Shown here: positions 1-64,000 of the stretch, in pieces
Position numbering within the stretch: position 1 is the stretch's first letter
Layout: every line of letters begins with the position of its first letter
Virus record (IMG/VR): IMGVR_UViG_3300017593_000150
Span: 1 to 64,000 of that record
Strand: one strand, 5' to 3'
Origin: a virus
DNA: 64,000 bases
Made by a program: the position numbers and the translations under genes
Notes under the pieces: generated by a model
Told to the model about the DNA's origin: nothing
Seen by the model: the letters and a program-made list of their open reading frames with translations, nothing else
Database searches by the model: none

Positions 1-169
1 TCAACGACGCTGCGCACTCTTCACAGTATCCGCCGATCCAAAACTCGTTCAATGCCTTAGAGTAGCTAAAGTCAGAGTAGTCACAAGACACTACTTCGAA
101 CTCTCTACAAGCGATCAGAGCAAGCTCTCTACCGCACTTTCTACAACAAATTGTAATGTAGTCCTTCAC
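1..169 (-). CDS. Small zinc-ribbon protein, 3' end outside the window
   Basis: A GTG start at 169 opens a frame that is still open at the window edge, so at least 56 residues are visible. An AGGAGT ribosome binding site overlaps the stop region of queD just upstream, indicating co-transcription. The protein begins with a CCRKCG knuckle near residues 8-13 and has a second CEEC pair near residues 50-53, the two halves of a zinc ribbon. No enzyme motif is seen. Small zinc proteins of this type are common in phage early regions; function unknown. Confidence 0.6.
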   Translation of the reverse strand, partial: MKDYITICCRKCGRELALIACREFEVVSCDYSDFSYSKALNEFWIGGYCEECAASL

Positions 170-178
170 GGCTTACTC

Positions 179-667
179 CTAAAGTGTTTTGATTGAGGAC
201 AACTCCTCAGTCAAAGCATCTTCAGTGTTAACAGGCAATATCAAGCTGTAAGCGCCCCAAGAACGCTCAGTTTCATACAGAGTCGTGCACAAAGACGCAA
301 TAGCCTCAAAAGTAGGCTGTGAGAGAGTATTCTTTAACGCAAAGTACATCTTAACGGTACTAAGATAGGTTAAGTATTCAACTGTAGGGTCTATAGGTAG
401 TATTACCGTTCCTTTTTTATCAGTACTAGCATCACTTGTCAAGAACTTGTGATCGAAAAAGTCCTCAACTTCTCTTTTGAGGAGTTGCTTTAACACTGAA
501 AAATCAACGAGCATTCCTCTAAACTCGCGCGGCTCTTGAGTAGTTGTAATCGAAAATTCACCTTTGTACGTGTGTCCATGAACTCGAGAACACGGATGTC
601 CTTCTGGTACAGTCTCGCTCAATCGATGAGCGGCATTAAACGAGAACTTTCTTGCGATTGTTAACAT
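179..667 (-). CDS. queD: 6-carboxy-tetrahydropterin synthase (QueD-like)
   Basis: QueD makes 6-carboxy-5,6,7,8-tetrahydropterin from dihydroneopterin triphosphate, the first dedicated step towards preQ0, the precursor of queuosine and of deazaguanines in phage DNA. Visible family marks, in order: FSFNAAHRL with a zinc histidine, HPCSRVHGH with the catalytic cysteine and the HxH zinc pair, VDFSVLK, DHKFL with the catalytic-site histidine, and PTFEAIA with the substrate-binding glutamate. The length of 162 residues is a little above the usual ~120-140. I chose the ATG at 667 because CAGGAGG sits 7 nt upstream; the longer frame would include that site. Other preQ0 genes (queC, queE, folE) are not in the window. 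Confidence 0.88.
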   Translation of the reverse strand: MLTIARKFSFNAAHRLSETVPEGHPCSRVHGHTYKGEFSITTTQEPREFRGMLVDFSVLKQLLKREVEDFFDHKFLTSDASTDKKGTVILPIDPTVEYLTYLSTVKMYFALKNTLSQPTFEAIASLCTTLYETERSWGAYSLILPVNTEDALTEELSSIKTL

Positions 668-668
668 G

Positions 669-1046
669 TCATACCTCCTGATCAATATTTTCGCCTACTA
701 AGATCCTTACATTAGGATCGCCGTTCCAGCGATAAGGAATGTGATAAGCATCGAGTTTTTCGCATAATTTCTTTCCTACTTCTTTAGTTGACAATCCTAT
801 TGTACCATATTTTTGAGTAACACAAGGTCCATAAGCAATGTACATTCGACTATGATTTCTAAGACTCTCCTCATCTTGCCGAGTCCAAAAGATAGCTCCT
901 TTAACTTCCTTTCCTTTCTCATAAAGTTTTTCAGCTCTACAAGCAAGCTCTGATCCTGCGCAATTTCGACAACACATAAAATTGGCTCGAGCGAGGAATC
1001 CTTCTTTACGCAACTCTTTGAAAACTTCGATCAAACGACTTCTCAT
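669..1046 (-). CDS. Conserved protein resembling DUF6891
   Basis: A 125-residue protein whose ATG follows an AAGGAG site by 8 nt. Its early segment FLARANFMCCRNC contains adjacent cysteines and is followed by a GAIFWTRQDEE stretch and a YIAYG stretch, the pattern I associate with the DUF6891 family of phage and bacterial proteins of unknown function. The assignment is from memory of the family. The stop lies immediately before the queD start, so the two are translated from one message. Confidence 0.5.
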   Translation of the reverse strand: MRSRLIEVFKELRKEGFLARANFMCCRNCAGSELACRAEKLYEKGKEVKGAIFWTRQDEESLRNHSRMYIAYGPCVTQKYGTIGLSTKEVGKKLCEKLDAYHIPYRWNGDPNVRILVGENIDQEV

Positions 1047-1110
1047 ACTTCTATCTCCTTTTTCTACAAGTTACTAATCTTCTTACACAACTCTTGAAAT
1101 TGACTTTGGG

Positions 1111-1272
1111 TCAACAAAATCCCGCATAGTCCAAATTAACGTAGTCAAAGGCTTTAGTTTGTGCGTCGTTGAAACTCTTAGCGGTAATCTCAAACACATC
1201 AACTCTGTGATTGTCACCAGGTAGGTAACGAATCACAACATAGACTTCTTCTTTTCTCTTAAACTCAGTCAT
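1111..1272 (-). CDS. Small hypothetical protein (53 aa)
   Basis: Too short for automatic calling but well supported: the upstream membrane peptide ends in an AAGGAG sequence that serves as ribosome binding site here. Two ATG codons are tandem at 1275 and 1272; the second has the better 6-nt spacing. The protein is charged at the start (MTEFKRKEE), then YVVIRYLPGDNHRVDVFE, and ends AGFC. It resembles small beta-sheet phage proteins; no function can be assigned. Confidence 0.5.
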   Translation of the reverse strand: MTEFKRKEEVYVVIRYLPGDNHRVDVFEITAKSFNDAQTKAFDYVNLDYAGFC

Positions 1273-1275
1273 CAT

Positions 1276-1410
1276 TTACTCCTTTACTAAGTACTTAACA
1301 GTTACACATAAAATCAATAAACCTATAAAGTTCGCTACAGGAAACCATGAACCATCACTACTAATCAAACATATACTACCGCCAAATATTAATCCTTTTA
1401 GGAAGTTCAT
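1276..1410 (-). CDS. Small membrane peptide (44 aa)
   Basis: ATG at 1410 follows an AAAGGAG site. The 44-residue product has two hydrophobic stretches, around LKGLIFGGSICLI and around FIGLLILCVTV, separated by a short polar turn, so it probably spans the membrane once or twice. It ends in KYLVKE, and its stop abuts the next start codon. It could be a small holin-like or regulatory peptide, but nothing in the neighbourhood proves that. Confidence 0.45.
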   Translation of the reverse strand: MNFLKGLIFGGSICLISSDGSWFPVANFIGLLILCVTVKYLVKE

Positions 1411-1424
1411 AATACACTCCTTTC

Positions 1425-2054
1425 TTAACACCAATCCTTACGTAATTCTTCGTACTCACGATGTAAAATTTGTAGAATCTGTTTTGGTCCTTTAGACGGA
1501 ACTTTCTTTTGCCAGTACAAGTACATATCGCAACTAAACTTCTTTACGAGATACCTTCCATTTCTTGTAACATAATTGGATATGTACAACTCATTTCCAG
1601 TCTCTTCAGACACAATTGAAAGATAGTAGTGAACATACTTTCTGCCAAATGCCAGCACGGGGTCTGAGCGACGGAATATAAGTCCAGGAATGACAGAAGG
1701 TTTAGTAACAGGCGACTGTTTGATACGCTCGTATTTTGCTTTAGCTTCACGACGTTTTTCTTCCTCAAGCTTCTTTCGTTTTTCTTCTTCGGCTCTGAGG
1801 TAAGCATCGATTTCCTGAATGTCTTTTGTTATTACTTCTTCTACTTTCTCAGGACACTTGAGAACGTAATCACTAATACTGGCTCCTGTGCTGCTCGAAG
1901 AGAAGTAAGAAGTAACAATAGACAAGTCGTCTGAGACGTAACGCAGAACAGGCTTGTCTTGATGTTCTATTTTCACTAGAGCTAATGAGAGATCAACTAC
2001 TTTCTTGTCTAACCATACCTTCGCCGCAATTACAGAACCTTGTCTTAGTTGCAT
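1425..2054 (-). CDS. Hypothetical protein with central coiled coil (209 aa)
   Basis: ATG at 2054 follows AAAGGAG. Residues ~1-75 are mixed alpha/beta with a serine-rich stretch (YFSSSSTGAS). Residues ~85-115 form a highly charged run rich in EEEKRKKLEEEKRREAKAK, typical of a single long helix or coiled coil. The C-terminal ~90 residues are aromatic-rich (YVHYYLSIVSEETG, YLYWQKKV). No known domain is recognised. It sits in the same minus-strand run as the reverse transcriptase. Confidence 0.55.
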   Translation of the reverse strand: MQLRQGSVIAAKVWLDKKVVDLSLALVKIEHQDKPVLRYVSDDLSIVTSYFSSSSTGASISDYVLKCPEKVEEVITKDIQEIDAYLRAEEEKRKKLEEEKRREAKAKYERIKQSPVTKPSVIPGLIFRRSDPVLAFGRKYVHYYLSIVSEETGNELYISNYVTRNGRYLVKKFSCDMYLYWQKKVPSKGPKQILQILHREYEELRKDWC

Positions 2055-2066
2055 ATCCAGTCTCCT

Positions 2067-2432
2067 TTACTCAATTTTTACTTCAGGATAAAGTACTACT
2101 TTCTGTGTCAATTCCCGTAAGTGAGCGTTGCCGTCTACAAACCGAATTTCGTACTCGTAGTCTGTACAGCCGAGTTCTTCTTCTAATGGCACTAAGTACA
2201 CATTACCTGACTCTCCTTTCTTCAAATACCAAACAAGCTGAGCCGCAAGGTCTGTCATTCCGTTGTAGACATTTGTCGCTCCTACAGGAATTCCGTTAAC
2301 ATAGCGACGTACTTTTAGAAACTCTTGTAGCTGCTTTCCTACACCGCTCAAATATCCATCAAACAGTATGTAGATTAAACAGATAGGACGGTCGTCTTCA
2401 TCGTATACAGTAACAGTAGCTTGTGTTCCCAT
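2067..2432 (-). CDS. Conserved phage protein, MGTxATV family (121 aa)
   Basis: The protein starts MGTQATVTVYDEDDRPICLIY and continues with FDGYLSGVG, KVRRYVNGIPVG, and a YEYEIRFVDG block. I recognise this as a widespread small phage/plasmid family (MGTRATVKFYD...YDGYPEGVG...NGIP...YEYEI) whose function is unknown. GGAGG precedes the ATG. It is the gene immediately downstream of the reverse transcriptase, with a hairpin-rich spacer between them. Confidence 0.6.
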   Translation of the reverse strand: MGTQATVTVYDEDDRPICLIYILFDGYLSGVGKQLQEFLKVRRYVNGIPVGATNVYNGMTDLAAQLVWYLKKGESGNVYLVPLEEELGCTDYEYEIRFVDGNAHLRELTQKVVLYPEVKIE

Positions 2433-2456
2433 ATTTTACCTCCTCTTAATTTAGTA

Positions 2457-2550
2457 GTTCCGGCTGAGACCTTGTACCTTTACGACTGCGAAGTGACTAA
2501 GTAGCAAGTGAGCGTAACACTCACTATGAGATAGGTCCTATAGCCGGAAC
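2457..2550 (-). ncRNA. Candidate structured RNA overlapping the RT gene end
   Basis: A perfect 9-bp inverted repeat, GTTCCGGCT (2457-2465) and AGCCGGAAC (2542-2550), closes a 94-nt segment containing the stop codon of the reverse transcriptase. Inside are a GACC/GGTC helix (2468-2471 with 2534-2537), a perfect 6-bp hairpin AGTGAG/CTCACT (2507-2512 with 2520-2525), and a weaker TTGTAC/GTA-G-CAA helix, so the whole can fold as a three-way junction. There is no U-run, so it is not an ordinary terminator. Role unknown. Confidence 0.4.
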
Positions 2551-3486
2551 CGTTTCACTTCGGTACACCATATTTAACCAACCTTTGATACCGTTGATTT
2601 TATGTTTACTTAATGAGATCTTACCTGTCTTATTGTTGTGAAGCATAGCTCGGTACAATCTTCTAACCTTACGCGATATCGTAACTTTGTCAGAATGAAC
2701 TACACAACCCAAAACTCGTAGCTTGCCTCTTCCGACTCTTAACTTAGAAGGATGAAGCTCAAGACTGATTTTGTTTAGGTAACGGTTAATGACCTGACTC
2801 GTTTTTGAGATGGAGATTTTAGCGTCTTTAGGAAAGGACACTAGTATATCATCTGCGTAACGAGTGTATACACCGTGTAGTCTCGCAATTACTTCTGCAA
2901 TTACTAAATCAGTCTGAGAAAGCACGATATTGAACAACCGGCCCGAAGTAGGAGCTCCTTGAGGTAAACCTTTAAAGTAACAATCTCTTATCAACATTTG
3001 TCTAACAGAAAGCGGCACATCGTGCTTTACCAGTACTGAGTCGAGAACTTTTTTTCTGATCGAAGGATAAGCATCCTTTATGTCCAGTCTTAGGAACAAG
3101 TAGTTACCTACATGCTTTTCAAGAGCATCTCGTAAAGATCTGCGTTTCTCGAACGCATAAGCGTGCGTCACTTTAGGAACCAAAATGTAGGTTAGCTTTA
3201 ACCACGCTCGCTGTCTCTCCTTGAGTTGATCTGAAGGAATGTACAGAGTTCTAAAACCACCAGACCTTTTAGGGATCCTAACAGGAGTATACTCAACTTT
3301 AACGTCTTCGCTTAACACATTATGGTACTGTTCATACCAATCTCTCAAAGCGTGCTTACGCACTCCTAACCAAAAAGCAGAAGTGCCTTTCTCTACCAAC
3401 TGTGAGTAAACAAAAGCAAAGGAAGGAGACATCTCAACTTCTTCAACATCGTTAAAGATCGACAACAGTTCGTCCAAGCTGAACAT
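2524..3486 (-). CDS. Reverse transcriptase, retron-like or unclassified phage RT
   Basis: This 320-residue protein is an RNA-directed DNA polymerase with no fused maturase, endonuclease or primase domain. Palm motifs are intact: LDIKDAYPSI (134-143, first catalytic Asp), LPQGAPTSG (174-182), YTRYADDILVS with the YADD box at 210-213, and VLGCVVH at ~258-264, in the place where retrons usually have VTG. The QG motif argues against a diversity-generating RT, which carries an (I/V/L)GxxxSQ box. The C-terminal GIKGWLNMVYR resembles retron and group-II-like thumbs. The retron NAxxH motif is absent (RDALEKH instead). A GAGGA site precedes the ATG. Structured RNA candidates lie on both sides. No obvious toxin-like partner is fused or adjacent. 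Confidence 0.88.
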   Translation of the reverse strand: MFSLDELLSIFNDVEEVEMSPSFAFVYSQLVEKGTSAFWLGVRKHALRDWYEQYHNVLSEDVKVEYTPVRIPKRSGGFRTLYIPSDQLKERQRAWLKLTYILVPKVTHAYAFEKRRSLRDALEKHVGNYLFLRLDIKDAYPSIRKKVLDSVLVKHDVPLSVRQMLIRDCYFKGLPQGAPTSGRLFNIVLSQTDLVIAEVIARLHGVYTRYADDILVSFPKDAKISISKTSQVINRYLNKISLELHPSKLRVGRGKLRVLGCVVHSDKVTISRKVRRLYRAMLHNNKTGKISLSKHKINGIKGWLNMVYRSETVPAIGPIS

Positions 3487-3624
3487 ACTATTCCTCTTTA
3501 ATAGGCGTTATATGGTTTATAGTTAGAGTGAGACAGTCCAACCAGTCGTGAGGGTTTACAACCAAACTAAGAGTACCTATGAAGAACTCGGCGAACTCTC
3601 GTCTTTTTCTCTTCTGAAAGTTCT

Positions 3625-3810
3625 TTTCACAATTTGAGAGTACAAACTTAAAGGATTCACGACAGCGACCTCTTTTGTGAAAGTTGGAGAGGTTCTATCT
3701 TGCGCAGCTTTGCCGAGACGAAGCGAGGCGAACCTGCTCAAGACTACGCACAATGGTAAGTAAATTAGTCTTGGCGTAACACCAAGCTCGCGCTTCAACC
3801 TCTCCTTAAC
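3625..3810 (-). ncRNA. Candidate RT-associated structured RNA (msr-msd-like)
   Basis: In the coding-poor spacer upstream of the RT, on the RT strand, two helices are exactly contiguous. Helix I pairs GTT-aa-GGAGAGGTT (3810-3797) with AACCTCTCCAAC (3694-3683), 12 bp with a 2-nt bulge. Helix II pairs TTTCACAA (3682-3675) with TTGTGAAA (3632-3625). Helix I encloses a perfect 8-bp repeat CAAGACTA/TAGTCTTG (3773-3766 with 3746-3739) and a UUCG-capped AGCAGG/CCT-C-GCT hairpin. The location upstream of a retron-like RT fits a template RNA. A branching guanosine and the a1/a2 ends are not established. Confidence 0.42.
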
Positions 3811-3889
3811 ACTAACGGAGAAACAAATATTACAGCTTTCTAATAACATAATGAATCACTAATAGCAACTTCAATGCCTGTCTGATCTG

Positions 3890-4075
3890 TTAGAATTGTT
3901 TCTGTACAATTCCTTCTTCCTCAGTTAGAGGTACAAGTGTAATTTGGTATTGTTTCACCTTAGCAGCTCCTTTTGTAAGATAAATCGTACCTACTATCTC
4001 TTCTCCTTCCACTAAGTATCTATGATATCGTTTTGAGTCTCGATCGTACACTATCTTACCTACTATTTTTTCCAT
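3890..4075 (-). CDS. Small hypothetical protein (61 aa)
   Basis: AGGAGGC lies 6 nt before the ATG, so translation is likely. The 61-residue protein is predicted to be mostly beta-strand: MEKIVGKIVYDRDSKRYHRYLVEG, then GTIYLTKGAA and ITLVPL. The GTIYLTK segment resembles small ribbon proteins of phage early regions. No function is recognised. It is the last gene before the spacer that holds the candidate RT-associated RNA. Confidence 0.5.
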   Translation of the reverse strand: MEKIVGKIVYDRDSKRYHRYLVEGEEIVGTIYLTKGAAKVKQYQITLVPLTEEEGIVQKQF

Positions 4076-4093
4076 GATAGCCTCCTTTCTACA

Positions 4094-4564
4094 TTAATCT
4101 ATCAATCTCGCTAAATCATTCAAATCTCCTTGAGGAATCTCTCTAGGATTTCCAAGAGAGTCGTTCCAATAGTACAGATTGACGAGTACTTCTCTTCTAA
4201 TTCAAACAACTTCAACTCATACTCGGTTTGGACTTTAGGATCTCTAACTAACTCAGATTTCTTTCTCCTCAGTCGTCCTCTCTTAACTTCACTCTTTGCT
4301 GTCAACAACAAATCTGTCAGTGCACTATTCTTCTTTATCTTCTCTCTTTTTTCTGATTACTTTCTGCTGACCACTCTGTCATCCGCGCTGATAGAGAACG
4401 ATAAGGTAACCATTCCCATTCATACCGAGTCAACTTCGTACTTAGTAAAGCTTTAGGTTTACTAGCTTTGTTAGTACTAATATACGAAGTATACCTCTTT
4501 CCTTTCTTTTTCTCTGTTGCTCTCGCTTCACTTTTTCTAACAAATCCTTTAACTCGCTCAGCAT
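4094..4564 (-). pseudogene. Frameshifted paralogue of the gene at 9170-9664
   Basis: Read in three frames this stretch reproduces the whole protein encoded at 9170-9664: MLSELKDLLEKVKREQQ, then KASKPKALLSTKL and EWEWLPYRSLSARMTEWSA in a second frame, LVRDPKVQTEYELKLFELEEKY in a third, and YWNDSLGNPREIPQGDLND at the end. At least three frame changes are needed. The start at 4564 has no convincing ribosome binding site, whereas the intact paralogue has one. Synonymous divergence is large, so the duplication is old. Indel errors in the assembly are an alternative to decay. Confidence 0.7.
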
Positions 4565-4654
4565 AGTACTTCGAAAAAAAAATTAAAAAATTTTTAAAAA
4601 TTAAAAAAATGTTACTTTACAGTTAGTCATATTTTGCGAGAAAATCTGTTCAGC

Positions 4655-5065
4655 TCACACTAATTCATAACCCTGAACCATTAAGTTAACTTGTTTGTCA
4701 CTTAATTGATCCGACCAGTGCTCCATTGTCAACTGATTCGCTCGACAGATTTCCACAAACTTGCGCAACTTAGTACGATCACTAACCTCAGAAAAGTTAC
4801 TCTTTACATACTCTCTTGCTTTAGAGAAAATAACAGTAGCTGAAGGAACTTTTCGATTGCCTTGTACTTTACCTTCCAAATTGAACCAACAACCACATAC
4901 TAAACAATGTGACCAATTATCAACTTTAAAAGGTCGTATCTGCCATCGCCACTTTTCCGCAGATAGTACATCTTTAAATTGGCAATTAAGCAACTCATGT
5001 GCTCCGCAATTCGGACATACAATACAACCACACTTACCTGATCCTGCATGTACTTTAACAATCAT
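4655..5065 (-). CDS. Zinc-ribbon protein (136 aa)
   Basis: The N-terminal half carries two metal-binding knuckles, CGCIVCPNCG at residues ~12-21 and HCLVCGC at ~53-59, making a zinc ribbon. The C-terminal half is helical and basic (KAREYVKSNFSEVSDRTKLRKFV). AGAAGGG precedes the ATG. A DNA- or RNA-binding role is plausible. Downstream, 4565-4654 is extremely A/T rich (runs of A and T around 4573-4610). Confidence 0.5.
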   Translation of the reverse strand: MIVKVHAGSGKCGCIVCPNCGAHELLNCQFKDVLSAEKWRWQIRPFKVDNWSHCLVCGCWFNLEGKVQGNRKVPSATVIFSKAREYVKSNFSEVSDRTKLRKFVEICRANQLTMEHWSDQLSDKQVNLMVQGYELV

Positions 5066-5091
5066 AATTACTAACCCTTCTAACTTAACTG

Positions 5092-5436
5092 TTACTCAAA
5101 CATAAGTGAAAGTTCGTACACATGAAACTCGTCTTCACTCTTCATTCTCGCAAGAAGCGCACACGAAGTACTATCATCCAATTCAGTCTCCTCACGTAAA
5201 CCTAACTTAACAAGCATTCTCAACGGTACAATCAACAACTCAATCTCTCCAGTCAGAGAAGGAATGCAACAAAACGAACTTTCCTCTAGTTGCTTCAACG
5301 TGCACAGATCTACAACGCCCAGTTCCTCAATTGCACACAAACCTTGTCCTTCTACTGTTACCAAAATCTCCTTAGCTTCAACTTCTGTTACATCTCGATC
5401 TGAACCTTCGCCGAATCGGCGTAGACCTATTAACAT
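5092..5436 (-). CDS. Hypothetical acidic protein (114 aa)
   Basis: A 114-residue acidic protein (many Glu and Asp; segments EVEAKEILVTVEGQG, GEIELLIVPLRML, LREETELDD). AGAGG stands 9 nt before the ATG. The pattern of short beta-strands suggests a small globular fold. No family is recognised. It is the first gene of the minus-strand run reading away from the repeat-rich region at 5437-6113. Confidence 0.42.
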   Translation of the reverse strand: MLIGLRRFGEGSDRDVTEVEAKEILVTVEGQGLCAIEELGVVDLCTLKQLEESSFCCIPSLTGEIELLIVPLRMLVKLGLREETELDDSTSCALLARMKSEDEFHVYELSLMFE

Positions 5437-5560
5437 GATATATCGCCTCTTTTCTTGTTCTAACTAATCTCTCTTATGATTTACTTTTTTAAATACAGAG
5501 TACTAGGTTCGTTTTCGTTTTTTCAAAATTAAGAGTATCGGATTCACTCTTCAAATTTTT

Positions 5561-5736
5561 AAATGAGAGAGTACTAAAAGTCATTCTCCGATTTTAAATG
5601 AGAGAGTACTAAAAGTCATTCTCCGATTTTTATAAATGAGAGTGTACTAAAGTCATTCTCCTCTTTTAATGAGAGTGTACTAAAGTCATTCTCCTCTTTT
5701 AATGAGAGTGTACTAAAAGTCATTCTCCGATTTTTA
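5561..5736. repeat. Five tandem 33-38-bp iterons
   Basis: Five copies of a core ATGAGAG-A/T-GTACTA, then AAGTCATTCTCC, start at 5563, 5598, 5636, 5669 and 5702 (spacings 35, 38, 33, 33). Each copy is itself an imperfect inverted repeat (GAGAGTGTACT against AGTCATTCTC) and is separated from the next by an A/T-rich linker. A degenerate AGAGTACTAGG half-unit lies just upstream. Iterons next to a ParB-like gene are typical of partition centromeres or replication origins. Confidence 0.75.
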
Positions 5737-5927
5737 AATTTTTTAGATATGGGGTACTTACTCCTGTTATTGTAACTCAACCGCCCCGGGTTCAGTTCCT
5801 AAGGGGGTGTTTTGTGAGGTACTTAACGTAGTTTAGTTCCTTGAGACAACCCCCGGCAGTAAGAGTCTGTCATTTAGATTATTATTTGCTATTCTACGCT
5901 TTGTTTTGCTGGAAATTTTTTCCTTAG

Positions 5928-6012
5928 ACGGGCCATGATGGCCCGTTCCTGAGTTGTAATGATTTCAATAAGTTAGCTGAGAAAATACAGAATTTTTTGT
6001 AGACAAAAATGA
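5928..6012 (-). repeat. Palindrome-containing 85-bp element, copy A (inverted)
   Basis: ACGGGCCAT-G-ATGGCCCGT at 5928-5946 is followed, on the opposite strand, by the shared TTGAAATCATTACAACTC block, a CTAA/CTCAGC block and a small hairpin ATTTTTGT/ACAAAAAT. The arms of that small hairpin differ among copies in a compensating way. Copies B, C and D face the other way, on the far side of the ParB gene. Confidence 0.7.
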
Positions 6013-6058
6013 ATGCAGGTATCTGTCAGATACGACAATTTGCGCGTTTTAGTAGTGT

Positions 6059-6092
6059 TTTTGTCAAGTTTGAAGTATAATTACTGACAAAA
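6059..6092 (+). promoter_or_regulatory. Promoter and operator-like inverted repeat of the ParB gene
   Basis: TATAAT at 6076-6081 lies inside a perfect 8-bp inverted repeat, TTTTGTCA (6059-6066) and TGACAAAA (6085-6092), with an 18-nt spacer. The -35 region is weak. A dyad covering the -10 box suggests autoregulation by the gene product. AAGGAGG follows before the ATG. Confidence 0.5.
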
Positions 6093-6113
6093 CTAACAAA
6101 AAAGGAGGTTATC

Positions 6114-6806
6114 ATGTTAGAAGTTGATCGAAAACAACTCAAACGGATCACAAAGGTTAGTGATAAAGTGTTCTATGCTTACAAACCTCTACAAAGACTA
6201 CTACCTAACCTTACCAAAGCAGATATTGAGGACCTCAGAGAAGTTCTTAAGATGGAAGGATTAACAAAACCTTTGAGAGTAGTACTGTTCAGTGACAAGA
6301 AAGTCAAAAGGTATGTAGTGTTAGATGGTGTACATAGAGTTCAGATCGCAGTGGAGTTAGGTTTGGATTTGGAATTAGAAGAGGTTCAAGTGAGGAATGA
6401 GGAAGAGTTAGTAGAATTAGGATTGAAGCTCAATTTGCAGGAAAAGAGAGGTCGACAGATAAGTAAGAGACAGTTGGTAAAAAGATTACGAAAAGTACAC
6501 TCTGATCTGTCTTTTGAAGAGTTCTGTGTGGTGTTGAAAGAGAAGTATGGTCTGCAGTTAAGTAAAGAGACAATCTCTAAGTATGTGTACTTGAAACAGA
6601 GAGGACAGGTTAAGTCAAGTGAACAGAAGTGTCGTATTAAAAGACTTGCACAGGAACTTGGTTGTAAACCTAAAGAACTGGCAGAGACAGTGTGTACTTT
6701 GGTTAGGACAGTTCATCAAGTTGCTGGACCTCAATGGAAGACAATGTTGATGCAACTGTCAAATCCTGAACTAATAAGAGTTGTATCTACTGTAGTACAG
6801 TCATAG
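6114..6806 (+). CDS. ParB-like DNA-binding protein
   Basis: A 230-residue protein with a ParB/Sulfiredoxin-type N-terminal domain: LREVLKMEGLTKPLRVVLF, then YVVLDGVHRVQIAVELGL containing the DGxHR signature near residues 70-74, then EVQVRNEEELVELGLKLNLQEKRGRQ. The second half has a helix-turn-helix-like stretch (LSKETISKYVYLKQRG) and a C-terminal helical part (LAQELGCKPKELAETV). ParB proteins bind centromere sites and, in many cases, hydrolyse CTP; phage relatives may instead act as regulators. No ParA ATPase is adjacent, so a partition role is not proven. It is the only plus-strand gene in its area and is surrounded by palindromic repeats. AAGGAGG precedes the ATG at ideal spacing. Confidence 0.82.
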   Translation: MLEVDRKQLKRITKVSDKVFYAYKPLQRLLPNLTKADIEDLREVLKMEGLTKPLRVVLFSDKKVKRYVVLDGVHRVQIAVELGLDLELEEVQVRNEEELVELGLKLNLQEKRGRQISKRQLVKRLRKVHSDLSFEEFCVVLKEKYGLQLSKETISKYVYLKQRGQVKSSEQKCRIKRLAQELGCKPKELAETVCTLVRTVHQVAGPQWKTMLMQLSNPELIRVVSTVVQS

Positions 6807-6816
6807 TAACTCAACC

Positions 6817-6839
6817 AAACGGGCCATGATGGCCCGTTT
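6817..6839. terminator. Palindrome copy E just after the ParB gene
   Basis: AAACGGGCCAT-G-ATGGCCCGTTT, 11-bp arms with a single central base, begins 10 bp after the ParB stop codon. Its place and the flanking A and T residues would suit a terminator, but the same palindrome occurs in four other elements with different flanks, so a protein-binding site is equally possible. Confidence 0.5.
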
Positions 6840-6841
6840 GA

Positions 6842-6918
6842 AAAATCTCAATTTTACTATGCAAAACCGCGTGAAAAAGTCAAAAATGTTAGGTTTTACA
6901 TAGTAAAATTGAGATTTT
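6842..6918. repeat. Long inverted repeat, 26 of 27 bp
   Basis: The arms 6842-6868 and 6892-6918 match in 26 of 27 positions and enclose a 23-nt loop. The inner arm sequence ACTATG-C/T-AAAACC recurs further on as GTACATAGATAAAATTT (~6959) and CTACTATGTAAAAC (~7024), so the motif TACTATGTAAAAC is repeated at least four times between 6850 and 7040. No gene is present. Confidence 0.75.
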
Positions 6919-7071
6919 ATTTTTCGGTACTTGTGAAAAAATTAAAGAAGCTCGGTTGTACATAGATAAAATTTCCTCAGTTTCTTATACAAAAACTTGC
7001 TGTTTTGTCTTTTTTGTAAGGTTCTACTATGTAAAACTATAAATTTTAGTAGACTGTTGCGAACCGTACTT

Positions 7072-7154
7072 CATTTTTGTCCTCAAAAATTCCTACTTTT
7101 CTAAGCTAACTCGTTGAAATTATTACAACTCAGACACGGGCCATCATGGCCCGT
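7072..7154 (+). repeat. Palindrome-containing element, copy B
   Basis: Begins with the hairpin ATTTTTG-tcct-CAAAAAT, then TTCCTACTTTTCTAAGCTAAC, then TTGAAATTATTACAACTC and the palindrome ACGGGCCAT-C-ATGGCCCGT at 7136-7154. It lies in the 498-bp gene-free stretch between the ParB gene and the gene at 7305. Confidence 0.7.
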
Positions 7155-7184
7155 TTGGCTCAAAAAATGTATGTTTGTTATTCA

Positions 7185-7306
7185 AACCGAACCAATTTTG
7201 ACTAAATACTTACTTGTCTGATTAGTACCTTTCTCAGAGTATATGACAAGTACAATCGGTACCTAACTAATGTAAGAGTAAGTACTTACTCAAAATCAGT
7301 TCGGTT
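7185..7306. repeat. 29-bp imperfect inverted repeat (25 of 29)
   Basis: Arm 7185-7213 (AACCGAACCAATTTTGAC...) and arm 7278-7306 are inverted copies matching at 25 of 29 positions. The 64 bp between them contain further inverted pieces (ATTAGTACC and GGTACCTAACTAAT), so a cruciform or nested hairpin is possible. The right arm runs into the stop codon of the gene at 7305. Confidence 0.65.
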
Positions 7307-7784
7307 ACTCACTTAACAAATGAGCTACCCATCTATGAAGCACTTCCCATCGTACCTTCATTGTCTTAGCACCACATAGTACCAATCCGTTACCTTCTCT
7401 AATCGCGTTCCAGTCTAGCTCGAACAGATCGTACTTAGGATTGTACTCTCCTGTACGGTCACTGAACTCTGTGATTAGTACTTTCTTATGTTCTGCAGTG
7501 AACCCTAGAGCTTCTAGTATTGTATCCCACACATCATATGGTTGTCCTTGTACTTCGTTGGACAGTCCTTCCGCAGCAATTCTAAGGAACCCTTTAGCAA
7601 TATCTAACCTTATCTTTTCCTTGTGTGTCTTTGGTTGTATTTCCTCTAACTTCTCTCTCAAAGATTGGGCATATACTTTAGGACGGCACCATCTGAACTG
7701 GTCCGTCCAATCCCAATCCCAGTACTTATTGAACTGTCTCTTTCTTTTCTCGTTTAGTATCCTAACCGCGCCTCTCTTGGCCAT
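7305..7784 (-). CDS. Hypothetical basic protein (159 aa)
   Basis: AAAGGAGG precedes the ATG. The N-terminus is strongly basic (MAKRGAVRILNEKRKRQ) followed by a tryptophan-rich patch (YWDWDWTDQFRW), then a helical middle (SLREKLEEIQPKTHKEKIRLDIAKGFL) and a C-terminal part ending EVLHRWVAHLLSE. The basic start and aromatic patch could bind nucleic acid. No family is recognised. Confidence 0.5.
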   Translation of the reverse strand: MAKRGAVRILNEKRKRQFNKYWDWDWTDQFRWCRPKVYAQSLREKLEEIQPKTHKEKIRLDIAKGFLRIAAEGLSNEVQGQPYDVWDTILEALGFTAEHKKVLITEFSDRTGEYNPKYDLFELDWNAIREGNGLVLCGAKTMKVRWEVLHRWVAHLLSE

Positions 7785-7785
7785 A

Positions 7786-7956
7786 CTACCTCCTTTCTTG
7801 TCTCAGTGAACCACTCTTCGTTTCGGTCACAAAGACGGTTTTGATTGTGTTGAAGTCGAGAGAACAGGACCAATTATTGAGTTCTGAAACTGTATTCCAG
7901 TTATGTATGGTATGCCATTCCTTACACGTGTTACACTATACCTGTACTTCTCTCAT
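7786..7956 (-). pseudogene. Small zinc-type gene with an in-frame TAG at codon 7
   Basis: A strong AAAAGGAGG site precedes ATG at 7956. The frame reads MREVQV, then TAG (7936-7938), then CNTCKEWHTIHNW...SGSLRQERR and a TAG stop at 7786-7788, one base before the next start codon. The tight packing and ribosome binding site look like a genuine 56-residue gene. No start codon is available just after the internal TAG. Many other genes in the window end in TAG, so general recoding is unlikely. Confidence 0.45.
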
Positions 7957-7989
7957 TACTCTACCTCCTTTTCCTAAGTGGTTATTAAC

Positions 7990-8019
7990 ATAAGGGACCC
8001 TAACAAAAGGGTCCCTTAT
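7990..8019. promoter_or_regulatory. Perfect 11-bp hairpin between two small genes
   Basis: ATAAGGGACCC (7990-8000) and GGGTCCCTTAT (8009-8019) enclose an 8-nt loop. It lies just after the stop of the gene at 8034-8372 on the minus strand. There is no T-run on either side, so it may stabilise a 3' end or act as an attenuator rather than terminate by itself. Confidence 0.5.
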
Positions 8020-8033
8020 CAACTTAAGGTTCG

Positions 8034-8372
8034 CTATTTCTCATCTCTTACTCTGTAGTATAATTGACCGACTTCCGACCTATACAATGTCTTTCCAACT
8101 TGGGACATTACCTTCTTGTACAGATCGGGCTTCTTCTGTTCCATTAGCTTACATACCACATAGAAGGCCGCTCCTGGTCCTAATGTCTCATACTCTTCTT
8201 GACCTACTTCCTTCTTAATTGTCCGTAAGGTTTCCCTGGCAAAGGATATGTGTCCTAGGCCGGCCGATTGTCCTTTCTTCCTCTGACGGGCTTGGGTCAA
8301 TAAGTCCCTCAAGGATACCTGTTCCTCTCTTTTCTGAAGATCGGGATTGTGGATAACTGTCACTTTTTCCAT
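8034..8372 (-). CDS. Hypothetical protein, paralogue of 9995-10306 (112 aa)
   Basis: Aligns along its full length with the product of 9995-10306: both have NPDL near the start, an LRDLLTQAR or IKTLISQVK helix, LGHISFARETLRTIKKEVG against LGHVSLSRTYIREIKREVG, TLGP, then KKPDL and a final LYYR. GAAAGGAGG precedes the ATG. The fold appears all-helical and basic. The N-terminal helix motif recurs in other genes of this region. The family is not recognised. Confidence 0.55.
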   Translation of the reverse strand: MEKVTVIHNPDLQKREEQVSLRDLLTQARQRKKGQSAGLGHISFARETLRTIKKEVGQEEYETLGPGAAFYVVCKLMEQKKPDLYKKVMSQVGKTLYRSEVGQLYYRVRDEK

Positions 8373-8473
8373 TTTTTCTCCTCCTTTCTTCTTTTTTACC
8401 GGTTAACGTTTAAAATTATAAAAATTTTATTTATAAATAAGAAAATGTAACTCGACCATCACCTCCTTTTCTC

Positions 8474-8848
8474 TTAAAAGGCCACAATCCACCCTTCATG
8501 CTTGAAGACAGCTTTCTTCTCAACTGTACCATCTTCAAGCACCTTTTCTTCAACCATTCTCTTTGTGAAAGAGAAAAGCGGTGTTACTCCTCTACACCGC
8601 AATATTGCCGCCAACGGAGTCATGAAGAACAAGGCTCCTCCAATCATCGCTTTTGTAACTCCGTGTTCAACGGCAATGTCGGCTAGAGCCTGTGCTTTAG
8701 ACATCACTTCTTCATAAGACGGGAGTTCATTAAACGTTAGCAACTCTCTTACCTTCTCTTTATCCTTCGGTTCAATTACTCCTGCTTCAATCTGATCCGA
8801 CGTGGCTGGATGTTGTGTTAGGTTCAAAATTTTCTCCTTTTTTTCCAT
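8474..8848 (-). CDS. Conserved protein, LNLTQHPAT family (124 aa)
   Basis: I recognise this family from plasmids and phages: ILNLTQHPATSDQIEAGVI near the start, RELLTFNELPSYEEV, MIGGALFFMTPLAAILRCRG, and a C-terminal VFKHEGWIV. Function is unknown to me. I place the start at ATG 8848, which has AAAAGGGGGCAG upstream; a longer frame to 8884 would run through that site. The conserved MIGGA..FM segment is hydrophobic but short for a membrane span. Confidence 0.6.
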   Translation of the reverse strand: MEKKEKILNLTQHPATSDQIEAGVIEPKDKEKVRELLTFNELPSYEEVMSKAQALADIAVEHGVTKAMIGGALFFMTPLAAILRCRGVTPLFSFTKRMVEEKVLEDGTVEKKAVFKHEGWIVAF

Positions 8849-8950
8849 TTTTCTGCCCCCTTTTCTCTTTTTTACAGGATTCACGCAAAATTTTAAAAAA
8901 ATTTTAGATAAAATTATATGTAAATAAAAAAATATGACCTAACCTGTCCT

Positions 8951-9034
8951 CATTTTTTGCCTCAAAAAATTCCTACTTTTCTAAGTTAACCTATTGAAAT
9001 CATTACAACTCCTGACCGGGCCATGGTGGCCCGT
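8951..9034 (+). repeat. Palindrome-containing element, copy C
   Basis: Starts with the hairpin ATTTTTT-gcctc-AAAAAAT, followed by TCCTACTTTTCTAAGTTAAC, TTGAAATCATTACAACTC and the palindrome core CGGGCCA-TGG-TGGCCCG (9017-9033). The stretch 8849-9169 holds no gene: it has A/T-rich sequence, this element, and the second copy of TGAGACAACCCCCGGCAG near 9049-9066. Confidence 0.7.
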
Positions 9035-9169
9035 CTGTCACTACTTTCTGAGACAACCCCCGGCAGATGAACCAAACTAACCTTCCCTTTCCTTTAACAA
9101 AGCAGACGGAGGGATCCCAAGGTCCCTTTTAAGAACCCGGTTCTTGTTACCTGACCTAAACCCGTGGTA

Positions 9170-9664
9170 CTACAGTAACTTATCTACCAACCGGGCCAGG
9201 TCATCCAAATCTCCCCAAGGAATCTCTCTAGGATCACCTGGAGAATCGTTCCAATAATACGGATTAACCGGGTATTTCTCCTCTAACTCGAGGAGTTTTA
9301 ATCCGTATCCGGTCTGAATCTCCGGGTCCCTAACCAACTCCGGCCTCTGCTTACGAGGTCTCCCTCTCTTAACCGAGGCCTTCGCTTTAGTTAGGAGATC
9401 CCTTAAGGAGCCTTCTGGAGCAGGAGTGGTCTTCTCTTCTAACCTACGTACCTCTTCTTGATACTGTAGGTTAGCTGACCACTCCGCCATCCATGCTGAT
9501 GGAGAGTGGTACGGAAGCCATTCCCACTCATTCCTCTTAAGTTTCGTGCCCAACAGAGCCTTAGGTTTGGAGGCCTTACGGTCACTTATCACAGGACGGT
9601 GACCACGACCTCTCTTCCGTCGACTCTGAGCACGAGCCTGTTGAAGGAGCTCCTTAATATTCAC
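9170..9664 (-). CDS. Hypothetical basic protein with two DLL-x-x-AK motifs (164 aa)
   Basis: The start is a GTG at 9664, 8 nt after AGGAGG; the frame upstream would place the ribosome binding site inside the gene. Residues ~1-20 (NIKELLQQARAQSRRKRGRG) and ~90-112 (GSLRDLLTKAKASVKRGRPRK) carry the same helix-plus-basic-patch motif. Between them is EWEWLPYHSPSAWMAEWSA, and the C-terminus has PYYWNDSPGDPREIP and an acidic tail. The KRGRPRK patch is AT-hook-like. A frameshifted paralogue is at 4094-4564. No known family. Confidence 0.55.
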   Translation of the reverse strand: MNIKELLQQARAQSRRKRGRGHRPVISDRKASKPKALLGTKLKRNEWEWLPYHSPSAWMAEWSANLQYQEEVRRLEEKTTPAPEGSLRDLLTKAKASVKRGRPRKQRPELVRDPEIQTGYGLKLLELEEKYPVNPYYWNDSPGDPREIPWGDLDDLARLVDKLL

Positions 9665-9693
9665 TTTTCTCACCTCCTTTCTGGGCCGGTTGC

Positions 9694-9811
9694 CCTAAAT
9701 ACCTCAACGACTTTTTTGCCCCCGAAATTTACGAGTTTTTCAGGGTAATCTACTGAAATCATTACAATTCCTGACCGGGCCATCATGGCCCGTGTCGTTA
9801 AGGTATTTAGG
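9694..9811 (+). repeat. Palindrome element copy D inside an 18-bp inverted repeat
   Basis: CCTAAATACCTCAACGAC (9694-9711) and GTCGTTAAGGTATTTAGG (9794-9811) are inverted copies with one mismatch. They enclose a degenerate leading hairpin, ACTGAAATCATTACAATTCC and the palindrome CGGGCCAT-C-ATGGCCCG (9776-9792). This copy alone has such flanks, so the whole could be a small mobile unit or one large hairpin. Confidence 0.7.
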
Positions 9812-9813
9812 AC

Positions 9814-9844
9814 GGTCACAAAGGATGTTCAGTCCTTTGTGACC
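9814..9844. terminator. Perfect 12-bp hairpin
   Basis: GGTCACAAAGGA (9814-9825) and TCCTTTGTGACC (9833-9844) enclose a 7-nt loop. It lies directly after the flanked palindrome element and after the stop of the minus-strand gene 9995-10306 in transcription order. No long T-run follows on either strand, so terminator function is uncertain. Confidence 0.45.
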
Positions 9845-9880
9845 TTGTAACCTCATTACAGTAGGTTCGGGTTGGTTTTG

Positions 9881-9943
9881 AAGGTCCGTCAGTGTAGCTC
9901 CCGACCGTCCGTACCCGTTACGGATCGGGCCTTAACGGACCTT
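9881..9943. repeat. Nested stem-loop cluster
   Basis: An outer perfect 9-bp repeat AAGGTCCGT (9881-9889) / ACGGACCTT (9935-9943) encloses CCCGA/TCGGG (9900-9904, 9925-9929) and CCGT/ACGG. Together with the two preceding elements it fills the gene-free stretch 9665-9994 with inverted repeats. Confidence 0.5.
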
Positions 9944-9994
9944 TGTGTGTAAAGAGGGTTTACAGGACTCTCCTTACCTTACCTTCAACCTCTA

Positions 9995-10306
9995 CTACTT
10001 TTCCCTGTAGTAGAGGTTGAATACCTCCCTTTTAAACCTTTCTTCCCCTACCTCTTCTTTAATCCGGGGAAGAAGGTCAGGTTTTCTCTGTTTTATCAGT
10101 TCCACCACCACTTTGTACACAGTGGTGGGTCCGAGAGTCCCGAACTCTTCGGTCCCAACCTCTCTCTTTATTTCCCGAATGTATGTTCGGGAGAGGGACA
10201 CGTGTCCCAAGGTACGTTGTGGTTTCTGGGTTTTTACCTGGGAGATCAGGGTTTTGATGGTGACCTGGGGTTTAAGGTCAGGGTTGTAAATTTTCAAGTT
10301 CTTCAT
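9995..10306 (-). CDS. Hypothetical protein, paralogue of 8034-8372 (103 aa)
   Basis: Shares the pattern NPDL...IKTLISQVK...LGHVSLSRTYIREIKREVG...TLGP...KQRKPDLL...LYYREK with the 112-residue product of 8034-8372. GAAAGGAGGAGG precedes the ATG. The protein is basic and probably all-helical. The conservation of the pair within one small region suggests duplication there. No function is recognised. Confidence 0.55.
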   Translation of the reverse strand: MKNLKIYNPDLKPQVTIKTLISQVKTQKPQRTLGHVSLSRTYIREIKREVGTEEFGTLGPTTVYKVVVELIKQRKPDLLPRIKEEVGEERFKREVFNLYYREK

Positions 10307-10390
10307 AATTTACCTCCTCCTTTCTTAAGTTTAAGTGATGTTTTAATTTTAGGTAAATTATAATAGGGGAGGCGAATTTAACTCGTATGG

Positions 10391-10640
10391 GTCCTTACTA
10401 TATAACCCTCTTCCTCTGTTGTACAGACCCTCTGTAATATAAACCTCACTATATGAACCTTTGTTATGTAAACTCCTATTACATAGACCTTGTTATATAG
10501 AGTCCTTACTATATAACCCTCTTCCTCTCCTGTTGTACAAACCCTCTGTAATATAAACCTCACTAATATGAACCTCGTTAATATATGAAGTCCTTACTAT
10601 ATGAATCCCCAGTTAAATGAACCTTCATTATATAGGTCCC
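10391..10640. repeat. Degenerate repeat array with a 111-bp period
   Basis: A segment beginning GTCCTTACTATATAACCC and running through CTGTAATATAAACCTCACT to a TATGAACCT occurs at 10391-10462 and again at 10502-10575, with a partial third start at 10590. A 9-12-bp motif of the type CCTTACTATATGAACC is scattered about a dozen times. The gene-free stretch continues to 10903 with similar but fading pyrimidine-rich pieces (AGGTTCC, TTAGGTCC). A 61-codon frame across it is only the translated repeat. Confidence 0.6.
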
Positions 10641-10797
10641 TATCGTGTAGGTTCTTACTAAGTACTGTTTAAGTTCTATTTAGGTTCCCATCTAGGTCCT
10701 ATTCCTATTTTAGGTTCCTCACTAAGGTACCAATTTAAGCGCCTTTTACCTTGAGTTCCTATTCACTGTTAATACCCTTCTTTTCTCAATCTCAGTT

Positions 10798-10821
10798 CTT
10801 ATCTACTTCTTCTTAGATAAG
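10798..10821. repeat. 8-bp hairpin before the methylase operon
   Basis: CTTATCTA (10798-10805) and TAGATAAG (10814-10821) form a perfect stem with an 8-nt loop, about 20 bp upstream of the proposed promoter. It could be an operator or insulate the operon. Confidence 0.35.
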
Positions 10822-10840
10822 TGTCGTATATCACGAACTC

Positions 10841-10870
10841 TTGAAAAAGGGAACAGATCGGAGGTAAACT
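10841..10870 (+). promoter_or_regulatory. Possible sigma70-type promoter of the methylase operon
   Basis: TTGAAA (10841-10846) and TAAACT (10865-10870) are separated by 18 bp, 34 bp before the ATG. The -10 box is weak; the position after a long gene-free stretch supports it. Confidence 0.4.
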
Positions 10871-10903
10871 CTAAAAAACTTGTATCAGAAGGAGTAATTA
10901 ATT

Positions 10904-11647
10904 ATGTGGTATGTCAATACTATTGGAAGTAAGTACAAGTATATCAAAGCTATAGAAGAAGTTATTGATAAGGAAGTTAAAGGAACAAGAAGGGTTATAG
11001 AACCTTTTGCAGGTACTTATACTATTAGTCATTTAATGGTTAGGAAAGGTTTGCATGTAATTAGTAATGATATAGGATGGTGGTCGTATAGTATAGGGCG
11101 GGCGTTGGTTGGAGATGGGAAGTGGTTTGGCACCGCAGTGAGAGTGGTAAGTGTACTAGAAAGTGTTAGAAGGGTACCTAGTGAAGGGTACGATAGGAAG
11201 TTGAAGAAGGATAAGATGGAAGAGATAGCAAGGAGGTTAAGAGAGAATAGGGTTAGAGGAGGAAGGTTAGTAGTTAGTAGAGGGAGTTATGATGAGTTTT
11301 TGAGGAAAGTTAAGAGAGTGGGAAGAGGTAGTGTTGTATATATAGATACTCCTAAAGTATTTAGGTCGGCGAAGGAGAGTGTTTTTAAGAATTTTCCTAA
11401 GTTGGACAGTTGGTTAATAGGTAAAGAAGTAGAGTATGAATTGTGGAATGAGAGTAATGTAAGAGAACATCATGAGAGGTTATTTAAGTTAGTGAGCGCG
11501 GTGGGGGTTAGGAAGGTGATTGTGGAATGCTACAAGAAGGCGGTACCTAAAGTGGATGAGATTGAGAGGATGATGAGGAAGTATTGGAAGGTAAGAAGAG
11601 CACATGAATTTAAGAATGACATTACTTTAGTAGGAGAGGAAAAATGA
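10904..11647 (+). CDS. Dam-like adenine methylase, probably inactive
   Basis: The 247-residue protein follows the D12-class N6-adenine methyltransferase plan: SKYKYIKAIEEVI as in the Dam N-terminus, VIEPFAGTYTISHLM as the SAM-binding motif I (FxGxG in active enzymes), and VISNDIGWWSYSIG after it. The catalytic DPPY is replaced by DTPK in VVYIDTPKVF, so activity is doubtful. AAGGAG precedes the ATG. Its coding strand is extremely cytosine-poor (one C in 60 nt at 11221-11280, none at 11281-11340). It overlaps the next gene by ATGA, so the two are co-translated. Confidence 0.62.
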   Translation: MWYVNTIGSKYKYIKAIEEVIDKEVKGTRRVIEPFAGTYTISHLMVRKGLHVISNDIGWWSYSIGRALVGDGKWFGTAVRVVSVLESVRRVPSEGYDRKLKKDKMEEIARRLRENRVRGGRLVVSRGSYDEFLRKVKRVGRGSVVYIDTPKVFRSAKESVFKNFPKLDSWLIGKEVEYELWNESNVREHHERLFKLVSAVGVRKVIVECYKKAVPKVDEIERMMRKYWKVRRAHEFKNDITLVGEEK

Positions 11648-12912
11648 AGGCGGTAGGTTTGGTAACTAAGAAAATTGGGGAAGTGTGCTTGGTCAAAATA
11701 CCAGGAGTAAAAAGGGTTTTGGTTAGAGGAAATTGGAGGTTAGGAGAGAAGGTAGAGTTGGATGTTGACTTGCTCAAGGGGAAAGAAGAGGTAATAGTGT
11801 TGAGAGTGAAGAGTGTTAAAAAGGGAGAAGGAGAGTTGGGTGTTGAGATGGTTAGGAAGAGTGGAGCTGAGATAGGTAAGAGAGAAGTTTTAACGGGAAC
11901 TTTATGTTCGCAAAGCAAGCGTAAAGTGGTGAAAGCAACTCCTGAGGTACTTTGGGATAGTAGGAGGATTCAAAAATACCTAGAGTTTTGTGATCAGTAT
12001 AAATTACCTGCGAGTATTGTTAGTTGGAAGTATGGTATAGTCCCAAGGGAAGCAGAAGTGTTCAATTACGATGAGTTCGAGACTAAGAGGGTTGAGCATT
12101 GGGTGAAAGTGCTGAAAGAGGCTAGAGATAGATATGGTATAAGAGAATTGTATATGTGGTTTGACCCTAGTAAAAGAACTATGAGTAGTACTATTTTGGA
12201 AGCGGCAAGGAGGGTGTTTGAGAAGAGTGGAGGAACGAGGCACCTGTATAACCTAAATAGATATCTAAATGGAAGGAGAGACCTCGAGGATGTAGTTAGT
12301 TCTTGGATACCCGTGAGATCACGAGTGATTGTAATCAATTCAGGTGATTTCTCTCTGTTGTATCACCTAACAAACGAGAAGTATTGTAGGTGTGTTGTGT
12401 ATGATGATAGACCATGGGCGAAGGAGGTTCAGAAGGCAGTAATTAAGAGGGAGAGGATCCCAAAGAGGTTGCCAGAGGAACTACCTGAGTTACTTAAGCA
12501 TAAGAACCTAACCGTCCGTGCAGCTGCAATTCTGTATTTCCTCCGACATAAAGAGATAGGAAATGTCGATCTGTCTGAGTTGAGAGAAATTGGAGAGATC
12601 CTCTTAAAAACTGGAAGGTATAGGAGAGTCGAAGTACGACATGTCTTTCCTAAGATACTGAAGAACGATATTGTACTGGTCAAAGAACCTACCTCACATT
12701 CCTTCCTTGAAAAGTACTTCGGCGAGACAAAAAAAGATTTTGACTGGGATAAGGTAATGTTCAAGTTGGGAGAGGAACTCCCTTCTAGTGTACTGATAAT
12801 TCGAGAAGGTAAACTGAAAGAAGTGAACAGTTTCTACCAAAAAACTGGGAAGTACTTTAGTGATAGATCGGTTTTGACTCTTAACGATAATGTTGTGTAT
12901 AGGTGCGCTTAA
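11644..12912 (+). CDS. TRAM-like plus ArcS/DUF6884-like protein (422 aa)
   Basis: Residues ~1-60 look like a small OB or TRAM-type beta-barrel (LVKIPGVKRVLVRGNWRLGEKVELDVDLL). Residues ~84-146 resemble DUF6884 and the archaeosine-synthase core (DUF5591): LTGTLCSQSKRKVVKAT, LWDSRRIQKYLEFC, then SWKYGIVPREAEVFNYDEF, close to the VPRELE...YD box of ArcS. A second part (~150-300) contains LYMWFDPSKRTM and VRSRVIVINSGDFS. ArcS-like enzymes convert preQ0 to archaeosine. With queD in the same genome, a role in deazaguanine DNA modification is an inference. Base composition changes along the gene: cytosine is scarce up to ~12240 and normal after it. Confidence 0.45.
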   Translation: MKAVGLVTKKIGEVCLVKIPGVKRVLVRGNWRLGEKVELDVDLLKGKEEVIVLRVKSVKKGEGELGVEMVRKSGAEIGKREVLTGTLCSQSKRKVVKATPEVLWDSRRIQKYLEFCDQYKLPASIVSWKYGIVPREAEVFNYDEFETKRVEHWVKVLKEARDRYGIRELYMWFDPSKRTMSSTILEAARRVFEKSGGTRHLYNLNRYLNGRRDLEDVVSSWIPVRSRVIVINSGDFSLLYHLTNEKYCRCVVYDDRPWAKEVQKAVIKRERIPKRLPEELPELLKHKNLTVRAAAILYFLRHKEIGNVDLSELREIGEILLKTGRYRRVEVRHVFPKILKNDIVLVKEPTSHSFLEKYFGETKKDFDWDKVMFKLGEELPSSVLIIREGKLKEVNSFYQKTGKYFSDRSVLTLNDNVVYRCA

Positions 12913-12920
12913 AGAGAAGG

Positions 12921-13772
12921 TTATTTACTTAGGAAGTTCCAAGATCTCTCAAGTGTTTCGAAGTAGAGGGTAATAGCGTTGGTTGAGCATTTACCTGTTT
13001 TAATGTAGAGAAGGAACTCCTCTGCAAACCCTTCAGAGGGATTGGAGCGGCCGTAGGTTGATTGGATCCTGTTTCGTTGCCTCTCGTAGATTATGTTCCA
13101 AGCTTCGAATTCTTTATTGGAAATCTTTCCCATAAGAAGGTGCCCGAATTCGTGAATCCACACGTCTTTTTCTGTCTTTACGTAACTAGAAGGGTTCCTT
13201 GTAGGTAAGGCAGGGTTCATAAAGAGGTAGTTTCGGTCACCTAGTAGTTTTTTGTTTTGGTAGTAAGACCTAAGGGACCTTTTTAAGTCGTGTTCTACCA
13301 ATTCTTGAAGGAAGTTTACAAAGTTTTCGTCTAATTCCTTCACACCATAGGGAATTAAATGGAATTTCTTTGCTGTTGCGATGAACTTCTCTTGGGAAGT
13401 TTTGGATTTCTCTAGCTCAGAGATTATCTGACGGTAATAGGCTATCTTGCGCTTTCCGACATCTGTACTAAGAGCAAACCCCTTTAGTTTCCTTTTCTCT
13501 GTATCAGAAAAGAAGTGGACCTCTACGTTCTCGAGTAGTCCCGGGAATTTTTTGTCGGTGTCCTTGCACGCGGCGGCGAGCCATTTCCAGTCGATTTTCC
13601 CCTTATATGGAACTAACCCTTTGAAGGTATGAGGTGAGGAGTGTGAAAGTCTCTTAAGTAGAGATTCCGTGTCTGCTCTACGAACAAACTTAATTCCCTT
13701 AAAAAGGCTCTCTCGGATGGGGATCCTTTTTCCTTTGTAGGTAATCCACGTTATGATCCTTTCATAAGTCAT
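12921..13772 (-). CDS. Zinc metalloprotease-like protein, copy 1
   Basis: A 283-residue protein with a gluzincin-type zinc motif, WIHEFGH (His207, Glu208, His211), followed by STYGRSNPSEGFAEEF at 239-253, where GFAEEF can supply the third zinc ligand. Such proteins hydrolyse peptide bonds or serve as virion proteases. Residues 9-19 carry WITYKGKRIPI, a motif shared with three neighbours. It is the same length as the gene at 13798-14649 and aligns throughout, so this is a tandem duplication with deep divergence outside the motifs. No signal peptide is seen. The ribosome binding site is weak. Target unknown. Confidence 0.75.
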   Translation of the reverse strand: MTYERIITWITYKGKRIPIRESLFKGIKFVRRADTESLLKRLSHSSPHTFKGLVPYKGKIDWKWLAAACKDTDKKFPGLLENVEVHFFSDTEKRKLKGFALSTDVGKRKIAYYRQIISELEKSKTSQEKFIATAKKFHLIPYGVKELDENFVNFLQELVEHDLKRSLRSYYQNKKLLGDRNYLFMNPALPTRNPSSYVKTEKDVWIHEFGHLLMGKISNKEFEAWNIIYERQRNRIQSTYGRSNPSEGFAEEFLLYIKTGKCSTNAITLYFETLERSWNFLSK

Positions 13773-13797
13773 TACTTACTTGTTAACTAGCGTCATT

Positions 13798-14649
13798 CTA
13801 AAGTAAGTTCCACTCTTTGTGAAGGCTTCTAAAATACTCGTTAAGTTCTTTTGTCGAGTTATTTCCTCTTGAAATGAACAACCAAAATTCCTCTGCAAAC
13901 CCTTCAGTGGGGCTAGTTCTTCCGTACTCCGAACGTAACTTTAGCTGGTTGGGATAGTAAACATCAACCCAACGTTTCCACTGAGAAGGTTGAAGCTTAG
14001 CAGTTAGGACGTGCCCGAACTCGTGAATCCACGCGTGTCTTTGTGTTAGTGGATCTCGTTTATTCAAAACGGAAGGTTGAAAGCAAATGATTATATCGTC
14101 CGGAGTAATAGCGCTCTTTTGAGGTCTTCCTCCCCTGAGAGGAAGTATTACCAAGGGTTTCAGCTTCTCTATTTGAGTAAGATAGTAGTTTTTAAGATGA
14201 GTCAGGGTGTCGTACGTCAAGTTTGGGTTGGAGGTACCCAAACCGTATTTCGCGGCGATCTTTCGAAGTTCAGTGCGTGAGGTTGCACTACGTAATTCCT
14301 TACTGATGATGGTAAGTACCTGTAAATCTCTTCGCCCCAGAGTATCATTAACGACAAAACTCAGTACTGACGTTCCTCTACTTGTCTTGATTGGGATTAT
14401 CTTGGTGCCGTGTAGGATTCCCGGGAACTTTTCGTCTACGGCTCGAACTGAAATCCCCAAGCTCTTCAGGTCGTACTTCGTGAAATGAGGTTCGATGTCG
14501 CCGTACCTTCTCCAATACCTTCGATCAAGCTCTTCAGCTATTGGTATAGCTTCTTTTTTCGAGAGAAAGCGGGCTCCTCTTAGGATTCTCTCCGTGATTG
14601 GAATCCTCCTGCCCTTATACGTTATCCACTTGAGGATCCTGAGCCTCAT
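13798..14649 (-). CDS. Zinc metalloprotease-like protein, copy 2
   Basis: The paralogue of 12921-13772. It has WIHEFGH (His209, Glu210, His213), EYGRTSPTEGFAEEF (241-255), and the N-terminal WITYKGRRIPI (8-18). GAGGG precedes the ATG. Between motif and active site the two copies share few residues (KFPGI/KFPGL near 75), so they may act on different targets. The position next to an ADP-ribosyltransferase and a membrane-active protein suggests a set of proteins carried in the virion and delivered into the host, but no direct evidence exists. Confidence 0.75.
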   Translation of the reverse strand: MRLRILKWITYKGRRIPITERILRGARFLSKKEAIPIAEELDRRYWRRYGDIEPHFTKYDLKSLGISVRAVDEKFPGILHGTKIIPIKTSRGTSVLSFVVNDTLGRRDLQVLTIISKELRSATSRTELRKIAAKYGLGTSNPNLTYDTLTHLKNYYLTQIEKLKPLVILPLRGGRPQKSAITPDDIIICFQPSVLNKRDPLTQRHAWIHEFGHVLTAKLQPSQWKRWVDVYYPNQLKLRSEYGRTSPTEGFAEEFWLFISRGNNSTKELNEYFRSLHKEWNLL

Positions 14650-14913
14650 TTATACCCTCGGCTCGAAAATGTAGTCACCTTGCTGTTGTGGAAGAAGGGC
14701 GATATGCCAGTACGGACTTAACAGGAGCTTTCGAGGTATTCCTTTAGGGAAGGCTTTGCATTTGTCGTTCTTGAGGTAGTGTTTACACTGATAACATGTT
14801 GGAGAGAGCGCGTTTGCTAGGGGATATAAGGGAAGATCCTTGATTGCGTTAACTTTGGGAATCTCCACGATTTTACTCTCCTCTCTAATCAGTCGTTGAC
14901 TATGTATATCCAT
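14650..14913 (-). CDS. Small phage protein with CxxC and AFPxGIP motif (87 aa)
   Basis: The conserved part is CYQCKHYLKNDKCKAFPKGIPRKLLLSPYWH followed by QQGDYIFEPR. I recognise the CxxCK...CxAFPxGIP...GD..FE pattern as a small zinc-binding protein found near minor head genes of many phages; function unknown. The ATG at 14913 is chosen because the N-terminal extension to 14985 reads through the end of the epimerase gene. Its ribosome binding site is poor, so translational coupling is possible. Confidence 0.6.
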   Translation of the reverse strand: MDIHSQRLIREESKIVEIPKVNAIKDLPLYPLANALSPTCYQCKHYLKNDKCKAFPKGIPRKLLLSPYWHIALLPQQQGDYIFEPRV

Positions 14914-14941
14914 TAATCTGCTAAGAGAGGCAAGGGAACTC

Positions 14942-17077
14942 CTACTCCTCAACTGTAATAATCCTACACTTGTTCTTATCACCACTCCAACGAATTTCCG
15001 GGATTATCTTTTCACGTATTATTCTGTGTTTGTATTTGATTAGGTTGGTTAAGATGTTTTTGATCACTACAGCGGGGTTTGCTGTAGGTTTGTAGCCAAG
15101 TCTAGGTAAGTTGTTCCTATCAGGGTTGTAGTAGTGATCTTCCGCTTCAACTCGTGGATTTTCATAGTGAGCGAGTTTGACAGTGAACCCCAGCTTTTCT
15201 GCCTCCCTCTTTACCAACCGAGCCAGCCAGATGATTTCGTATACATCCTCGAATTGGTTAAACACTCTATATTCTCCTTCCTTGGGAGGGTTCTCAATAG
15301 CAATACGGAAGCATTGCATGGAGTCTTGAATGGGAAGGAACCCTCTCTTCTGCTTCCCTTTTCCATAAACCGTTAGTGGAATTCCTACAATAGCCTGAGC
15401 GCAAGTACGATTTACGAGAGTGCCGAAGCAGTTATGCACCTGGACGTTGTTTGCGACGTACGTGTGATCTTCTTCAACATGGAGGTTGTATACCTTCCCT
15501 TTGTACATCTTACTTGAAACTGATTTTACTCGCACCAGGTTGTCAAACCCTCCTGAATGTAAATAGATAGGACAGCTCAAATCCATTACGCTTATGATCG
15601 AAGTCCCGTTTGCGACTAACCTGTTAAACCTCTCATACTTCTCAAGGAACGGATTAGTTTGAACTTGGAGCCATTCTTTTAGTTCTCGCGCTGTCATCCA
15701 CCGTGTCGTCTCTTTACCGTGCGCTGAAGAGAGCGTCGTTACTAAGATGGGATGACCTGGCGTACAAACAATTTTTCCAAAAGCGCGCTCAAGTTCTATC
15801 TCTATCACTTCCCCAACGTATTCTCGTTCAAACTTCTTAAGCACCTTTCGAAACCGACCCTTATGAGTTAAGACTTTGTCTCCTACCTGAACGTCTTTTA
15901 TAGGTTTTACGCCCTCTAAGCATGTAATTCTGGTGTTAGGAGGAAAACATTCATCTACATCATAGCGAGTAATTAATCTCTCATCTCCTTTCATTTCGGG
16001 GATCTGAATCCCATAAACCACTCCTTGCATGATATCAGTAGATCTAAGCCCCCAAACGTCGCAAGCAAATCTAATGTTGACAGAATCGTGTACCTTCGTA
16101 CAATGATAAAAACTAGGAGGTTGACAAGGAAAAGGAAGAGTATCTTTACGCCCTCTATATTCAACTTCAAAGAATCCCTCAGGAATGTCGAGGTTTGTGA
16201 CGCCATACTCTCCCATTGTGTTTCCTGACCAAGCCGCTTTTCCGTTCCGGCGTACATATATGATTCCTGTAGGAACGGTGCAACAGTACACCTTTCCTGC
16301 ATAAGGAACCCATTCCATATCAGAAGGAGTTACTTTAGTTTGGCTATCTATCTGTGGAATTATGAAGCTAGATTTCTTTGCCACGTGATCAGCCCTCTTT
16401 ATCTGCACAACTCCCGAAGGAGATTCTCTAAAGACCACTCTATGATTGGGAGTAATCACGAAATCGACATCGTCGTTCACAATTCTCAGCATCTCTCCCG
16501 CATACGGATACTCAACTATATGGTTTGGACAGTTGAACGATACTTCTCCTGTTTCTCCGTTGAGACAGCATACTTTGTCAGAGTAATCTAGGTCCTTGAA
16601 CAACTTCCATCCTTTACTTGTTAGCACCTCTGTTTTGTCGTCATAACATCCTAATTTAACTAAGTGGATATCCTTACTCACAGCTTTGATGGCGTACAAA
16701 AGGTTTAAGGTCCCCACTAGGTTGTTGACTTGGGTGAAAGTAGTGTGATGTACATCGATCATTGAGTAAGGTGCAGAAGGCATTTCACCTAGGTGGACAA
16801 TTGCATCTGGTTTGAACTCTTTAATGGAGTTCAACACAAATTTGGGGTTCCTTAAGTCCCCGAAATAGAAAATAGGTTTCCTACCAAACACTTCCTCACA
16901 AGCACGTATCCTCTCTTCCATACTCGCGATGGGTGTCACGGATTGAGATCCCATCTCCTCAACCCACTCTCTTCTCAACATCAAATCACAGCCACCTACT
17001 ACGTAACCCCTAGCAAGTAAGTAAACAGTTAAAGTCCAACCCAAGTAACCATCCATTCCTGCAATATACACTCTCAT
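14942..17077 (-). CDS. UDP-sulfoquinovose synthase-like epimerase with two inteins
   Basis: The joined exteins form an extended short-chain epimerase of the SQD1 type: MRVYIAGMDGYLGWTL (NAD-binding GxxGxxG variant), FGDLRNP, AIVHLGEMPSAPYSM, LVKLG joined to TMGEYGVTNLDIPEG, YHCTKVHD with the catalytic YxxxK, and TRYDVDE joined to CFGTLVNR. SQD1 family members make UDP-sulfoquinovose or related sugar nucleotides; here the product may feed the phage's glycosyltransferases. Two mini-inteins of 143 and 173 residues interrupt conserved segments. Active protein requires both to splice. The start at 17077 follows GGGAGG; two extra codons upstream are not needed. A terminator lies upstream, so a separate promoter is likely. 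Confidence 0.82.
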   Translation of the reverse strand: MRVYIAGMDGYLGWTLTVYLLARGYVVGGCDLMLRREWVEEMGSQSVTPIASMEERIRACEEVFGRKPIFYFGDLRNPKFVLNSIKEFKPDAIVHLGEMPSAPYSMIDVHHTTFTQVNNLVGTLNLLYAIKAVSKDIHLVKLGCYDDKTEVLTSKGWKLFKDLDYSDKVCCLNGETGEVSFNCPNHIVEYPYAGEMLRIVNDDVDFVITPNHRVVFRESPSGVVQIKRADHVAKKSSFIIPQIDSQTKVTPSDMEWVPYAGKVYCCTVPTGIIYVRRNGKAAWSGNTMGEYGVTNLDIPEGFFEVEYRGRKDTLPFPCQPPSFYHCTKVHDSVNIRFACDVWGLRSTDIMQGVVYGIQIPEMKGDERLITRYDVDECFPPNTRITCLEGVKPIKDVQVGDKVLTHKGRFRKVLKKFEREYVGEVIEIELERAFGKIVCTPGHPILVTTLSSAHGKETTRWMTARELKEWLQVQTNPFLEKYERFNRLVANGTSIISVMDLSCPIYLHSGGFDNLVRVKSVSSKMYKGKVYNLHVEEDHTYVANNVQVHNCFGTLVNRTCAQAIVGIPLTVYGKGKQKRGFLPIQDSMQCFRIAIENPPKEGEYRVFNQFEDVYEIIWLARLVKREAEKLGFTVKLAHYENPRVEAEDHYYNPDRNNLPRLGYKPTANPAVVIKNILTNLIKYKHRIIREKIIPEIRWSGDKNKCRIITVEE
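15431..15949 (-). other. Mini-intein 2 in the epimerase (173 aa)
   Basis: Begins CFPPNTRITCLEGVKPI after YDVDE and ends VQVHN before the Cys of CFGTLVNR. Block B is KIVCTPGHPILV with the TxxH motif, block F is GKVYNLHVEEDHTYVANN, and block G is VHN with canonical His-Asn. No endonuclease domain is present. It is not closely similar to intein 1, so the two were probably acquired independently. Confidence 0.88.
16220..16648 (-). other. Mini-intein 1 in the epimerase (143 aa)
   Basis: Begins with Cys after KLG and ends with SGN before the Thr of TMGEYG. Block A is CYDDKTEVLTSKGWKLF, block B is VDFVITPNHRVVF with the TxxH motif, block F is MEWVPYAGKVYCCTVP, and block G ends with AAWSGN. The penultimate residue is Gly instead of the usual His. 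There is no homing endonuclease. The insertion is just before the conserved TMGEYG loop of the enzyme. Confidence 0.85.
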
Positions 17078-17103
17078 CTGCAACCTCCCACTACAATGTA
17101 ACT

Positions 17104-17129
17104 AAAAAGGGCACGTGAGGGTGCCCTTT
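17104..17129 (-). terminator. Rho-independent terminator
   Basis: On the minus strand AAAGGGCAC-cctcac-GTGCCCTTTTT forms a 9-bp stem and ends in a T-run. It lies between the gene at 17155-18150 and the epimerase gene, and the A-run on the other side would let it act in both directions. Confidence 0.8.
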
Positions 17130-17154
17130 CAATTGCGAGTTTGTGCTCTCTAAG

Positions 17155-18150
17155 TTATCTTTCCTTCTTGAGAATGCGCGCTGCGGCGCGTGCATTAGCA
17201 GCCCAAAGTCTCATCCCCCATTGTATCGCTCTGGCAATTATGTGAGTTAGGAATCCTCCCACAACCCCAATAGCGCTAATGGCAGCGACCTTAAGCGTAG
17301 TCTTCTCCGCAATTTTTTTAATGGCAGATTGAATTGACTTGAGAGCTGCCTTTTTCGCAGGATCCTTAACAGCTAGGGAAGCTACTTTGGTAAGACCTGC
17401 TGTGAGTATAGGAACACTCATTATTCCCGCAGTCGTGAAAAGGCCTAGCGTTCCCATCACCGCAGCAAAAGCTCCTACCCCCTCTACAGCCTTCCAATTA
17501 TGGTATTGCTTTTGATATTTTTCGGGAATGAAGATCTTTCTACCATTTTTTAGAGTCACCCAGTATCCTCTTTCGCCTTTCCACGTAGTTAGTTTGGAAA
17601 CTTTGGAAACCGGGTCTTCCTTTGCAGCTCTCTGAAGGAGAGCCGTTCCTTTCTTGAGGTTCTCTCTAGGTGTGAGTACAATCTCGAGAACGATATACCC
17701 ATTCTTATCAACCACTGAAGTGAGCTCAAACTGAACTTTTCCTTTATCTCGAGTAGGACGGAACCTAGAGGATAGTGGTGTCTTAAACACTCTTATTGGT
17801 GTCTTAGGTATGTAATCGGCGGGCTTTTCCTTTTTAATTCGAGAAATAAACTCCTCAAAGAGCTTCTCTGTTTTCGGTTTACCAATATCCTTCTCCTGTG
17901 CTTTGAGAGATAGATACTCGCCGAAGTTAGACTGATGAAATGCTTTGGACCCAAGTACTCTATGTGCTTGAGATATCGGAGTGACCGCTCCTTCCTCTTT
18001 ATACACTTCCTCAAATCGGGGAAGGAATTCCTCGAAGATCTCTCTAAACAAGGGGATAGTAGAAACGCCAGCCTCCCTCCAACCCCACTTCACTGAAATC
18101 CTGGGATTGACTTTCGCTGGCGCCGCTGCAAGAGCGAGTTTCCGCGGCAT
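17155..18150 (-). CDS. Protein with C-terminal membrane segments (331 aa)
   Basis: The start at 18150 follows AAGGAGG; eight further codons upstream are not needed. Residues ~1-190 are hydrophilic and basic; ~197-209 carry WVTLKNGRKIFIP, the motif also found in both metalloproteases and the ADP-ribosyltransferase; ~217-255 and ~285-310 are long hydrophobic or glycine/alanine-rich stretches (FAAVMGTLGLFTTAGIM, VAAISAIGVVGGFL). The C-terminus is basic (ARAAARILKKER). Such a layout is compatible with a protein ejected from the virion into the host membrane. No catalytic motif is seen. Confidence 0.5.
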   Translation of the reverse strand: MPRKLALAAAPAKVNPRISVKWGWREAGVSTIPLFREIFEEFLPRFEEVYKEEGAVTPISQAHRVLGSKAFHQSNFGEYLSLKAQEKDIGKPKTEKLFEEFISRIKKEKPADYIPKTPIRVFKTPLSSRFRPTRDKGKVQFELTSVVDKNGYIVLEIVLTPRENLKKGTALLQRAAKEDPVSKVSKLTTWKGERGYWVTLKNGRKIFIPEKYQKQYHNWKAVEGVGAFAAVMGTLGLFTTAGIMSVPILTAGLTKVASLAVKDPAKKAALKSIQSAIKKIAEKTTLKVAAISAIGVVGGFLTHIIARAIQWGMRLWAANARAAARILKKER

Positions 18151-18227
18151 TCTTAATTCCTCCTTCTTAACCAAGTGCTAACCTTATTCTAGTAGGTTAA
18201 ACTCTTAAGTCAAGGGGATGCCCACTT

Positions 18228-18827
18228 ATGAGAGTACCAAAGAAAACTTGGAAGAACAAATCTCAGTACAGGCTCTCCCTTGAGGAGAGAGAATACGTAG
18301 TCTCCTTACGGAGGACGGACTTCCCTCTGTACTACACTCCCTTAAACCTTTCCGAACTTGTTGTAACTAATTGGCTAGATCTTCGCAGAAGGTGCTCCCA
18401 TACGTTCCAACGCGTCCTGTTCGTCTGGCCTTCGGATAACGAGAGTAAGAGCTACCGTATACCTCTCGATCTAATCTACCGACTTACCTTAAGAAAGACC
18501 TTACACATAGCCGTCTTCAAACCACTACGTTGGTACGTGAATAGATTGTTTGACGTACGTGTCCTCCCTACTGTCCTTTGGCTGGGATGGGATGCACGTT
18601 GGATCGAGCTGGGCCGCTTCGAGGGAGGTAACTTCACCGTACAGGAACTTCTAGTTATAGAAAGGAGTATTTCCTGGAATGGAGTAAAGGTATCAAACTT
18701 TGGCCTCGGAGGGTTCAAGGAAGAGGTCGAGCTCGATAGATGGGAAAAGCGAATTCAGTGGCTCTCTAAGAAACAGTTGTTGACCCGAGGCAGTTACGTT
18801 GCCTATGGAAGTAAACAGGGTCGATAG
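18228..18827 (+). CDS. Hypothetical plus-strand protein (199 aa)
   Basis: The only plus-strand gene between 13 and 64 kb. AAGGGGA lies upstream of the ATG. The product is rich in Arg and Trp (LRWYVNRLF, LWLGWDARWIELGRF, WEKRIQWLSKKQ) and has no recognised domain. Codon use differs from its neighbours (many CTC, TCC, CCT codons). The amino-acid composition is reasonable and the opposite strand has only broken frames, which supports a real gene. It may be a late acquisition or a morogenic insertion between two virion genes. Confidence 0.45.
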   Translation: MRVPKKTWKNKSQYRLSLEEREYVVSLRRTDFPLYYTPLNLSELVVTNWLDLRRRCSHTFQRVLFVWPSDNESKSYRIPLDLIYRLTLRKTLHIAVFKPLRWYVNRLFDVRVLPTVLWLGWDARWIELGRFEGGNFTVQELLVIERSISWNGVKVSNFGLGGFKEEVELDRWEKRIQWLSKKQLLTRGSYVAYGSKQGR

Positions 18828-18891
18828 TAACTCAAATAAATTTAAACACTTAGTAAAATTGAACTCAGTTCCCTTTTGTGGGATTACTATT

Positions 18892-20211
18892 TTAGAAGGG
18901 TTTGAGTATATCCCTTGAGGCGAAGTAAAAAGCGTGCGTCGTGTCTTTGGTAGTACTAAATGGAGACGTGAGCAGACTCTTAGGAGTAGTTGGAATTGCA
19001 AAATACCACTCTAAGTCGTAGTTTTTCGTAACTCGATCAATTACTTTGGGGATGTTGGAAACAAGATCACGGCTACGGCCGCGAGTCAGTTGATCACAGA
19101 AAGTTGAGTAGAGTTCGAGGGCGTCGTCTCGATTCTTAACGTAAAACACCCATTCCCTGTTTAAGACTTGCATGGATTCTAAAAACGTTTTTGTTCGGTC
19201 ATAGAACGCGCTGTTAAATTGAAGTGTTACGTAGTGAATGCGGTGGGAGCCCGCTACGTAATCAGTGTCACCCGCGTGTGTTACTAGGCGAATTTCGCGA
19301 AAAGCGAAGTTCCTCCGAAAAGGTACTTCAGAGAACACTTCTCTATTAAACCTGTAAACTCTAGTAGCGGTCTCCGGGAGTGGGGAATACTGTATGTCCG
19401 GCCACTTCTTCGCGCTCTTTAAACTCGAACTTGCCCGTGTTATTAACTCAGGAACTCTCCTGTACGATGTACGGACGATAAATTCCTTCTCTCTTGTTGA
19501 ACCAAAACCAATCCTATAGTGCCCAACAATACGGGAGACAGGGATTTTGGCGTGATCGACCATTCCAAACTTCTGAGCCTGACTTTGAAGGGTTGAAAAA
19601 GATGCGAACGGGAAGTCCTTGAGAATGTACTTCTGTGGGTTGAGTTGCATCTCTTTTAAGTCTGCAAAAAACTGGATCATATGGTGCGCGTAGGTTGGCG
19701 AATAAGGGGTTGAAACCCACACACCTCTGTACAAAGTAATACGAGGTAGTTCCTTAGACTCTTTTAGCAAAAGTGCCCTGTTCAGTGCGGATACTTCATC
19801 CCAAAAAGGGTTCTTAAGTTCCCCAGAAACTAGCTTCTGTAGAGTATCCCTAGCTCTAGAACGGTTCCAATGCCAGTTCTCGATCAACTTCCTATACCAC
19901 AACTTATCCTGTTTGTTTGGCCAAGTACGATATAGTTCTGAGAAGAGAGGATGTACATATTTTCCTGTGTTCCCTAAGAAGGTTTTAAAGTTACGATCCT
20001 TTACCAGCTTGTATAGTCCTACTTCGTCAATTCTATCCATCCAGTATTTAACACGTTGCTCGTTGACGCGAGCTCCCTTGGACTTTAACTTTAGGAATAT
20101 CCTCCGACCTCCCTTTGTAATGAAGACACCCTCTTCTCCACTTCCATTCAAGTAGATCCTGAAAAGTTTGTTGCGAATCTTGTGGAAAAAAGAAGTGCGA
20201 AAGTAGTTCAT
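18892..20211 (-). CDS. Mono-ADP-ribosyltransferase-like protein (439 aa)
   Basis: R-S-E-class ADP-ribosyltransferases transfer ADP-ribose from NAD to proteins. The three signatures are in order: ITLYRGVWVST with Arg162, FASFSTLQS (the STS-like segment, 202-210), and GSTREKEFIV with Glu241-x-Glu243, the catalytic ExE of arginine-specific types. Residues 29-41 hold VFITKGGRRIFLK, the motif shared with nearby proteins. A ~180-residue C-terminal extension after the ART domain (from ~260) has no recognised fold. Phages use such enzymes to modify host RNA polymerase or other proteins, often after ejection with the DNA. The gene overlaps the upstream small gene by 4 nt (ATGA). Confidence 0.72.
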   Translation of the reverse strand: MNYFRTSFFHKIRNKLFRIYLNGSGEEGVFITKGGRRIFLKLKSKGARVNEQRVKYWMDRIDEVGLYKLVKDRNFKTFLGNTGKYVHPLFSELYRTWPNKQDKLWYRKLIENWHWNRSRARDTLQKLVSGELKNPFWDEVSALNRALLLKESKELPRITLYRGVWVSTPYSPTYAHHMIQFFADLKEMQLNPQKYILKDFPFASFSTLQSQAQKFGMVDHAKIPVSRIVGHYRIGFGSTREKEFIVRTSYRRVPELITRASSSLKSAKKWPDIQYSPLPETATRVYRFNREVFSEVPFRRNFAFREIRLVTHAGDTDYVAGSHRIHYVTLQFNSAFYDRTKTFLESMQVLNREWVFYVKNRDDALELYSTFCDQLTRGRSRDLVSNIPKVIDRVTKNYDLEWYFAIPTTPKSLLTSPFSTTKDTTHAFYFASRDILKPF

Positions 20212-20393
20212 TTCCTCCTCTCCCTTCTCTTGAGTTTACGACGTAGCAGACGCGCTTCTGAGATAGGAGTCAGCGAAATAGCGTCGCCTATCAACGTAGT
20301 AAAGGGAACTCCTTCATGTGGAGCCTTGTGAATCCACTCGTCGTCGATCAACCTCGAGAGATCAAATACCTTGACTTTTCGTGTTTGTTTCAC
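20208..20393 (-). CDS. Small basic protein upstream of the ART gene (61 aa)
   Basis: GTG at 20393 follows AGGAGG by 6 nt. The 61-residue product is basic at both ends (MKQTRKVKVFDL; ARLLRRKLKRRERRK) with an acidic centre (LIDDEWIHKAPHEG). Its stop overlaps the ART start, so the two are coupled. It could be an adaptor, a chaperone or an antidote of the ART, but this is only position-based. The 265 bp upstream (20394-20658) hold no gene and no clear promoter. Confidence 0.45.
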   Translation of the reverse strand: MKQTRKVKVFDLSRLIDDEWIHKAPHEGVPFTTLIGDAISLTPISEARLLRRKLKRRERRK

Positions 20394-20658
20394 AAGCTTC
20401 CTCCTAAGTTTTTACCTAATTTCAAGTCTGCAAGGTTTCTCCCTTTCTAAGCAAAGAGGGATGTCAATAGTGATTATTACGTTAACGTGTCGTAAAAGCA
20501 AGGGGGAGACGTGATCTTCAGTTGCTTGTAAAAATCGATTTTTAGCCCAGAAGTGCGCATACCTTTGGCACTTAAATCGCAGGTAACGCTCAACCTATAC
20601 TTAGTTATACCCGAGGGTGTGGGGTAAGTTCGTTGTAGTGGAAAAAGAAAATTTTATA

Positions 20659-21030
20659 CTAGTCGTTCATGTTCTTACTGAAGCGAAACTCTCGGGGACT
20701 CTTGACCCTCTCCAGGACTACATTGTTATCAATACGACCTGTTCTGTACACATATAAAGGGCACAATCTCGCAGTGCAATCTTTAGGTGTTCTGCTATTT
20801 GAACACCATTGACAATATCTAACTATTGCTTTATTTCTCTCAGCGGATCTACCTCGTACACCTTTACCAGTTCGGAAAGGGTACAGAGGGCAGTCTGTAA
20901 AGGTACACTGTGAAACTGCGTAAGCATTCCACGCGGAACAGTTCAAGCACCTTTCATGTACCGCTTTGGTACGAGTGAGGTTTACCACTTTAGTACCACC
21001 ATCTTTAGCAAGAACTTCAACTTTGATCAT
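20659..21030 (-). CDS. Tandem-duplicated zinc-binding phage protein (123 aa)
   Basis: Two copies of one small domain: CLNCSAWNAYAVSQC...DCPLYPFRTGK and CQWCSNSRTPKDC...LCPLYVYRTGR. Each supplies four cysteines, C-x2-C-x~10-C-x4-C-PLYxxRTG. Single-domain versions (CLxCSGGS...CPVxDCPLxPYR) are widespread in phages near head or DNA-metabolism genes, function unknown. AAAAGGAGG precedes the ATG. The duplication within one chain is uncommon in my experience. Confidence 0.65.
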   Translation of the reverse strand: MIKVEVLAKDGGTKVVNLTRTKAVHERCLNCSAWNAYAVSQCTFTDCPLYPFRTGKGVRGRSAERNKAIVRYCQWCSNSRTPKDCTARLCPLYVYRTGRIDNNVVLERVKSPREFRFSKNMND

Positions 21031-21042
21031 GTTAACCTCCTT

Positions 21043-21483
21043 TTACTTCTTCATCTTCTTTTTGATCAACTCTTTAACACGGGGATCTGTAATCCCGGCT
21101 CTTTCAAACTGCTTGTCAATATCAGTAGTTTTCTTCAACCCTTTAACTACAACCTTTCCTGAACCCTGGATATTTACTGGGGCGACACGAGCTTTAACTA
21201 CAGGTTTAACTACAAATGTATCCTCCCAAACACACAAACAGAATTCAGGGCTTACTATCTCCAACTTAACTGGTACCTTCAATTCCTTCTCGAAAGAGAC
21301 CTTAACAAAGCTCTCAAAAGGTGGGATAGAAACGTCGATCGAGTTCTTTCGAATTGTAGCAGGAACTCCATATTCAATGCCATTGATGGACATTCTCAGG
21401 AATCCCTTTAAGTTGGACGTATCAACTCCCGTGATTTCGGATTCGAAGGAGAGGTTGTAAGGTTTGTTAGGAGCGAGTTTCAT
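21043..21483 (-). CDS. Structural-type protein, paralogue of the next gene (146 aa)
   Basis: Start at 21483, within an ATGA overlap with the upstream gene and behind AAGGAGG. The core FLRMSINGIEYGVPATI, IDVSIPPFESFVKVSF, VKLEIVS and CVWEDTFVVKPVVKARV aligns with the product of 21480-21833. The beta-rich pattern ending in WED..V.KP is familiar from small phage virion or scaffold-associated proteins, but I cannot name the family. The C-terminus is basic and helical (VKELIKKKMKK). Confidence 0.5.
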   Translation of the reverse strand: MKLAPNKPYNLSFESEITGVDTSNLKGFLRMSINGIEYGVPATIRKNSIDVSIPPFESFVKVSFEKELKVPVKLEIVSPEFCLCVWEDTFVVKPVVKARVAPVNIQGSGKVVVKGLKKTTDIDKQFERAGITDPRVKELIKKKMKK

Positions 21484-21833
21484 ACTGACCTCCTTTTCAA
21501 AACTATACACGGCGTCTTCTCATTTACTACCTCAACGTTCTTGACTGCAATCGAAGGTTTAAACACAATGCTATCTTCCCAAGGAACCAAATAGAAACCG
21601 CCGCCAATCACTTCTAATCTTACTTTATAAGTCCTATCAAGCGCAAGACTCACGAACTTCTGTAATGCGGGAATGGTAACAACGATCTTGTCTCGTAGGA
21701 CTTCACCAGGAAACCCCAGCTCAATTTTACCGACTTGCACTCTTAAATAAGCTGTTAGTACGGAGTAGTGGACCCCTTCAATGGTAACTCTGAATTCGAA
21801 CGTTTTTGCAGATTGTAAATATGCCTCAATCAT
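21480..21833 (-). CDS. Structural-type protein, paralogue of the previous gene (117 aa)
   Basis: The ATG at 21833 lies inside the end of the upstream gene (8-nt overlap), with GGAG about 10 nt before it. The core YLRVQVGKIELGFPGEVL, VVTIPALQKFVSLAL, VRLEVIGGGFYLVPWEDSIVFKPSIAVKN matches the neighbouring paralogue block for block. Tight overlaps on both sides show the three genes form one translational unit. Confidence 0.5.
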   Translation of the reverse strand: MIEAYLQSAKTFEFRVTIEGVHYSVLTAYLRVQVGKIELGFPGEVLRDKIVVTIPALQKFVSLALDRTYKVRLEVIGGGFYLVPWEDSIVFKPSIAVKNVEVVNEKTPCIVLKRRSV

Positions 21834-22011
21834 GTACCGACTCCACAATCACCTTCAAGAGCTGACTTGTGTCAGGAGCATCTTTGGTAACTAACCTATC
21901 AATATAAATTCGGGGTTTTTCCTGAGTAATCACTTCACCCCCACTTACTACTACAGGTTGAGCTTCACCTTTACATTTTCCAAAACCTCTTGTGATAATC
22001 AAACTCGTCAT
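21826..22011 (-). CDS. Small phage protein, MxxLIxTRGFG type (61 aa)
   Basis: Starts MTSLIITRGFG, a pattern I recognise in small proteins of phage tail or fibre modules, and ends SQLLKVIVESVHD. AGGTGA precedes the ATG. The function is unknown. It is translationally coupled with the following gene. Confidence 0.5.
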   Translation of the reverse strand: MTSLIITRGFGKCKGEAQPVVVSGGEVITQEKPRIYIDRLVTKDAPDTSQLLKVIVESVHD

Positions 22012-22019
22012 AACATCAC

Positions 22020-22424
22020 CTACACTCCCATACTGTAGTTCTCGGAAACTTTAATACGTTTAGGAGGTACAGGGGCGCCGGCAGTGGCTTTAGCATGAGC
22101 CACTGCCAGTTCTATCGTCCCTAGTTGGTCAGCAGGAATTCTCAGTTTTCTCTCAATCTGCTCTTTCAGAAACTTGAGTTTACGCAGCTCCTCCTTCACA
22201 GATTGGGGCATATTTTGGGGAATTGGGTAACGATCTTGAAGCTGCCAAATTCTCTGCTGTATTTGGTAATACCTATCAGACCATATCTTCTGGTCCAAGC
22301 GCTGCTCTATTTTCTCCACGTACACCTGTTTAGCATAACGGGAGTCCACTGCCGCTACAGCTCCTATCAGAGAGCAAAGCCCCACCAGCACCCCTAATAA
22401 GGTACTCACTCTTCCTACCGACAA
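22020..22424 (-). CDS. Membrane-anchored coiled-coil protein (134 aa)
   Basis: TTG start at 22424 behind GGAGG. Residues ~8-27 form one hydrophobic segment (LLGVLVGLCSLIGAVAAV), followed by DSRYAKQVYVEKIEQRLDQKIWSDRYYQIQQRIWQLQDRYP, a helix with heptad pattern, and a second helix (VKEELRKLKFLKEQIERKL). The single N-terminal anchor and periplasm-facing helix recall inner-membrane spanins, and the family is often found near lysis genes; identity not certain. Confidence 0.55.
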   Translation of the reverse strand: MSVGRVSTLLGVLVGLCSLIGAVAAVDSRYAKQVYVEKIEQRLDQKIWSDRYYQIQQRIWQLQDRYPIPQNMPQSVKEELRKLKFLKEQIERKLRIPADQLGTIELAVAHAKATAGAPVPPKRIKVSENYSMGV

Positions 22425-22446
22425 GGCTCAACCTCCAAGTAGTAGA

Positions 22447-22785
22447 TCATTCTGTCGATATAGAGAAGCCCGAAGGAAGAGCGGGTAGTGTTTTTGTAAA
22501 GTCGAAAGGGACCGGATCACTCACCCCCCAAATGTTCTTCGCTCTTACTTCAACATGATGCTCCCCTTCTGTTACACTAGCTAGATCGAAATGGAGACGT
22601 ACAGTACCATTACCCAAATCTTGAGCAGGTACTTCGGTCTCAGTTCCATCTAGGGTAACTATGTAAGAGGTTACGTTAGTTTGGGGGTCGCAAACTAGAT
22701 AAGGAGCGGCAAATGCACTCCCTGCCATGAAAATACAAAAAGCCAGAAGAAAAATTCCTGTCAATACTTTCGACATCCTAATCAT
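22447..22785 (-). CDS. Secreted Ig/FN3-like protein (112 aa)
   Basis: The start at 22785 follows GGAGGG. Residues ~4-24 are a signal peptide (KVLTGIFLLAFCIFMAGSAFA) with an AFA-A cleavage site. The mature part, APYLVCDPQTNVTSYIVTLDG...GEHHVEVRAKNIWGVSDPVPFDF, has the strand pattern of an Ig or fibronectin type III domain. Signal-peptide FN3 proteins occur three times in this module (here, 24818-25314 and 30217-30690). Role unknown. Confidence 0.6.
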   Translation of the reverse strand: MIRMSKVLTGIFLLAFCIFMAGSAFAAPYLVCDPQTNVTSYIVTLDGTETEVPAQDLGNGTVRLHFDLASVTEGEHHVEVRAKNIWGVSDPVPFDFTKTLPALPSGFSISTE

Positions 22786-22807
22786 CCTAATCCCTCCTTC
22801 TCTTTTT

Positions 22808-23554
22808 TTAAACTCGACGCCTTTCATAGGCGTCATCTTCTTCACTAATCAATGCCCCGTCTTTATTGTAGAGATCAAATCGAGCAACTTCCGTAGTGTT
22901 ATCTTCTTTATAAAACACCATTTGATGTCCGTCAAGCACCCAACGACCACCTTCAATGTCCTTAATAAAAGACACATCTAACTGAATAGTGGGAATCTTA
23001 TCCGTTTGCTCTTTTACTGAGTCTATCTGGTCAGAAAGGGTTTTGAGAGAGTCGCTGTCAACACCTCTTATGTTCGCTTCAGCTTGATCCAACTCAGTTT
23101 TGGTTGCGTGACTTTGAACTTCCTCACCAAATGATCCAGAAGTAGTATGATCAGAGGTTGTCTCATCCCATACAACATCGGCAATCTCATCTGCTGTAGG
23201 AATGGCATCAACAGACTCTTGGGAAGCCCTGGAGCTGATAGTTATATCTATCTTAGGTTCTACCATATTACGGTGGTTTTGAATCTCGTCAGCAGTATCA
23301 TCCATCCACCCGCTTAACACTATCTTCCCATACTTGCTATATTCTCCATTGTTCATTACCCACAAGTATTCTTCTTTCTGCGAAATCGTCTGACTAAAAA
23401 GATACTTAAATATCCCTGTTTCTGCCACTTCAGAGCAAGAAGCACCATCCACCACCTTCGTATTGTCTGACAACCTGTACACATTAATCGTTACAGTATC
23501 TCCGCTATTAAATAACGCTAAAATGTTTGTGGACTCTGATTTGGCATACCTCAT
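22808..23554 (-). CDS. Tail fibre-associated structural protein (248 aa)
   Basis: Starts in an ATGA overlap with the upstream gene. The N-terminal ~85 residues (NILALFNSGDTVTINVYRLSD...GIFKYLF) look like a small beta domain; the middle ADEIADVVWDETTSDHTTSGSFGEEV is a motif I know from phage tail-associated proteins, followed by a coiled-coil (KTELDQAEANIRGV...SLKTLSDQIDSVKEQ) and a C-terminal strand pair ending ARFDLYNKDGA. Probably part of the distal fibre. Confidence 0.5.
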   Translation of the reverse strand: MRYAKSESTNILALFNSGDTVTINVYRLSDNTKVVDGASCSEVAETGIFKYLFSQTISQKEEYLWVMNNGEYSKYGKIVLSGWMDDTADEIQNHRNMVEPKIDITISSRASQESVDAIPTADEIADVVWDETTSDHTTSGSFGEEVQSHATKTELDQAEANIRGVDSDSLKTLSDQIDSVKEQTDKIPTIQLDVSFIKDIEGGRWVLDGHQMVFYKEDNTTEVARFDLYNKDGALISEEDDAYERRRV

Positions 23555-24681
23555 ACTAAGGCCTCTTGGTCAACATTAATATTCTCTTTCTTAAGAACTA
23601 CTGGAAAGTCCGCCAGTTTTTTAGTTAGTTCGATCTTTGTTTCATACTTTTGGTACCCTTGTTTTGTAACAACAAGGGTATGAGGAGTTGATGGATACTC
23701 AATACAATTACTACTGTCGTCGAGAGCATAATATCCCCAGTCGAGGACTTGAATGGGACTCCTTCCTGACTCATCTGACGTTTCAGAATAAACAGTATTA
23801 CCGTTATTATCTTTCAAAATAACCGATGCGTTTGATATGGGATTATTTCTTTCATCTTGAACTCTAACGTTAAAAGAATACTGCCGCCAAAGTTTATTAA
23901 GACCTTCATATGCGGTTCCCTCAAGAACGGCCATATTCCAATCAACATCCCAATCAATCGCAAAAGATTCACTTCTAGCAAACCTGCACAAAACAAGAGC
24001 ATTCCTGATATTTCTCCCAACAAGATTTTTGATAGCAAATCCAGCGTACATAAAAATAATAGCTGTATATGAACAATTAACAACAGTGATTTTTTCCATA
24101 TTTCCAGAGCCAACACTAAAATACAAAAAAGGTGAAACAAAGCTATCTTGGGGAAAATTACCAAGTTCCACATTGTATATATCTAAATTTGCAGCACTCC
24201 CTCTTAATACAAAAAGATGCAATTCACTATTCCAAATCTTTCCGATACAGTTATCAACTGCCAAGATACTATAGTTATCAGCATTTCTTGAAACAACTTT
24301 TATATCAAGCAAATCAATTTCTTGAATATTACCATCAATAAAATAATTTCCATAACACTCTATATAGCATCCATTCTTTGCAGTTTTTTCTTATTCATTT
24401 TCAATTTCTCCCAAAATTAAATGCCCCGTCCGAACAGAATTTTTAAAAGCACAATCAGCAAAGAAAAATAGTTGTTTATTCTTATCAACCAGCCAAGCAT
24501 CATGGTCACTATCACCAAGCTGGATAATAGCATGTATGAAATATGCAGTCTCCTTCTTTTCTACAACTCCCCATCCATTTGACACGTCAGTTTGATAAAT
24601 ATCTTCAAAAGTACAAGGACTTTCCAGTGTAAAATCCGTAATGATAATTGTACTGTTTTCTGAATCATATGTTATCGACAT
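23551..24681 (-). pseudogene. Fibre-like gene with an in-frame TAA
   Basis: The start at 24681 follows GGAAGGTGG. The frame runs ~96 codons to GEIENE, meets TAA at 24391-24393, and continues in the same frame (EKTAKNGCYIECYGNYFIDGN, IQEIDLLDIKVVSRN) to the stop at 23551, without any frameshift. The second part has strand repeats like a beta-helix and a carboxypeptidase-regulatory-like domain (VRVQDERNNPISNASVILKDNNG...VTKQGYQKYE). A downstream start at 24312 could give the C-terminal part alone. The gene is A/T-richer than its neighbours. It may be a nonsense mutant, a read-through site or an assembly error. Confidence 0.55.
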
Positions 24682-24817
24682 AAGAACCACCTTCCTAACA
24701 GATGTAGACTACCACTGTTACGCCCTCAGCTCTTCATCAGTAGGTACACCCTCCAATTTTTCAATAGGTCAGCTATAGTTAGCCTAGACCACTATAGAAA
24801 ATTAATAAGCCATCCCG

Positions 24818-25314
24818 TCATCGTCTAAAATTAAAATCCTCTTTTCTCCGAAGACTTTTGATGAAACGTTTCCACTTAGGCTTAGAACTTGGATAACTTC
24901 CTACGTGATACTCAAACGGCGCTACCAATCTCCAACGTCTAGTACTTATAGGTTCTACTATCAAAGGTGTTGTGAACGGACTCATGTTAACACCTGAGGA
25001 TGAATCCCTTAGATTAAAGCACGTACTCCAACGAAGTAGCAACCTTCCTCAGATAGTGTAATTGTATACTGTGCCTCAGAAATGAGATCTGTAGTCACTT
25101 CTTGAACTTGGACATCAGAGGCATCTCGCTTGACGTAAACACGATACTTAAGTGAATTGTCCCTGGGGACAGGATTACCGTTTGCTAGAATTGTAGGTCC
25201 CATGTAACTGTAACTTGATTAACTACGTGCCAATTTACTTGTTGAGCAAGCACAATCACTGAGAAAAGAAAGGCACCAATTAAGATTGAAAGAGAGGTTG
25301 TCTTTTTTCGTCAA
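24818..25314 (-). pseudogene. Frameshifted signal-peptide FN3 protein
   Basis: Homologous to the intact gene at 30217-30690. A TAGGAGG site and TTG lead into MTKK, then after an A6 run a second frame gives KTTSLSILIGAFLFSVIVLAQQ (signal peptide) and VNQVTVTWD; a third gives GPTILANGNPVPRDNSLKYRVYVKR and CYFVGVRAL; a fourth segment RDSSSGVNMSPFTTP completes it. Three frame changes, two beside homopolymers, so either decay or sequencing indels. Confidence 0.6.
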
Positions 25315-25331
25315 ACCTCCTAAGTCCTTCC

Positions 25332-25655
25332 CTAATCACGAATATAAAGCACAAACTCACCCCACACAATACCATGTGGGTGAGATGGGTCGTAAACGAT
25401 TAATCGAGCAATAAATCTACCCGTTGGCAACGTACCAGTGTACCTATTTAGGTCAATCACAACCCTTCCCCTTTCCAGTGAACCCGCCCACTGTATCAGT
25501 CCGGGATAATCTTCAGTTGAAAGAGTAGTAACCCCCTTGATCTCCAGTTCCATCTTCGTAACTGGGGAAAGGTCAACAACTGAGTTATTAGACTTCAGAA
25601 GCAAATCTATGCTATTGTCATGCCCTAAGTAGAAGACTTCGACTATCATCTTCAA
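25332..25655 (-). CDS. Conserved small virion-module protein (107 aa)
   Basis: The pattern IDLLLKSNNSVVDLSPVTKMELEIKG, LNRYTGTLPTGRFIARLIVYDPSHPHGIVWGEFVL is that of a common small phage protein found beside tail and fibre genes (strand-rich, ending LIVYD..HP.G.VWG). The start is uncertain: TTG at 25655 or ATG at 25649, neither with a strong ribosome binding site. Confidence 0.55.
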   Translation of the reverse strand: MKMIVEVFYLGHDNSIDLLLKSNNSVVDLSPVTKMELEIKGVTTLSTEDYPGLIQWAGSLERGRVVIDLNRYTGTLPTGRFIARLIVYDPSHPHGIVWGEFVLYIRD

Positions 25656-25703
25656 AAAGTCTCGTATCGCAAATTAATTTAAAAAATGTGAAAGCGCGTA
25701 CTA

Positions 25704-26510
25704 TTAGTCCATACTTATGTTGAAATCTCCAGCGGGGAACCGGTAAGTATCTCCATCGCCGACTTCCTGATCTGTTACTCCGTTATCGTAGAACAACACG
25801 TTACCTGCACTCGAAGCGTCTACCAAGGCAGTGGCTACTATAGTACCCCAAGAACCCCCTGAAGCAGGGCCCACATCAATGTTATCCGCGTTCTCAATAG
25901 CCCCATTCGAAACTGTTCCCCAAGCAGGAGAGCTACCTCCATTGGGATTCACTAACACTCTAGAGTAGCCATTTCCTGGCGGTTCAGAAATAGTTGACCC
26001 TGTGTCACTATCACTAATAGTAGCAGTAGTTAGAGCTACGTAAGTAGAAGGCGGTGTGTAGGTTTGGTTACGAAATACAAAATCAAGTAATGCGTTGGCA
26101 AGGTAGCTGGAAATGTACCCTGCAGTGAATTCTATATACACTTCACCTGACGCTATCGAAGGAGTGTTGCCTTCATAAACTGTCTTAGCAGACGCCAATT
26201 CGCCATACGCTAACATATTACCACCTGTACTAGCATCAAAAAGAGCCCAGTGAGTAATAGTACCCCAATCAGCGGTGGCCTGAGGAAACTCAACATCCGT
26301 GTTTTGAACCACTCTCCTATTAGAAGCTGCTCCAAATGTAATAGGTTGCCTAGCATAACCACCTCCAGATGGTTCACTCACTCCAGAACCATCATCTTGA
26401 GGATCTGCAGTAGACAAAGCTATGTAAATAGTAGTAGGTGGTGTGTACGTATTCTGATTAAGAACATGATCTAGTAATGCATTCTCTAAATAATTTGATA
26501 GTGATCCCAT
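25704..26510 (-). CDS. Tail fibre or decoration protein with two repeats (268 aa)
   Basis: Two copies of a ~130-residue domain: LENALLDHVLNQNTYTPPTTIYIALST...EPSGGGYARQPI...WGTITHWALFDA and LANALLDFVFRNQTYTPPSTYVALTTAT...EPPGNGYSRVLV...WGTIVATALVDA. The domain is familiar as a phage fibre or tail protein usually present once per chain. AGGAGG precedes the ATG. It follows directly after the 883-residue protein. Confidence 0.65.
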   Translation of the reverse strand: MGSLSNYLENALLDHVLNQNTYTPPTTIYIALSTADPQDDGSGVSEPSGGGYARQPITFGAASNRRVVQNTDVEFPQATADWGTITHWALFDASTGGNMLAYGELASAKTVYEGNTPSIASGEVYIEFTAGYISSYLANALLDFVFRNQTYTPPSTYVALTTATISDSDTGSTISEPPGNGYSRVLVNPNGGSSPAWGTVSNGAIENADNIDVGPASGGSWGTIVATALVDASSAGNVLFYDNGVTDQEVGDGDTYRFPAGDFNISMD

Positions 26511-26512
26511 TT

Positions 26513-29164
26513 TTAAACCTCCTCTATGGTTCGCCTCGGCGTAAGCGATTCTATAGTTGTGTCTACAATCAAACCTAACATGGTAGTGATCAACTCAACC
26601 GCTCCAGTTAAGGTCGTACTATCTACTCCCAAAGATGTCGATCTTAGTACCCTGAGCAACACATCCGCAGTAATGGTGTTAGAGGTAATATCTATAGCAA
26701 GTGCCTTTAGAATCGCGAGAGCTGCTTGAGCAACCTGAGCAGTGACTACAATCTCTACTTGCCCAACTTTAACGATTATTAGCCCGACGCTGTTCGACGA
26801 CGTAACAGCGGCCTGAATAGCAGAAGTAACAGAGCGAATCAGCTCGAGTACCACAGCGTGCGAAGCGGTTTGAGTTTGAACTTCAGTTGAAATCAGTCTT
26901 AATATCGAGAACTTCGCATTACCAGTAAGAACTTGTGAAACAACATCAGCGGCTGCTTTTATGAGCGCGGCAATAGAAAGTTCAACAGAATCTGAAGAGG
27001 TAGTCTTAACTTCGGTTAGTGTTAACAACTCGCGTAGTACATTCGAACTAACTTCACTGGTAGTAACAGTAGTTACAACGTTGGCCGCAGCAATAAGCAC
27101 TTCGACTAACAACAAGACAACGTCATCAGCAGCCAGTGTTTGGACTGAGGTAGCACTCGAAACAGGTCTTAGCACTCGTAGCGGAGCTGTTGAACCACTT
27201 GCTTGACTTAAAATATTAACGAGCACTTCTCTCAATAACTCAAGAGGTACATCGCCCGTGCCAGTAGTCGTTTGAATATGTGATACGAGAGCTCGTTTTA
27301 TTGCCAGAGAAGTAGTTGAAGGTATAACTAGCGCAAGAATGTTTGAGACTGCTGTGATCAACTGCGCTAGGAGAAGTTCGGCGTCGTCGGGAGTTGACGA
27401 TTGTGCGGTGATCGAGTTTAAAGCAATCCGTAGAACGTTCAATGTCGTAGGTGACGTAACAGTGTGACTCAAAACGTAGGTAAACACCCTTTTCAGTAGT
27501 CGAAGTACTACACTGTTGGAGTCCGTCAACACAGAAGCGCTCGTTACAAGTGACCGGAGTACCAAGAGACGTGGCGTGTTAGTACTTGTTCCAGTGACAA
27601 TGTTCGCGATCGCTGTAAACAGCTCGGCCAGCGAAAGTATGACTTCGTCAGAGGCGTCGGATTGCAAGGGTATATTTGCCAGCAACTCCCTAACTACGTG
27701 TAAGTGAATCAGAGCTGATGTAAAAGACTGCGCTTGTAGCGAGCTTGTGAGATTCCTCAAAACTCTGAGGGCAGTAGTGCTTGCGTACGACTGAATTGGC
27801 TCAGAACTAGTTACACGGCGTAGTACTGAGAGAGCACCACTCGGAGTAAACGTACCAACCTGAGATTGTGTTAAAGCGTTCCTCAGTATATCTAAATGAA
27901 AGATGCTAGAGTCAGAGACTGGGAGTACGTTACTTAACAGCGACCGTAAGATGACTAAATCCGAATCGGCAGTAGTTGATTGACTACTTACACCGACCAT
28001 CGCTAGTTTAGTTAAAGAGAGGATAATCTCGTCAGTAGAGGAACTAGGTTGAATGTTTGAAGTAAGGGTAAGGAGCAGTCCTAAGTGGGAAAGAGAAGTA
28101 GTGCTTAGAGAACTGAGGGAAGCTGATATACTCCTGAGTACGCTAAACGACGTGGCCGGAGTGAGAGACGCTAATAGTATATCAGCTATAGCTGTAAGTA
28201 CTCCTCCACCTCCGCTCACATATTCATCCACTCCAATATCCCAAGGAGCAGAGCGAGTTTCACCATCGATGTCGTCAGTGAAAGCTAAATAAGGATCAGA
28301 TGAAAGGTCTGTACCTGCGTCTCTAGCTACTGTATCAGAAGCATCAAGGTGAAAGTCGCCATTAGCTGCGTCTACAAAAGTGACCGTAGCATTATGGATT
28401 GAATTTGGTCCTGGAGCTGTATCATCTGACGAGATGTTGAAATCTGAATCAGAGTCGAAAACTCCAACAAAACAAGTAGTACAGTCAACAATGTTGTTGA
28501 TAGCTCTGCAATACCCTGATGATCCACCATCTACACCAGTACCACAGTTGATAATAGTATTGTTGTATAAGTAGTAATAGTCGTTTCCACGAATGGCATA
28601 TTGAGGTATGTCATAAAAAAGATTATTGACCAAATAAATTTGTACAGCAGAATTATCACAACTAATTCCAGTATTTACTGTTCCACCAGCATTCTCTCTA
28701 CAGAGGATACATTTTTCGACCCGCAGATAACGGCTTGTGTAATATGTATGTATCAACAACTGAGACCCTGTCGATCTCGTTCCTTTCATCTGTAAGCCAA
28801 TAAGTCTCACATACTCTTCTTGTATGTCAAAAATAGTTCCTTCGGAGAGCACAAGCCTGTACTTTGTGTCATCCCATTTCCCTGGGTGTCTGTACCCCTG
28901 ATCTGGATCGGTCCAAATCCTAATGTAGTGATCCGAGTCTACAGAAGTCCATCCATCAATAGTAACTGCACTATCATCCTCATCCCCAGTTGAACACCTA
29001 CAATCAGCAACAGCGATCAAGTCCGCTCCCACAAGGTCACCGTCTCCAGACATAGAAGGGTAGTTCGACTGGGTACAGCTCCCGAAGTCTGCTTCCCAAG
29101 CAGCTAGAGATGAGTAATCTCCACTTCCTCCTGTATCGACTATCTTTACAACTTCAGTTGCCAT
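26513..29164 (-). CDS. Beta-helix protein with ~17 degenerate VLR repeats (883 aa)
   Basis: Residues ~1-320 form a parallel beta-helix-like domain (GTIFDIQEEYVRLIGLQMKG, YLVNNLFYDIP, YLYNNTIINCGTG) ending in the DIGVDEY signature seen in right-handed beta-helix proteins. Residues ~325-880 are made of repeats of about 32-33 residues with consensus L-x-V/I-L-R-x-L followed by a Ser/Thr-rich part (LSVLRRVTSSEPIQS, LRVLRNLTSSLQAQS, LKVLRSTSLG). Repeats are too diverged to be a recent expansion. A distal fibre or host-range role is probable. No clear ribosome binding site, so coupling to the upstream gene is likely. Confidence 0.6.
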   Translation of the reverse strand: MATEVVKIVDTGGSGDYSSLAAWEADFGSCTQSNYPSMSGDGDLVGADLIAVADCRCSTGDEDDSAVTIDGWTSVDSDHYIRIWTDPDQGYRHPGKWDDTKYRLVLSEGTIFDIQEEYVRLIGLQMKGTRSTGSQLLIHTYYTSRYLRVEKCILCRENAGGTVNTGISCDNSAVQIYLVNNLFYDIPQYAIRGNDYYYLYNNTIINCGTGVDGGSSGYCRAINNIVDCTTCFVGVFDSDSDFNISSDDTAPGPNSIHNATVTFVDAANGDFHLDASDTVARDAGTDLSSDPYLAFTDDIDGETRSAPWDIGVDEYVSGGGGVLTAIADILLASLTPATSFSVLRSISASLSSLSTTSLSHLGLLLTLTSNIQPSSSTDEIILSLTKLAMVGVSSQSTTADSDLVILRSLLSNVLPVSDSSIFHLDILRNALTQSQVGTFTPSGALSVLRRVTSSEPIQSYASTTALRVLRNLTSSLQAQSFTSALIHLHVVRELLANIPLQSDASDEVILSLAELFTAIANIVTGTSTNTPRLLVLRSLVTSASVLTDSNSVVLRLLKRVFTYVLSHTVTSPTTLNVLRIALNSITAQSSTPDDAELLLAQLITAVSNILALVIPSTTSLAIKRALVSHIQTTTGTGDVPLELLREVLVNILSQASGSTAPLRVLRPVSSATSVQTLAADDVVLLLVEVLIAAANVVTTVTTSEVSSNVLRELLTLTEVKTTSSDSVELSIAALIKAAADVVSQVLTGNAKFSILRLISTEVQTQTASHAVVLELIRSVTSAIQAAVTSSNSVGLIIVKVGQVEIVVTAQVAQAALAILKALAIDITSNTITADVLLRVLRSTSLGVDSTTLTGAVELITTMLGLIVDTTIESLTPRRTIEEV

Positions 29165-29165
29165 T

Positions 29166-29708
29166 TTACTTAGCCAGCTTCGCTAAGGTTGCTGATATTT
29201 TCTGAGGTTTGTCTGTTACGCTGATTTTGTCACTGGTTACTTCAGCAACTACCTCACTTTGTAGGATGTCCTCAATATCTTCAATGTTGATCCTATGTCT
29301 GCGCCTGGCCACAACGTGTCTGATAGGTTCTATTCTTGTTACGATTTGGTAACTAGGAGATAAATCGTGGTCTTGTAATCTCTTCAGAACAGCATCAGCT
29401 AGGGTTTGGCAAGTCTTAGATGCTGTCTCTGCATCAGGACCTTCTGCCATTACTCCTAATTCAGGAGACTCAGCAATGTACCGATTTCCCAGCACAATTT
29501 CATCTTCCTTTGTCAAAAACTTTAATTCATCGACTTCTTTGTCAGGCACACACAGAATGTAGAACTTATTCTTGTTCAACTCTTCTTTCCCCCATTTCCA
29601 TCCATCTGGCTTCACAACTACAACGTCACCCTTTTTGTAGCATCCGCGTAAATCTTTTATTGGATCGGGGTTTGTCGTATCACTAGACTTGACTAATAGT
29701 TCGGCCAT
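29166..29708 (-). CDS. Conserved phage tail-module protein (180 aa)
   Basis: Starts MAELLVKSSDTTNPDPIKDLRGCYKKGDVVVVKPDGWKWG, a pattern I recognise in small phage proteins (DPxKDRRGCYKRGDVVVV.PDGH.WG) in the tail-fibre region; function unknown. GGGAGG precedes the ATG. The C-terminal part has VARRRHRINIEDIE and a Ser/Thr-Lys tail. Confidence 0.55.
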   Translation of the reverse strand: MAELLVKSSDTTNPDPIKDLRGCYKKGDVVVVKPDGWKWGKEELNKNKFYILCVPDKEVDELKFLTKEDEIVLGNRYIAESPELGVMAEGPDAETASKTCQTLADAVLKRLQDHDLSPSYQIVTRIEPIRHVVARRRHRINIEDIEDILQSEVVAEVTSDKISVTDKPQKISATLAKLAK

Positions 29709-29841
29709 TTTTTCGGACCTCCCAATTGAAGATAATAGCTGTAATACAGTTGTACCCTCGTGTAAAGCTCTGCCGATGATTCAAAGCGGTCTGACTCACC
29801 TAATGAAGTACCCTAAGTGCTGTAGGTCTTACTGGACCGGG

Positions 29842-29875
29842 TCTGGGAGTGGCGCTAGTACGTGCTACTCCCAGA
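29842..29875. other. 9-bp hairpin in a 256-bp spacer
   Basis: TCTGGGAGT (29842-29850) and ACTCCCAGA (29867-29875) are perfect inverted copies with a 16-nt interior. The spacer 29709-29964 has no gene and is more G/C-rich than its surroundings. There is no T-run, so this is not a standard terminator. Confidence 0.4.
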
Positions 29876-29964
29876 GCGTGACTAACAAACACGAAAAAAG
29901 CACAAGATTAAAGCGATCACCAGCCTCGTAAACACTCTTCTACCCCCTAATGCGAGTTAGTATT

Positions 29965-30180
29965 CTATTGTTGACTCCCTTTCTTAGCAGAACCTCTTGC
30001 CAGAGAGTAGCCAAATGCAGCTGCTACAACTCCCACTACTCCGGCTAGTTGAGTAATCGCTTGAGTTACCACAGAAGCTTGCTCAGGTGTAAACACACCT
30101 AGAGCCGCAAGCAGGGCAATTGCTTTCGCTGTTACAGTTACCCAAAACTCAGTAGTTTTGTATCCTGGTTTAATCTCCAT
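29965..30180 (-). CDS. Holin-like small membrane protein (71 aa)
   Basis: PGYKTTEFWVTVTAKAIALLAALGVF at the start and LAGVVGVVAAAFGYSLARGSAKKGSQQ at the end give two hydrophobic helices and a basic tail, the layout of small phage holins that permeabilise the inner membrane. The PGYKTTEFWVT opening is typical of one such family. AGGAGG precedes the ATG. A DUF5675 protein lies two genes upstream, consistent with a lysis cluster. Confidence 0.6.
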   Translation of the reverse strand: MEIKPGYKTTEFWVTVTAKAIALLAALGVFTPEQASVVTQAITQLAGVVGVVAAAFGYSLARGSAKKGSQQ

Positions 30181-30216
30181 CTTAACTACCTCCTGTTTTA
30201 GAATTTAGTGTGCTTT

Positions 30217-30690
30217 TTACCATCGATGATGCCAAAGCTGGCCCCATCGAGGTCTTCGCCCCAATATAGTTATCAACTTCGAGGAATAGTTACGCATCCC
30301 GAACGTACGACCATTAGCTGCTACTCTAAGGTCGTACGACCACGCGATAGGTGATTCACTAATTTGAACTCCGTTAGAATCGTAAAGTACTGCACGTACA
30401 CCAATAAAACAAAAGTCAACTTTAGGAGGAGCGAACGTAAATTGAGTCTCTGTAATAGGAGCAGAAGTAATCTCTCGCGGAGGAGACCCAACTCTTCGAA
30501 TGTAAACCCGGTACTTTAAAACAGCATCAGTTGGAATCGGGTCACCTGTAGACAGCACTATAGGAGCGTTCCACGCGACAGTAATTGTAGAGTCTGAGAC
30601 GAATTGACGTTTACGCACCCATTGAGCACAAACACTTGTTGTAAAAATCGCCAAGAGCAATATACTAATTGAAAGGACTTTCCTGACCAT
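30217..30690 (-). CDS. Secreted FN3-like protein (157 aa)
   Basis: A signal peptide (VRKVLSISILLLAIFTTSVCA) precedes QWVRKRQFVSDSTITVAWNAP, LKYRVYIRR, FCFIGVRAVLYDSNGVQISESPIAWSYD, which has the strand signature of a fibronectin type III domain. The damaged gene at 24818-25314 is its paralogue. It may act in the host envelope during lysis or as superinfection or receptor factor; not determinable. Confidence 0.55.
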   Translation of the reverse strand: MVRKVLSISILLLAIFTTSVCAQWVRKRQFVSDSTITVAWNAPIVLSTGDPIPTDAVLKYRVYIRRVGSPPREITSAPITETQFTFAPPKVDFCFIGVRAVLYDSNGVQISESPIAWSYDLRVAANGRTFGMRNYSSKLITILGRRPRWGQLWHHRW

Positions 30691-30693
30691 CAC

Positions 30694-31134
30694 TTATCGA
30701 TCCACAGTTATCCCCAATAGAATTGTTACAGTACCTCCGGAAGTCCCAGAAGTTTCAACCACCTCAAACTGCAAATACTTCGTCATTGCACCCAAATCAA
30801 CTGGTATAAACAAATGGCCGTCGCTCTCCGGACCAGAAGTAGAAGTAAGCTCAGTCGCAATATCTGGGACTCCTTCGGGGGTTCTGAAAAACTGTTCATC
30901 GAGACTGCACTTCTCCTTAATAGTGTAAACACCTCCTCCAGTAATCGTCACTTGTAACGAAAAGTACCCTGTAGCGCGTAGTTTATCAAGATCGAGGACT
31001 CGAGTGGAAACAACTTCACCAGCAGAGAAATGCTTGTTGTTTAGCAAACTAAGCCAAGTAATCCGATTCTTCGCCAGGCAAAGAGAACTGTTCATTAAAA
31101 ACAACAATAATACTCCTATTAAAACTCTTTTCAC
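30694..31134 (-). CDS. Secreted structural-type protein (146 aa)
   Basis: GTG at 31134 lies 8 nt after AAGGGGG. Residues ~2-22 are a signal peptide (KRVLIGVLLLFLMNSSLCLA). The mature part is beta-rich: VLDLDKLRATGYFSLQVTITGGGVYTIKEKCSLD and KYLQFEVVETSGTSGGTVTILLGI. The DLxxLxATGYFSLQ pattern is seen in phage virion proteins of unknown role. A signal peptide on such a protein is unusual. Confidence 0.5.
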   Translation of the reverse strand: MKRVLIGVLLLFLMNSSLCLAKNRITWLSLLNNKHFSAGEVVSTRVLDLDKLRATGYFSLQVTITGGGVYTIKEKCSLDEQFFRTPEGVPDIATELTSTSGPESDGHLFIPVDLGAMTKYLQFEVVETSGTSGGTVTILLGITVDR

Positions 31135-31148
31135 CAATTTAACCCCCT

Positions 31149-31562
31149 TTAATAACATTCCAGAATTGTCAAATGAAACTTATCAAAGTCCTTCATAACC
31201 TCCATAAACCTCTTGAACGTCTTACCCGAATTCAGCACAGCTCTATCACCGTGTAACTTCCCATAATGTTCCGCCAAAAGAATGCACCCAGCAGTATCTT
31301 CAACTTCATTGCCCGGATGGAATAGAATACCAACACGGCCCGGTACATTTGTAACTATGAAAGTCTCCCCAAACCGGCTAGAAACGTGCCTTCTACATAT
31401 GTACTGCTGTGCGGGAATACATGAAACTCCGGGCATATTGAATCGGTCCGCAGGTTCGAGAGTCACACAAAAGACTTGCTTCTGAATACGAAGCACTCCA
31501 AAGGTGCCGTAAGATTCATTCTCCTCTAGCCTTACAATTTCAACAACAGGATACTCTATCAT
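31149..31562 (-). CDS. DUF5675-like protein (137 aa)
   Basis: The pattern GTFGVLRIQKQVFCVTLEPADR, SCIPAQQYICRRH, FIVTNVPGRVGILFHPGNEVEDTAGCILLAE is that of DUF5675: a conserved LE near the start, IPAG-like turn, VPGR..ILFH.GN and DT.GCI. The H..GN...GC arrangement resembles L,D-transpeptidase-like active sites, and the family is common beside phage lysis genes. GAGGAGG precedes the ATG. Enzymatic activity is not established. Confidence 0.72.
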   Translation of the reverse strand: MIEYPVVEIVRLEENESYGTFGVLRIQKQVFCVTLEPADRFNMPGVSCIPAQQYICRRHVSSRFGETFIVTNVPGRVGILFHPGNEVEDTAGCILLAEHYGKLHGDRAVLNSGKTFKRFMEVMKDFDKFHLTILECY

Positions 31563-31574
31563 AAGCTACCTCCT

Positions 31575-32423
31575 CTAATCATTCAAAACTCCGCAACCAC
31601 CGGTCTTACGGAGCTCTCCTAGTAATTCGTTAATTTTCGCTTTTAAAGCATCACAGTAATCAATAGTCCCTATCAAGACAGAGTGGATAGAAGTAACATC
31701 AGCTCTTAACGCATTATAGTCACTCTTTATCTCGTTTACCAGAGGTACAAGATCGTTATATTTGGATTTCAGATCGTTAATCAAGTCTCTCTCATTCGCG
31801 TCATACGTTAAGTCTGCGTCTCCTAAAGTAACAGCCGCAGCATCGGCATAGGTAACTGCAGTAGACGTAATAGCAGATGGGTCGCTCTGGGAAGCATCAA
31901 CATCAATCACCTGAGCGGTTCCAAAGCTGTCACTTGCCCCTACTATATGTAAACCTCCTACTTCTGCCGTCCTAGTGCTAGCAAAGTCGCACCCCAAAGA
32001 TACGAGCAGGAGTGTGGTTGAAGAAACAGCAATCCCAACACATTGAACTATATTCGACCCAGTAGGCCGTGTAGAAGTAATCCCTCCATTTGTACCTACG
32101 AAATACTTAGACCCAACTGTAAGACCTGAAAACAGCGCGGCACGCCCGTCAAACTGTATCCACACATCGTTACCTGCAGATGCATCCTTATAGACAAACC
32201 CTACACAAGGCATGGTACTGTCAGAAGTATTGCTAGCTCTATAAGCCCTTTGATCACTTGCGATATAAACAGCTTGTCCTTTAGAGAGGTTTTCTCCAGC
32301 TGTAACCGAATAACAAGGAGCACCGATTGCATCTCTTACTTTTTGAGTGTTTCCTGTGCAAATAGCATCCCATCCAATTACATTCCCCATCTCCTCAAAC
32401 TCGTAAGGCTCTAAGAATCCCAT
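31575..32423 (-). CDS. Head-fibre or decoration-like protein (282 aa)
   Basis: Residues ~35-150 follow the pattern of DUF2190-like decoration domains: SVTAGENLSKGQAVYIASDQRAYRAS, VGFVYKDASAGNDVWIQFDGRAAL, GLTVGSKYFVGTNGGITS, QCVGIAVSSTTLLL. A C-terminal helical stretch (NERDLINDLKSKYNDLVPLVNEIKSDYNALRADV) is a trimeric coiled-coil candidate. GAGGAGG precedes the ATG. Confidence 0.55.
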   Translation of the reverse strand: MGFLEPYEFEEMGNVIGWDAICTGNTQKVRDAIGAPCYSVTAGENLSKGQAVYIASDQRAYRASNTSDSTMPCVGFVYKDASAGNDVWIQFDGRAALFSGLTVGSKYFVGTNGGITSTRPTGSNIVQCVGIAVSSTTLLLVSLGCDFASTRTAEVGGLHIVGASDSFGTAQVIDVDASQSDPSAITSTAVTYADAAAVTLGDADLTYDANERDLINDLKSKYNDLVPLVNEIKSDYNALRADVTSIHSVLIGTIDYCDALKAKINELLGELRKTGGCGVLND

Positions 32424-32435
32424 CTACTAACCTCC

Positions 32436-34775
32436 TCAGCGTAGTACTGTTAGTTCAACAGTGTCCGCCTCACATACGTTGTTCCTTGGCGTAATTTTAA
32501 TCGTGAAGTTCTTGTTAAGCACGCCGTCTGAAGATTGCAGCGCGGACGTGTAGTCATACGACGTAGTTGTGCCATCTAATATCTCTTCTCTCACCTGCGT
32601 GGTACCATCATAAATCTCTAACCGGATCTGGTCATAATCAGGAGTAGGATCCTGTGGCTTTTGCTGACTTGGGAAATGAAACCCCGCCCCATCTCTAGAT
32701 TGGTTCCTCCAACTAATGCTGACGTCATCGCCCGAAGAAACGCGGTGATTATTACCTTGCTCATTAACCTGGAGATTACAGATTGGCAATGGCCTAAAAG
32801 GATTACCCTTGTACGTAAAGGAGTCTGTCTCCGCGTGTTCTGTATCGTCGATTTCCGCTCCAAGGAAGTGATGTCGAGGGGTCATGTCAATATCGAGGGT
32901 TTGGTTAGCAAGAGGCGCAAACGTATTTCTATCCGTAGTAACGGGAGAGTTGTAATTCAGATAGAACACGTCAGTTCCAGCAGCATGTGAAGAGATGATT
33001 GTCTTGAAGAATCCCCTGATTACTCCTACAAAATGGTATCCACTCTCATCTACACTTACATCTCTAACAGAAATTATCTCGTTATTGATCAGTAATAACA
33101 AAGAACCAGCGAACCAACCAGCATCACTAGATCCAAGTAGTGAAAAAGCGACGTCACTAGTAACATCGATCTGATAAGTCCTAGAAGTCTTATGAGTAAC
33201 AGGAACATCGTGAGTTAGCGTCCCTAAGTAGTTAACCAAAATCTCTGCCGTAGAAAGCTCTAAAGAGTCGTAACTCAAGGTTATCGAGAAACCTTTTAAG
33301 TAAGGATTGCTTAAATCAGGTTTACACCAGAAGTAAACACCTCCAATTGGGTTTTCGAGATAACCCCAGGAAATCCAACTACTCTCGAAGTCCTGCGTAA
33401 CTACTCCTGGACCAACAGAAGGAACGTCTGACATGTCAACAGGTTCTGCTTCAACAAGTTCTATAGCCTCAAGCTCGTAAACGCCCACTCCCTTTCGAAC
33501 AATTGATGTAACCCTAAATGTACCCGTTACTCCAAACTGGTCAGAATCAATCTCAATGATTTGGTAAGGTTCGATAGACACAGTAGTCGTGAAAGTAGCT
33601 TTAATACGGGGGAACGTAACCTCAGTCATCTTACGATCAAGCACTTTCTTTGCAATAGTATCAGAAGCAATAATCCTATAACTAAACTCGTTTAGTTTAA
33701 AATTACCTGCAACTGCTTCGGTACCGTGGTCAACCTGATAAATCCAGTTCGTCTCATAATCATTGTGAGGATCAATCCACTCCAGCGAAGCTGCACAATG
33801 AACTGCGGTCCAAAGATTCCCCTCGAGTGACAAGTTGTCAATGTCATCATCAGTTAAAGTCAACGTTGCAGCCCCTGTATTTCTAATTACCTTAACGCAA
33901 ATTTTGTTTTGATACCAATAAAGCTTGGCCCCGCACCAATCTAAGATCTCTCTTATTACCTGTCCTAGGTCGGCTGAAGTTGAAACTACATATGAACCTC
34001 CAATTCCCTCCGACGCAAGAACATTACCTGCCTCTATAAACGAATCTTTATCGACCAAACTTTCCGGGATGTTCAAATACCATCGATTCGTTAGAATGTA
34101 GTAAAGGACTTGCATCAAATTAGCGTCATCTCCAACTTTCTTCCCAAGTGAAGTCAAGGGCTGAACGAACCTTTTCAACTCACATTGTGGGTGGATAGGA
34201 GATGGAGATTGTCCTAAACAAATATTTAGTGTAGCGTACGCCACATTGCGATAGTTCAATAGGTCGGAACTGTCATGAAGAGCGGTGTCGTGAGAATGTC
34301 GAGTTTGCGTAGACGTACCATAGTACCAATAGCCCCCGAGGTACTTACCTCGTTCACTCTGATCGCACCCCGAAGAAGGGTGATCTACATCCACTCGAGT
34401 GGACTCAAGGATTAGCTTCGTAAACTCATCGACCGGGCCTATAGAAAAGGCCCAACGAGCAACCATCACGTAGGTGTAATAGGTAATTTCTGCCTTAGCC
34501 TTACCAGAACCTACCTTCTTCTTATGTTCAACCTCTTGAAATGACCGCTTGAAACGACCATATGCCTCTACTTTAGGAACCATATCAATCATTACGCCAG
34601 CAACCTGGCCCCTTCCAAAAACAGAGGGAATCGCCAGCCCAACTCGGTTGCGAGGAATCTTTACTTCATTAGCACTTTGGTCGCCCGGACTGTCCTCAGT
34701 CTTAGGTGGCCCCGCCAAAAAGTAGCTCGCGAGAAACAACGCCGCATAAATTGCTAGAGTTGCAAAGACCGCCAT
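32436..34775 (-). CDS. Tail tip / hub protein (779 aa)
   Basis: The N-terminus has one hydrophobic segment (FATLAIYAALFLASYFLAGPP) then PRNRVGLAIPSVFGRGQVAG, typical of siphovirus tail tip proteins (Phage-tail_3 / gpJ-like). Features include WAFSIGPVDEFTKLILE, LMQVLYYILTNRWYLNIPESLVD, ILDWCGAKLYWYQNKICVKVIRN and a late beta-rich part. These proteins cap the tail and contact the receptor-binding proteins. It follows the two NlpC/P60-like genes, the order seen in GTA-like tails. Confidence 0.7.
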   Translation of the reverse strand: MAVFATLAIYAALFLASYFLAGPPKTEDSPGDQSANEVKIPRNRVGLAIPSVFGRGQVAGVMIDMVPKVEAYGRFKRSFQEVEHKKKVGSGKAKAEITYYTYVMVARWAFSIGPVDEFTKLILESTRVDVDHPSSGCDQSERGKYLGGYWYYGTSTQTRHSHDTALHDSSDLLNYRNVAYATLNICLGQSPSPIHPQCELKRFVQPLTSLGKKVGDDANLMQVLYYILTNRWYLNIPESLVDKDSFIEAGNVLASEGIGGSYVVSTSADLGQVIREILDWCGAKLYWYQNKICVKVIRNTGAATLTLTDDDIDNLSLEGNLWTAVHCAASLEWIDPHNDYETNWIYQVDHGTEAVAGNFKLNEFSYRIIASDTIAKKVLDRKMTEVTFPRIKATFTTTVSIEPYQIIEIDSDQFGVTGTFRVTSIVRKGVGVYELEAIELVEAEPVDMSDVPSVGPGVVTQDFESSWISWGYLENPIGGVYFWCKPDLSNPYLKGFSITLSYDSLELSTAEILVNYLGTLTHDVPVTHKTSRTYQIDVTSDVAFSLLGSSDAGWFAGSLLLLINNEIISVRDVSVDESGYHFVGVIRGFFKTIISSHAAGTDVFYLNYNSPVTTDRNTFAPLANQTLDIDMTPRHHFLGAEIDDTEHAETDSFTYKGNPFRPLPICNLQVNEQGNNHRVSSGDDVSISWRNQSRDGAGFHFPSQQKPQDPTPDYDQIRLEIYDGTTQVREEILDGTTTSYDYTSALQSSDGVLNKNFTIKITPRNNVCEADTVELTVLR

Positions 34776-35218
34776 TTCCTAAACGAAAATCCTCCCCACG
34801 AGATTGCAAAGTCAAACTTAAACACAGGTGTGATAGTAACACACTCTTTCGGGAAAGATGTAATAAACTGACCTCCTACAAACAGAGCACTCTCAACGTC
34901 AAAATTTCTTCCTATAATTCTTAACACCCAGTCCCCACACTTCAAGTCTGCTGGGTTAGTTGTTTCAACAAGTCGTCCACCACTCCCTTCCTGAATAAAC
35001 GTTTTGAATTTATGTACACCCTCTTTCCTTAGAATCCTAAGTACCGTTGTAGTATGAATTACTTTGAACTGATCCTCCGAAATCAAACCACTCTCTTGTG
35101 CTATACGTAATGAGACTCCAAAGCAGTCAATTCCCTTAAGAGAAGTACCCCCGAGCTTGAAAGGGGTATTAACCCACTTCTGTGCTAACTGATAATAATA
35201 ACAATTCTCACACTTCAC
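34754..35218 (-). CDS. NlpC/P60-like tail protein, copy 1 (154 aa)
   Basis: GTG at 35218 overlaps the end of the upstream gene. The motif LAQKWVNTPFKLGGTSLKGIDCFGVSLRIA matches the NlpC/P60 entry of GTA-type tail peptidases, with the catalytic-position Cys in GIDCFG. The usual HVGI histidine segment is replaced by ESALFVGGQFI, so peptidase activity is unlikely. NlpC/P60 tail proteins normally cut peptidoglycan during entry. Paralogue of the next gene. Confidence 0.62.
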   Translation of the reverse strand: MKCENCYYYQLAQKWVNTPFKLGGTSLKGIDCFGVSLRIAQESGLISEDQFKVIHTTTVLRILRKEGVHKFKTFIQEGSGGRLVETTNPADLKCGDWVLRIIGRNFDVESALFVGGQFITSFPKECVTITPVFKFDFAISWGGFSFRKWRSLQL

Positions 35219-35669
35219 AAGGACACCTAAAATTGACTTTAGAAATTTTGTAGTCAAATTCAAAGTTAGCAACCCACTGAACTCCGGTTACAGGTCTAGC
35301 AACGAGAAACTTATCGGACACATAGACTGCGGCGAACATCTCTCTATAGCGCCCAATGTCTCGCACCACAATATCTCCGCACTTCACACTTTTATCTCCA
35401 GTTACCACCATGTAATTGTCACCAAAAGTATGCGCCAGTTGCCGTAAGAACTCTTGATGGTTTTGACGAAATAGTTTGAGCATTCGCGCGCTGTAAATAT
35501 CTAGAAACGTTTCCTTAGGAAGTAGACCTACATCTACCAAGATCGAAAGAGGCGCACTCACACAATCAGCCCCCCTACCTTTAACACAATCCCTGAGTTT
35601 AAATGGGGTACCAATCCATTCATTAGCCTTCTCAAAGAGTACGCAATTGTAGCACTTACTTCTTTCCAC
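35208..35669 (-). CDS. NlpC/P60-like tail protein, copy 2 (153 aa)
   Basis: Starts GTG and opens ERSKCYNCVLFEKANEWIGTPFKLRDCVKGRGADCVSAPLSIL, the NlpC/P60 signature with Cys in GADCVS. The expected histidine block is instead REMFAAVYVSD, with no histidine, so the active site looks incomplete. A CYNC pair at the N-terminus is shared with copy 1 (CENC). It lies between the BR0599-type protein and copy 1, where other phages have a single enzyme. Confidence 0.62.
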   Translation of the reverse strand: MERSKCYNCVLFEKANEWIGTPFKLRDCVKGRGADCVSAPLSILVDVGLLPKETFLDIYSARMLKLFRQNHQEFLRQLAHTFGDNYMVVTGDKSVKCGDIVVRDIGRYREMFAAVYVSDKFLVARPVTGVQWVANFEFDYKISKVNFRCPCEV

Positions 35670-36456
35670 CAGACGCAGTCTTTCCCTGTCTTCCTCTTAA
35701 AGTCGCACTCTCTGTAGGAGTATGAGGAAAACCTAAGTAGTTATCCAAATTGTTAAACTTGTCTCTACAAGTTGCAATCGATTTATCACACCCGGCGTAA
35801 ACAGTAACAACATCTCCTACAGACAGATCACGAGTAGCAAACCTCACCACCACAGAACCCGCATCATTAAAAACTATACTCCTAACTTCCGTTGGCGCAA
35901 CTAACTTCCCATATTTCAGAAAATTATTTGGAACGGGGTCTGGGAAGTTTGAACCCCGAGTAGTATAGTTAATCGAGATAGTTCTCCCACTAATACCAGC
36001 TACTATTCCAGAAGCAGAATAAGAATCCCATGCGACTCCACATTCGTCTAAAGTTCGAATACATCCTAGAGAAAGGCGGACACGATTCGCTGACCTAAGA
36101 CCTAACGACACCATACTCTCAACTTCGAGTTCGACAAAGTGGAGGTCGATTTTAAACTTAGTGACATTACCTTGATAAAACTCTGACCAAGTTGCCGTAT
36201 CCACATCAATCTCAACAGCGCGAACTGTCACAGAACCAACTCGATTTACAAGGTAACTTGAGAGATCGGGTACTTTATCCCGTAAAATTTTAATAGTAAA
36301 CGCTTCTTTCCGATCTACGCCAGAAAGCTCGTATGAAATATCAGACGTGATAAGAGGTTCCCAGGTAATAGAGTCATTGGTCGTAAACGGGAAGTTAGTC
36401 GCAATTAAATAGTCTGTATGCATGCCATAAACGAGAATTACGCCGTCAAACTTCAA
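35656..36456 (-). CDS. DUF2163 / phage BR0599-type tail protein (266 aa)
   Basis: TTG start behind GGAGG. The C-terminal GCDKSIATCRDKFNNLDNYLGFPHTPTES is the hallmark of the phage_BR0599 domain, with its invariant GCDK..ATC..KF.N..N..GFP. Upstream is the DUF2163-like part with VELEVESMVSLGLRSANRVRLSLGCIRTLDECGV. This protein is part of the tail tip in GTA-like tails (orfg13 type). The cysteines may bind metal. Confidence 0.82.
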   Translation of the reverse strand: MKFDGVILVYGMHTDYLIATNFPFTTNDSITWEPLITSDISYELSGVDRKEAFTIKILRDKVPDLSSYLVNRVGSVTVRAVEIDVDTATWSEFYQGNVTKFKIDLHFVELEVESMVSLGLRSANRVRLSLGCIRTLDECGVAWDSYSASGIVAGISGRTISINYTTRGSNFPDPVPNNFLKYGKLVAPTEVRSIVFNDAGSVVVRFATRDLSVGDVVTVYAGCDKSIATCRDKFNNLDNYLGFPHTPTESATLRGRQGKTASGGKK

Positions 36457-37315
36457 CGAGGGCCTCCTTCAAATAGGACTCTATCTCTTCAAAAAATACT
36501 TCAGGATTAAAATCTTGGCACTTCAAACCAAAGGGACACACAAAATTGTCAGGAACTCCTGGCCAAGGACGGCGGCATGGGTACAAATCGCAGCGGTTAG
36601 GTGACTGAACTGAAATGTGCAGAGGATAGGACAACTGTCTCGGGTCCGTAGACGTAAAGATAAAGAAACCTCTCTTCCCCAGTGCAGCCCCGGCGTGGCA
36701 AAGCCAACTATCCACACCCACTAGAGCGTCCGCTTCTGACACAAGAGAGATGGAAAACCTTAAGTTCAAATCAGGATGCTCAAATCCAGGTAGCGAGGGT
36801 TGGGACAAACCGCGCAGTACGAGTACAGTACCAAAATCGCTCAAGAACCGGGCTAACTTCAGCGCTTGATCTTTACTCAAAGAGCGTTGACCTGAAGAGA
36901 GGGGGCTGGATACGTCGGTAGAAGCTCCAAAAGGTTGGAATAAAATAACAGGGCGCCCTTTCCGATCGAGATAGGCCCGTGCATCCTTCTTCTCTTTATC
37001 AGTTAAGTAAAGCTTCGGGGCAGCGCCCTGCACAAGCTTAACATCACAGGATCTAAATATTGCCTCAATCAGAGTAATCTTCCCTTGACGGTAATCCGCA
37101 ACGTAGTAGGGTTCAACTTTCCTTATATCAAACTCACTCAGCACCCTAAAGTTGGAAGAAGGCCACGGCACACACTCCTCCACATAAGGACTATTCTCAA
37201 AGGCAACAGGGAACGAACATAAAATGGTTGGTTTAGAGTCGAGGTAAGGGAGCACTGCAGTAAAAGCAATATTCTTCCCTAACCCCCCAGTGAGCTCAAG
37301 TGCTATTTTAGTCAT
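36446..37315 (-). CDS. Glycosyltransferase, GT9/heptosyltransferase-like (289 aa)
   Basis: The first half has GGLGKNIAFTAVLPYL, the second PVILFQPFGAST, LARFLSDFGTVLVLRG, SEADALVGVDSWLCHAGAALGKRGFFIFTSTDP, which follows the GT9 donor-binding pattern (D.....HLA....P...FG.T.P). Four C-terminal cysteines (CDLYPCRRPW...CPFGLKC) match the tail of many GT9-like proteins. It lies between two tail genes with 10-nt and 8-nt overlaps, so it is made with virion proteins and may glycosylate one of them. Confidence 0.7.
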   Translation of the reverse strand: MTKIALELTGGLGKNIAFTAVLPYLDSKPTILCSFPVAFENSPYVEECVPWPSSNFRVLSEFDIRKVEPYYVADYRQGKITLIEAIFRSCDVKLVQGAAPKLYLTDKEKKDARAYLDRKGRPVILFQPFGASTDVSSPLSSGQRSLSKDQALKLARFLSDFGTVLVLRGLSQPSLPGFEHPDLNLRFSISLVSEADALVGVDSWLCHAGAALGKRGFFIFTSTDPRQLSYPLHISVQSPNRCDLYPCRRPWPGVPDNFVCPFGLKCQDFNPEVFFEEIESYLKEALVEV

Positions 37316-40300
37316 ACGCTTCCTCCCAAGTAACAGTTACGAAACAGCCATCGCCCTTGAAATCAAACTCGATGGTATCCTCTGTTAAGTAAGCGTCAAT
37401 CTTAAAGTGGAGTGGGGTACCCTTCGGTGTGTCTAACGACAAATTATCTTGAAGGGTAACTACACAATGATCCTCAGCAGTAACTACGCCCGTAACGGTC
37501 GTGTGAACTATAGTAGATCCATAATCAATCACCACCTTCTTGTAAGCACTCCAAATCTCAGAGTAAGTCCGAGGTATGATCTTTAGCGAAGCAGAACCTT
37601 GATAAGCGTCTTCGTAAACGCGTAATTCACTCAACCAAGTGATTATATTGACTTTCTGATAGCGCCCTTTTGCGTATAAAAACAAGTCTTTGAAATCCCT
37701 CCAAGCAGTTCCAAAGAACTGGTAACTATGCGTTACAACAATTTTATCACGCAGACGAGAGCTCAAAGGATTTTTAATGGACGGGACGCCAACTTCAAGA
37801 CCCTTAACATCCCTACTATCAACTACAGACCCTTCAACAAGCACCGTTCTTGGCCGTTTGTACCACTGCGAAGTAGTACCTGTCAATGCGTTACAGCCCT
37901 CAGGGATTATTTCATCTACGTCAATCTCAAGGTTGTAAACATTATGTTTCACTAAAGAACGAGTCCGTCGCACGTGGCCGTACCCCGTAAAACTGGGGTA
38001 CACCCAGGTATCGTTCACATCATAATCATACTGAAGCTGGCCAGCAAACTTAAGTGTTTTCGAGGCTGCGTCAATTTCGGTGATCTGGCCCGCTTCTAAA
38101 TGACGCGAGCTACACAAAACAGCAGAATACCCTACCTCAAAGTCTGTGACATCTTCTACCACTATCTGGGTATCATGTTGGTGCGCGTTGCTCACTAATC
38201 GTACTCTAAGAGGAAACTCAGGCACTACTACTAAATAACGAGCCGCATTGATAGCATCATAATCAAGATCATATGCAACCTCATCAACAGCTCCCAAGTG
38301 CAACGAAGACGAGCGGGTAGGGTAATAAAGTTTAGGAATACGGGTGGGCTTGCTTGCTAAGTTGTGAACCAATTCTGTTTCGAACTTGAACTTTATCTTC
38401 TGAAAAGTATGAGGTGTATTCCATTGATCATACTTTCTCGGTTTCAAGAGGACTATAGCGAACGTAGCAGAAACATAACAAATGGCGTCTCCTACTGTAT
38501 CAAAATGGAAGTAGATGGGCGCGTCTACTACTCTCACTGCCCCCACCTGTGCCACATTCACAAGACCGTCCATCTCAGCCCCGGGAGCCATAGTGTGAGG
38601 CAAAGGCTCAGGAAGAGTTACCGAAAACGTAGGATCCGAAGAAGAAACAGATTGTAAATCGTGAGAGGTGTCTTCATAACGATGTAAAATGTGAATTAAC
38701 CGAGACGAACCTACCTTAGTAAATCCGAAATCAATTTTTGTAGGGACAACGTAAACTCTGTTCCAGAAGAAATTCTTTGGTTTGTCCTCAATTGTTTTAC
38801 CTGCGTAAGATGAGGGAGTTCGTGAGTACGGTGTCCCTACTATTACACCCCAATAATACCGTTGGGGGGAGAAAAACGTGTCGTAACGACGATCCTTCGA
38901 AATACGTGAATAGTTAATACCCTCCTGCCCTTTAGATACGGGTTCACCGCAAGAATAAGGCCACCACCACCATGGACGTTCGCGAGTAGAAGGAGGAACG
39001 AGCCGGTAATCACCTTCAGGGCCGTCCCAATGTTGAATCAAATGAGGGACCACGAGCTGATAGGATCGAACTTGGTTGGCTATTAAAGTTAACGCATCAG
39101 CAAATACTTTGTTCTTGACTTTAGTAATATCACCTCCCCAAATTCTAAAGAACATATAAAAGGTAGAAGTAAGGTAATGTTTAGAATTGTAGGCAATCTC
39201 GTAAAGGCGATTTCGAATACAAGAAATAGCCTGATACCAGGTAGGGCCGACAAGTTGCTCTTCGTCTCCTGCAGTAGAGAAAGAAGGTTCGGGAGACACA
39301 TATTTACGGACTCTGATCTCATCCAGCCAGCCCTCCCACTGACCCGCTCCAAATGCCACCCTGCCTGCATCAGATAAATCAGAGTCTGTAGTCGATAAAA
39401 CCTCTGAACCGTCAACAAAGAATTTTATATTGTTTTCATATATTGCTAGAGCTAGTATAGTTTCAGTATTCATTGGAATGTAATTATTTGACGGGGGTGT
39501 AGCAATGTCACTCTCGGTACTAGCAACCCACTTACGTATTATTGGTGATGTATAACTACAATAAGAACCTGTCCCCCCAGTCTCACTATACTGTTGTGCT
39601 GCCTTTTGGCCTGTGTACATATTGTTGTCATCTTGATACCGTCCTACTACAGTACCCGTAGCACCATACGGGTAGCCTCCTGAAACAAGAAACTTAGCCT
39701 GGGCATGAAAATTTCTGATGGTAAAATTTTTCGGGGAATAAACCGTTTCAAGGTTATCACCAGTGTTAATGTTTACTCTCTGATTAACTACATCATAAGT
39801 TCCTGCTGTTTTATCATCAGTACCGTCGCCGAAGTGAAACACCGAAATCAGATCATAGTTTGAAAGTGAGTCAATGCTAAAATCGTCAAAGAACTCAAAC
39901 GTATTTTTCCCGTTGCTTACATTACCTGTCCCAGGGTTGCCATAATAACAGTAAATATTCACATCCGAATCTAAGTTGTCGTTTATCTTAACCCAACAAT
40001 AAGCTACTCTATTGGGTGCCTCACCTTCTACCTTCTCAACCCAGAAGTTTAAAAAAGTAGAACCATCGTTATCTACAAAACGAAGGTCTCCTGAATCATT
40101 GGTTCCTGAAGGGAACTTGGCAGAATGCCCTTCAACATGGAAATCACAGTTACTAGCTCCAGAACTTTCTCCTACTTTTAAAAGGACTTGATAACCTGTT
40201 CCGGCTCCTGGAGAACCAGAAATAGTAATTTTCTTTCTATAACTCCACGCCGTTACATGCTCACAAACAGTTATCAAACTATTAAATAAAGAATAATAAG

Positions 40301-41300
40301 TCGCCTTGATCCAAGCATCGGAACGAGCCACGTTGGAAATTCTTACTTCGTCTATCAAACCATCTGCAAAAGAGATGGGCGTAGCTTGAGGAGAACACGC
40401 AATTACAGCAGTAGAAAGAGACTGTGGCAACCACGTACCTCCCGTAGCTGCTGTTACATTAGCGTCGTTTATAAAAACAGCAGCATTGGACGTGGTAATA
40501 GAGTCTCCAGAAGAACCCGAAAACTTGCCAGCTACGTACTGATAAACATCCCAGGCAAAATCACCAGAATCTGAATCACAGTAGTTACCTTGCGTGTCTG
40601 CAAGGCGTACTCTACCACTTGAATTCACCCACAATGTATATTGCAGACGCCCTTCAAAAAAAGCTTGACTCCCGCCTGTAGAAGATAACTTCACAACTGA
40701 CTCTATTGTAAGAGGACCAGTAATATCCAAGCTGCCGTCGCTCCCACAATCCACATAGTCGTCACTTCCGTCGAAGTCCAGAGCCTTTCCTACCCCCCCA
40801 TCAACTAAATCATCTGAAGTCATACTTCCATGAGGAGTACCGTCATTATTGTTGCTGGTGCTATCTTTAATACATCCATTGCCTCCTGTGGGATTTTGAG
40901 ATAAATGGTAAACCGCTTTAAAGTTGTCATCCCAAACATTTGCAGCAACAGAATCTCCAGGATCTCCAACGTAAGTTGTGTTGTCTGCAACAGACGCGTC
41001 GTAGTAAAGATAAAAATAAGTATCTGAAGATGACGAAATAGTCCAAGACGACCTAGAAATATGGAGAACTGCCTGTTTATTCGCTGAGTCCCATACTTCA
41101 ACTTCTACATAAAGTTGAGTAGTACCATCATCAGAAGTAACTGCAATCTTCTTATAGTTAGAACCCAGTTCATTAAAGACTGCATCAGCATTATCTTCAG
41201 TCAAGAAGAGGGTAATAGGGAAGTGAGTAAGATCAGAGTCAATCTTTGCATGATCAATCTTGAACCTGATTCTGTGTGAATATTCTGGGAGCCAGCCCAT
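37308..41300 (-). CDS. Giant tail adhesin with DUF2341 and LamG domains (1330 aa)
   Basis: Two DUF2341-type domains (HRIRFKIDHAKI...YFYLYYD at the start and YRKKITISGSPGAG...VNIYCYYGNPG at ~355-460) and two concanavalin-like LamG domains (KAVYHLSQNPTGG...DSTSNNNDGTPHG...DEVRISNVARSDAWI; a second ending DEIRVRKY). The C-terminal ~650 residues (from SCIRNRLYEIAYNSKHY) resemble distal tail structural proteins with beta domains. DUF2341 and LamG domains bind carbohydrate. Probable cell-surface adhesion protein at the tail tip. Confidence 0.7.
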   Translation of the reverse strand: MGWLPEYSHRIRFKIDHAKIDSDLTHFPITLFLTEDNADAVFNELGSNYKKIAVTSDDGTTQLYVEVEVWDSANKQAVLHISRSSWTISSSSDTYFYLYYDASVADNTTYVGDPGDSVAANVWDDNFKAVYHLSQNPTGGNGCIKDSTSNNNDGTPHGSMTSDDLVDGGVGKALDFDGSDDYVDCGSDGSLDITGPLTIESVVKLSSTGGSQAFFEGRLQYTLWVNSSGRVRLADTQGNYCDSDSGDFAWDVYQYVAGKFSGSSGDSITTSNAAVFINDANVTAATGGTWLPQSLSTAVIACSPQATPISFADGLIDEVRISNVARSDAWIKATYYSLFNSLITVCEHVTAWSYRKKITISGSPGAGTGYQVLLKVGESSGASNCDFHVEGHSAKFPSGTNDSGDLRFVDNDGSTFLNFWVEKVEGEAPNRVAYCWVKINDNLDSDVNIYCYYGNPGTGNVSNGKNTFEFFDDFSIDSLSNYDLISVFHFGDGTDDKTAGTYDVVNQRVNINTGDNLETVYSPKNFTIRNFHAQAKFLVSGGYPYGATGTVVGRYQDDNNMYTGQKAAQQYSETGGTGSYCSYTSPIIRKWVASTESDIATPPSNNYIPMNTETILALAIYENNIKFFVDGSEVLSTTDSDLSDAGRVAFGAGQWEGWLDEIRVRKYVSPEPSFSTAGDEEQLVGPTWYQAISCIRNRLYEIAYNSKHYLTSTFYMFFRIWGGDITKVKNKVFADALTLIANQVRSYQLVVPHLIQHWDGPEGDYRLVPPSTRERPWWWWPYSCGEPVSKGQEGINYSRISKDRRYDTFFSPQRYYWGVIVGTPYSRTPSSYAGKTIEDKPKNFFWNRVYVVPTKIDFGFTKVGSSRLIHILHRYEDTSHDLQSVSSSDPTFSVTLPEPLPHTMAPGAEMDGLVNVAQVGAVRVVDAPIYFHFDTVGDAICYVSATFAIVLLKPRKYDQWNTPHTFQKIKFKFETELVHNLASKPTRIPKLYYPTRSSSLHLGAVDEVAYDLDYDAINAARYLVVVPEFPLRVRLVSNAHQHDTQIVVEDVTDFEVGYSAVLCSSRHLEAGQITEIDAASKTLKFAGQLQYDYDVNDTWVYPSFTGYGHVRRTRSLVKHNVYNLEIDVDEIIPEGCNALTGTTSQWYKRPRTVLVEGSVVDSRDVKGLEVGVPSIKNPLSSRLRDKIVVTHSYQFFGTAWRDFKDLFLYAKGRYQKVNIITWLSELRVYEDAYQGSASLKIIPRTYSEIWSAYKKVVIDYGSTIVHTTVTGVVTAEDHCVVTLQDNLSLDTPKGTPLHFKIDAYLTEDTIEFDFKGDGCFVTVTWEEAYD

Positions 41301-41394
41301 TTACTTCCTCTCCTTAAGTTATAATCGCAGTAGCCCACTAGGAGTGTAAGACTCGAGAATTGGAGTAGTCGTCTTAAGAGTCATCTGGGTCCCC

Positions 41395-42342
41395 TTAAGC
41401 ATAGATCACAATAAAGGGCACCTCATTCGAGAAACAAGGCGCAGCGCCCGCAGGGATAACTTCTTTAGCCCAAGCAGGCTTCGAAGACGGGTGAGTTTTA
41501 AACGAGACAGAATCTCCAGACTGCCATGAACCTCCCCAACCGGAGGCGTAGAGTGTGAAATAGGTGCCCCCCACAGGATTACTGGGCGAAAAATCGTTGT
41601 TAATATCTCCTGTTCCAACAGTTCCCGTAGTTAAACCTACACACGTAAACGCAGAGGAACTATAAAACGTCAAAGTCCAAACATCTTCAACCGTCCCCAC
41701 ATTATACACACTAGGAGGGTAATTCACTTCATCATAAGTCCCTGAAGAGCTAGACTCCAACCAATCAGAGTAACTAGGGGCAATACTACCCAACGGAAGT
41801 AAGTGGCACAAACGAGAACCCGTATCGTACGAGTGGTTAGTACCATTACTCAAAGTAACGGTTACACTCAGTCCGGAACTGGTAACAGCGGCCACAGTAT
41901 GCAGTTCATTATCAGTCGCACTAGCCAAAAGAACGGTATCGTTCACTTCAATATCAGGGACATCACCATCAAAAGACGCAACTACAACTGTAGCCCCAGA
42001 GGCAACGGGTTGGGTAATCCTACCAGTACCATACCACTTGTGCGAAGGAAGTGCGAGTAAACTTCCTTGAGTCTGAGCAACAGTTGCTGCGTGAAGTCTA
42101 AAATAATCTCCTGCAGGGCTCCTGTCAAAGATTCCTACGTACGAACTAGAGATAGTTTGAGCAGTTGCGTGAACGAAGAACTTTCGATAACGAACGTACC
42201 CAGAAGCACGTTCGGAGGGCGAGACATCTGGAAAAAGGTTCTCATATTGTCCTGAGAAAATCTCGGACGAGCAATCTTCATAACCTCCGTTGAACTCCGA
42301 ATCGTTAACAATTTTTGACTTATAGAGTTTAATCACACCCAT
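41395..42342 (-). CDS. Tail structural protein (315 aa)
   Basis: The ATG at 42342 has AGGAG 10 nt upstream. The sequence is low in charge and rich in Ser, Gly, Thr and aromatic residues: SERASGYVRYRKFFVHATAQTIS, VLLASATDNELHTVAAVTSSGLSV, GGTYFTLYASGWGG, and PAWAKEVIPAGAAP. It resembles phage tail proteins in which a viral LamG/Ig-type beta domain is followed by a conserved P.W.KE.IP..A, but I cannot name the family. Confidence 0.5.
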   Translation of the reverse strand: MGVIKLYKSKIVNDSEFNGGYEDCSSEIFSGQYENLFPDVSPSERASGYVRYRKFFVHATAQTISSSYVGIFDRSPAGDYFRLHAATVAQTQGSLLALPSHKWYGTGRITQPVASGATVVVASFDGDVPDIEVNDTVLLASATDNELHTVAAVTSSGLSVTVTLSNGTNHSYDTGSRLCHLLPLGSIAPSYSDWLESSSSGTYDEVNYPPSVYNVGTVEDVWTLTFYSSSAFTCVGLTTGTVGTGDINNDFSPSNPVGGTYFTLYASGWGGSWQSGDSVSFKTHPSSKPAWAKEVIPAGAAPCFSNEVPFIVIYA

Positions 42343-42355
42343 GCTCAATTAACTC

Positions 42356-43306
42356 CTAAGCGAGTCTAATTGCAAACCATCTTGAGAGATTCAGATCTAC
42401 TGTACCAGGGAATACTTTGTACGAAGCCGAGTTAATTGTAACTTCGTCCTCCGGATCCAGCCCAACAGCTCGAGATAACTTATAAACCCACTTAATTTCG
42501 CCGCGTATACCTGTCTCATCGGCGATCATAAAAGGGGCAATAGCTTTCTCGTTGTTAGGCAGTTCCATTGCGTGGATAAACATATTAGCGGTAAAGATTT
42601 TCTTTTTTCTTTCAGGATGTTCATGTCGCATAGTATCTCCTGTACCAGGATCCACGGGGTAGTAACCAAAATCCGAATGCCAAGTATCCTGATTGTACCA
42701 CAAGTAATCTCTACAGTAATCCCCATGTCGGTAAGAACTGATTCCTCTGAACCGCGAAGAGTCGTTCCAGTCATAGTCATAAGGGTAATTGTATCCGCCA
42801 CTGAAAGTTCCAAACGCATAAAGAGGGTAAGGATCAAAATACCGTGACCAATAACGTCGTAAGAGGCCAACACAAAAGTGGGGGTAAATAGTAACACACC
42901 TAACTACACCGAAACAACTATCTTTATCTCCACAAAACCACACGTGATCGTAATTTGTGTCCTGAAGTAGTACGGTGGGCAACCACCTATAAACACCGTG
43001 GGACTTCTCCGTATTTAGAGAACCTAAACTACTAAAGCCGTAAGCACTGTCGAACCCTGTATAAGCGTTTACTTGAATGCCGCAACGAATATTAGTACGA
43101 TAATACCAACTAAATCCAACGTAAATATCTTCTTGCTCTGATTCGCCGCTAGAATAAAGGATAGTATAATCTCTTCCGTAACTACCTCCAGTAGTTCCAG
43201 TTTTCTTGACTTCCCACCCTAACGTACTTGTCATAAAGTCAATCAAGGCGTTGTATAACGCTTGAGGCCCGTTTATATCAGTTAAGTGTTCTATATGATA
43301 TGCCAT
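42356..43306 (-). CDS. Tail protein, aromatic-rich, copy 1 (316 aa)
   Basis: Very rich in Tyr, Trp and Phe. Shares the order GWEVKKTG...YGRDYTILYSSGE...DIYVGF..YYR..IRCGIQVNAYTGFD...WFCGDKDSCFGVVR with the adjacent copy 2. The GDKD box after a W-F strand is characteristic of this phage virion family (often annotated only as structural). It ends one base into the next start. Confidence 0.55.
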   Translation of the reverse strand: MAYHIEHLTDINGPQALYNALIDFMTSTLGWEVKKTGTTGGSYGRDYTILYSSGESEQEDIYVGFSWYYRTNIRCGIQVNAYTGFDSAYGFSSLGSLNTEKSHGVYRWLPTVLLQDTNYDHVWFCGDKDSCFGVVRCVTIYPHFCVGLLRRYWSRYFDPYPLYAFGTFSGGYNYPYDYDWNDSSRFRGISSYRHGDYCRDYLWYNQDTWHSDFGYYPVDPGTGDTMRHEHPERKKKIFTANMFIHAMELPNNEKAIAPFMIADETGIRGEIKWVYKLSRAVGLDPEDEVTINSASYKVFPGTVDLNLSRWFAIRLA

Positions 43307-44280
43307 TATTCGTAATCCCTTATTGCTATTGAAACGGAGTCTTCTCCATAAGTACTTACAAAAACCAAGTAAGGGTCGCCCCCAACGTAAATAGTAGACT
43401 CAGACGGTACATTACCATAAAAGTATGAATAGTAAACATATTTCAACTCACCGAGTAGGTCAATCTCTGGGCTCCCGACATAAATAGGAAATAAAACGTG
43501 CCCTTGAGACCGGGTCGAATACGATTGGCAATAGAAGTAAGTAACCAACCACCAACAAGAATTAGTATGGCTTAGAAATTCACAGTTATTATAACTATCT
43601 ACACAATTAGTTACAAAGCGGCGAAACCACTCAGTATTTCCGCAATTTCGAAGCCAGGAACCACAGCAACCGAAAAAGGCGTCATAACCTTCACCACTCC
43701 CCAGATTCCGGCGATACGGGATTGCAAGCTGACGATCACGCCAACAAACGCTAGTACAGCCAAATCTAAGATAGGGGTCGAAGGTTAAAGAACCAAGAAC
43801 TACTAATGGTAAAGGGTAATCACTCCAGTACGAATTAATCAACCCCACGTAAGCTGATAAATATTTAGAACCAATTCTAAACAAAAGAAATGCAAAATCC
43901 TTATCCCCAATAAACCAATACGCCATCGACGTCCCATCATCAACAGCGCTTAAGATAGGATACCTTACAAACTGGCAGCAACAACAGTCTGGAGTTCCAA
44001 AACCCCCCGGCTGACTATCGAAATCCTCCGACGTGTTTATATCTGTACAAGCTGTAAACTGAAAGCCGCACAAAGTGCTACTGCGCCGGAAAGATCTAAC
44101 ACCAATGTAAATGTCTTTATTTCCAGCCTCTCCTGTACTATGATAAAAGTAGTAAGCACTCCCCATTTGAGTTCCTGAGTGAACTTGTGTCCATCCGAGA
44201 GAGCCAACAAAGAAAGTCCTAATTCGAGCAAATAAATCCGACAGCGAAGATACAGTTCCAGACGTTTTTCTAAAAGCCAT
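43306..44280 (-). CDS. Tail protein, aromatic-rich, copy 2 (324 aa)
   Basis: Aligned with copy 1: GWTQVHSG...YYFYHSTGEAGNKDIYIGVRSFRR..TLCGFQFTACTD...YWFIGDKDFAFLLFR...YWSDYPLPLVVLGS. It has a cluster of cysteines (CCCCQF; FFGCCGSWLRNC), unusual for virion proteins. It begins at the stop of the tape measure gene, so it is likely part of the distal tail built around that region. Confidence 0.55.
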   Translation of the reverse strand: MAFRKTSGTVSSLSDLFARIRTFFVGSLGWTQVHSGTQMGSAYYFYHSTGEAGNKDIYIGVRSFRRSSTLCGFQFTACTDINTSEDFDSQPGGFGTPDCCCCQFVRYPILSAVDDGTSMAYWFIGDKDFAFLLFRIGSKYLSAYVGLINSYWSDYPLPLVVLGSLTFDPYLRFGCTSVCWRDRQLAIPYRRNLGSGEGYDAFFGCCGSWLRNCGNTEWFRRFVTNCVDSYNNCEFLSHTNSCWWLVTYFYCQSYSTRSQGHVLFPIYVGSPEIDLLGELKYVYYSYFYGNVPSESTIYVGGDPYLVFVSTYGEDSVSIAIRDYE

Positions 44281-47200
44281 TAGCTAGTCCTCCTCGCGAT
44301 TCTCTCACCTACATTGTTCGCAACAACCCTGCCATAAGTGGGAGAGCTATAATACTTATTAAGCTCCTTCTCATCGAAAATAGTCACAACCGTTACCTTC
44401 GGTTCCTGCGTTTGTTGTTGCATCGGCGTAACCAAGCCTCCCGCTTGGTAATGAAAAGGTGTTATCGTCGGAGGTACAACACCTTTACGTAGCGCGTCAA
44501 AGAACGAAACTCCTATTTTTTCTACCACAGGCCTTGGAACAACATATTCTCCTGGTTCTAGTAAAGCGGGGACGCTATCTCCACGTCCTTGCCCAGGTAC
44601 CGGGCCGCCGGCCTGCCTCCTTAAAGGAACCAAACCCCCACGTCTCATCATAGGAACTCGAATTCCCATCGCCTGCAGCGCCATCATAGCTAGTTTAAAT
44701 TCTAACAACTGTAGCATTGCCTGAGCAAGACCTGCCGTAAAGCTTCTCAAAATTTCCTGCCAGTTCATCTGAAATCGCTTTCCGTATACTATAGAATCAA
44801 TTATTGCCCTGTTCAACTCATCAAACGCGCTCGCAGCGGTCCTCGCAACAGCCTCTTGAGTCATTTGTCCGAGGGCGCCAAAGAACCCGCCCATTTCCTC
44901 GATCTTCGCCCCAATCTCAGCATAGTTCTTCAAGATTCCTTGCATTGCACTCTCGCCAATAGTCCTCAAGCCATTAGCAAAAGCTTCAACTTCATCCTTA
45001 TTGCGCGACCAAGCGCGTGTTTGTTCGGCCAGCTTAGCGTCCACGAACTTCGTAAAAGTATCAACTCGTCTACGAGCCAACTCAGTTAACTCTGTGTAAC
45101 CTGTAATAGTCCTTGTTATGTCCTCCAGTGCTTGTTTCTGCGATTCACTCAGTACCACACCCGCTCGTCGGTACTGTTGAATCAGATCTTGTACAGCAAT
45201 GTTAGCGAGCTCGGACACATTCTCATGAAGTTGCTGAGTGGAAAATACCAAAGAGGAACTCAACTCCAAATTCTTACGGCGGCTTTCTCGCAAACGTTCC
45301 TCAGCATCAGTCAATGTGTTTAACTGGGAAACCAGTATTGAAACGATCCTAGCATAATCTTGAGTCTTCGCGATCATGTCAGCAGTTTGCACTTTCCCTT
45401 TAGCTAAAGCCTGAACTTGCGCGTTTAAATGAGGGAGTACGCTACTAAGGGCGGTACGTACTTGCTCTTCCAAACTCGTGATTTTACTCAACCCCTCACT
45501 ATAAGCCGAAGAAGAACTCTTAGCTTCATACATCGCCGAAGCGCTGTCTAACACGCTTTGTATAACAGGAGCGAGGTTAGCATCAAGCTCACGGACTCTG
45601 TCAACCAACCCCCTAAATCCAAAGATAGCGTTCAGGAGAGCGGGTTTGAGGTAATCATTCGCTGAAATGAAATCCTTAGTCTTCCCTTGTAAGCTCTCAA
45701 ATACATTAGCTAAGCTTGACCCCCATTGGGGGACATCAACTCTGGTCAGCTCGAGTAACTTCTCAACTAGAGAGGTAACTTCTTGAGCGGTCTCTTTTGA
45801 AACATTGTTGTAATCAACTTGATGTGCGCTTAAAAGGGCGAGATAAGAAGCCAGTTCACTCACAGTAACCGTAGAGGAATCAAAGGCGAGGGCCGAAATC
45901 CCTGTCTGCTTTGCTAGGTCACGAGAACGATTAACCAAATCAGCGATCAGATTCGAGTAATTCCCAAAAGTAGTATAAACAGGGTGAATTACTTTCTCGA
46001 GTTCTTTAATCCGCCTCGCACTTTGGATCGTCATAGCCGCATACTCACGCTGTTGAGATGTAGCACGAGACAGAGCTTCTAAGAGGGTTTCCTTAATAGC
46101 CCTACTTAACAAGTCGGTACGACCTTGTAATTGCACCAGAGCCTGTCTAACGGCTGTAGTAGTTGAAATAGCCCCTTTCTCGTAATCATCAAAGGCTTTG
46201 AGAGAAAGTCCTGCTCTGCTATACTGCTCGATACTTTGTTGTAAAGCCTCGCTAAGATACTGTTCTGCTTGGGCTCTCTTTTCTCTTGTAGTCAACCCCT
46301 GTAACGTAAGGGCGTTTAACCGAGAATGGAGGTTAAACTCAGACTTCCAAAGGTCAAGTAGAAGTTTCCGAAGCTTCAGAGTTTCCGTTGTTACCTTATT
46401 CTGCGCCTTCAAAGTAGCGAGTCGTGCTTTTATACGAGCCGATAAAGTTACATGAACTTGAGACTCACTCTCATAAGACTTTATCAAGTTATCAACGGTT
46501 CGAATCTGTGCTTCCAAGTAAGCATTCAGGAGCTGTCTCCCCTTTGCGTCCTTAACAAGAGTGGCAAATTCGTCGTTCTGGGACTTCTGAATTGTTTCAA
46601 GATAGTTCCGGTACACTTTAAGAGAGTCTATATTACCATTGATAGCTTCTTCGTAGCGACGAGCACCTACTTCGGAGATCTTCGCTAAAGCGAGCTGTAC
46701 ACGGGCGGCAGTTTCGGCCGAGACTGTTACATCTTTAGAATACACATTCGCGAACTGACCCAGTCCCTCAGTTGTATCGGAAATCGATTTATGTAAGTAA
46801 GTCAAAATTGCTTGGTGCCTTTGTAATTCGTCATTCACAGCACGTTGGGCAGCGGAGACTTTGAAGGAAGTCTCGATTAATTTTTCATCAATTTTGACCT
46901 TCCCTTTGGTCCTCTCCATTACCTTAGTTAGTATACCAGCTTGCTTCTCATAAGACTTAGCTTCTGCTACCAACGCGGCCCGTAGTGAAGGGCTAGCTTT
47001 AGAGGCCATATCACGAAGTATACCTGCTAACGAGTTGTACGCTTCTGCGGTTGTCTTAATCCCACTTAAGTTTCCCTGTGTAATCTGATTTAAGCCTTGC
47101 CAAATCCGTGAAATAGCTTGCCCAGTTTTGAGAGTAACTACTTGTCCAGTCGAAACGTCGCCAATAGCTTTAGTGTACTTTGAGTACAAACTTACCAACG

Positions 47201-50200
47201 TTTTAGTTTCCTTAATCTGGGCTCCTGTAATTTCAAACTGCTTCTTCAAATTCTCTGCAAGAGCGGAACGCGCCTTCGAAAGCTCCTGAACCGCTTCGGT
47301 ACTTCTCCTATGTAAAGCCTCTGCATCTTCTAACTGCTTACCCTCAGTCGTCCTACCTTTCTCAATCTCATCTTGAACTTCGAGGAACTCTTGGTAGGCA
47401 TCTCGATACTCCTGAATAGCGTTAACAACTCGCTCCAACGACTTAGCAGACGAAAGGTTCAGTCCCAGTTCCTCTTGTCGTCTCTTCATTCCTTCAGCAA
47501 GTTCCTTTCGCAACCGCGCAGTACGATCGATGTTAGTCTGTAGTACCTTGTTCAGCCCAATTATAGCTCGAGCATTATCTGCAGACCGTTCTCCAAACTT
47601 GATCAAAGTCTCGCCAGCACTGTCAAGTTTCTTGTTCAAGGAGTCAACAGACTTACCCCAAATACCGAACCACTTCCCCACATTAAAGACGGACTTCCCG
47701 AGTAAATAGAAAGGTCCTGTTAAGCGGAGAAGAACGCCCCTGTACTTAATAATCAATCCCAGTGCATACGAAATAACACCTGCAGTCCCAGCGATTCCCG
47801 TCGCAAACAGCTTAACGGGGCCAGTAACAATCTGTACAATGATTTTTCCTAACCAACCCAAAACTTTCCCTAGTGCAGAAACCGCGGCCCGAAAAGTTTC
47901 GGACTCCCCAAAAGTTTCCTTAAAAGCCGGGATAAGCGCTTCTTTGAAGGCTTTATACACCGCGGGAATGACGATCAAAATAATCCCAAAAATCTTGGCA
48001 AAGCCTTTGAATATGTTAATGAGTTTTAACACGGCACCTTTAACTTTTGTAACGACACCTAAGAAAGTGTACCATACTTTAGACAAACCCCCGGCCGCCC
48101 CAGTAAACGTAATTATGGTATTAGCCCACTCCCGTTGAGCTCCGGCGACGTCATGAGTAATTAAGTACAAATCTCGAACCTGTTTAGCGTGCTTCTGTAC
48201 CATAGGAGTTACCTTCTTCGCCAGCACCAACCCTTCGGCCATAAAAGTCGCTTGCATCAACTTACTAGCAGCCAGAGCTTTCCTAATCACACCCCTTTCT
48301 GGAACCATAGCAGATGCTAGAGCTGGGCCAAAAATGGCCTTGGGAACTTTAGTCGCCATTAATGTGGAGATCGCAGTTCTTAACTCTACAACAAGGCCTT
48401 TAACAGCCTTGGCACCGTTTTTGAAGAAGTTTACAAAGGTAGTACCAATGTAAACGCTTAACCTCTTGAGAACTTTGCTTAGTGACGAGGCAGTAAAACT
48501 AGTTTTGACCATACCATCTCTCATCACGAATAGAGGAGCAAGAGCTGTTCTCTGAGTCATCCCAAAGACGTCAAAGGCTGCGTTTAGTGCTGTTAACGCC
48601 TTTTCAACTAAATGTACAGTCTCAATCAATACAAACAACTGCGCTCCGAGTTTTACAAAACGTCCTAGCAAATCAAGTGAGGCGGCACCAGCGGCCTTCA
48701 TCGTAGTGATAAAACCTCCAATCCCGGGCTGAGCCATGACCTCGTTAATTCGGGTCAAAATTTTGTAATAAGCATTCAAAATAGGAGTTACATAATTTCC
48801 AGTTTGGGCCGCGAGAAGTTCTTGAGAAACGCGATAACGTCTCAGAATACCATACCCTGTTTCCATCAACCTATTGTTAACACCCTGTAAGTAACTCAAC
48901 TCCTGTATAAGAGCGAGCATCCTCGCTTTTTGTTTGACGGACTTTCCAGTTTCGGTGCCTTCTTTCCGGAGTTGTTCTTCGTAAAACTTAGTCTTCTCTC
49001 TGAGGTGGTCTATGTTAATGCCCAAAATCATGGCTGAATTAGTTAACCCAGCCAACGCACCGTGGACATGTTGCAAGGTCTCGAACACATCTTTGCCCAA
49101 GAAACTCGAAACGTCTGTCATCAAAGAAATGAATCGCTTCGTCTCCTTTTGGTTCAACTTATACAAAGCCGCAAAATCCAACAGAGCACCGGTAACCCGG
49201 CGCATCTCTGAAACGTTTTTACCTGCAGAAAGAGCAAGTCTGTCGGACCACTGGAGCCAATCTTTTGCACTCATAGAAGCATCGCCGGTCAACTCAGCAT
49301 ACCTCCGAACCGCTCGGTTCAAATCAACCTGCGTGCGAATCATCTCAGAACTGACTCTATACGATTCGGAGAAGTGCTCGAGCATGGCTTCACCAAAGTA
49401 AGAGAGCTTCTCACCCAAGAGCTCGAATCCGTGAGCTAGACTAACATTAAACTTGAATATCATAAGGTAGTGAAAGGTGACTTCCCCAAGTGCCTTGATC
49501 AATCTAGGAAGCGCGGCCGTTTGTATGTTAATCTTACCGGTCAACTCTGAGAAACCGCGAGTAACTCTGCGTAATCGGTCGTTGACTCCAGGTAATGTCT
49601 TATCCAAATGGGACATTACCATAGACCACGACCGCGAAAACGAGGACACAGAAGCGAGGGAGTACCCCAACGTAGTTAGTGTAGAGCCTAACTTCTTAGT
49701 CAAGGGAAAGAAACGCAACAGTTTCCCGGAAAGAATGGTCAAACTCCCCATCATCGCCACAAAAGGTTTAGATAACTTCGCGCCTATAGAAACGGCCTCA
49801 CCACCTAGGGATTCGTTAATACGAGCCCCGAGCTGCAAGATCTTGTCTCGCACCTTATCCAATACAGTACCTAAAAACGCAAAACTAGCGGTCAGTCCTA
49901 TCTTGCCGGCTAACTTAGACTTCACCACACTCCCGATCTGGGCTACACGATCACGTAGGGAATAAGCAAGTCGGAGTAAGCCTTTCCAGAGGTCGGCTAC
50001 GACACGAAGTCCAGACACAAACTTAGTAGAGATAACATCCGCGACATCAACGATTATCACTTTAAGCCTGGTAAAAACTTCGGTTAGCTTAGTAAAGGCG
50101 TCTGGAATTCTCAGTCTAACAAACAGACGAGAAAGAGCTTCCCTTACTGGAGTAAGAGAATCGCTCAACTTCAAAAACAAGCGCGTTACCGTAGCAACAG

Positions 50201-50897
50201 CAGGAGTCAAGAACTCAACTAACCTAGTAGCTGCCCTTACAGCATAAACAGCAATAGAAACGAACGCAGACTTACCAACTTCTGCAACGTGCGTAAACTG
50301 AGAAGCTATCCAAGTAAAAGGTCCCCTGCGAAACTCGGTGAACAACACTCTGAGCGCATCTCGCACAGAATTTAAAGACTGTTTCATTGCGGCAGTAGCA
50401 GGGATTGATCCTTTTGCCCAAGTAATCCAAGCAGAAGTTGTAGTGGAAAGTATATGAACGGTTTGCGTCAAAACGGTACCAAGGAAGCGATGCTGTACTG
50501 CAAATGAGGTGACTGCTCGAGCAGCGCTTTGGGCTGAGCGCGTATAAAGTACGTACAACTTATTCGCTAAGCTCATCGAGATCTTTTTAGAGTTAATCGC
50601 TGCAGTTACCAACCCAGCTGCAGAGGCAATAGCAATAAACGCAGTCCTTAACGTGAGAACAGAGGAGGCGTACTGTGAAGTGGCCTTCGAAGCACTTTGG
50701 GTGGACTTAACAGAAGCTTGGGTACTCCGGGCGGTATTACGAATCGACTCAACTAATTGTCGTTGACTTTCAGCGAGCTTACGTACAGTTTCAGAAAGGG
50801 TTTGGACAGACTCAGCGGTTTTCGCGACTTGGGTACGGAGTTTTTCTAACTCCTCCTTATTCTCAACACCTATTTCTACTATATACTCTTCGGCCAT
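44280..50897 (-). CDS. Tape measure protein (2205 aa)
   Basis: The longest gene of the window and, at 2205 residues, predicts a tail of about 330 nm if 0.15 nm per residue holds. It opens with a long coiled-coil (EELEKLRTQVAKTAESVQTLSETVRKLAESQRQ), has hydrophobic segments (AFIAIASAAGLVTAAI; FGIILIVIPAVYKAF), a middle built of extended helices, and a C-terminal proline-glycine region RRGGLVPLRRQAGGPVPGQGRGDSVPALLEPGEYVVPRPVVEKIG that is diagnostic for siphovirus tape measures. It lies right after the two chaperone frames, as expected. Confidence 0.92.
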   Translation of the reverse strand: MAEEYIVEIGVENKEELEKLRTQVAKTAESVQTLSETVRKLAESQRQLVESIRNTARSTQASVKSTQSASKATSQYASSVLTLRTAFIAIASAAGLVTAAINSKKISMSLANKLYVLYTRSAQSAARAVTSFAVQHRFLGTVLTQTVHILSTTTSAWITWAKGSIPATAAMKQSLNSVRDALRVLFTEFRRGPFTWIASQFTHVAEVGKSAFVSIAVYAVRAATRLVEFLTPAVATVTRLFLKLSDSLTPVREALSRLFVRLRIPDAFTKLTEVFTRLKVIIVDVADVISTKFVSGLRVVADLWKGLLRLAYSLRDRVAQIGSVVKSKLAGKIGLTASFAFLGTVLDKVRDKILQLGARINESLGGEAVSIGAKLSKPFVAMMGSLTILSGKLLRFFPLTKKLGSTLTTLGYSLASVSSFSRSWSMVMSHLDKTLPGVNDRLRRVTRGFSELTGKINIQTAALPRLIKALGEVTFHYLMIFKFNVSLAHGFELLGEKLSYFGEAMLEHFSESYRVSSEMIRTQVDLNRAVRRYAELTGDASMSAKDWLQWSDRLALSAGKNVSEMRRVTGALLDFAALYKLNQKETKRFISLMTDVSSFLGKDVFETLQHVHGALAGLTNSAMILGINIDHLREKTKFYEEQLRKEGTETGKSVKQKARMLALIQELSYLQGVNNRLMETGYGILRRYRVSQELLAAQTGNYVTPILNAYYKILTRINEVMAQPGIGGFITTMKAAGAASLDLLGRFVKLGAQLFVLIETVHLVEKALTALNAAFDVFGMTQRTALAPLFVMRDGMVKTSFTASSLSKVLKRLSVYIGTTFVNFFKNGAKAVKGLVVELRTAISTLMATKVPKAIFGPALASAMVPERGVIRKALAASKLMQATFMAEGLVLAKKVTPMVQKHAKQVRDLYLITHDVAGAQREWANTIITFTGAAGGLSKVWYTFLGVVTKVKGAVLKLINIFKGFAKIFGIILIVIPAVYKAFKEALIPAFKETFGESETFRAAVSALGKVLGWLGKIIVQIVTGPVKLFATGIAGTAGVISYALGLIIKYRGVLLRLTGPFYLLGKSVFNVGKWFGIWGKSVDSLNKKLDSAGETLIKFGERSADNARAIIGLNKVLQTNIDRTARLRKELAEGMKRRQEELGLNLSSAKSLERVVNAIQEYRDAYQEFLEVQDEIEKGRTTEGKQLEDAEALHRRSTEAVQELSKARSALAENLKKQFEITGAQIKETKTLVSLYSKYTKAIGDVSTGQVVTLKTGQAISRIWQGLNQITQGNLSGIKTTAEAYNSLAGILRDMASKASPSLRAALVAEAKSYEKQAGILTKVMERTKGKVKIDEKLIETSFKVSAAQRAVNDELQRHQAILTYLHKSISDTTEGLGQFANVYSKDVTVSAETAARVQLALAKISEVGARRYEEAINGNIDSLKVYRNYLETIQKSQNDEFATLVKDAKGRQLLNAYLEAQIRTVDNLIKSYESESQVHVTLSARIKARLATLKAQNKVTTETLKLRKLLLDLWKSEFNLHSRLNALTLQGLTTREKRAQAEQYLSEALQQSIEQYSRAGLSLKAFDDYEKGAISTTTAVRQALVQLQGRTDLLSRAIKETLLEALSRATSQQREYAAMTIQSARRIKELEKVIHPVYTTFGNYSNLIADLVNRSRDLAKQTGISALAFDSSTVTVSELASYLALLSAHQVDYNNVSKETAQEVTSLVEKLLELTRVDVPQWGSSLANVFESLQGKTKDFISANDYLKPALLNAIFGFRGLVDRVRELDANLAPVIQSVLDSASAMYEAKSSSSAYSEGLSKITSLEEQVRTALSSVLPHLNAQVQALAKGKVQTADMIAKTQDYARIVSILVSQLNTLTDAEERLRESRRKNLELSSSLVFSTQQLHENVSELANIAVQDLIQQYRRAGVVLSESQKQALEDITRTITGYTELTELARRRVDTFTKFVDAKLAEQTRAWSRNKDEVEAFANGLRTIGESAMQGILKNYAEIGAKIEEMGGFFGALGQMTQEAVARTAASAFDELNRAIIDSIVYGKRFQMNWQEILRSFTAGLAQAMLQLLEFKLAMMALQAMGIRVPMMRRGGLVPLRRQAGGPVPGQGRGDSVPALLEPGEYVVPRPVVEKIGVSFFDALRKGVVPPTITPFHYQAGGLVTPMQQQTQEPKVTVVTIFDEKELNKYYSSPTYGRVVANNVGERIARRTS

Positions 50898-50902
50898 ATT
50901 CT

Positions 50903-51564
50903 TTACCCACCAACCACCTCAAAATCGACTCCAATATCTCGCACTTTCTTCAACAAGGTACGTGGATCATCACTATCTGGCCGAACGTAATCATCACGAA
51001 GTTCTGCGCCTACTAGAGAAGCATAGAAACGATACTGAGCGTGGAGTCGTTCTCTCGCTTCTTCTAGTAAACCCTCAATCGTGGGCCTTGTCAAGGCGAA
51101 AACCTGGTCAGGAGTCCATCCATACTGAGAGCACAAGAAGTCGACTACCTGCGCTATGGTCTTCTCTATGGGGTCTCCCCCGCCTCTTCTGCCAACTTCG
51201 TTACCGCGTTGGTTAGTCCGAGATTTAGCTTTCCGAAAATGTGAAGCGACAAAGGGACGATAAACTCTACCATATCCTTTGAGGTCAGATTATTTTCAAC
51301 CCACTTCTTGTCTTTGTTGAAAATAATCGATGCAATCTCAGACACGTCATTAGCAAAGGCGGTCATGAACGCGTAGACTTGGGACTCATCGAACTGAGGA
51401 TTGCCTTCTGCATCAGTACTAACGGAAAGCTTAGAAAAGACCTTAGTTAGAATGTTGTAGAGCCTAAGTTCCTTCCCCCAAGTAAGCGGAGGAATCTCAA
51501 CCGTGTTCCCATTGCTTAAGGTAACTTCACGAGCTCCTTCAATGTACTCTTCAAAAGCTTTCAT
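50903..51564 (-). CDS. Frameshifted tail assembly chaperone, GT-like
   Basis: At GCG-GGG-GAG (51183-51175) a -1 slip moves translation into a frame that is open through DPIEKTIAQVVDFLCSQYGWTPDQVFALTRPTIEGLLEEARERLHAQYRF to the stop at 50903. The downstream part has no good start of its own near the junction. The fusion would be about 220 residues. GT fusions are found in most long-tailed phages at this position. The rate cannot be told from sequence. Confidence 0.7.
51166..51564 (-). CDS. Tail assembly chaperone, G-like (132 aa)
   Basis: The short product ends AEEAGETP at a TAG just after a G-run. The sequence (TLSNGNTVEIPPLTWGKELRLYNILTKVFSKL...FNKDKKWVENNLTSKDMVEFIVPLSLHIFGKL) is like gpG-type proteins that bind the tape measure during tail assembly. 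It lies between tail tube and tape measure genes, the expected place. AGGAGG is upstream of the ATG at 51564. Confidence 0.75.
   Translation of the reverse strand: MKAFEEYIEGAREVTLSNGNTVEIPPLTWGKELRLYNILTKVFSKLSVSTDAEGNPQFDESQVYAFMTAFANDVSEIASIIFNKDKKWVENNLTSKDMVEFIVPLSLHIFGKLNLGLTNAVTKLAEEAGETP
51176..51181 (-). promoter_or_regulatory. Slippery site for -1 frameshifting
   Basis: On the minus strand GGGGGA, in frame as GCG GGG GAG. Re-pairing of the glycine tRNA one base back gives the T frame. It is 12 nt before the stop codon of the short product. The following AGACCCCATAGAG may not be a strong pseudoknot. Confidence 0.6.
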
Positions 51565-51617
51565 AATAAATGCACCTCCTGGGGCGTCTAAATTGTACTA
51601 ACTAAGTTAACCTAAAA

Positions 51618-52130
51618 TTAGGAGAAGTCACCGATTAACCTAATTCGGCACAACCTTCCCCTCTCATCCAAGGTAGTGCCATCCCAAGCAGTATCGGCAT
51701 CCAGAGCAACGAACGAGTAAGGGAATTCGTGTGGATCGTTCCCAAACTCGATCGAGAGTTCTCCTGCGGACTGAGCTCTCCAAATATCAATTTCCACAGT
51801 TCCTCCAGCAGGCATCTGGTGAACGAACTTCAGCGACGCTTCAGTAACTTCCATATCTCCGCCGAAATCCATCGTCTTCTCATTTCCCGAAGTTTGAATG
51901 ATACCACAACCAATAGCATACCTCAAATTCTCAAGATTCCATTCATGACCAACAACATCTAGTTTAACTGTCTCAGTAACAACCCACTGTTTGATCAACT
52001 TCTCGGGAGAACCCTGTTTAACCTCGAGTTTATCTCGAGTAAATGTTAGAGTTGCTCCAGTCTTAACAGCGCCTATATCAATAGTAGGTGTTTGGCCGGC
52101 GCTTCCAATATAAAGCACACCCGCTTTAAC
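51618..52130 (-). CDS. Major tail tube protein, exon 2
   Basis: Encodes VKAGVLYIGSAGQTPTIDIGAVKTGATLTF and continues to the stop, with the order VLYIG..G.TPT.D.GAVKTG, KQWVVTE..KLDVVGHEWNLENLRYAIG and LSIEFGNDPHEFPYSFVALDA, typical of siphovirus tail tube proteins. Without exon 1 it has no ribosome binding site of its own. Joined to 53311-53355 it gives a 185-residue protein that starts with a normal tube-protein N-terminus. Confidence 0.85.
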   Translation of the reverse strand, partial: VKAGVLYIGSAGQTPTIDIGAVKTGATLTFTRDKLEVKQGSPEKLIKQWVVTETVKLDVVGHEWNLENLRYAIGCGIIQTSGNEKTMDFGGDMEVTEASLKFVHQMPAGGTVEIDIWRAQSAGELSIEFGNDPHEFPYSFVALDADTAWDGTTLDERGRLCRIRLIGDFS

Positions 52131-53310
52131 CTGTTATTTTTCTTGACCCTTTCGGGCAAGTAGTACAACTACTTCCCTACGTCACCGTAGGGGTCGGACT
52201 GTCGTATACACTAACCAGATCCTGAAAGAGGTTAGTGTCCTCTACGCTCAGTCTCTGCAGCCGCAGTTCGCTATTCAACTCTCTTTTGGGTCCCCGTCTT
52301 CTCTCGGGCGGATTTAATTCATTAAATTTCGTCCAGAAAAACTGATATAGAACTTCCTTCAAATCTTTCTTCCTCCGCCCAAGAGGCAAAGCTAACGCAA
52401 TTGTAGCTAACATTCGTTTATCGTCCGGAAGAAACAAATGGACCCTTTCTAAAACACGTTTCGCTTGTCGACCTCTAACTACAACCTCACCTTTCTTCCT
52501 TGAAGTTCTGATTCTCTGAAGGGCATCTTTAACGTCTTTATCATTAACCATTACGACTAACTCAGGAAAGTACGACAAGTACCGCCGTTCCTTCGAACCT
52601 CCCCAAACGCGTAAAATCATAATCTTCTTAATACACCTCGCAACCTTTTGAGCTAGGTCATCGTCCCACAGAGTCGCGCGAACTGCTTGCTGGGGGTTGA
52701 CAACGGTAATCCACTTATAAGAGTGAAACGGAATTAGTGGGTCTCCTATGTACTCGAAGAAATCTAGGGCACAATCTTGATGTAACCTAAAAATCGGTCC
52801 TGTTGGGGTTTGGACAACCGTCCCATACAAGCCCAACTCTTCAAAGCACCTAACTATCTCTTTCACCTCGGGAACCGCCCAACTATTTAAGCACATAGTC
52901 GGGCTATTCTCAATAACAGTACCATCACCACAATAAGCAACGTTCAAAGTAGTAGGCGTCCATCTAAAATCTTTGGGAAGCTTTTTCTTTTTATCATCAT
53001 ACCAACGATAGTGAAGATTCTTCATAACAGGAGCTTTATATCCAACAACTCTGTAAGAGATAAATTTCTTCCCAAATCCAATACGTACTTGTTCTCTAAT
53101 AGAACAGGAAATAACAGGACGAAGAAGGTTACAAACTTGCTCTGCGTACAAACGCTTGGTCGTCCCCAACTCGAACCTATAGTCACCAGCCTTACAATAA
53201 GCAATATGCCCATCACTGAAAATTAATCCATCTAAAATCTCATTTAGCTGAGTGGATACCATTGTGTTTCCCCGTTGATCAGCAGAGGTTTTACGGGCCC
53301 AGTGTCACTT
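52131..53310 (-). ncRNA. Group I intron in the tail tube gene
   Basis: P1 is clear: the last seven bases of exon 1, CGGGCCT (53317-53311), pair with GGGCCCG (53300-53294) across a 10-nt loop, with the splice-site U opposite G, the group I signature. CAACGGGGAAACAC follows and resembles the P4/P5 core. The 3' part has CCCTAC-GGTGAC-GTAGGG (52192-52175), AAGTAG/CTACTT and CCC-GAAA-GGG hairpins. The intron ends in G before GTTAAAGCG. The reading frame is restored exactly as FGP-VKAGV. Length 1180 nt, mostly taken up by a homing endonuclease. Confidence 0.85.
52177..53262 (-). CDS. LAGLIDADG homing endonuclease in the intron (361 aa)
   Basis: Two LAGLIDADG-type helices: LNEILDGLIFSDGHI (~6-20) and TTLNVAYCGDGTVI (~104-117), so a single chain provides both catalytic acidic residues. 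LAGLIDADG enzymes cut intron-less alleles to spread the intron; some also help RNA splicing. A basic C-terminal half (KEVLYQFFWTKFNELNPPERRRGPKRE) follows. The end of the frame overlaps the intron's 3' core hairpin, so sequence is constrained twice. GGGGA lies before the ATG. Confidence 0.82.
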   Translation of the reverse strand: MVSTQLNEILDGLIFSDGHIAYCKAGDYRFELGTTKRLYAEQVCNLLRPVISCSIREQVRIGFGKKFISYRVVGYKAPVMKNLHYRWYDDKKKKLPKDFRWTPTTLNVAYCGDGTVIENSPTMCLNSWAVPEVKEIVRCFEELGLYGTVVQTPTGPIFRLHQDCALDFFEYIGDPLIPFHSYKWITVVNPQQAVRATLWDDDLAQKVARCIKKIMILRVWGGSKERRYLSYFPELVVMVNDKDVKDALQRIRTSRKKGEVVVRGRQAKRVLERVHLFLPDDKRMLATIALALPLGRRKKDLKEVLYQFFWTKFNELNPPERRRGPKRELNSELRLQRLSVEDTNLFQDLVSVYDSPTPTVT

Positions 53311-53355
53311 AGGCCCGAAACTCAATCTTTTGGTGTTATAAGTTGGTGTGTTCAT
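53311..53355 (-). CDS. Major tail tube protein, exon 1 (15 codons)
   Basis: GAGGAGGTGA precedes ATG at 53355, and the frame reads MNTPTYNTKRLSFGP before the intron, with a stop two codons into the intron. MxTPTYNPKxxxxGP is a familiar opening of tail tube proteins, continuing into GVLYIG. The exon end is defined by the P1 pairing. Confidence 0.82.
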
Positions 53356-53406
53356 TTACAATTCTCACCTCCTCAAATTAAGTGTGTACCTCAACAACCT
53401 AACTCA

Positions 53407-53643
53407 CTACAAGTACTTCTCCAGTTCGATCACAGCAGGTTCACTCATCTTCATCGCTTTCGCCATAACTTCATTAACTTTACCACACTTACGACACAAA
53501 CACTTTATCAACGAAGCTCCTCTTATAACATTTACGTAAAAGTATAAGTCCTTATACTTGATACGCAAGATGTCTGTACCATCCAGGTAACCTAGGACGG
53601 CCCCACAACTTGAGCACTTCCAAGCACTAGATTGGTTGCTCAA
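53407..53643 (-). CDS. Com-like zinc-ribbon protein (78 aa)
   Basis: Two knuckles, CSSCG near residues 10-14 and CLCRKCG near 51-57, with AVLGYLDGTDILRIKYKDLYFYV between them, follow the pattern of phage Mu Com, a zinc-binding translational activator of mom, and of related small proteins. The start is TTG at 53643, overlapping the end of the tail-terminator gene by 17 nt. Whether it regulates translation here is unknown. Confidence 0.6.
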   Translation of the reverse strand: MSNQSSAWKCSSCGAVLGYLDGTDILRIKYKDLYFYVNVIRGASLIKCLCRKCGKVNEVMAKAMKMSEPAVIELEKYL

Positions 53644-54055
53644 TGCCTTGTACCTCGAACTCAACTTTAATTGTTCTAACCATCTCTTCCTTAGGAAGAG
53701 ACCACGTGACTCTTTTAACACTACCTGAATAGTAGGTATGGGTAGTATTATTTCTTCGCTCCAATTGATCTTGCAACTTATTACCTAACTTCCGGATCAG
53801 GCTCGAAGCCACATCTTCACCTATCTCAAAAGATAACTCAACGAGTAACGTTCCAGTACACCGAAAGAAAACCTTCTCTTGACTTGAAACCTCTTCCATT
53901 TTCAAGTAAGTAGAAGGAGTAACGCGATCCTCTGGTAAGGAGGAAACTATCACCGGAGCTCTAATCAACCCCAAATTATACGTTTGATCCAAATCCGTCA
54001 AAACGGACTCAATCTTACTACTCAAATCCGACTGAACTTCGTGCAAATAAATCAT
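53627..54055 (-). CDS. Tail terminator-like protein (142 aa)
   Basis: The position after the HK97 gp10-like gene and before the tube gene, the length, and the pattern of an N-terminal helix then strands (LHEVQSDLSSKIESVLTDLDQ; FFRCTGTLLVELSFEI; TIKVEFEVQGIEQ) fit a gpU-type tail terminator that ends tube growth. Sequence motifs in this family are weak, so context is the main evidence. Confidence 0.5.
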   Translation of the reverse strand: MIYLHEVQSDLSSKIESVLTDLDQTYNLGLIRAPVIVSSLPEDRVTPSTYLKMEEVSSQEKVFFRCTGTLLVELSFEIGEDVASSLIRKLGNKLQDQLERRNNTTHTYYSGSVKRVTWSLPKEEMVRTIKVEFEVQGIEQPI

Positions 54056-54061
54056 ACTATC

Positions 54062-54439
54062 CTACTCCCAAATCTCCCTCAATCGATCTGAAGCCCTTTG
54101 GAGAGCAGCCGCAATAAAGTCTCGAGGGATCATCCGCCTTGTACCTTTAGTCACATATTTTAGATGGGGTGCTTTACCAGTGTCAAAAGCAATTCCGTCG
54201 CGATTCTTACGAATCGAAGCCTTTAAACGTCCAGTACGAATATGAACCAAAGGGGACAAGTTAGTAGGACGTCGCCTTGAGTAAGGATGTCCTCGTCTGC
54301 GTAACTCCTCGTTAGAAAGAGGTTCACCACTAACGAGTCGAATAACCTCCTCAAATATCACATCGATGGACTTTTGCTTCCTTCTCTCAAGGTCATCGTA
54401 AATCTTCGAAACAGAAGGTAATCGAATTAACAGTCTCAT
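54062..54439 (-). CDS. HK97 gp10-like tail completion protein (125 aa)
   Basis: The central LVHIRTGRLKASIRKNRDGIAFDTGKAPHLKYVTKGTRRMIPRDFIAAALQRASDRL is the gp10/minor-tail pattern: TGRL..SI...., then APYA..VEFGT....ARPF...A. Here YVTKGTRRMIPRDF takes that last role. It overlaps the upstream gene by 4 nt. It joins tail to connector in other siphoviruses. Confidence 0.65.
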   Translation of the reverse strand: MRLLIRLPSVSKIYDDLERRKQKSIDVIFEEVIRLVSGEPLSNEELRRRGHPYSRRRPTNLSPLVHIRTGRLKASIRKNRDGIAFDTGKAPHLKYVTKGTRRMIPRDFIAAALQRASDRLREIWE

Positions 54440-55017
54440 CGTTCTCTTATCCGTACAACATCAAGTTCCCAATGATGCAATCTACCTCTTCGATCAAAAG
54501 CTTGCTGTGCCTCTACTACAGAAAAAGTCTCGTTCGTTTCTTGGTCAATCAGTACATCGTCAGAGCGAATTTCAACTCCGGGTAAACACACCATTACACT
54601 CGAAGAGACTAACGTAACACGACCAAACTCATCCGTTCCTATAGCCCTTCTAGTAGTATAAACCGCGCCGGTGACTTGTCCTATGTCAAGACCAACTTCT
54701 TCGGTGGTATAAATCGAAAGGGAACCATCCTGAGTACACGTAACGTACTCCAGCCCAGGAAACTTATTTGACGTAAGAGACGCGCTAAACTTAGTTAAAG
54801 TAAGAGTTTCAGTTACAGAGGCCCCGACTAACGTGCACAACACGCTCGGTGTATCTCCTAACCAGGTCAATCGCAACGTAGCTTCAGGATGTATTTGCGA
54901 AATGTTCAAAGCAGTAGGAACTCCTCTTTTGCAAGATAACTCCACTGTAACACAAGTGGTATACCGACGAACCGTGTAAACACGCTGTCTGTAATGAAAG
55001 CCAACGAGATTGGTCAT
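54436..55017 (-). CDS. Head-closure/stopper-like protein (193 aa)
   Basis: Lies between connector and gp10-like genes, the expected place of a stopper. The sequence has strand-rich blocks (VTVELSCKRGVPTALNISQIHPEATLRLTWLGD) and a C-terminal IRSDDVLIDQETNETFSVVEAQQAFDRRGRLHHWELDVVRI, which matches the final strands of head-tail joining proteins (..D.l......f.V......g....w.v...). Moderately supported by context. Confidence 0.5.
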   Translation of the reverse strand: MTNLVGFHYRQRVYTVRRYTTCVTVELSCKRGVPTALNISQIHPEATLRLTWLGDTPSVLCTLVGASVTETLTLTKFSASLTSNKFPGLEYVTCTQDGSLSIYTTEEVGLDIGQVTGAVYTTRRAIGTDEFGRVTLVSSSVMVCLPGVEIRSDDVLIDQETNETFSVVEAQQAFDRRGRLHHWELDVVRIRER

Positions 55018-56906
55018 CTCACAATATACCTTTTGGTGTACTCTTTCAAAGGTCCGTAAACCTTCTTAATAGCATTCACCATAGGATGTTGAGGTGGCAC
55101 AACTTCGAGGGTCCTCTCAATTGCCTCGAGTGCTTTTTGACAATATACTCTCGAAACTTCGTACTGTGCAAGGGCAAAACTCGGATGGAGAGAAGTTGCT
55201 TGAAGGAGGAGTTTGAGCGCTACGTCCAAATTTTCAGGATGCTCTTCATACTCGTTCAACAGATCGAGCGCGAGATTAAAATACGGTAAGGGGTTTTCCG
55301 GTTCCTCCTCTAACTGCATGTTGATCAACTCTCGATAAAAAGAGAGTTTCTCTTTCATGCGTGGGGACAGAAATCCTAGGTGGTAAATCACTACATCATT
55401 AACTCGTGATACAACACGGTTCTCCTCAGTAGCGCAGCGTTCAAACGTCTCGTGAACCCGATTTGAGTAGTACCAAGTTCGTGGGTTCTTAACCAAACGA
55501 ATGGCATCTTGATAGATGACCGTCCCCTCTTGCGGAGTTAAATTGTGCACCTGAAGCTGGACCGCGTCTGTATTCTCAGGTGTTTCCAACATCACTGCGT
55601 AAATCTGCTTATAGTCAACAATTTCGTCCAGGTCCTGTTGAAGGAGCCAAGTGCCGTTCGCCCTCTGTAAGTACAAATTCCGCGCTTTAGAGAAGTCTTT
55701 ATCTAATTTAGTCTCTAACACCTCAGCTCCAAAGCGCTTTGCAAAAGACAGAGATTCATCTTGAGAACCGGTGTCTACCAAAATCACCTGTTGAGCAAAA
55801 GGAAGAGCAGTGCCCAAATACGTGGGGAGGTTTTTCATTTCGTCCTTCATAATCGTTGCAATAGTCAAGGTAGGAGTACGAAGTCTCGCAATAGAACAAT
55901 TGTCGGGTAAGTCATTAACCTTCTTGATAATGGGCACATTAACTGGGCGTAGGCCTTCATAAGGAAGCTGTTGCCCGTAGTAAGGATTAATCAAAATACG
56001 CGGGGCAATCTTTTCAAAGGAAGCAAAAGCCCTAATTTCCCAAGTAACTTGATCTTTCAAATATCGATTATCCGACCAAGTCCGTAGTACAGGAAATTGG
56101 TACGCGAAAACAAACGGATCAGGATTGTCACACATCCTTTGCAATTGCTCAAGGGTAAAAATATCGGCAAAATCCTCACCCTCTCTCAGAACAAAAATCA
56201 ACTTTCCCTGATCAATTTCAGGAACGTCTAAAGGAGTGCAAACAATGACATCCTTGAACAAAGATTTCGCAGTAGAGGGGATGTCCTTCAACCGGCGATA
56301 TTGATAGATTAATACTGGCTCCAACGGTTGAGTTCTGAACCTCGCGTCAAGTTTCAGATCACTAAAATCCTCTTCCATATCCAAAGTGTACATTGGGAGT
56401 ACATAGCTAAAACGACCTTGCTTCATCAGCTCATAACATACAAGCTGAACAATTCGCTCGTCTTGAAACACCTTCAGAGCTTTCTCAAACAGAGTAATAG
56501 CCTCCTCTGTTCTGAACGCGAAACACCAAGGGGCAATCCGAGCTAATGCTCCTCTGTCTTTCCTCTTATAGCTCTGTGGTCCCACACCCTTAGGAAGTCC
56601 AGGAACTACAAAACCAACTTCAGGGGAAGAAAGAACTTTCAAAGCCTCACCAAGGAAGTCTAAATTAGAGAGAGCCGCCTTTGGGTGTACAAAAACAAAA
56701 TACTCCGTTTCGACCTTCTCTAATCCAGCAAGTAACTTCCTACCAAAAGTCTTTCCCCCTTCATAAGTACGACAGTTCAAGACTTTGGTAAGATCTCGTT
56801 GATCCTGTCCAACTACAACTAAAGGAATGCCCTCAATGTGAAAAGGTAGTGTAGTGTTCAAAAACGCGACTACATCTTCCGACGTAAACGTTACAGCGGT
56901 AATCAT
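55014..56906 (-). CDS. Family-2 glycosyltransferase with TPR tail (630 aa)
   Basis: A second GT domain at ~350-520 has TLTIATIMKDEMKNLPTYLGTALPFAQQVILVDTGSQDES, KLDKDFSKARNLYLQRANGTWLLQQDLDEIVD with a DxD-like box, and YYSNRVHETF, as in GT2 enzymes of the SunS type. The first ~330 residues hold another GT-like part (FVFVHPKAALSNLDFLGEALK, DIFTLEQLQRMCDNPDPFVFAY). The end is made of tetratricopeptide-like helices (LPYFNLALDLLNEYEEHPENLDVALKLLLQATSLHPSFALAQYEVSRVY). Overlaps the stopper gene by 4 nt. Probably glycosylates a virion protein. Confidence 0.75.
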   Translation of the reverse strand: MITAVTFTSEDVVAFLNTTLPFHIEGIPLVVVGQDQRDLTKVLNCRTYEGGKTFGRKLLAGLEKVETEYFVFVHPKAALSNLDFLGEALKVLSSPEVGFVVPGLPKGVGPQSYKRKDRGALARIAPWCFAFRTEEAITLFEKALKVFQDERIVQLVCYELMKQGRFSYVLPMYTLDMEEDFSDLKLDARFRTQPLEPVLIYQYRRLKDIPSTAKSLFKDVIVCTPLDVPEIDQGKLIFVLREGEDFADIFTLEQLQRMCDNPDPFVFAYQFPVLRTWSDNRYLKDQVTWEIRAFASFEKIAPRILINPYYGQQLPYEGLRPVNVPIIKKVNDLPDNCSIARLRTPTLTIATIMKDEMKNLPTYLGTALPFAQQVILVDTGSQDESLSFAKRFGAEVLETKLDKDFSKARNLYLQRANGTWLLQQDLDEIVDYKQIYAVMLETPENTDAVQLQVHNLTPQEGTVIYQDAIRLVKNPRTWYYSNRVHETFERCATEENRVVSRVNDVVIYHLGFLSPRMKEKLSFYRELINMQLEEEPENPLPYFNLALDLLNEYEEHPENLDVALKLLLQATSLHPSFALAQYEVSRVYCQKALEAIERTLEVVPPQHPMVNAIKKVYGPLKEYTKRYIVR

Positions 56907-56925
56907 AACAACCTCCTTCCTGTAA

Positions 56926-57741
56926 CTAAACTAATTTACGTTTATACGGAGCGAGTAAACTCCTAACTTCAGTCATTACATCCATCTTCGCGTCTCTCAA
57001 GTAGTTCTCAACGTTACTCAATAAACGGCGACTGGAAAAACCTTCAGATTCCCGCAGGTTATAAAGAGCGGCAACGAGCTTCAAACAGGCGAGTTTAACC
57101 GGAGAAGGGATTTGGGAAAGTCCAAAAGTGTAAGTACATTCAAAGAAACCAGTTTGTGGTACGAAAAACTTAATAAGACCTGTGGACAGTTCTACAAAAT
57201 AATCAGTATCCTCAACCAAATCCACACTGTCGAGCTTAATCTCAGTGATTTCAGAAATGGGAAAGTATCTCAGTCCATACTGAGTAGCTCCCGACAAGAA
57301 ACAGCGCTCTGTTTCACTAACAGAACCTAATTTCAACTGTGTATACGCCAAAATCGCGGACGAGGCAGCCAAAAGGAGGGCTCTGAGAAAGGGATCTTCA
57401 GAAAAATCATCTACGTGCAAATACTCTTTTACTTCATCTAATGTAACAAGCTCAGTAGTCAACGACGAAACGACATCGAACCTGACTTGAGAATTGGCTA
57501 GAAGGTCTTCATAACCATACTTTCCTCGGCCGATTGCAACGTAGGACCCTAACGTAGCAGAAGGAGTAGTCCAATAAGTCAAATAATGTCCGCCAGAAAA
57601 AACAAGATCAACTACATCCACTTTATTTCCAAAAGGATCGAAAACATCTGCCTGAGGTTGTGAAACAAGGACAGTTTGACCTCCTACAACGAAATCAAAC
57701 TGCAGCCTTATCTCACTCCCGGTGTAAACTTGTTTAAACAT
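56926..57741 (-). CDS. Head-tail connector, gp6-like, with N-terminal Ig-like part (271 aa)
   Basis: Residues ~100-271 fit the HK97 gp6-type adaptor: LVTLDEVKEYLHVDDFSEDPFLRALLLAASSAILAYT, PISEITEIKLDSVDLVEDTDYFVELSTGLIKFF, PSPVKLACLKLVAALYNLRE. The N-terminal ~95 residues are strand-rich (SEIRLQFDFVVGGQTVLVSQPQADVFDP...GSYVAIGRG), an extension not usual for this family, possibly a decoration domain. Overlaps the upstream HTH gene by 8 nt. Confidence 0.7.
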   Translation of the reverse strand: MFKQVYTGSEIRLQFDFVVGGQTVLVSQPQADVFDPFGNKVDVVDLVFSGGHYLTYWTTPSATLGSYVAIGRGKYGYEDLLANSQVRFDVVSSLTTELVTLDEVKEYLHVDDFSEDPFLRALLLAASSAILAYTQLKLGSVSETERCFLSGATQYGLRYFPISEITEIKLDSVDLVEDTDYFVELSTGLIKFFVPQTGFFECTYTFGLSQIPSPVKLACLKLVAALYNLRESEGFSSRRLLSNVENYLRDAKMDVMTEVRSLLAPYKRKLV

Positions 57742-58102
57742 TCCTGTCTCCTTCGTTTAAGCAAGCTTTGTAAGTCTCGAGAATCGCCTCAACTTTCTTC
57801 TTACTCATTCGCAAAGTTTTAGAAATCATCGAGACCGAAGCATTTCCGTCTCTATACATTTCAATCACTTTGCGCTCTCGACTCGACTCTGGGAGAGGAG
57901 CCGGAGTAGTATCTACAGACACTTCGACCTTCTTAACCGGTTCACTTTTGGTAACTCGAACAAACCCGTGCATCTCCAAAGTTTGTGCGGTGTCTTCATA
58001 CTTCACCTTACACCGCCCCTTATAAACTCGAACTAACTCCCTATACGTGGGCATCTCCCAATATTCACCCTCATAAGGCCCTTTATATTCTAACTCTATC
58101 AC
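57734..58102 (-). CDS. Small protein with C-terminal HTH (122 aa)
   Basis: GTG at 58102 lies 5 nt after GAGGAGG; the frame upstream of it is not needed. The N-terminal half is acidic and beta-rich (MIELEYKGPYEGEYWEMPTYRELV). The C-terminal part SSRERKVIEMYRDGNASVSMISKTLRMSKKKVEAILETYK has a helix-turn-helix pattern, as in some head or connector genes that also regulate. Lies between capsid and connector genes. Confidence 0.55.
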   Translation of the reverse strand: MIELEYKGPYEGEYWEMPTYRELVRVYKGRCKVKYEDTAQTLEMHGFVRVTKSEPVKKVEVSVDTTPAPLPESSRERKVIEMYRDGNASVSMISKTLRMSKKKVEAILETYKACLNEGDRNV

Positions 58103-58179
58103 AACAACCTCCTCATTACACCACAAGTACTTATAGTAAGTTTTTACCGACTTTCCCACAGAAAAGCAAGTACCAACTA

Positions 58180-58242
58180 GTTAAGAAGCAACAAAAAACC
58201 CCCAACGTCAACACGTTGAGGGTTTTTATACTACTTCTTAAC
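58180..58242 (-). terminator. Terminator after the major capsid gene
   Basis: On the minus strand AAAAACCCTCAACG-tgttga-CGTTGGGGGTTTTTT makes a strong stem ending in a T-run. An outer 9-bp repeat GTTAAGAAG (58180-58188) / CTTCTTAAC (58234-58242) flanks it. Termination or pausing here would raise capsid mRNA above that of the downstream genes. Confidence 0.85.
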
Positions 58243-58250
58243 TGAACTAA

Positions 58251-59201
58251 TTACCTGATACCTACAATGCACGAAATTGCTTGAGGATCTCTGGCTACCA
58301 ACACCTCATCAGCGAAGATATCAAACTTATCATACTGACTACTTTCCTTAGCCAGCGGTTGAACGGTTAGCGGGGTCAACTCAGAGACGAATACTTTGCT
58401 TGTATCAACTACAAACAGAGTACTCAAATTACCTCCTGTGAGAGAAGTAATTGTAGCACCGCTAGCACTCACCTGCTGAGTATCCGGAATCTGGTTGCTA
58501 ACCAAAATAGGAACCTCGTTATAACTCAAAACCTCAAATCCACCTTTCACCTTCACCATGTTAATGAACCTTTGCTGTGCCTGGAGCAATGCCCTAATCC
58601 TTCTACGGGTCCTCTTTGAACATACGATCAAACTGGGCATACCACGAATGGCGTCCAAAGCCTGATCCAGCAGTGCCAGAGTTAAATCACCACCTGTGTT
58701 GTCGGACCCAGCAGGAATAATATTCGAGGAATCGCACAGCTTGTACAGTCCGTCAAACTCCTTAGCGTTGGCGCTGGAGTCTCCCCAACAAATAGCATAC
58801 TCCTCTTTATCTTTGAAATCCTCTGCCTTCGCCTCCATCTCAGCTGTTAGAATATCAACGTACTTAGAACCGATAGCGCGCGCCTTACGAGTAACCTTCC
58901 CTTGTGTTCCGATAGTCTTATAAAGGAACTCGACCTGTTCATAAGTACCGGTTTCTTCATCAAAAGAATCAGTATCAGCATAGAACGCAGCCTTAGCAGC
59001 ACCAGGGGTTCTACGATTGATGTAAACCCCTGCACCAGAACCGGGTTTCCTAGGTATATTCTGTCTCAGCGGGTTAAGGTGCTCGACCATCTGGGTGATG
59101 ATCTTATCAACTTCCTTCGGCAGGATATCAGCGATACCTTCATAACCGCCACCAGTATTCTCTGCTAATGCCCTTCGAAGTTCAGATATAGGATTCAACA
59201 T
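58251..59201 (-). CDS. Major capsid protein, HK97 fold (316 aa)
   Basis: Lies directly after protease-scaffold and before a strong terminator. Sequence shows the helix of the N-arm, PLRQNIPRKPGSGAGVYINRRTPGAAKAAFYADTDSFDEETGTYEQVEFLYKTIGTQGKVTRKARAIG (E-loop region with many charged residues), DILTAEMEAKAEDFKDKEEYAICWGD (spine helix), and the P-domain strand FEVLSYNEVPILVSNQIPDTQ. The C-terminal QYDKFDIFADEVLVARDPQAISCIVGI is typical. GGAGG precedes the start. Confidence 0.85.
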   Translation of the reverse strand: MLNPISELRRALAENTGGGYEGIADILPKEVDKIITQMVEHLNPLRQNIPRKPGSGAGVYINRRTPGAAKAAFYADTDSFDEETGTYEQVEFLYKTIGTQGKVTRKARAIGSKYVDILTAEMEAKAEDFKDKEEYAICWGDSSANAKEFDGLYKLCDSSNIIPAGSDNTGGDLTLALLDQALDAIRGMPSLIVCSKRTRRRIRALLQAQQRFINMVKVKGGFEVLSYNEVPILVSNQIPDTQQVSASGATITSLTGGNLSTLFVVDTSKVFVSELTPLTVQPLAKESSQYDKFDIFADEVLVARDPQAISCIVGIR

Positions 59202-59779
59202 TACTTTTCACCTCCTTTATACTTTTCTGTGAAATCCCACAGCATCCTCATCTTCTCAGAAGGATCTGCGTTTTTGTACTCTTCCGACTCGAGAAACTGC
59301 CGGATTGCATCCTCGGGAGCCTCTTCAGACCTCTCGCCACGAACAACTACAGTTTCCTTCAACTCCTTAACTTCATCAGTAAGAGCCCGAACACTTTCGA
59401 GCACTTCTTGCATCGGCTCCTCCGCATTCTCTTCAAGATCGAGCTCCTCTACACTCTCTTCAATCTCTGCAGACTTTTTTGCAGGGTAGGGATAAGGATA
59501 GGGGTAAGGATATTTTTCCAACTTGTCCAAAATCTTCTTAAGCATCTCCATCGCCTCATCCAACTTCTTCATAACAGCATCTAAATTCGCGGCCTTAAGA
59601 AGTTCGTCCGCCCGCTCAACCAACGCAGAAACACGCTCATCAAGGTCTAGTAACAGTTCAAGCTGACTGGATTCCACTGCCTCAATCAACTCCTCAGTTC
59701 CTTCCTCTTCTTCAAGAGCTTCCTCTTCCTTCTCCTCAAGCTCCTGCTCCTCTAGCTCTTTCATTTCCTTATCACTCAT
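59201..59779 (-). CDS. Nested scaffold protein from an internal start (192 aa)
   Basis: Inside the protease gene an AAGGAGGTGAC sequence lies 3-9 nt before ATG at 59779, where the scaffold part begins MSDKEMKELEEQELEE. Phages commonly make extra scaffold in this way. The match to the ribosome binding site consensus is as strong as that of the independent genes here. Proof would need N-terminal mapping. Confidence 0.65.
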   Translation of the reverse strand: MSDKEMKELEEQELEEKEEEALEEEEGTEELIEAVESSQLELLLDLDERVSALVERADELLKAANLDAVMKKLDEAMEMLKKILDKLEKYPYPYPYPYPAKKSAEIEESVEELDLEENAEEPMQEVLESVRALTDEVKELKETVVVRGERSEEAPEDAIRQFLESEEYKNADPSEKMRMLWDFTEKYKGGEK

Positions 59780-60346
59780 TTTGTCACCTCCTTGTTCTGA
59801 ATTAACATCCCTTTGTAAGGGGACGAAGTCATTATCGCTCGCACTCCTTTGTACATACCACGATTGAATCTCTGCTTCATCAACAGCAGGTACGGAAACA
59901 ACAGATACCTCAAGCAACTTCAAGTTATCAACAACTGACGTGGACCTTCCAGTATTCTCATCCCACTCTTCATGAGAAGCTAAAATCCGTCCGCGGATCG
60001 AGAACTTGTTCAACGTTCCTGATTTGATCTTCTCCTGAATCTCTTGCTCTGTCTTATCAATTACAGCAATTGTAAACAACCCCTTATTATCCAACTTCAC
60101 CTCATGAATGCGGCCAATAGGGCGATTTTGATCATGATTGAACAACACTGTGCTTCTCTTCTTCAGGTCCTCAGCAGCGTTAGACAATGCCTTCCTAGAT
60201 ATGACAGCATTATCCAAACCTTTATCATAAGTTGTAGCATAACCTGCGATCACCAACTCCCCCGGATTAGCAATCTTCTCGGAAACCTCAGCTGGAGCGC
60301 GAATGAATTCTGGATTTAACTGAAACAAGCCGTTCTCAAACCTCAT
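59201..60346 (-). CDS. Prohead protease-scaffold (HK97 type, 381 aa)
   Basis: The ATG at 60346 follows AAGGAGG; a further 27 codons upstream are unlikely. Residues ~1-170 hold the U35 serine protease: LVIAGYATTYDKG, STVLFNHDQNRPIGRI with the catalytic His, LNKFSIRGRILA with the catalytic Ser, and LLEVSVVSVPAVDEAEI. The rest is an acidic coiled-coil scaffold (KELEEQELEEKEEEALEEEEG) with a PYPYPYPYP repeat at ~281-289. The protease matures the capsid and removes the scaffold. Confidence 0.88.
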   Translation of the reverse strand: MRFENGLFQLNPEFIRAPAEVSEKIANPGELVIAGYATTYDKGLDNAVISRKALSNAAEDLKKRSTVLFNHDQNRPIGRIHEVKLDNKGLFTIAVIDKTEQEIQEKIKSGTLNKFSIRGRILASHEEWDENTGRSTSVVDNLKLLEVSVVSVPAVDEAEIQSWYVQRSASDNDFVPLQRDVNSEQGGDKMSDKEMKELEEQELEEKEEEALEEEEGTEELIEAVESSQLELLLDLDERVSALVERADELLKAANLDAVMKKLDEAMEMLKKILDKLEKYPYPYPYPYPAKKSAEIEESVEELDLEENAEEPMQEVLESVRALTDEVKELKETVVVRGERSEEAPEDAIRQFLESEEYKNADPSEKMRMLWDFTEKYKGGEK

Positions 60347-60423
60347 CTTGCACCTCCTTCCTGTTCCAAATTTTTTCCATAATAAAGTCACAGGGAACCT
60401 AAATTTGGGCAAGGGGTCCACGG

Positions 60424-61314
60424 TCACACTTTCAAACTGACCTTATGCCAAGCCCCCTCTTCCAAGTACTGATACTGTCTCTGGCTCTTCAGAGCTAACA
60501 CCAAACTATCCCGCACCTTTAAACGTTTCGCTTTTGACTCTATAGTCCAATACTGAAAAGCTCTTGGAATTCTCTCCTTCAGTGCCTGGGGCAGCCCACT
60601 AAAATGCACAGGGGAAATAAATCGTTTCTTTACAGCTCGTGTAGAAAGAACATACGGGGTCTGGTTCTTTGCTTTAATCCAAAGAAAACCACTAATTTCC
60701 TTACCCTCTTCCAGCTTCTGGGTCGTCCCAACAAGTACGGGTCGGGCACTGGCAGTAAAGAAGGTAAAGTTCTTACCAAAAGGTCGAAGAATGTACCGTC
60801 CTCTAAAAGCCTTACCCTCAGTAAAGTAAAACTCAAACTCGTCCAGTTTCCGAGTTAAATGTTCCACTTTACCTTTATCAACAATCGTCATATAGGACCA
60901 CCATTTGCGCAAAACTCGAGCGCCAATAGTGCCTGGAGGAGAGATGTACTTTTTCACTCTCATCCATGCCTTAGCTTCCGGTAACTTAACAGTTGCCGCT
61001 AAGCTGCGCTGGCCCTGAATTTCTCCTGTTTTGAAGTTTAGTTTGAAGTTCTTAGGGTCTCGAACAACTTTCAAGAACTCTGTCCAACCCTTCGGTCCAT
61101 TGGGGCGGCGTTTGACAGCACCTTGCTTGTAAATGAACAAGGTAACTCCAATCACGTTATTGGGGTCGCCACAGTAACCCATTCGCAAGTCTCCGTGGAG
61201 GACGCTAGCCCAATGAACGTGAAGAATGTAGTCGAATTTACCTTCACACCAAACTAAAAAAGGGCTGAGGTACTTCTTAAAAGTATAGGAAGTTACCGAG
61301 ATATTCTCTCCCAC
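60424..61314 (-). CDS. LigD phosphoesterase-like phage head protein (296 aa)
   Basis: The segment FDYILHVHWASVLHGDLRMG near residues 27-46 follows the H-x-H/W...H-x-D-x-R pattern of LigD 3'-phosphoesterase domains and of related phage head proteins (HWRGKSVHLDLRLE). Later TLFIYKQGAVKRRPNGPKGWTEF and the WSYMTIVDKGKVEHL block continue the domain. The C-terminal part is basic. It holds the slot between terminase and protease where a portal is usually encoded, but it is far shorter than any portal I know. Activity is not established. Confidence 0.5.
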   Translation of the reverse strand: MGENISVTSYTFKKYLSPFLVWCEGKFDYILHVHWASVLHGDLRMGYCGDPNNVIGVTLFIYKQGAVKRRPNGPKGWTEFLKVVRDPKNFKLNFKTGEIQGQRSLAATVKLPEAKAWMRVKKYISPPGTIGARVLRKWWSYMTIVDKGKVEHLTRKLDEFEFYFTEGKAFRGRYILRPFGKNFTFFTASARPVLVGTTQKLEEGKEISGFLWIKAKNQTPYVLSTRAVKKRFISPVHFSGLPQALKERIPRAFQYWTIESKAKRLKVRDSLVLALKSQRQYQYLEEGAWHKVSLKV

Positions 61315-61376
61315 ACCTTAATCCCCCTAACATCTTAAGAAAAGCTTACTAGGATAACACAGAAAAGTGCAAGACG

Positions 61377-62822
61377 TCAGAGTTCTACGACAGCATATCC
61401 GCGGCCTACTCGCTTTCCTTCTAGGAAAAGCCTAATTGCTTCACGACTAAACCACCAAGCAAAAACAGTGTCGTCTTTCTTACTATAAGGATACGACAGT
61501 ACCTCTCTTTTCCATTGGCACCAAGAACAACTACACTCAAGAGGGTGATCCCAAGAAGGGATCATCCACATATTATTATCAAGTTCCACTCTAAGAGAAG
61601 GGATCCCTACCGAAATCAAGTGCTTTTGAACGCCTGTGTAATACGGTTTTAGAGGTAATTTACTTACTTCAGAAATCCAATCTTGCATCATAGACTGAGT
61701 AGCGTTTGACTCAATCATAATCACTTCGGGTTGGTACTGCTTGTACATCCGAATGAGCTTGCGGGTCACATCAGGAGCTGGTTGCTTCAACCGAGCTATT
61801 TCAACAGGCCACCGAATTAGAGTTTCAGCATTCACCCGCACCACAAAAATCACCGAAAAATCATCTCCATGTCCAGCTGAAATATCCACCCCAAAGTAAC
61901 ACTTGATAAGAGAAGGATCCACATCGTTATACTCAGGAGGATTAGACCCTGGAGAAAGAGGCCAATCAGACCGTTGTTTAAATGAAGATGGCGGGAAAAG
62001 AGCAGTATCTACACGTGTTGGACGATGGCGAAAGCCTTTATCGAAAGCCAAAGGGTTTTCCTTCCACTTCTTATAAAGCTTCTCTCGCGACCACACTTGG
62101 GGCCATAGAGGGTCAAAGTTATCATTTATCGCCCAAACTTTACGAAACTCCCAGTCTTTATTCCTGAGCAATTCAGAGAGCAGATCGTCTTCATGCCAAA
62201 TAGTACCAACAACTACCGCTTGGTTCCCTTGTGGTTCGAGAGTATTCATCCAAGTATCATAGAAAGCTTCCTTTACTTTTCTCCGCAAACCTTCAGTAAC
62301 GCAGTTCAAATTATCAACCATGTCATCTCCAATTATCACATCTGACCTACCTCCGGCCCCTGTAGATAGAACACTTCTTGCTTCGATCGTAGGATCACGA
62401 AGAACCAAAGAACGCTCCACATACAATCTATCCTTCGTCCAATAACGTGTCTTTGCGGGTCTAATCTCAGGAAAAACAAACTGGTACCTTTTATTAAAAA
62501 GAAGAGTACTCGAAACTGCGGCTAAAATCTCTCTACCCTTGTCAATAGAGTTAGTTATGATCTTAATCCTTATATTGGGGTTACGCCCAATCAACCACGT
62601 CGAATACGCAATAGAAACTATGGTAGTTTTAGAGTGGGCCCGAGGAGCAGCAATCACAACTCGAGAACACTTCATAAGAGCGTCAATCCACTCTCGATGC
62701 ATTGCCGACACTGGAAACCCAAAAACGAAGATCAAGTAGTGAAGGAAACTATTTTGGCAAATAGTACGAAGCTTCTTTAACGAAATGTGGAACTTACTTT
62801 GACTCAAATCTCGAGAAGGCAT
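61377..62822 (-). CDS. terL: Terminase large subunit (481 aa)
   Basis: Cuts and pumps DNA into the prohead. The ATPase has Walker A APRAHSKTT (59-67), SDVIIGDDMVD as Walker B near 160-170, and VVVGTIWHEDDLLSELL as the coupling region. The RNase H-like nuclease has FGVDISAGHGDDFSVI near 307-321 and VIMIESNATQ near 370. Length normal. It overlaps the upstream small gene by 29 nt. AGGAAG precedes the ATG. Confidence 0.95.
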   Translation of the reverse strand: MPSRDLSQSKFHISLKKLRTICQNSFLHYLIFVFGFPVSAMHREWIDALMKCSRVVIAAPRAHSKTTIVSIAYSTWLIGRNPNIRIKIITNSIDKGREILAAVSSTLLFNKRYQFVFPEIRPAKTRYWTKDRLYVERSLVLRDPTIEARSVLSTGAGGRSDVIIGDDMVDNLNCVTEGLRRKVKEAFYDTWMNTLEPQGNQAVVVGTIWHEDDLLSELLRNKDWEFRKVWAINDNFDPLWPQVWSREKLYKKWKENPLAFDKGFRHRPTRVDTALFPPSSFKQRSDWPLSPGSNPPEYNDVDPSLIKCYFGVDISAGHGDDFSVIFVVRVNAETLIRWPVEIARLKQPAPDVTRKLIRMYKQYQPEVIMIESNATQSMMQDWISEVSKLPLKPYYTGVQKHLISVGIPSLRVELDNNMWMIPSWDHPLECSCSWCQWKREVLSYPYSKKDDTVFAWWFSREAIRLFLEGKRVGRGYAVVEL

Positions 62823-63159
62823 CTACCACTTCCTTAAACTCCTGAAGAGCTTGGTATGCGAGGTCCTGTTCTCCTTTCTTGTGCTTGCCGTGTAACTCAT
62901 GCTTAAACTTTAATACTAATTCCAAACCACGGAGAACGTCACTCCAATTCTTCGGCCTAATGCTTTCATTACCGCGTAACTCTTCTATTATCCTCTCAGC
63001 AATTGTATCAATCGCTTCCTGTTCAGGCGAACCAACCTCAGATGGAATGTCCTCCTGCTTAGGTAAGTCCTCAGAGGCAGCTTTACCCAACCCCAAGACC
63101 GGAGGAGACTCTAAATCGTCTAACGAGTGATCAAGAAAATCTTCAAGTTTCTTTGACAT
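62794..63159 (-). CDS. Candidate terminase small subunit (121 aa)
   Basis: The start at 63159 follows AAGGAG; ten more codons upstream are not required. The protein is acidic at first (MSKKLEDFLDHSLDDLESPP) and helical later (IDTIAERIIEELRGNESIRPKNWSDVLRGLELVLKFKHELHGK...YQALQEFKEVVDAF). The place directly before TerL, the size and the helical C-terminus fit a small terminase, but a clear DNA-binding HTH is not seen. Confidence 0.45.
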   Translation of the reverse strand: MSKKLEDFLDHSLDDLESPPVLGLGKAASEDLPKQEDIPSEVGSPEQEAIDTIAERIIEELRGNESIRPKNWSDVLRGLELVLKFKHELHGKHKKGEQDLAYQALQEFKEVVDAFSRFESK

Positions 63160-63799
63160 CCTCGAACTTCTCCTTCTCTGAGGTTTCAATTCCCCAACTA
63201 GGTACCAGAAAATACCGTGAGGGAAGTTTCAAGTTAACATCAAAATAAGTAGCCTCGTTAAATGGAAGAGGAACCTCCCTTACCCCATCCCGTGTAAACA
63301 CTGTCCTTGTTAACTTCTTTTTAACCTCGTGGAACTCCCTATCAAACGTCCTGCTATTAGTCTGACATACAATTCCTCCCGGGGAATAAAACCAAATTCC
63401 TATGGTGATATCACGCCCTTTTAATCGTTCGAGGACATAACCCCGGTGAACTTGTTTAAACGTGCGAGAGTGTCTGCCAGTATTAGCAGGTAAAGATACT
63501 CCTTTCTTTCGCTCCTCAGCTGTAATACAGTAGAAATCAGGCGCAAGAATCGAACTGAGTTCAACAGGGGTAAACTTTACTACTCGAACTGTTGGGGGGG
63601 AATAGCTAAGCTGAATCTCCCCTCGATCAAATACACGCTCTACTAACTGTACCCCTCGAGATAGTACCTCTTGTAGAGCTTTGTTCTTTGTGCTCACAGT
63701 CATATTCCCTTCTTTCCACAACCACGTCCCTACAAGGGTACCTTCCTTATCAACGATATAACCCAATTCAGTTTTTACTTCTTCAAACCGGCTAGCCAC
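63143..63799 (-). CDS. Hypothetical protein upstream of the terminase (218 aa)
   Basis: GTG at 63799 has AAGGAGG upstream and overlaps the preceding gene by 25 nt. Mixed alpha/beta composition, with LVERVFDRGEIQLSYSPPTVRVVKFTPVELSSILAPDFYCITAEERKKG and GRDITIGIWFYSPGGIVCQTNSRTFDREFHEVKKKL. No family is recognised. It is basic overall and lies in the packaging operon. Confidence 0.45.
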   Translation of the reverse strand: MASRFEEVKTELGYIVDKEGTLVGTWLWKEGNMTVSTKNKALQEVLSRGVQLVERVFDRGEIQLSYSPPTVRVVKFTPVELSSILAPDFYCITAEERKKGVSLPANTGRHSRTFKQVHRGYVLERLKGRDITIGIWFYSPGGIVCQTNSRTFDREFHEVKKKLTRTVFTRDGVREVPLPFNEATYFDVNLKLPSRYFLVPSWGIETSEKEKFEDVKET

Positions 63800-64000
63800 T
63801 TCAAAGCCTCCTTTTTAGTCTTGAAAGAAGTCAATTTCTCATACACATCAATCATACTCATCTTACCTTCAGCTACAACCGAAACAATCTTGTCCATAAA
63901 AACCTCTAAGTCTCTACCTTCGAGCTTCAAAGTCTTCTCAAGAACTTCGCGCACATCCTTTAGAGTTACTAGAGTCTTTTCGGGAAGAGAAGGTGCCTTA
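63775..64000 (-). CDS. Partial protein, 5' end outside the window
   Basis: A frame open from the window edge ends at TAA 63775-63777. The visible ~74 residues include LPEKTLVTLKDVREVLEKTLKLEG, RDLEVFMDKIVSVVAEGKM, IDVYEKLTSFKTKKEALKWL, strongly helical. No domain is recognised; it belongs to the packaging operon. Confidence 0.45.
   Translation of the reverse strand, partial: KAPSLPEKTLVTLKDVREVLEKTLKLEGRDLEVFMDKIVSVVAEGKMSMIDVYEKLTSFKTKKEALKWLAGLKK

Follow-up and report, generated by a model that had tools for sequence, protein, structure and literature searches.

The region analysed lies in a window of 64,000 nucleotides, positions 1 to 64,000 of the IMG/VR virus record IMGVR_UViG_3300017593_000150. 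It contains a ParB-like gene (6114-6806, + strand), an orphan whose 230-residue product has a ParB-like N-terminal domain and an HTH region. Around this gene the 15-mer GGGCCAT-N-ATGGCCC was found at 5930, 6821, 7138, 9018 (one mismatch) and 9777. These five copies of the palindrome, designated P1, span 3.9 kb, none of them lying more than about 3 kb from the ParB-like gene. The initial annotation had described five such palindromes, all of them intergenic. They are real, their positions being a few bases off those first reported, and the intergenic location holds in each case (5/5). Such placement is only mildly notable, since about half of the region is non-coding. A search for further copies, as had been proposed, covered about 129 kb of the virus, made up of the 107,189-bp record and an extra 21.8-kb left arm supplied by the overlapping IMG/VR contig G001, and yielded no others. 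Four perfect copies were observed in the 5-kb region, whereas no palindrome family of this kind had more than one copy in any of 300 shuffles of it. Shuffling of the window yielded 0.78 P1 matches at up to three mismatches, and six were never reached. A family of this size was thus never obtained by shuffling.

Four of the P1 copies are parts of one repeated unit (cassettes E1 to E4). The 85-bp context claimed for them was found, with a length of about 85 bp and containing TTGAAATCATTACAACTC with 0-2 changes. Read from P1, the cassette consists of P1 (CGGGCCA NNN TGGCCCG), eight bases, a second element P2 (TTGTAATNATTTCAA) and an A/T-rich part ending in CAAAAA(A). P2 (TTGTAAT-N-ATTTCAA) is likewise palindromic, apart from one asymmetric position in each arm, and its centre lies 24 bp from that of P1. 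Cassette E1 (5928-6012, + strand) carries P1 CGGGCCATGATGGCCCG at 5929-5945 and P2 TTGTAATGATTTCAA at 5954-5968 and reads toward the ParB-like gene; its orientation is opposite to that of the other cassettes. These are E2 (7071-7154, - strand; P1 at 7137-7153, P2 at 7114-7128), E3 (8950-9034, - strand; P1 at 9017-9033, P2 at 8994-9008), located upstream of the gene 8474-8884, and E4 (9709-9793, - strand; P1 at 9776-9792, P2 at 9753-9767), located upstream of the gene 9170-9673. The central bases of P1 in E3 are CCA, not TGA. The remaining P1 (6820-6836) sits in a 25-bp perfect palindrome (6816-6840) and belongs to a partial cassette, E5 (6795-6836, - strand), in which a degenerate P2 (similarity to P2, p = 0.0115) overlaps the end of the ParB-like gene. 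E5 looks like a decayed cassette. E1 and E5 directly flank the ParB-like gene.

Just beyond both cassette ends the pairwise identity dropped to about 0.30, the value for random sequence, revealing sharp boundaries. Inside the cassette it was 0.94 for P1, 0.90 for P2 and about 0.6-0.7 for the remainder. Invariant columns amounted to 28/32 in P1 and P2 versus 24/53 in the other cassette columns (Fisher p = 9e-5). Sharp ends, the occurrence of both orientations and the decayed copy E5 would be compatible with a small non-autonomous mobile repeat (REP/MITE-like) having no regulatory role. E4 would agree with this as well, as it occupies the loop between the arms of an 18-bp inverted repeat (left arm 9694-9711, right arm 9794-9811) and fits closely into it, as if inserted into a hairpin. 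However, decaying repeats are not expected to keep P1 and P2 selectively, terminal inverted repeats and clear target-site duplications are absent, and the cassette occurs nowhere else in the virus or in MAG AUK014. A mobile repeat of this kind is considered improbable.

The 7-bp arms of P1 are unchanged across the five copies, and P2 is kept without the possibility of a stable RNA hairpin, showing that the sequence, and not only the pairing, has been retained. This conservation of both palindromes, including the poorly folding P2, suggests sequence-specific protein binding. Hairpin arms varying in compensating ways had also been described, which the present comparison did not bear out. The copies prefer different A/T hairpins, E1 shows no preference for the shared one, and a copy's own arms are not consistently better paired than swapped arms, the latter often pairing equally well. 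Plausible double changes were detected in E4 only.

A start codon lies downstream of E1, E3 and E4 in their reading direction. The other two do not precede an obvious gene, E2 being directed at a non-coding stretch and E5 at the end of the ParB-like gene. TATAAT boxes, identified by consensus match only, lie between cassette and gene at E1 and E3. The candidate -10 box of the ParB-like gene (6076-6081, + strand) is 63 bp downstream of E1, and that of the gene 8474-8884 (8913-8918, - strand) is about 31 bp downstream of E3. Since these boxes are downstream of the cassettes and similar ones precede cassette-free genes, the cassette would not itself be the promoter. The promoter calls consist of hexamer matches alone, their -35 boxes are weak, and the region scan gave promoter-like sites no more often than expected by chance. 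The gene-ward orientation together with the position upstream of the -10 boxes suggests a role in transcription. Two other assignments were tried and rejected. A sigma-70 promoter was not matched inside any cassette, in a scan that does not cover phage-specific promoters. The palindromes as intrinsic terminators lack a T tract, and none of the six terminator-like matches in the scan falls on them.

The main rival explanation acts at the RNA level. A stem-loop cassette resembling the PeSLs of T4-type phages would insulate or process transcripts between gene modules through the P1 hairpin, with no ParB binding, and would give homology for the shuffling of small genes. T4-type PeSL cassettes are thought to regulate and to aid shuffling, and a comparable stem-loop motif is placed before ORFs in HGTV-1 (PMC3950731). 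The present locus resembles these systems in having a stem-loop repeated between small phage genes, as a discrete, sharp-ended and intergenic cassette in a virulent-type phage. The P1 hairpin is strong (7-8 bp) in every copy, and the deviation in E3 falls in the would-be triloop. The small neighbouring genes are partly duplicated. On the other hand, a promoter or TATA box forms part of PeSLs and of the HGTV-1 motif, whereas no consensus promoter or other recognisable one was found inside this cassette, and no palindrome scored as an intrinsic terminator. P1 showed no compensatory change in five copies, P2 is kept without a stable fold, the covariation in the A/T hairpin is not robust, and Rfam gave nothing at the gathering score, only weak matches to unrelated hairpins and the iterons. 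A structural cassette of this type is rather unlikely, but together with the non-coding mobile repeat it is a close rival to the reading based on protein binding.

The candidate binding protein is divergent. TIGR00180 matched residues 33-129 of the 230-residue product with E = 2.3e-4 and 20.9 bits, below the curated cut-off of 58.45, and with this profile it was the only ParB-like protein found in the virus. The PHROG ParB families matched it weakly (E 0.007-0.08), and a PDB sequence search returned nothing significant. The AlphaFold model of the protein alone was poor (pLDDT 47). No partner ATPase was recognised: the ParA profile PF13614 gave no match in the virus sequences G000 and G001, with 14/14 controls positive, and a motif scan of the ORFs detected no ParA-type Walker motif. 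The ParA-binding motif, defined as (L/F/I)G(K/R)G(L/F/I) (PMC12704722), is missing from the 230-residue sequence. Judged by these profile and motif comparisons, the gene is a divergent orphan. Mobile elements often carry ParBs of the orphan kind (PMC12704722).

The virus, a large uncultured phage, carries its own replication genes. Identified were a DNA polymerase A that contains an intein and is joined to a UDG domain, a gp32-like SSB, a RecA-like protein, a DnaB-like helicase and another helicase, SbcC/D-like proteins, ribonucleotide reductase, DNA ligase and genes of the preQ0 type. The head proteins are HK97-type by match to a PHROG family with that fold. By gene content, this set appears to fit a virulent phage more than a phage-plasmid. 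No tyrosine integrase was found in the virus, and the protelomerase profile PF16684 was absent from G000 and G001.

The initial annotation had read the palindromes as a centromere or operator network of a phage-plasmid. An operator network remains the best class and the gene is ParB-like, but the phage-plasmid centromere was not supported, given the virulent-type replication genes and the lack of ParA, ParA-binding motif, tyrosine integrase and protelomerase. A multi-site parS-like centromere, in which the ParB-like protein would partition an extrachromosomal phage-plasmid, could draw on the ParB-like gene, the nearby iterons and the dispersed palindromes. Dispersal of centromere repeats has a precedent (Ravin and Lane 1999, cited in PMC5016525), the repeats of phage N15 being scattered in its genome (PMC5016525). 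With short inverted repeats and a ParB-like protein, the present virus resembles N15 and its ParB-family protein SopB. N15 differs in having SopA, a protelomerase and a plasmid prophage; ParA and protelomerase were not found in G000 or G001. Moreover, a simple parS is much shorter than the cassette, of which three copies face genes. With neither a partner ATPase nor plasmid functions recognised, there is little support for a centromere, and this reading appears quite improbable. One observation in its favour is that the related contig G001 is a perfect 150-kb palindrome (inverted duplication), whose telomere-like central part is palindromic and AT-rich, with tandem repeats on both sides. The MAG assembly stops inside these tandem repeats. 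This centre may represent a hairpin telomere, which would keep a linear extrachromosomal form possible, or it may have arisen as an artefact of assembly.

Relatives were searched for the cassette and the gene, and across the IMG/VR, phage, plasmid and genome collections both turned up in this virus only. In IMG/VR, relatives of the ParB-like protein and of its 159-aa and 422-aa neighbours belonged to the same virus only, and the same was true for relaxed cassette patterns. Neither cassette nor gene was matched in the phage and plasmid collections. The genome collection gave a single match, MAG AUK014, which contains the same virus at 99.97%; there the palindromes are on viral contigs only, except one with two mismatches. 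Among 290 relatives of AUK014, only weak ParB matches were obtained (27-29% identity, frames of 289-317 aa), and these are probably ordinary ParBs. The G002 arm, searched for a parallel system, yielded no ParB relative and a different palindrome. Viral contigs with a 78-100% identical capsid protein were without cassette and gene, and as most of them are fragments or divergent in this arm they are little informative. The cassette is real, specific and previously unmatched, and its general kind, dispersed palindromic regulatory sites in phage, is known.

The explanation that accounts best for these observations, held tentatively and at somewhat less than an even chance, is that a block of small genes is controlled by dispersed double-operator cassettes, whose candidate ligand is the orphan ParB-like protein. 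In this proposal, copies of a discrete cis-regulatory cassette of about 85 bp would have spread to positions between small genes of a large phage of the virulent type. P1 and P2 would form a double operator for a dimeric phage protein, which, once bound about 100-140 bp upstream of the -10 box, would control how the adjacent genes are transcribed. The ParB-like gene would be among those controlled, by way of E1. The ParB-like protein is the leading candidate because its gene lies within the cluster, with a copy on either side, and proximity is the only link between protein and palindromes. As the most plausible ligand of P1, it would be a site-loaded regulator of the KorB or VirB kind, not a partition protein, and P2 may hold the same protein or a partner. 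A bolder version, in which a virulent phage employs an orphan ParB-like regulator, possibly a CTP-dependent clamp, that loads on the copied double palindrome as a mobile parS-like operator, is regarded as doubtful.

Two known systems are close to the operator reading. In plasmid RK2, KorB is a ParB-fold regulator acting on several short palindromes (OB) over the replicon, some of them distant upstream of promoters; the distance between a KorB site and the promoter is either 4-10 bp or anything from 45 bp to more than 1 kb (PMC11790492). The five P1 copies, with three cassettes upstream of start codons, correspond to a network of this type. Unlike KorB, which pairs with KorA, no partner was recognised here, the site sequence is unrelated and embedded in an 85-bp cassette, and the ligand is only a candidate. 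VirB and orphan ParB-like regulators are also ParB-like, lack ParA and act on transcription (PMC12704722; PMC10770331). VirB, however, relieves H-NS silencing at virS sites, while no link of the phage protein to silencing is apparent.

If the ParB-like protein binds the cassettes, the locus would be a compact case in which a member of the ParB family has become a regulator of phage genes in the absence of ParA, and it would illustrate how a binding site can spread as a cassette and recruit new genes. If the function is instead at the RNA level, it would be a further case of stem-loop cassettes helping phages to reshuffle small genes.

The surroundings of the cassettes are rich in other repeats. 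Five direct repeats (iterons) of about 33-35 bp occupy 5557-5739, upstream of E1, and many long inverted repeats are distributed over 5.4-10.6 kb. Skew changes were observed near 6 and 10 kb, but the gene strand switches there too. Iterons and palindromes together could belong to an origin region, the cassettes being replication, recombination or packaging sites. Yet no initiator protein was recognised nearby, and the cassettes are spread between genes, three of them facing genes, which makes this possibility very remote. A single-copy palindrome, GTATCTG-T-CAGATAC (6019-6033), is located between E1 and the candidate promoter of the ParB-like gene. Just past E5, an inverted repeat with 27-bp arms (6842-6918) gives a hairpin of very high stability with a T-rich stretch behind it, and is likely the 3' end structure of the ParB-like gene.

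About 14 perfect TGAAAACGTTTTCA palindromes were found dispersed over a 58-kb arm of the related viral contig G002 (79047-137043; loci L037-L040), which adjoins a near-identical structural half. These palindromes are LacI-family-operator-like. A 90% identical copy of a shared gene lies at the end, and the arm may be another virus, joined via this gene.

Around the palindrome cassettes of the window, further repeats were observed. Two identical copies of TGAGACAACCCCCGGCAG, near cassettes E1 (5842-5859) and E3 (9049-9066), are oriented oppositely relative to these cassettes. The cassette region also contains two pairs of duplicated small genes of unassigned function (8034-8372/9995-10306 and 4120-4311/9170-9673).

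The overlapping IMG/VR contig G001 (150,430 bp) displayed a perfect inverted duplication centred at position 75215 (locus L032, G001:73401-78000). At its centre, 20-bp and 21-bp tandem repeats flank an AT-rich palindrome, an arrangement resembling a hairpin telomere. Contig C5 of the genome bin titled bacterium AUK014 terminates within tandem repeats also found there. This bin includes the virus on contigs C1, C5 and C33. The genomes related to it measure approximately 0.4-0.9 Mb. This hints that the host may belong to a lineage with reduced genomes, although binning is weak evidence.

A retron-type reverse transcriptase of the phage (window 2524-3486, minus strand) was closest to the St85 family by profile match, with an E value of 3e-46, under the model's cut-off; no match to known msr/msd RNA was found for it. 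To the left of window position 1, an IscB-like RRXRR/HNH protein of 487 aa is encoded (L031:9710-11173). The approximately 1.3 kb without long ORFs that precedes its gene is a possible omega RNA, with no match in Rfam.

The phage carries QueD-like (window 179-685), FolE2-like (L007:6348-7172) and QueC-like (L008:876-1640) genes and may thus be able to modify DNA with 7-deazaguanines. Inteins are borne by a sugar epimerase (window 14942-17083, minus strand) and by DNA polymerase A (L007:2725-5847, minus strand), the latter also carrying an N-terminal uracil-DNA glycosylase domain.
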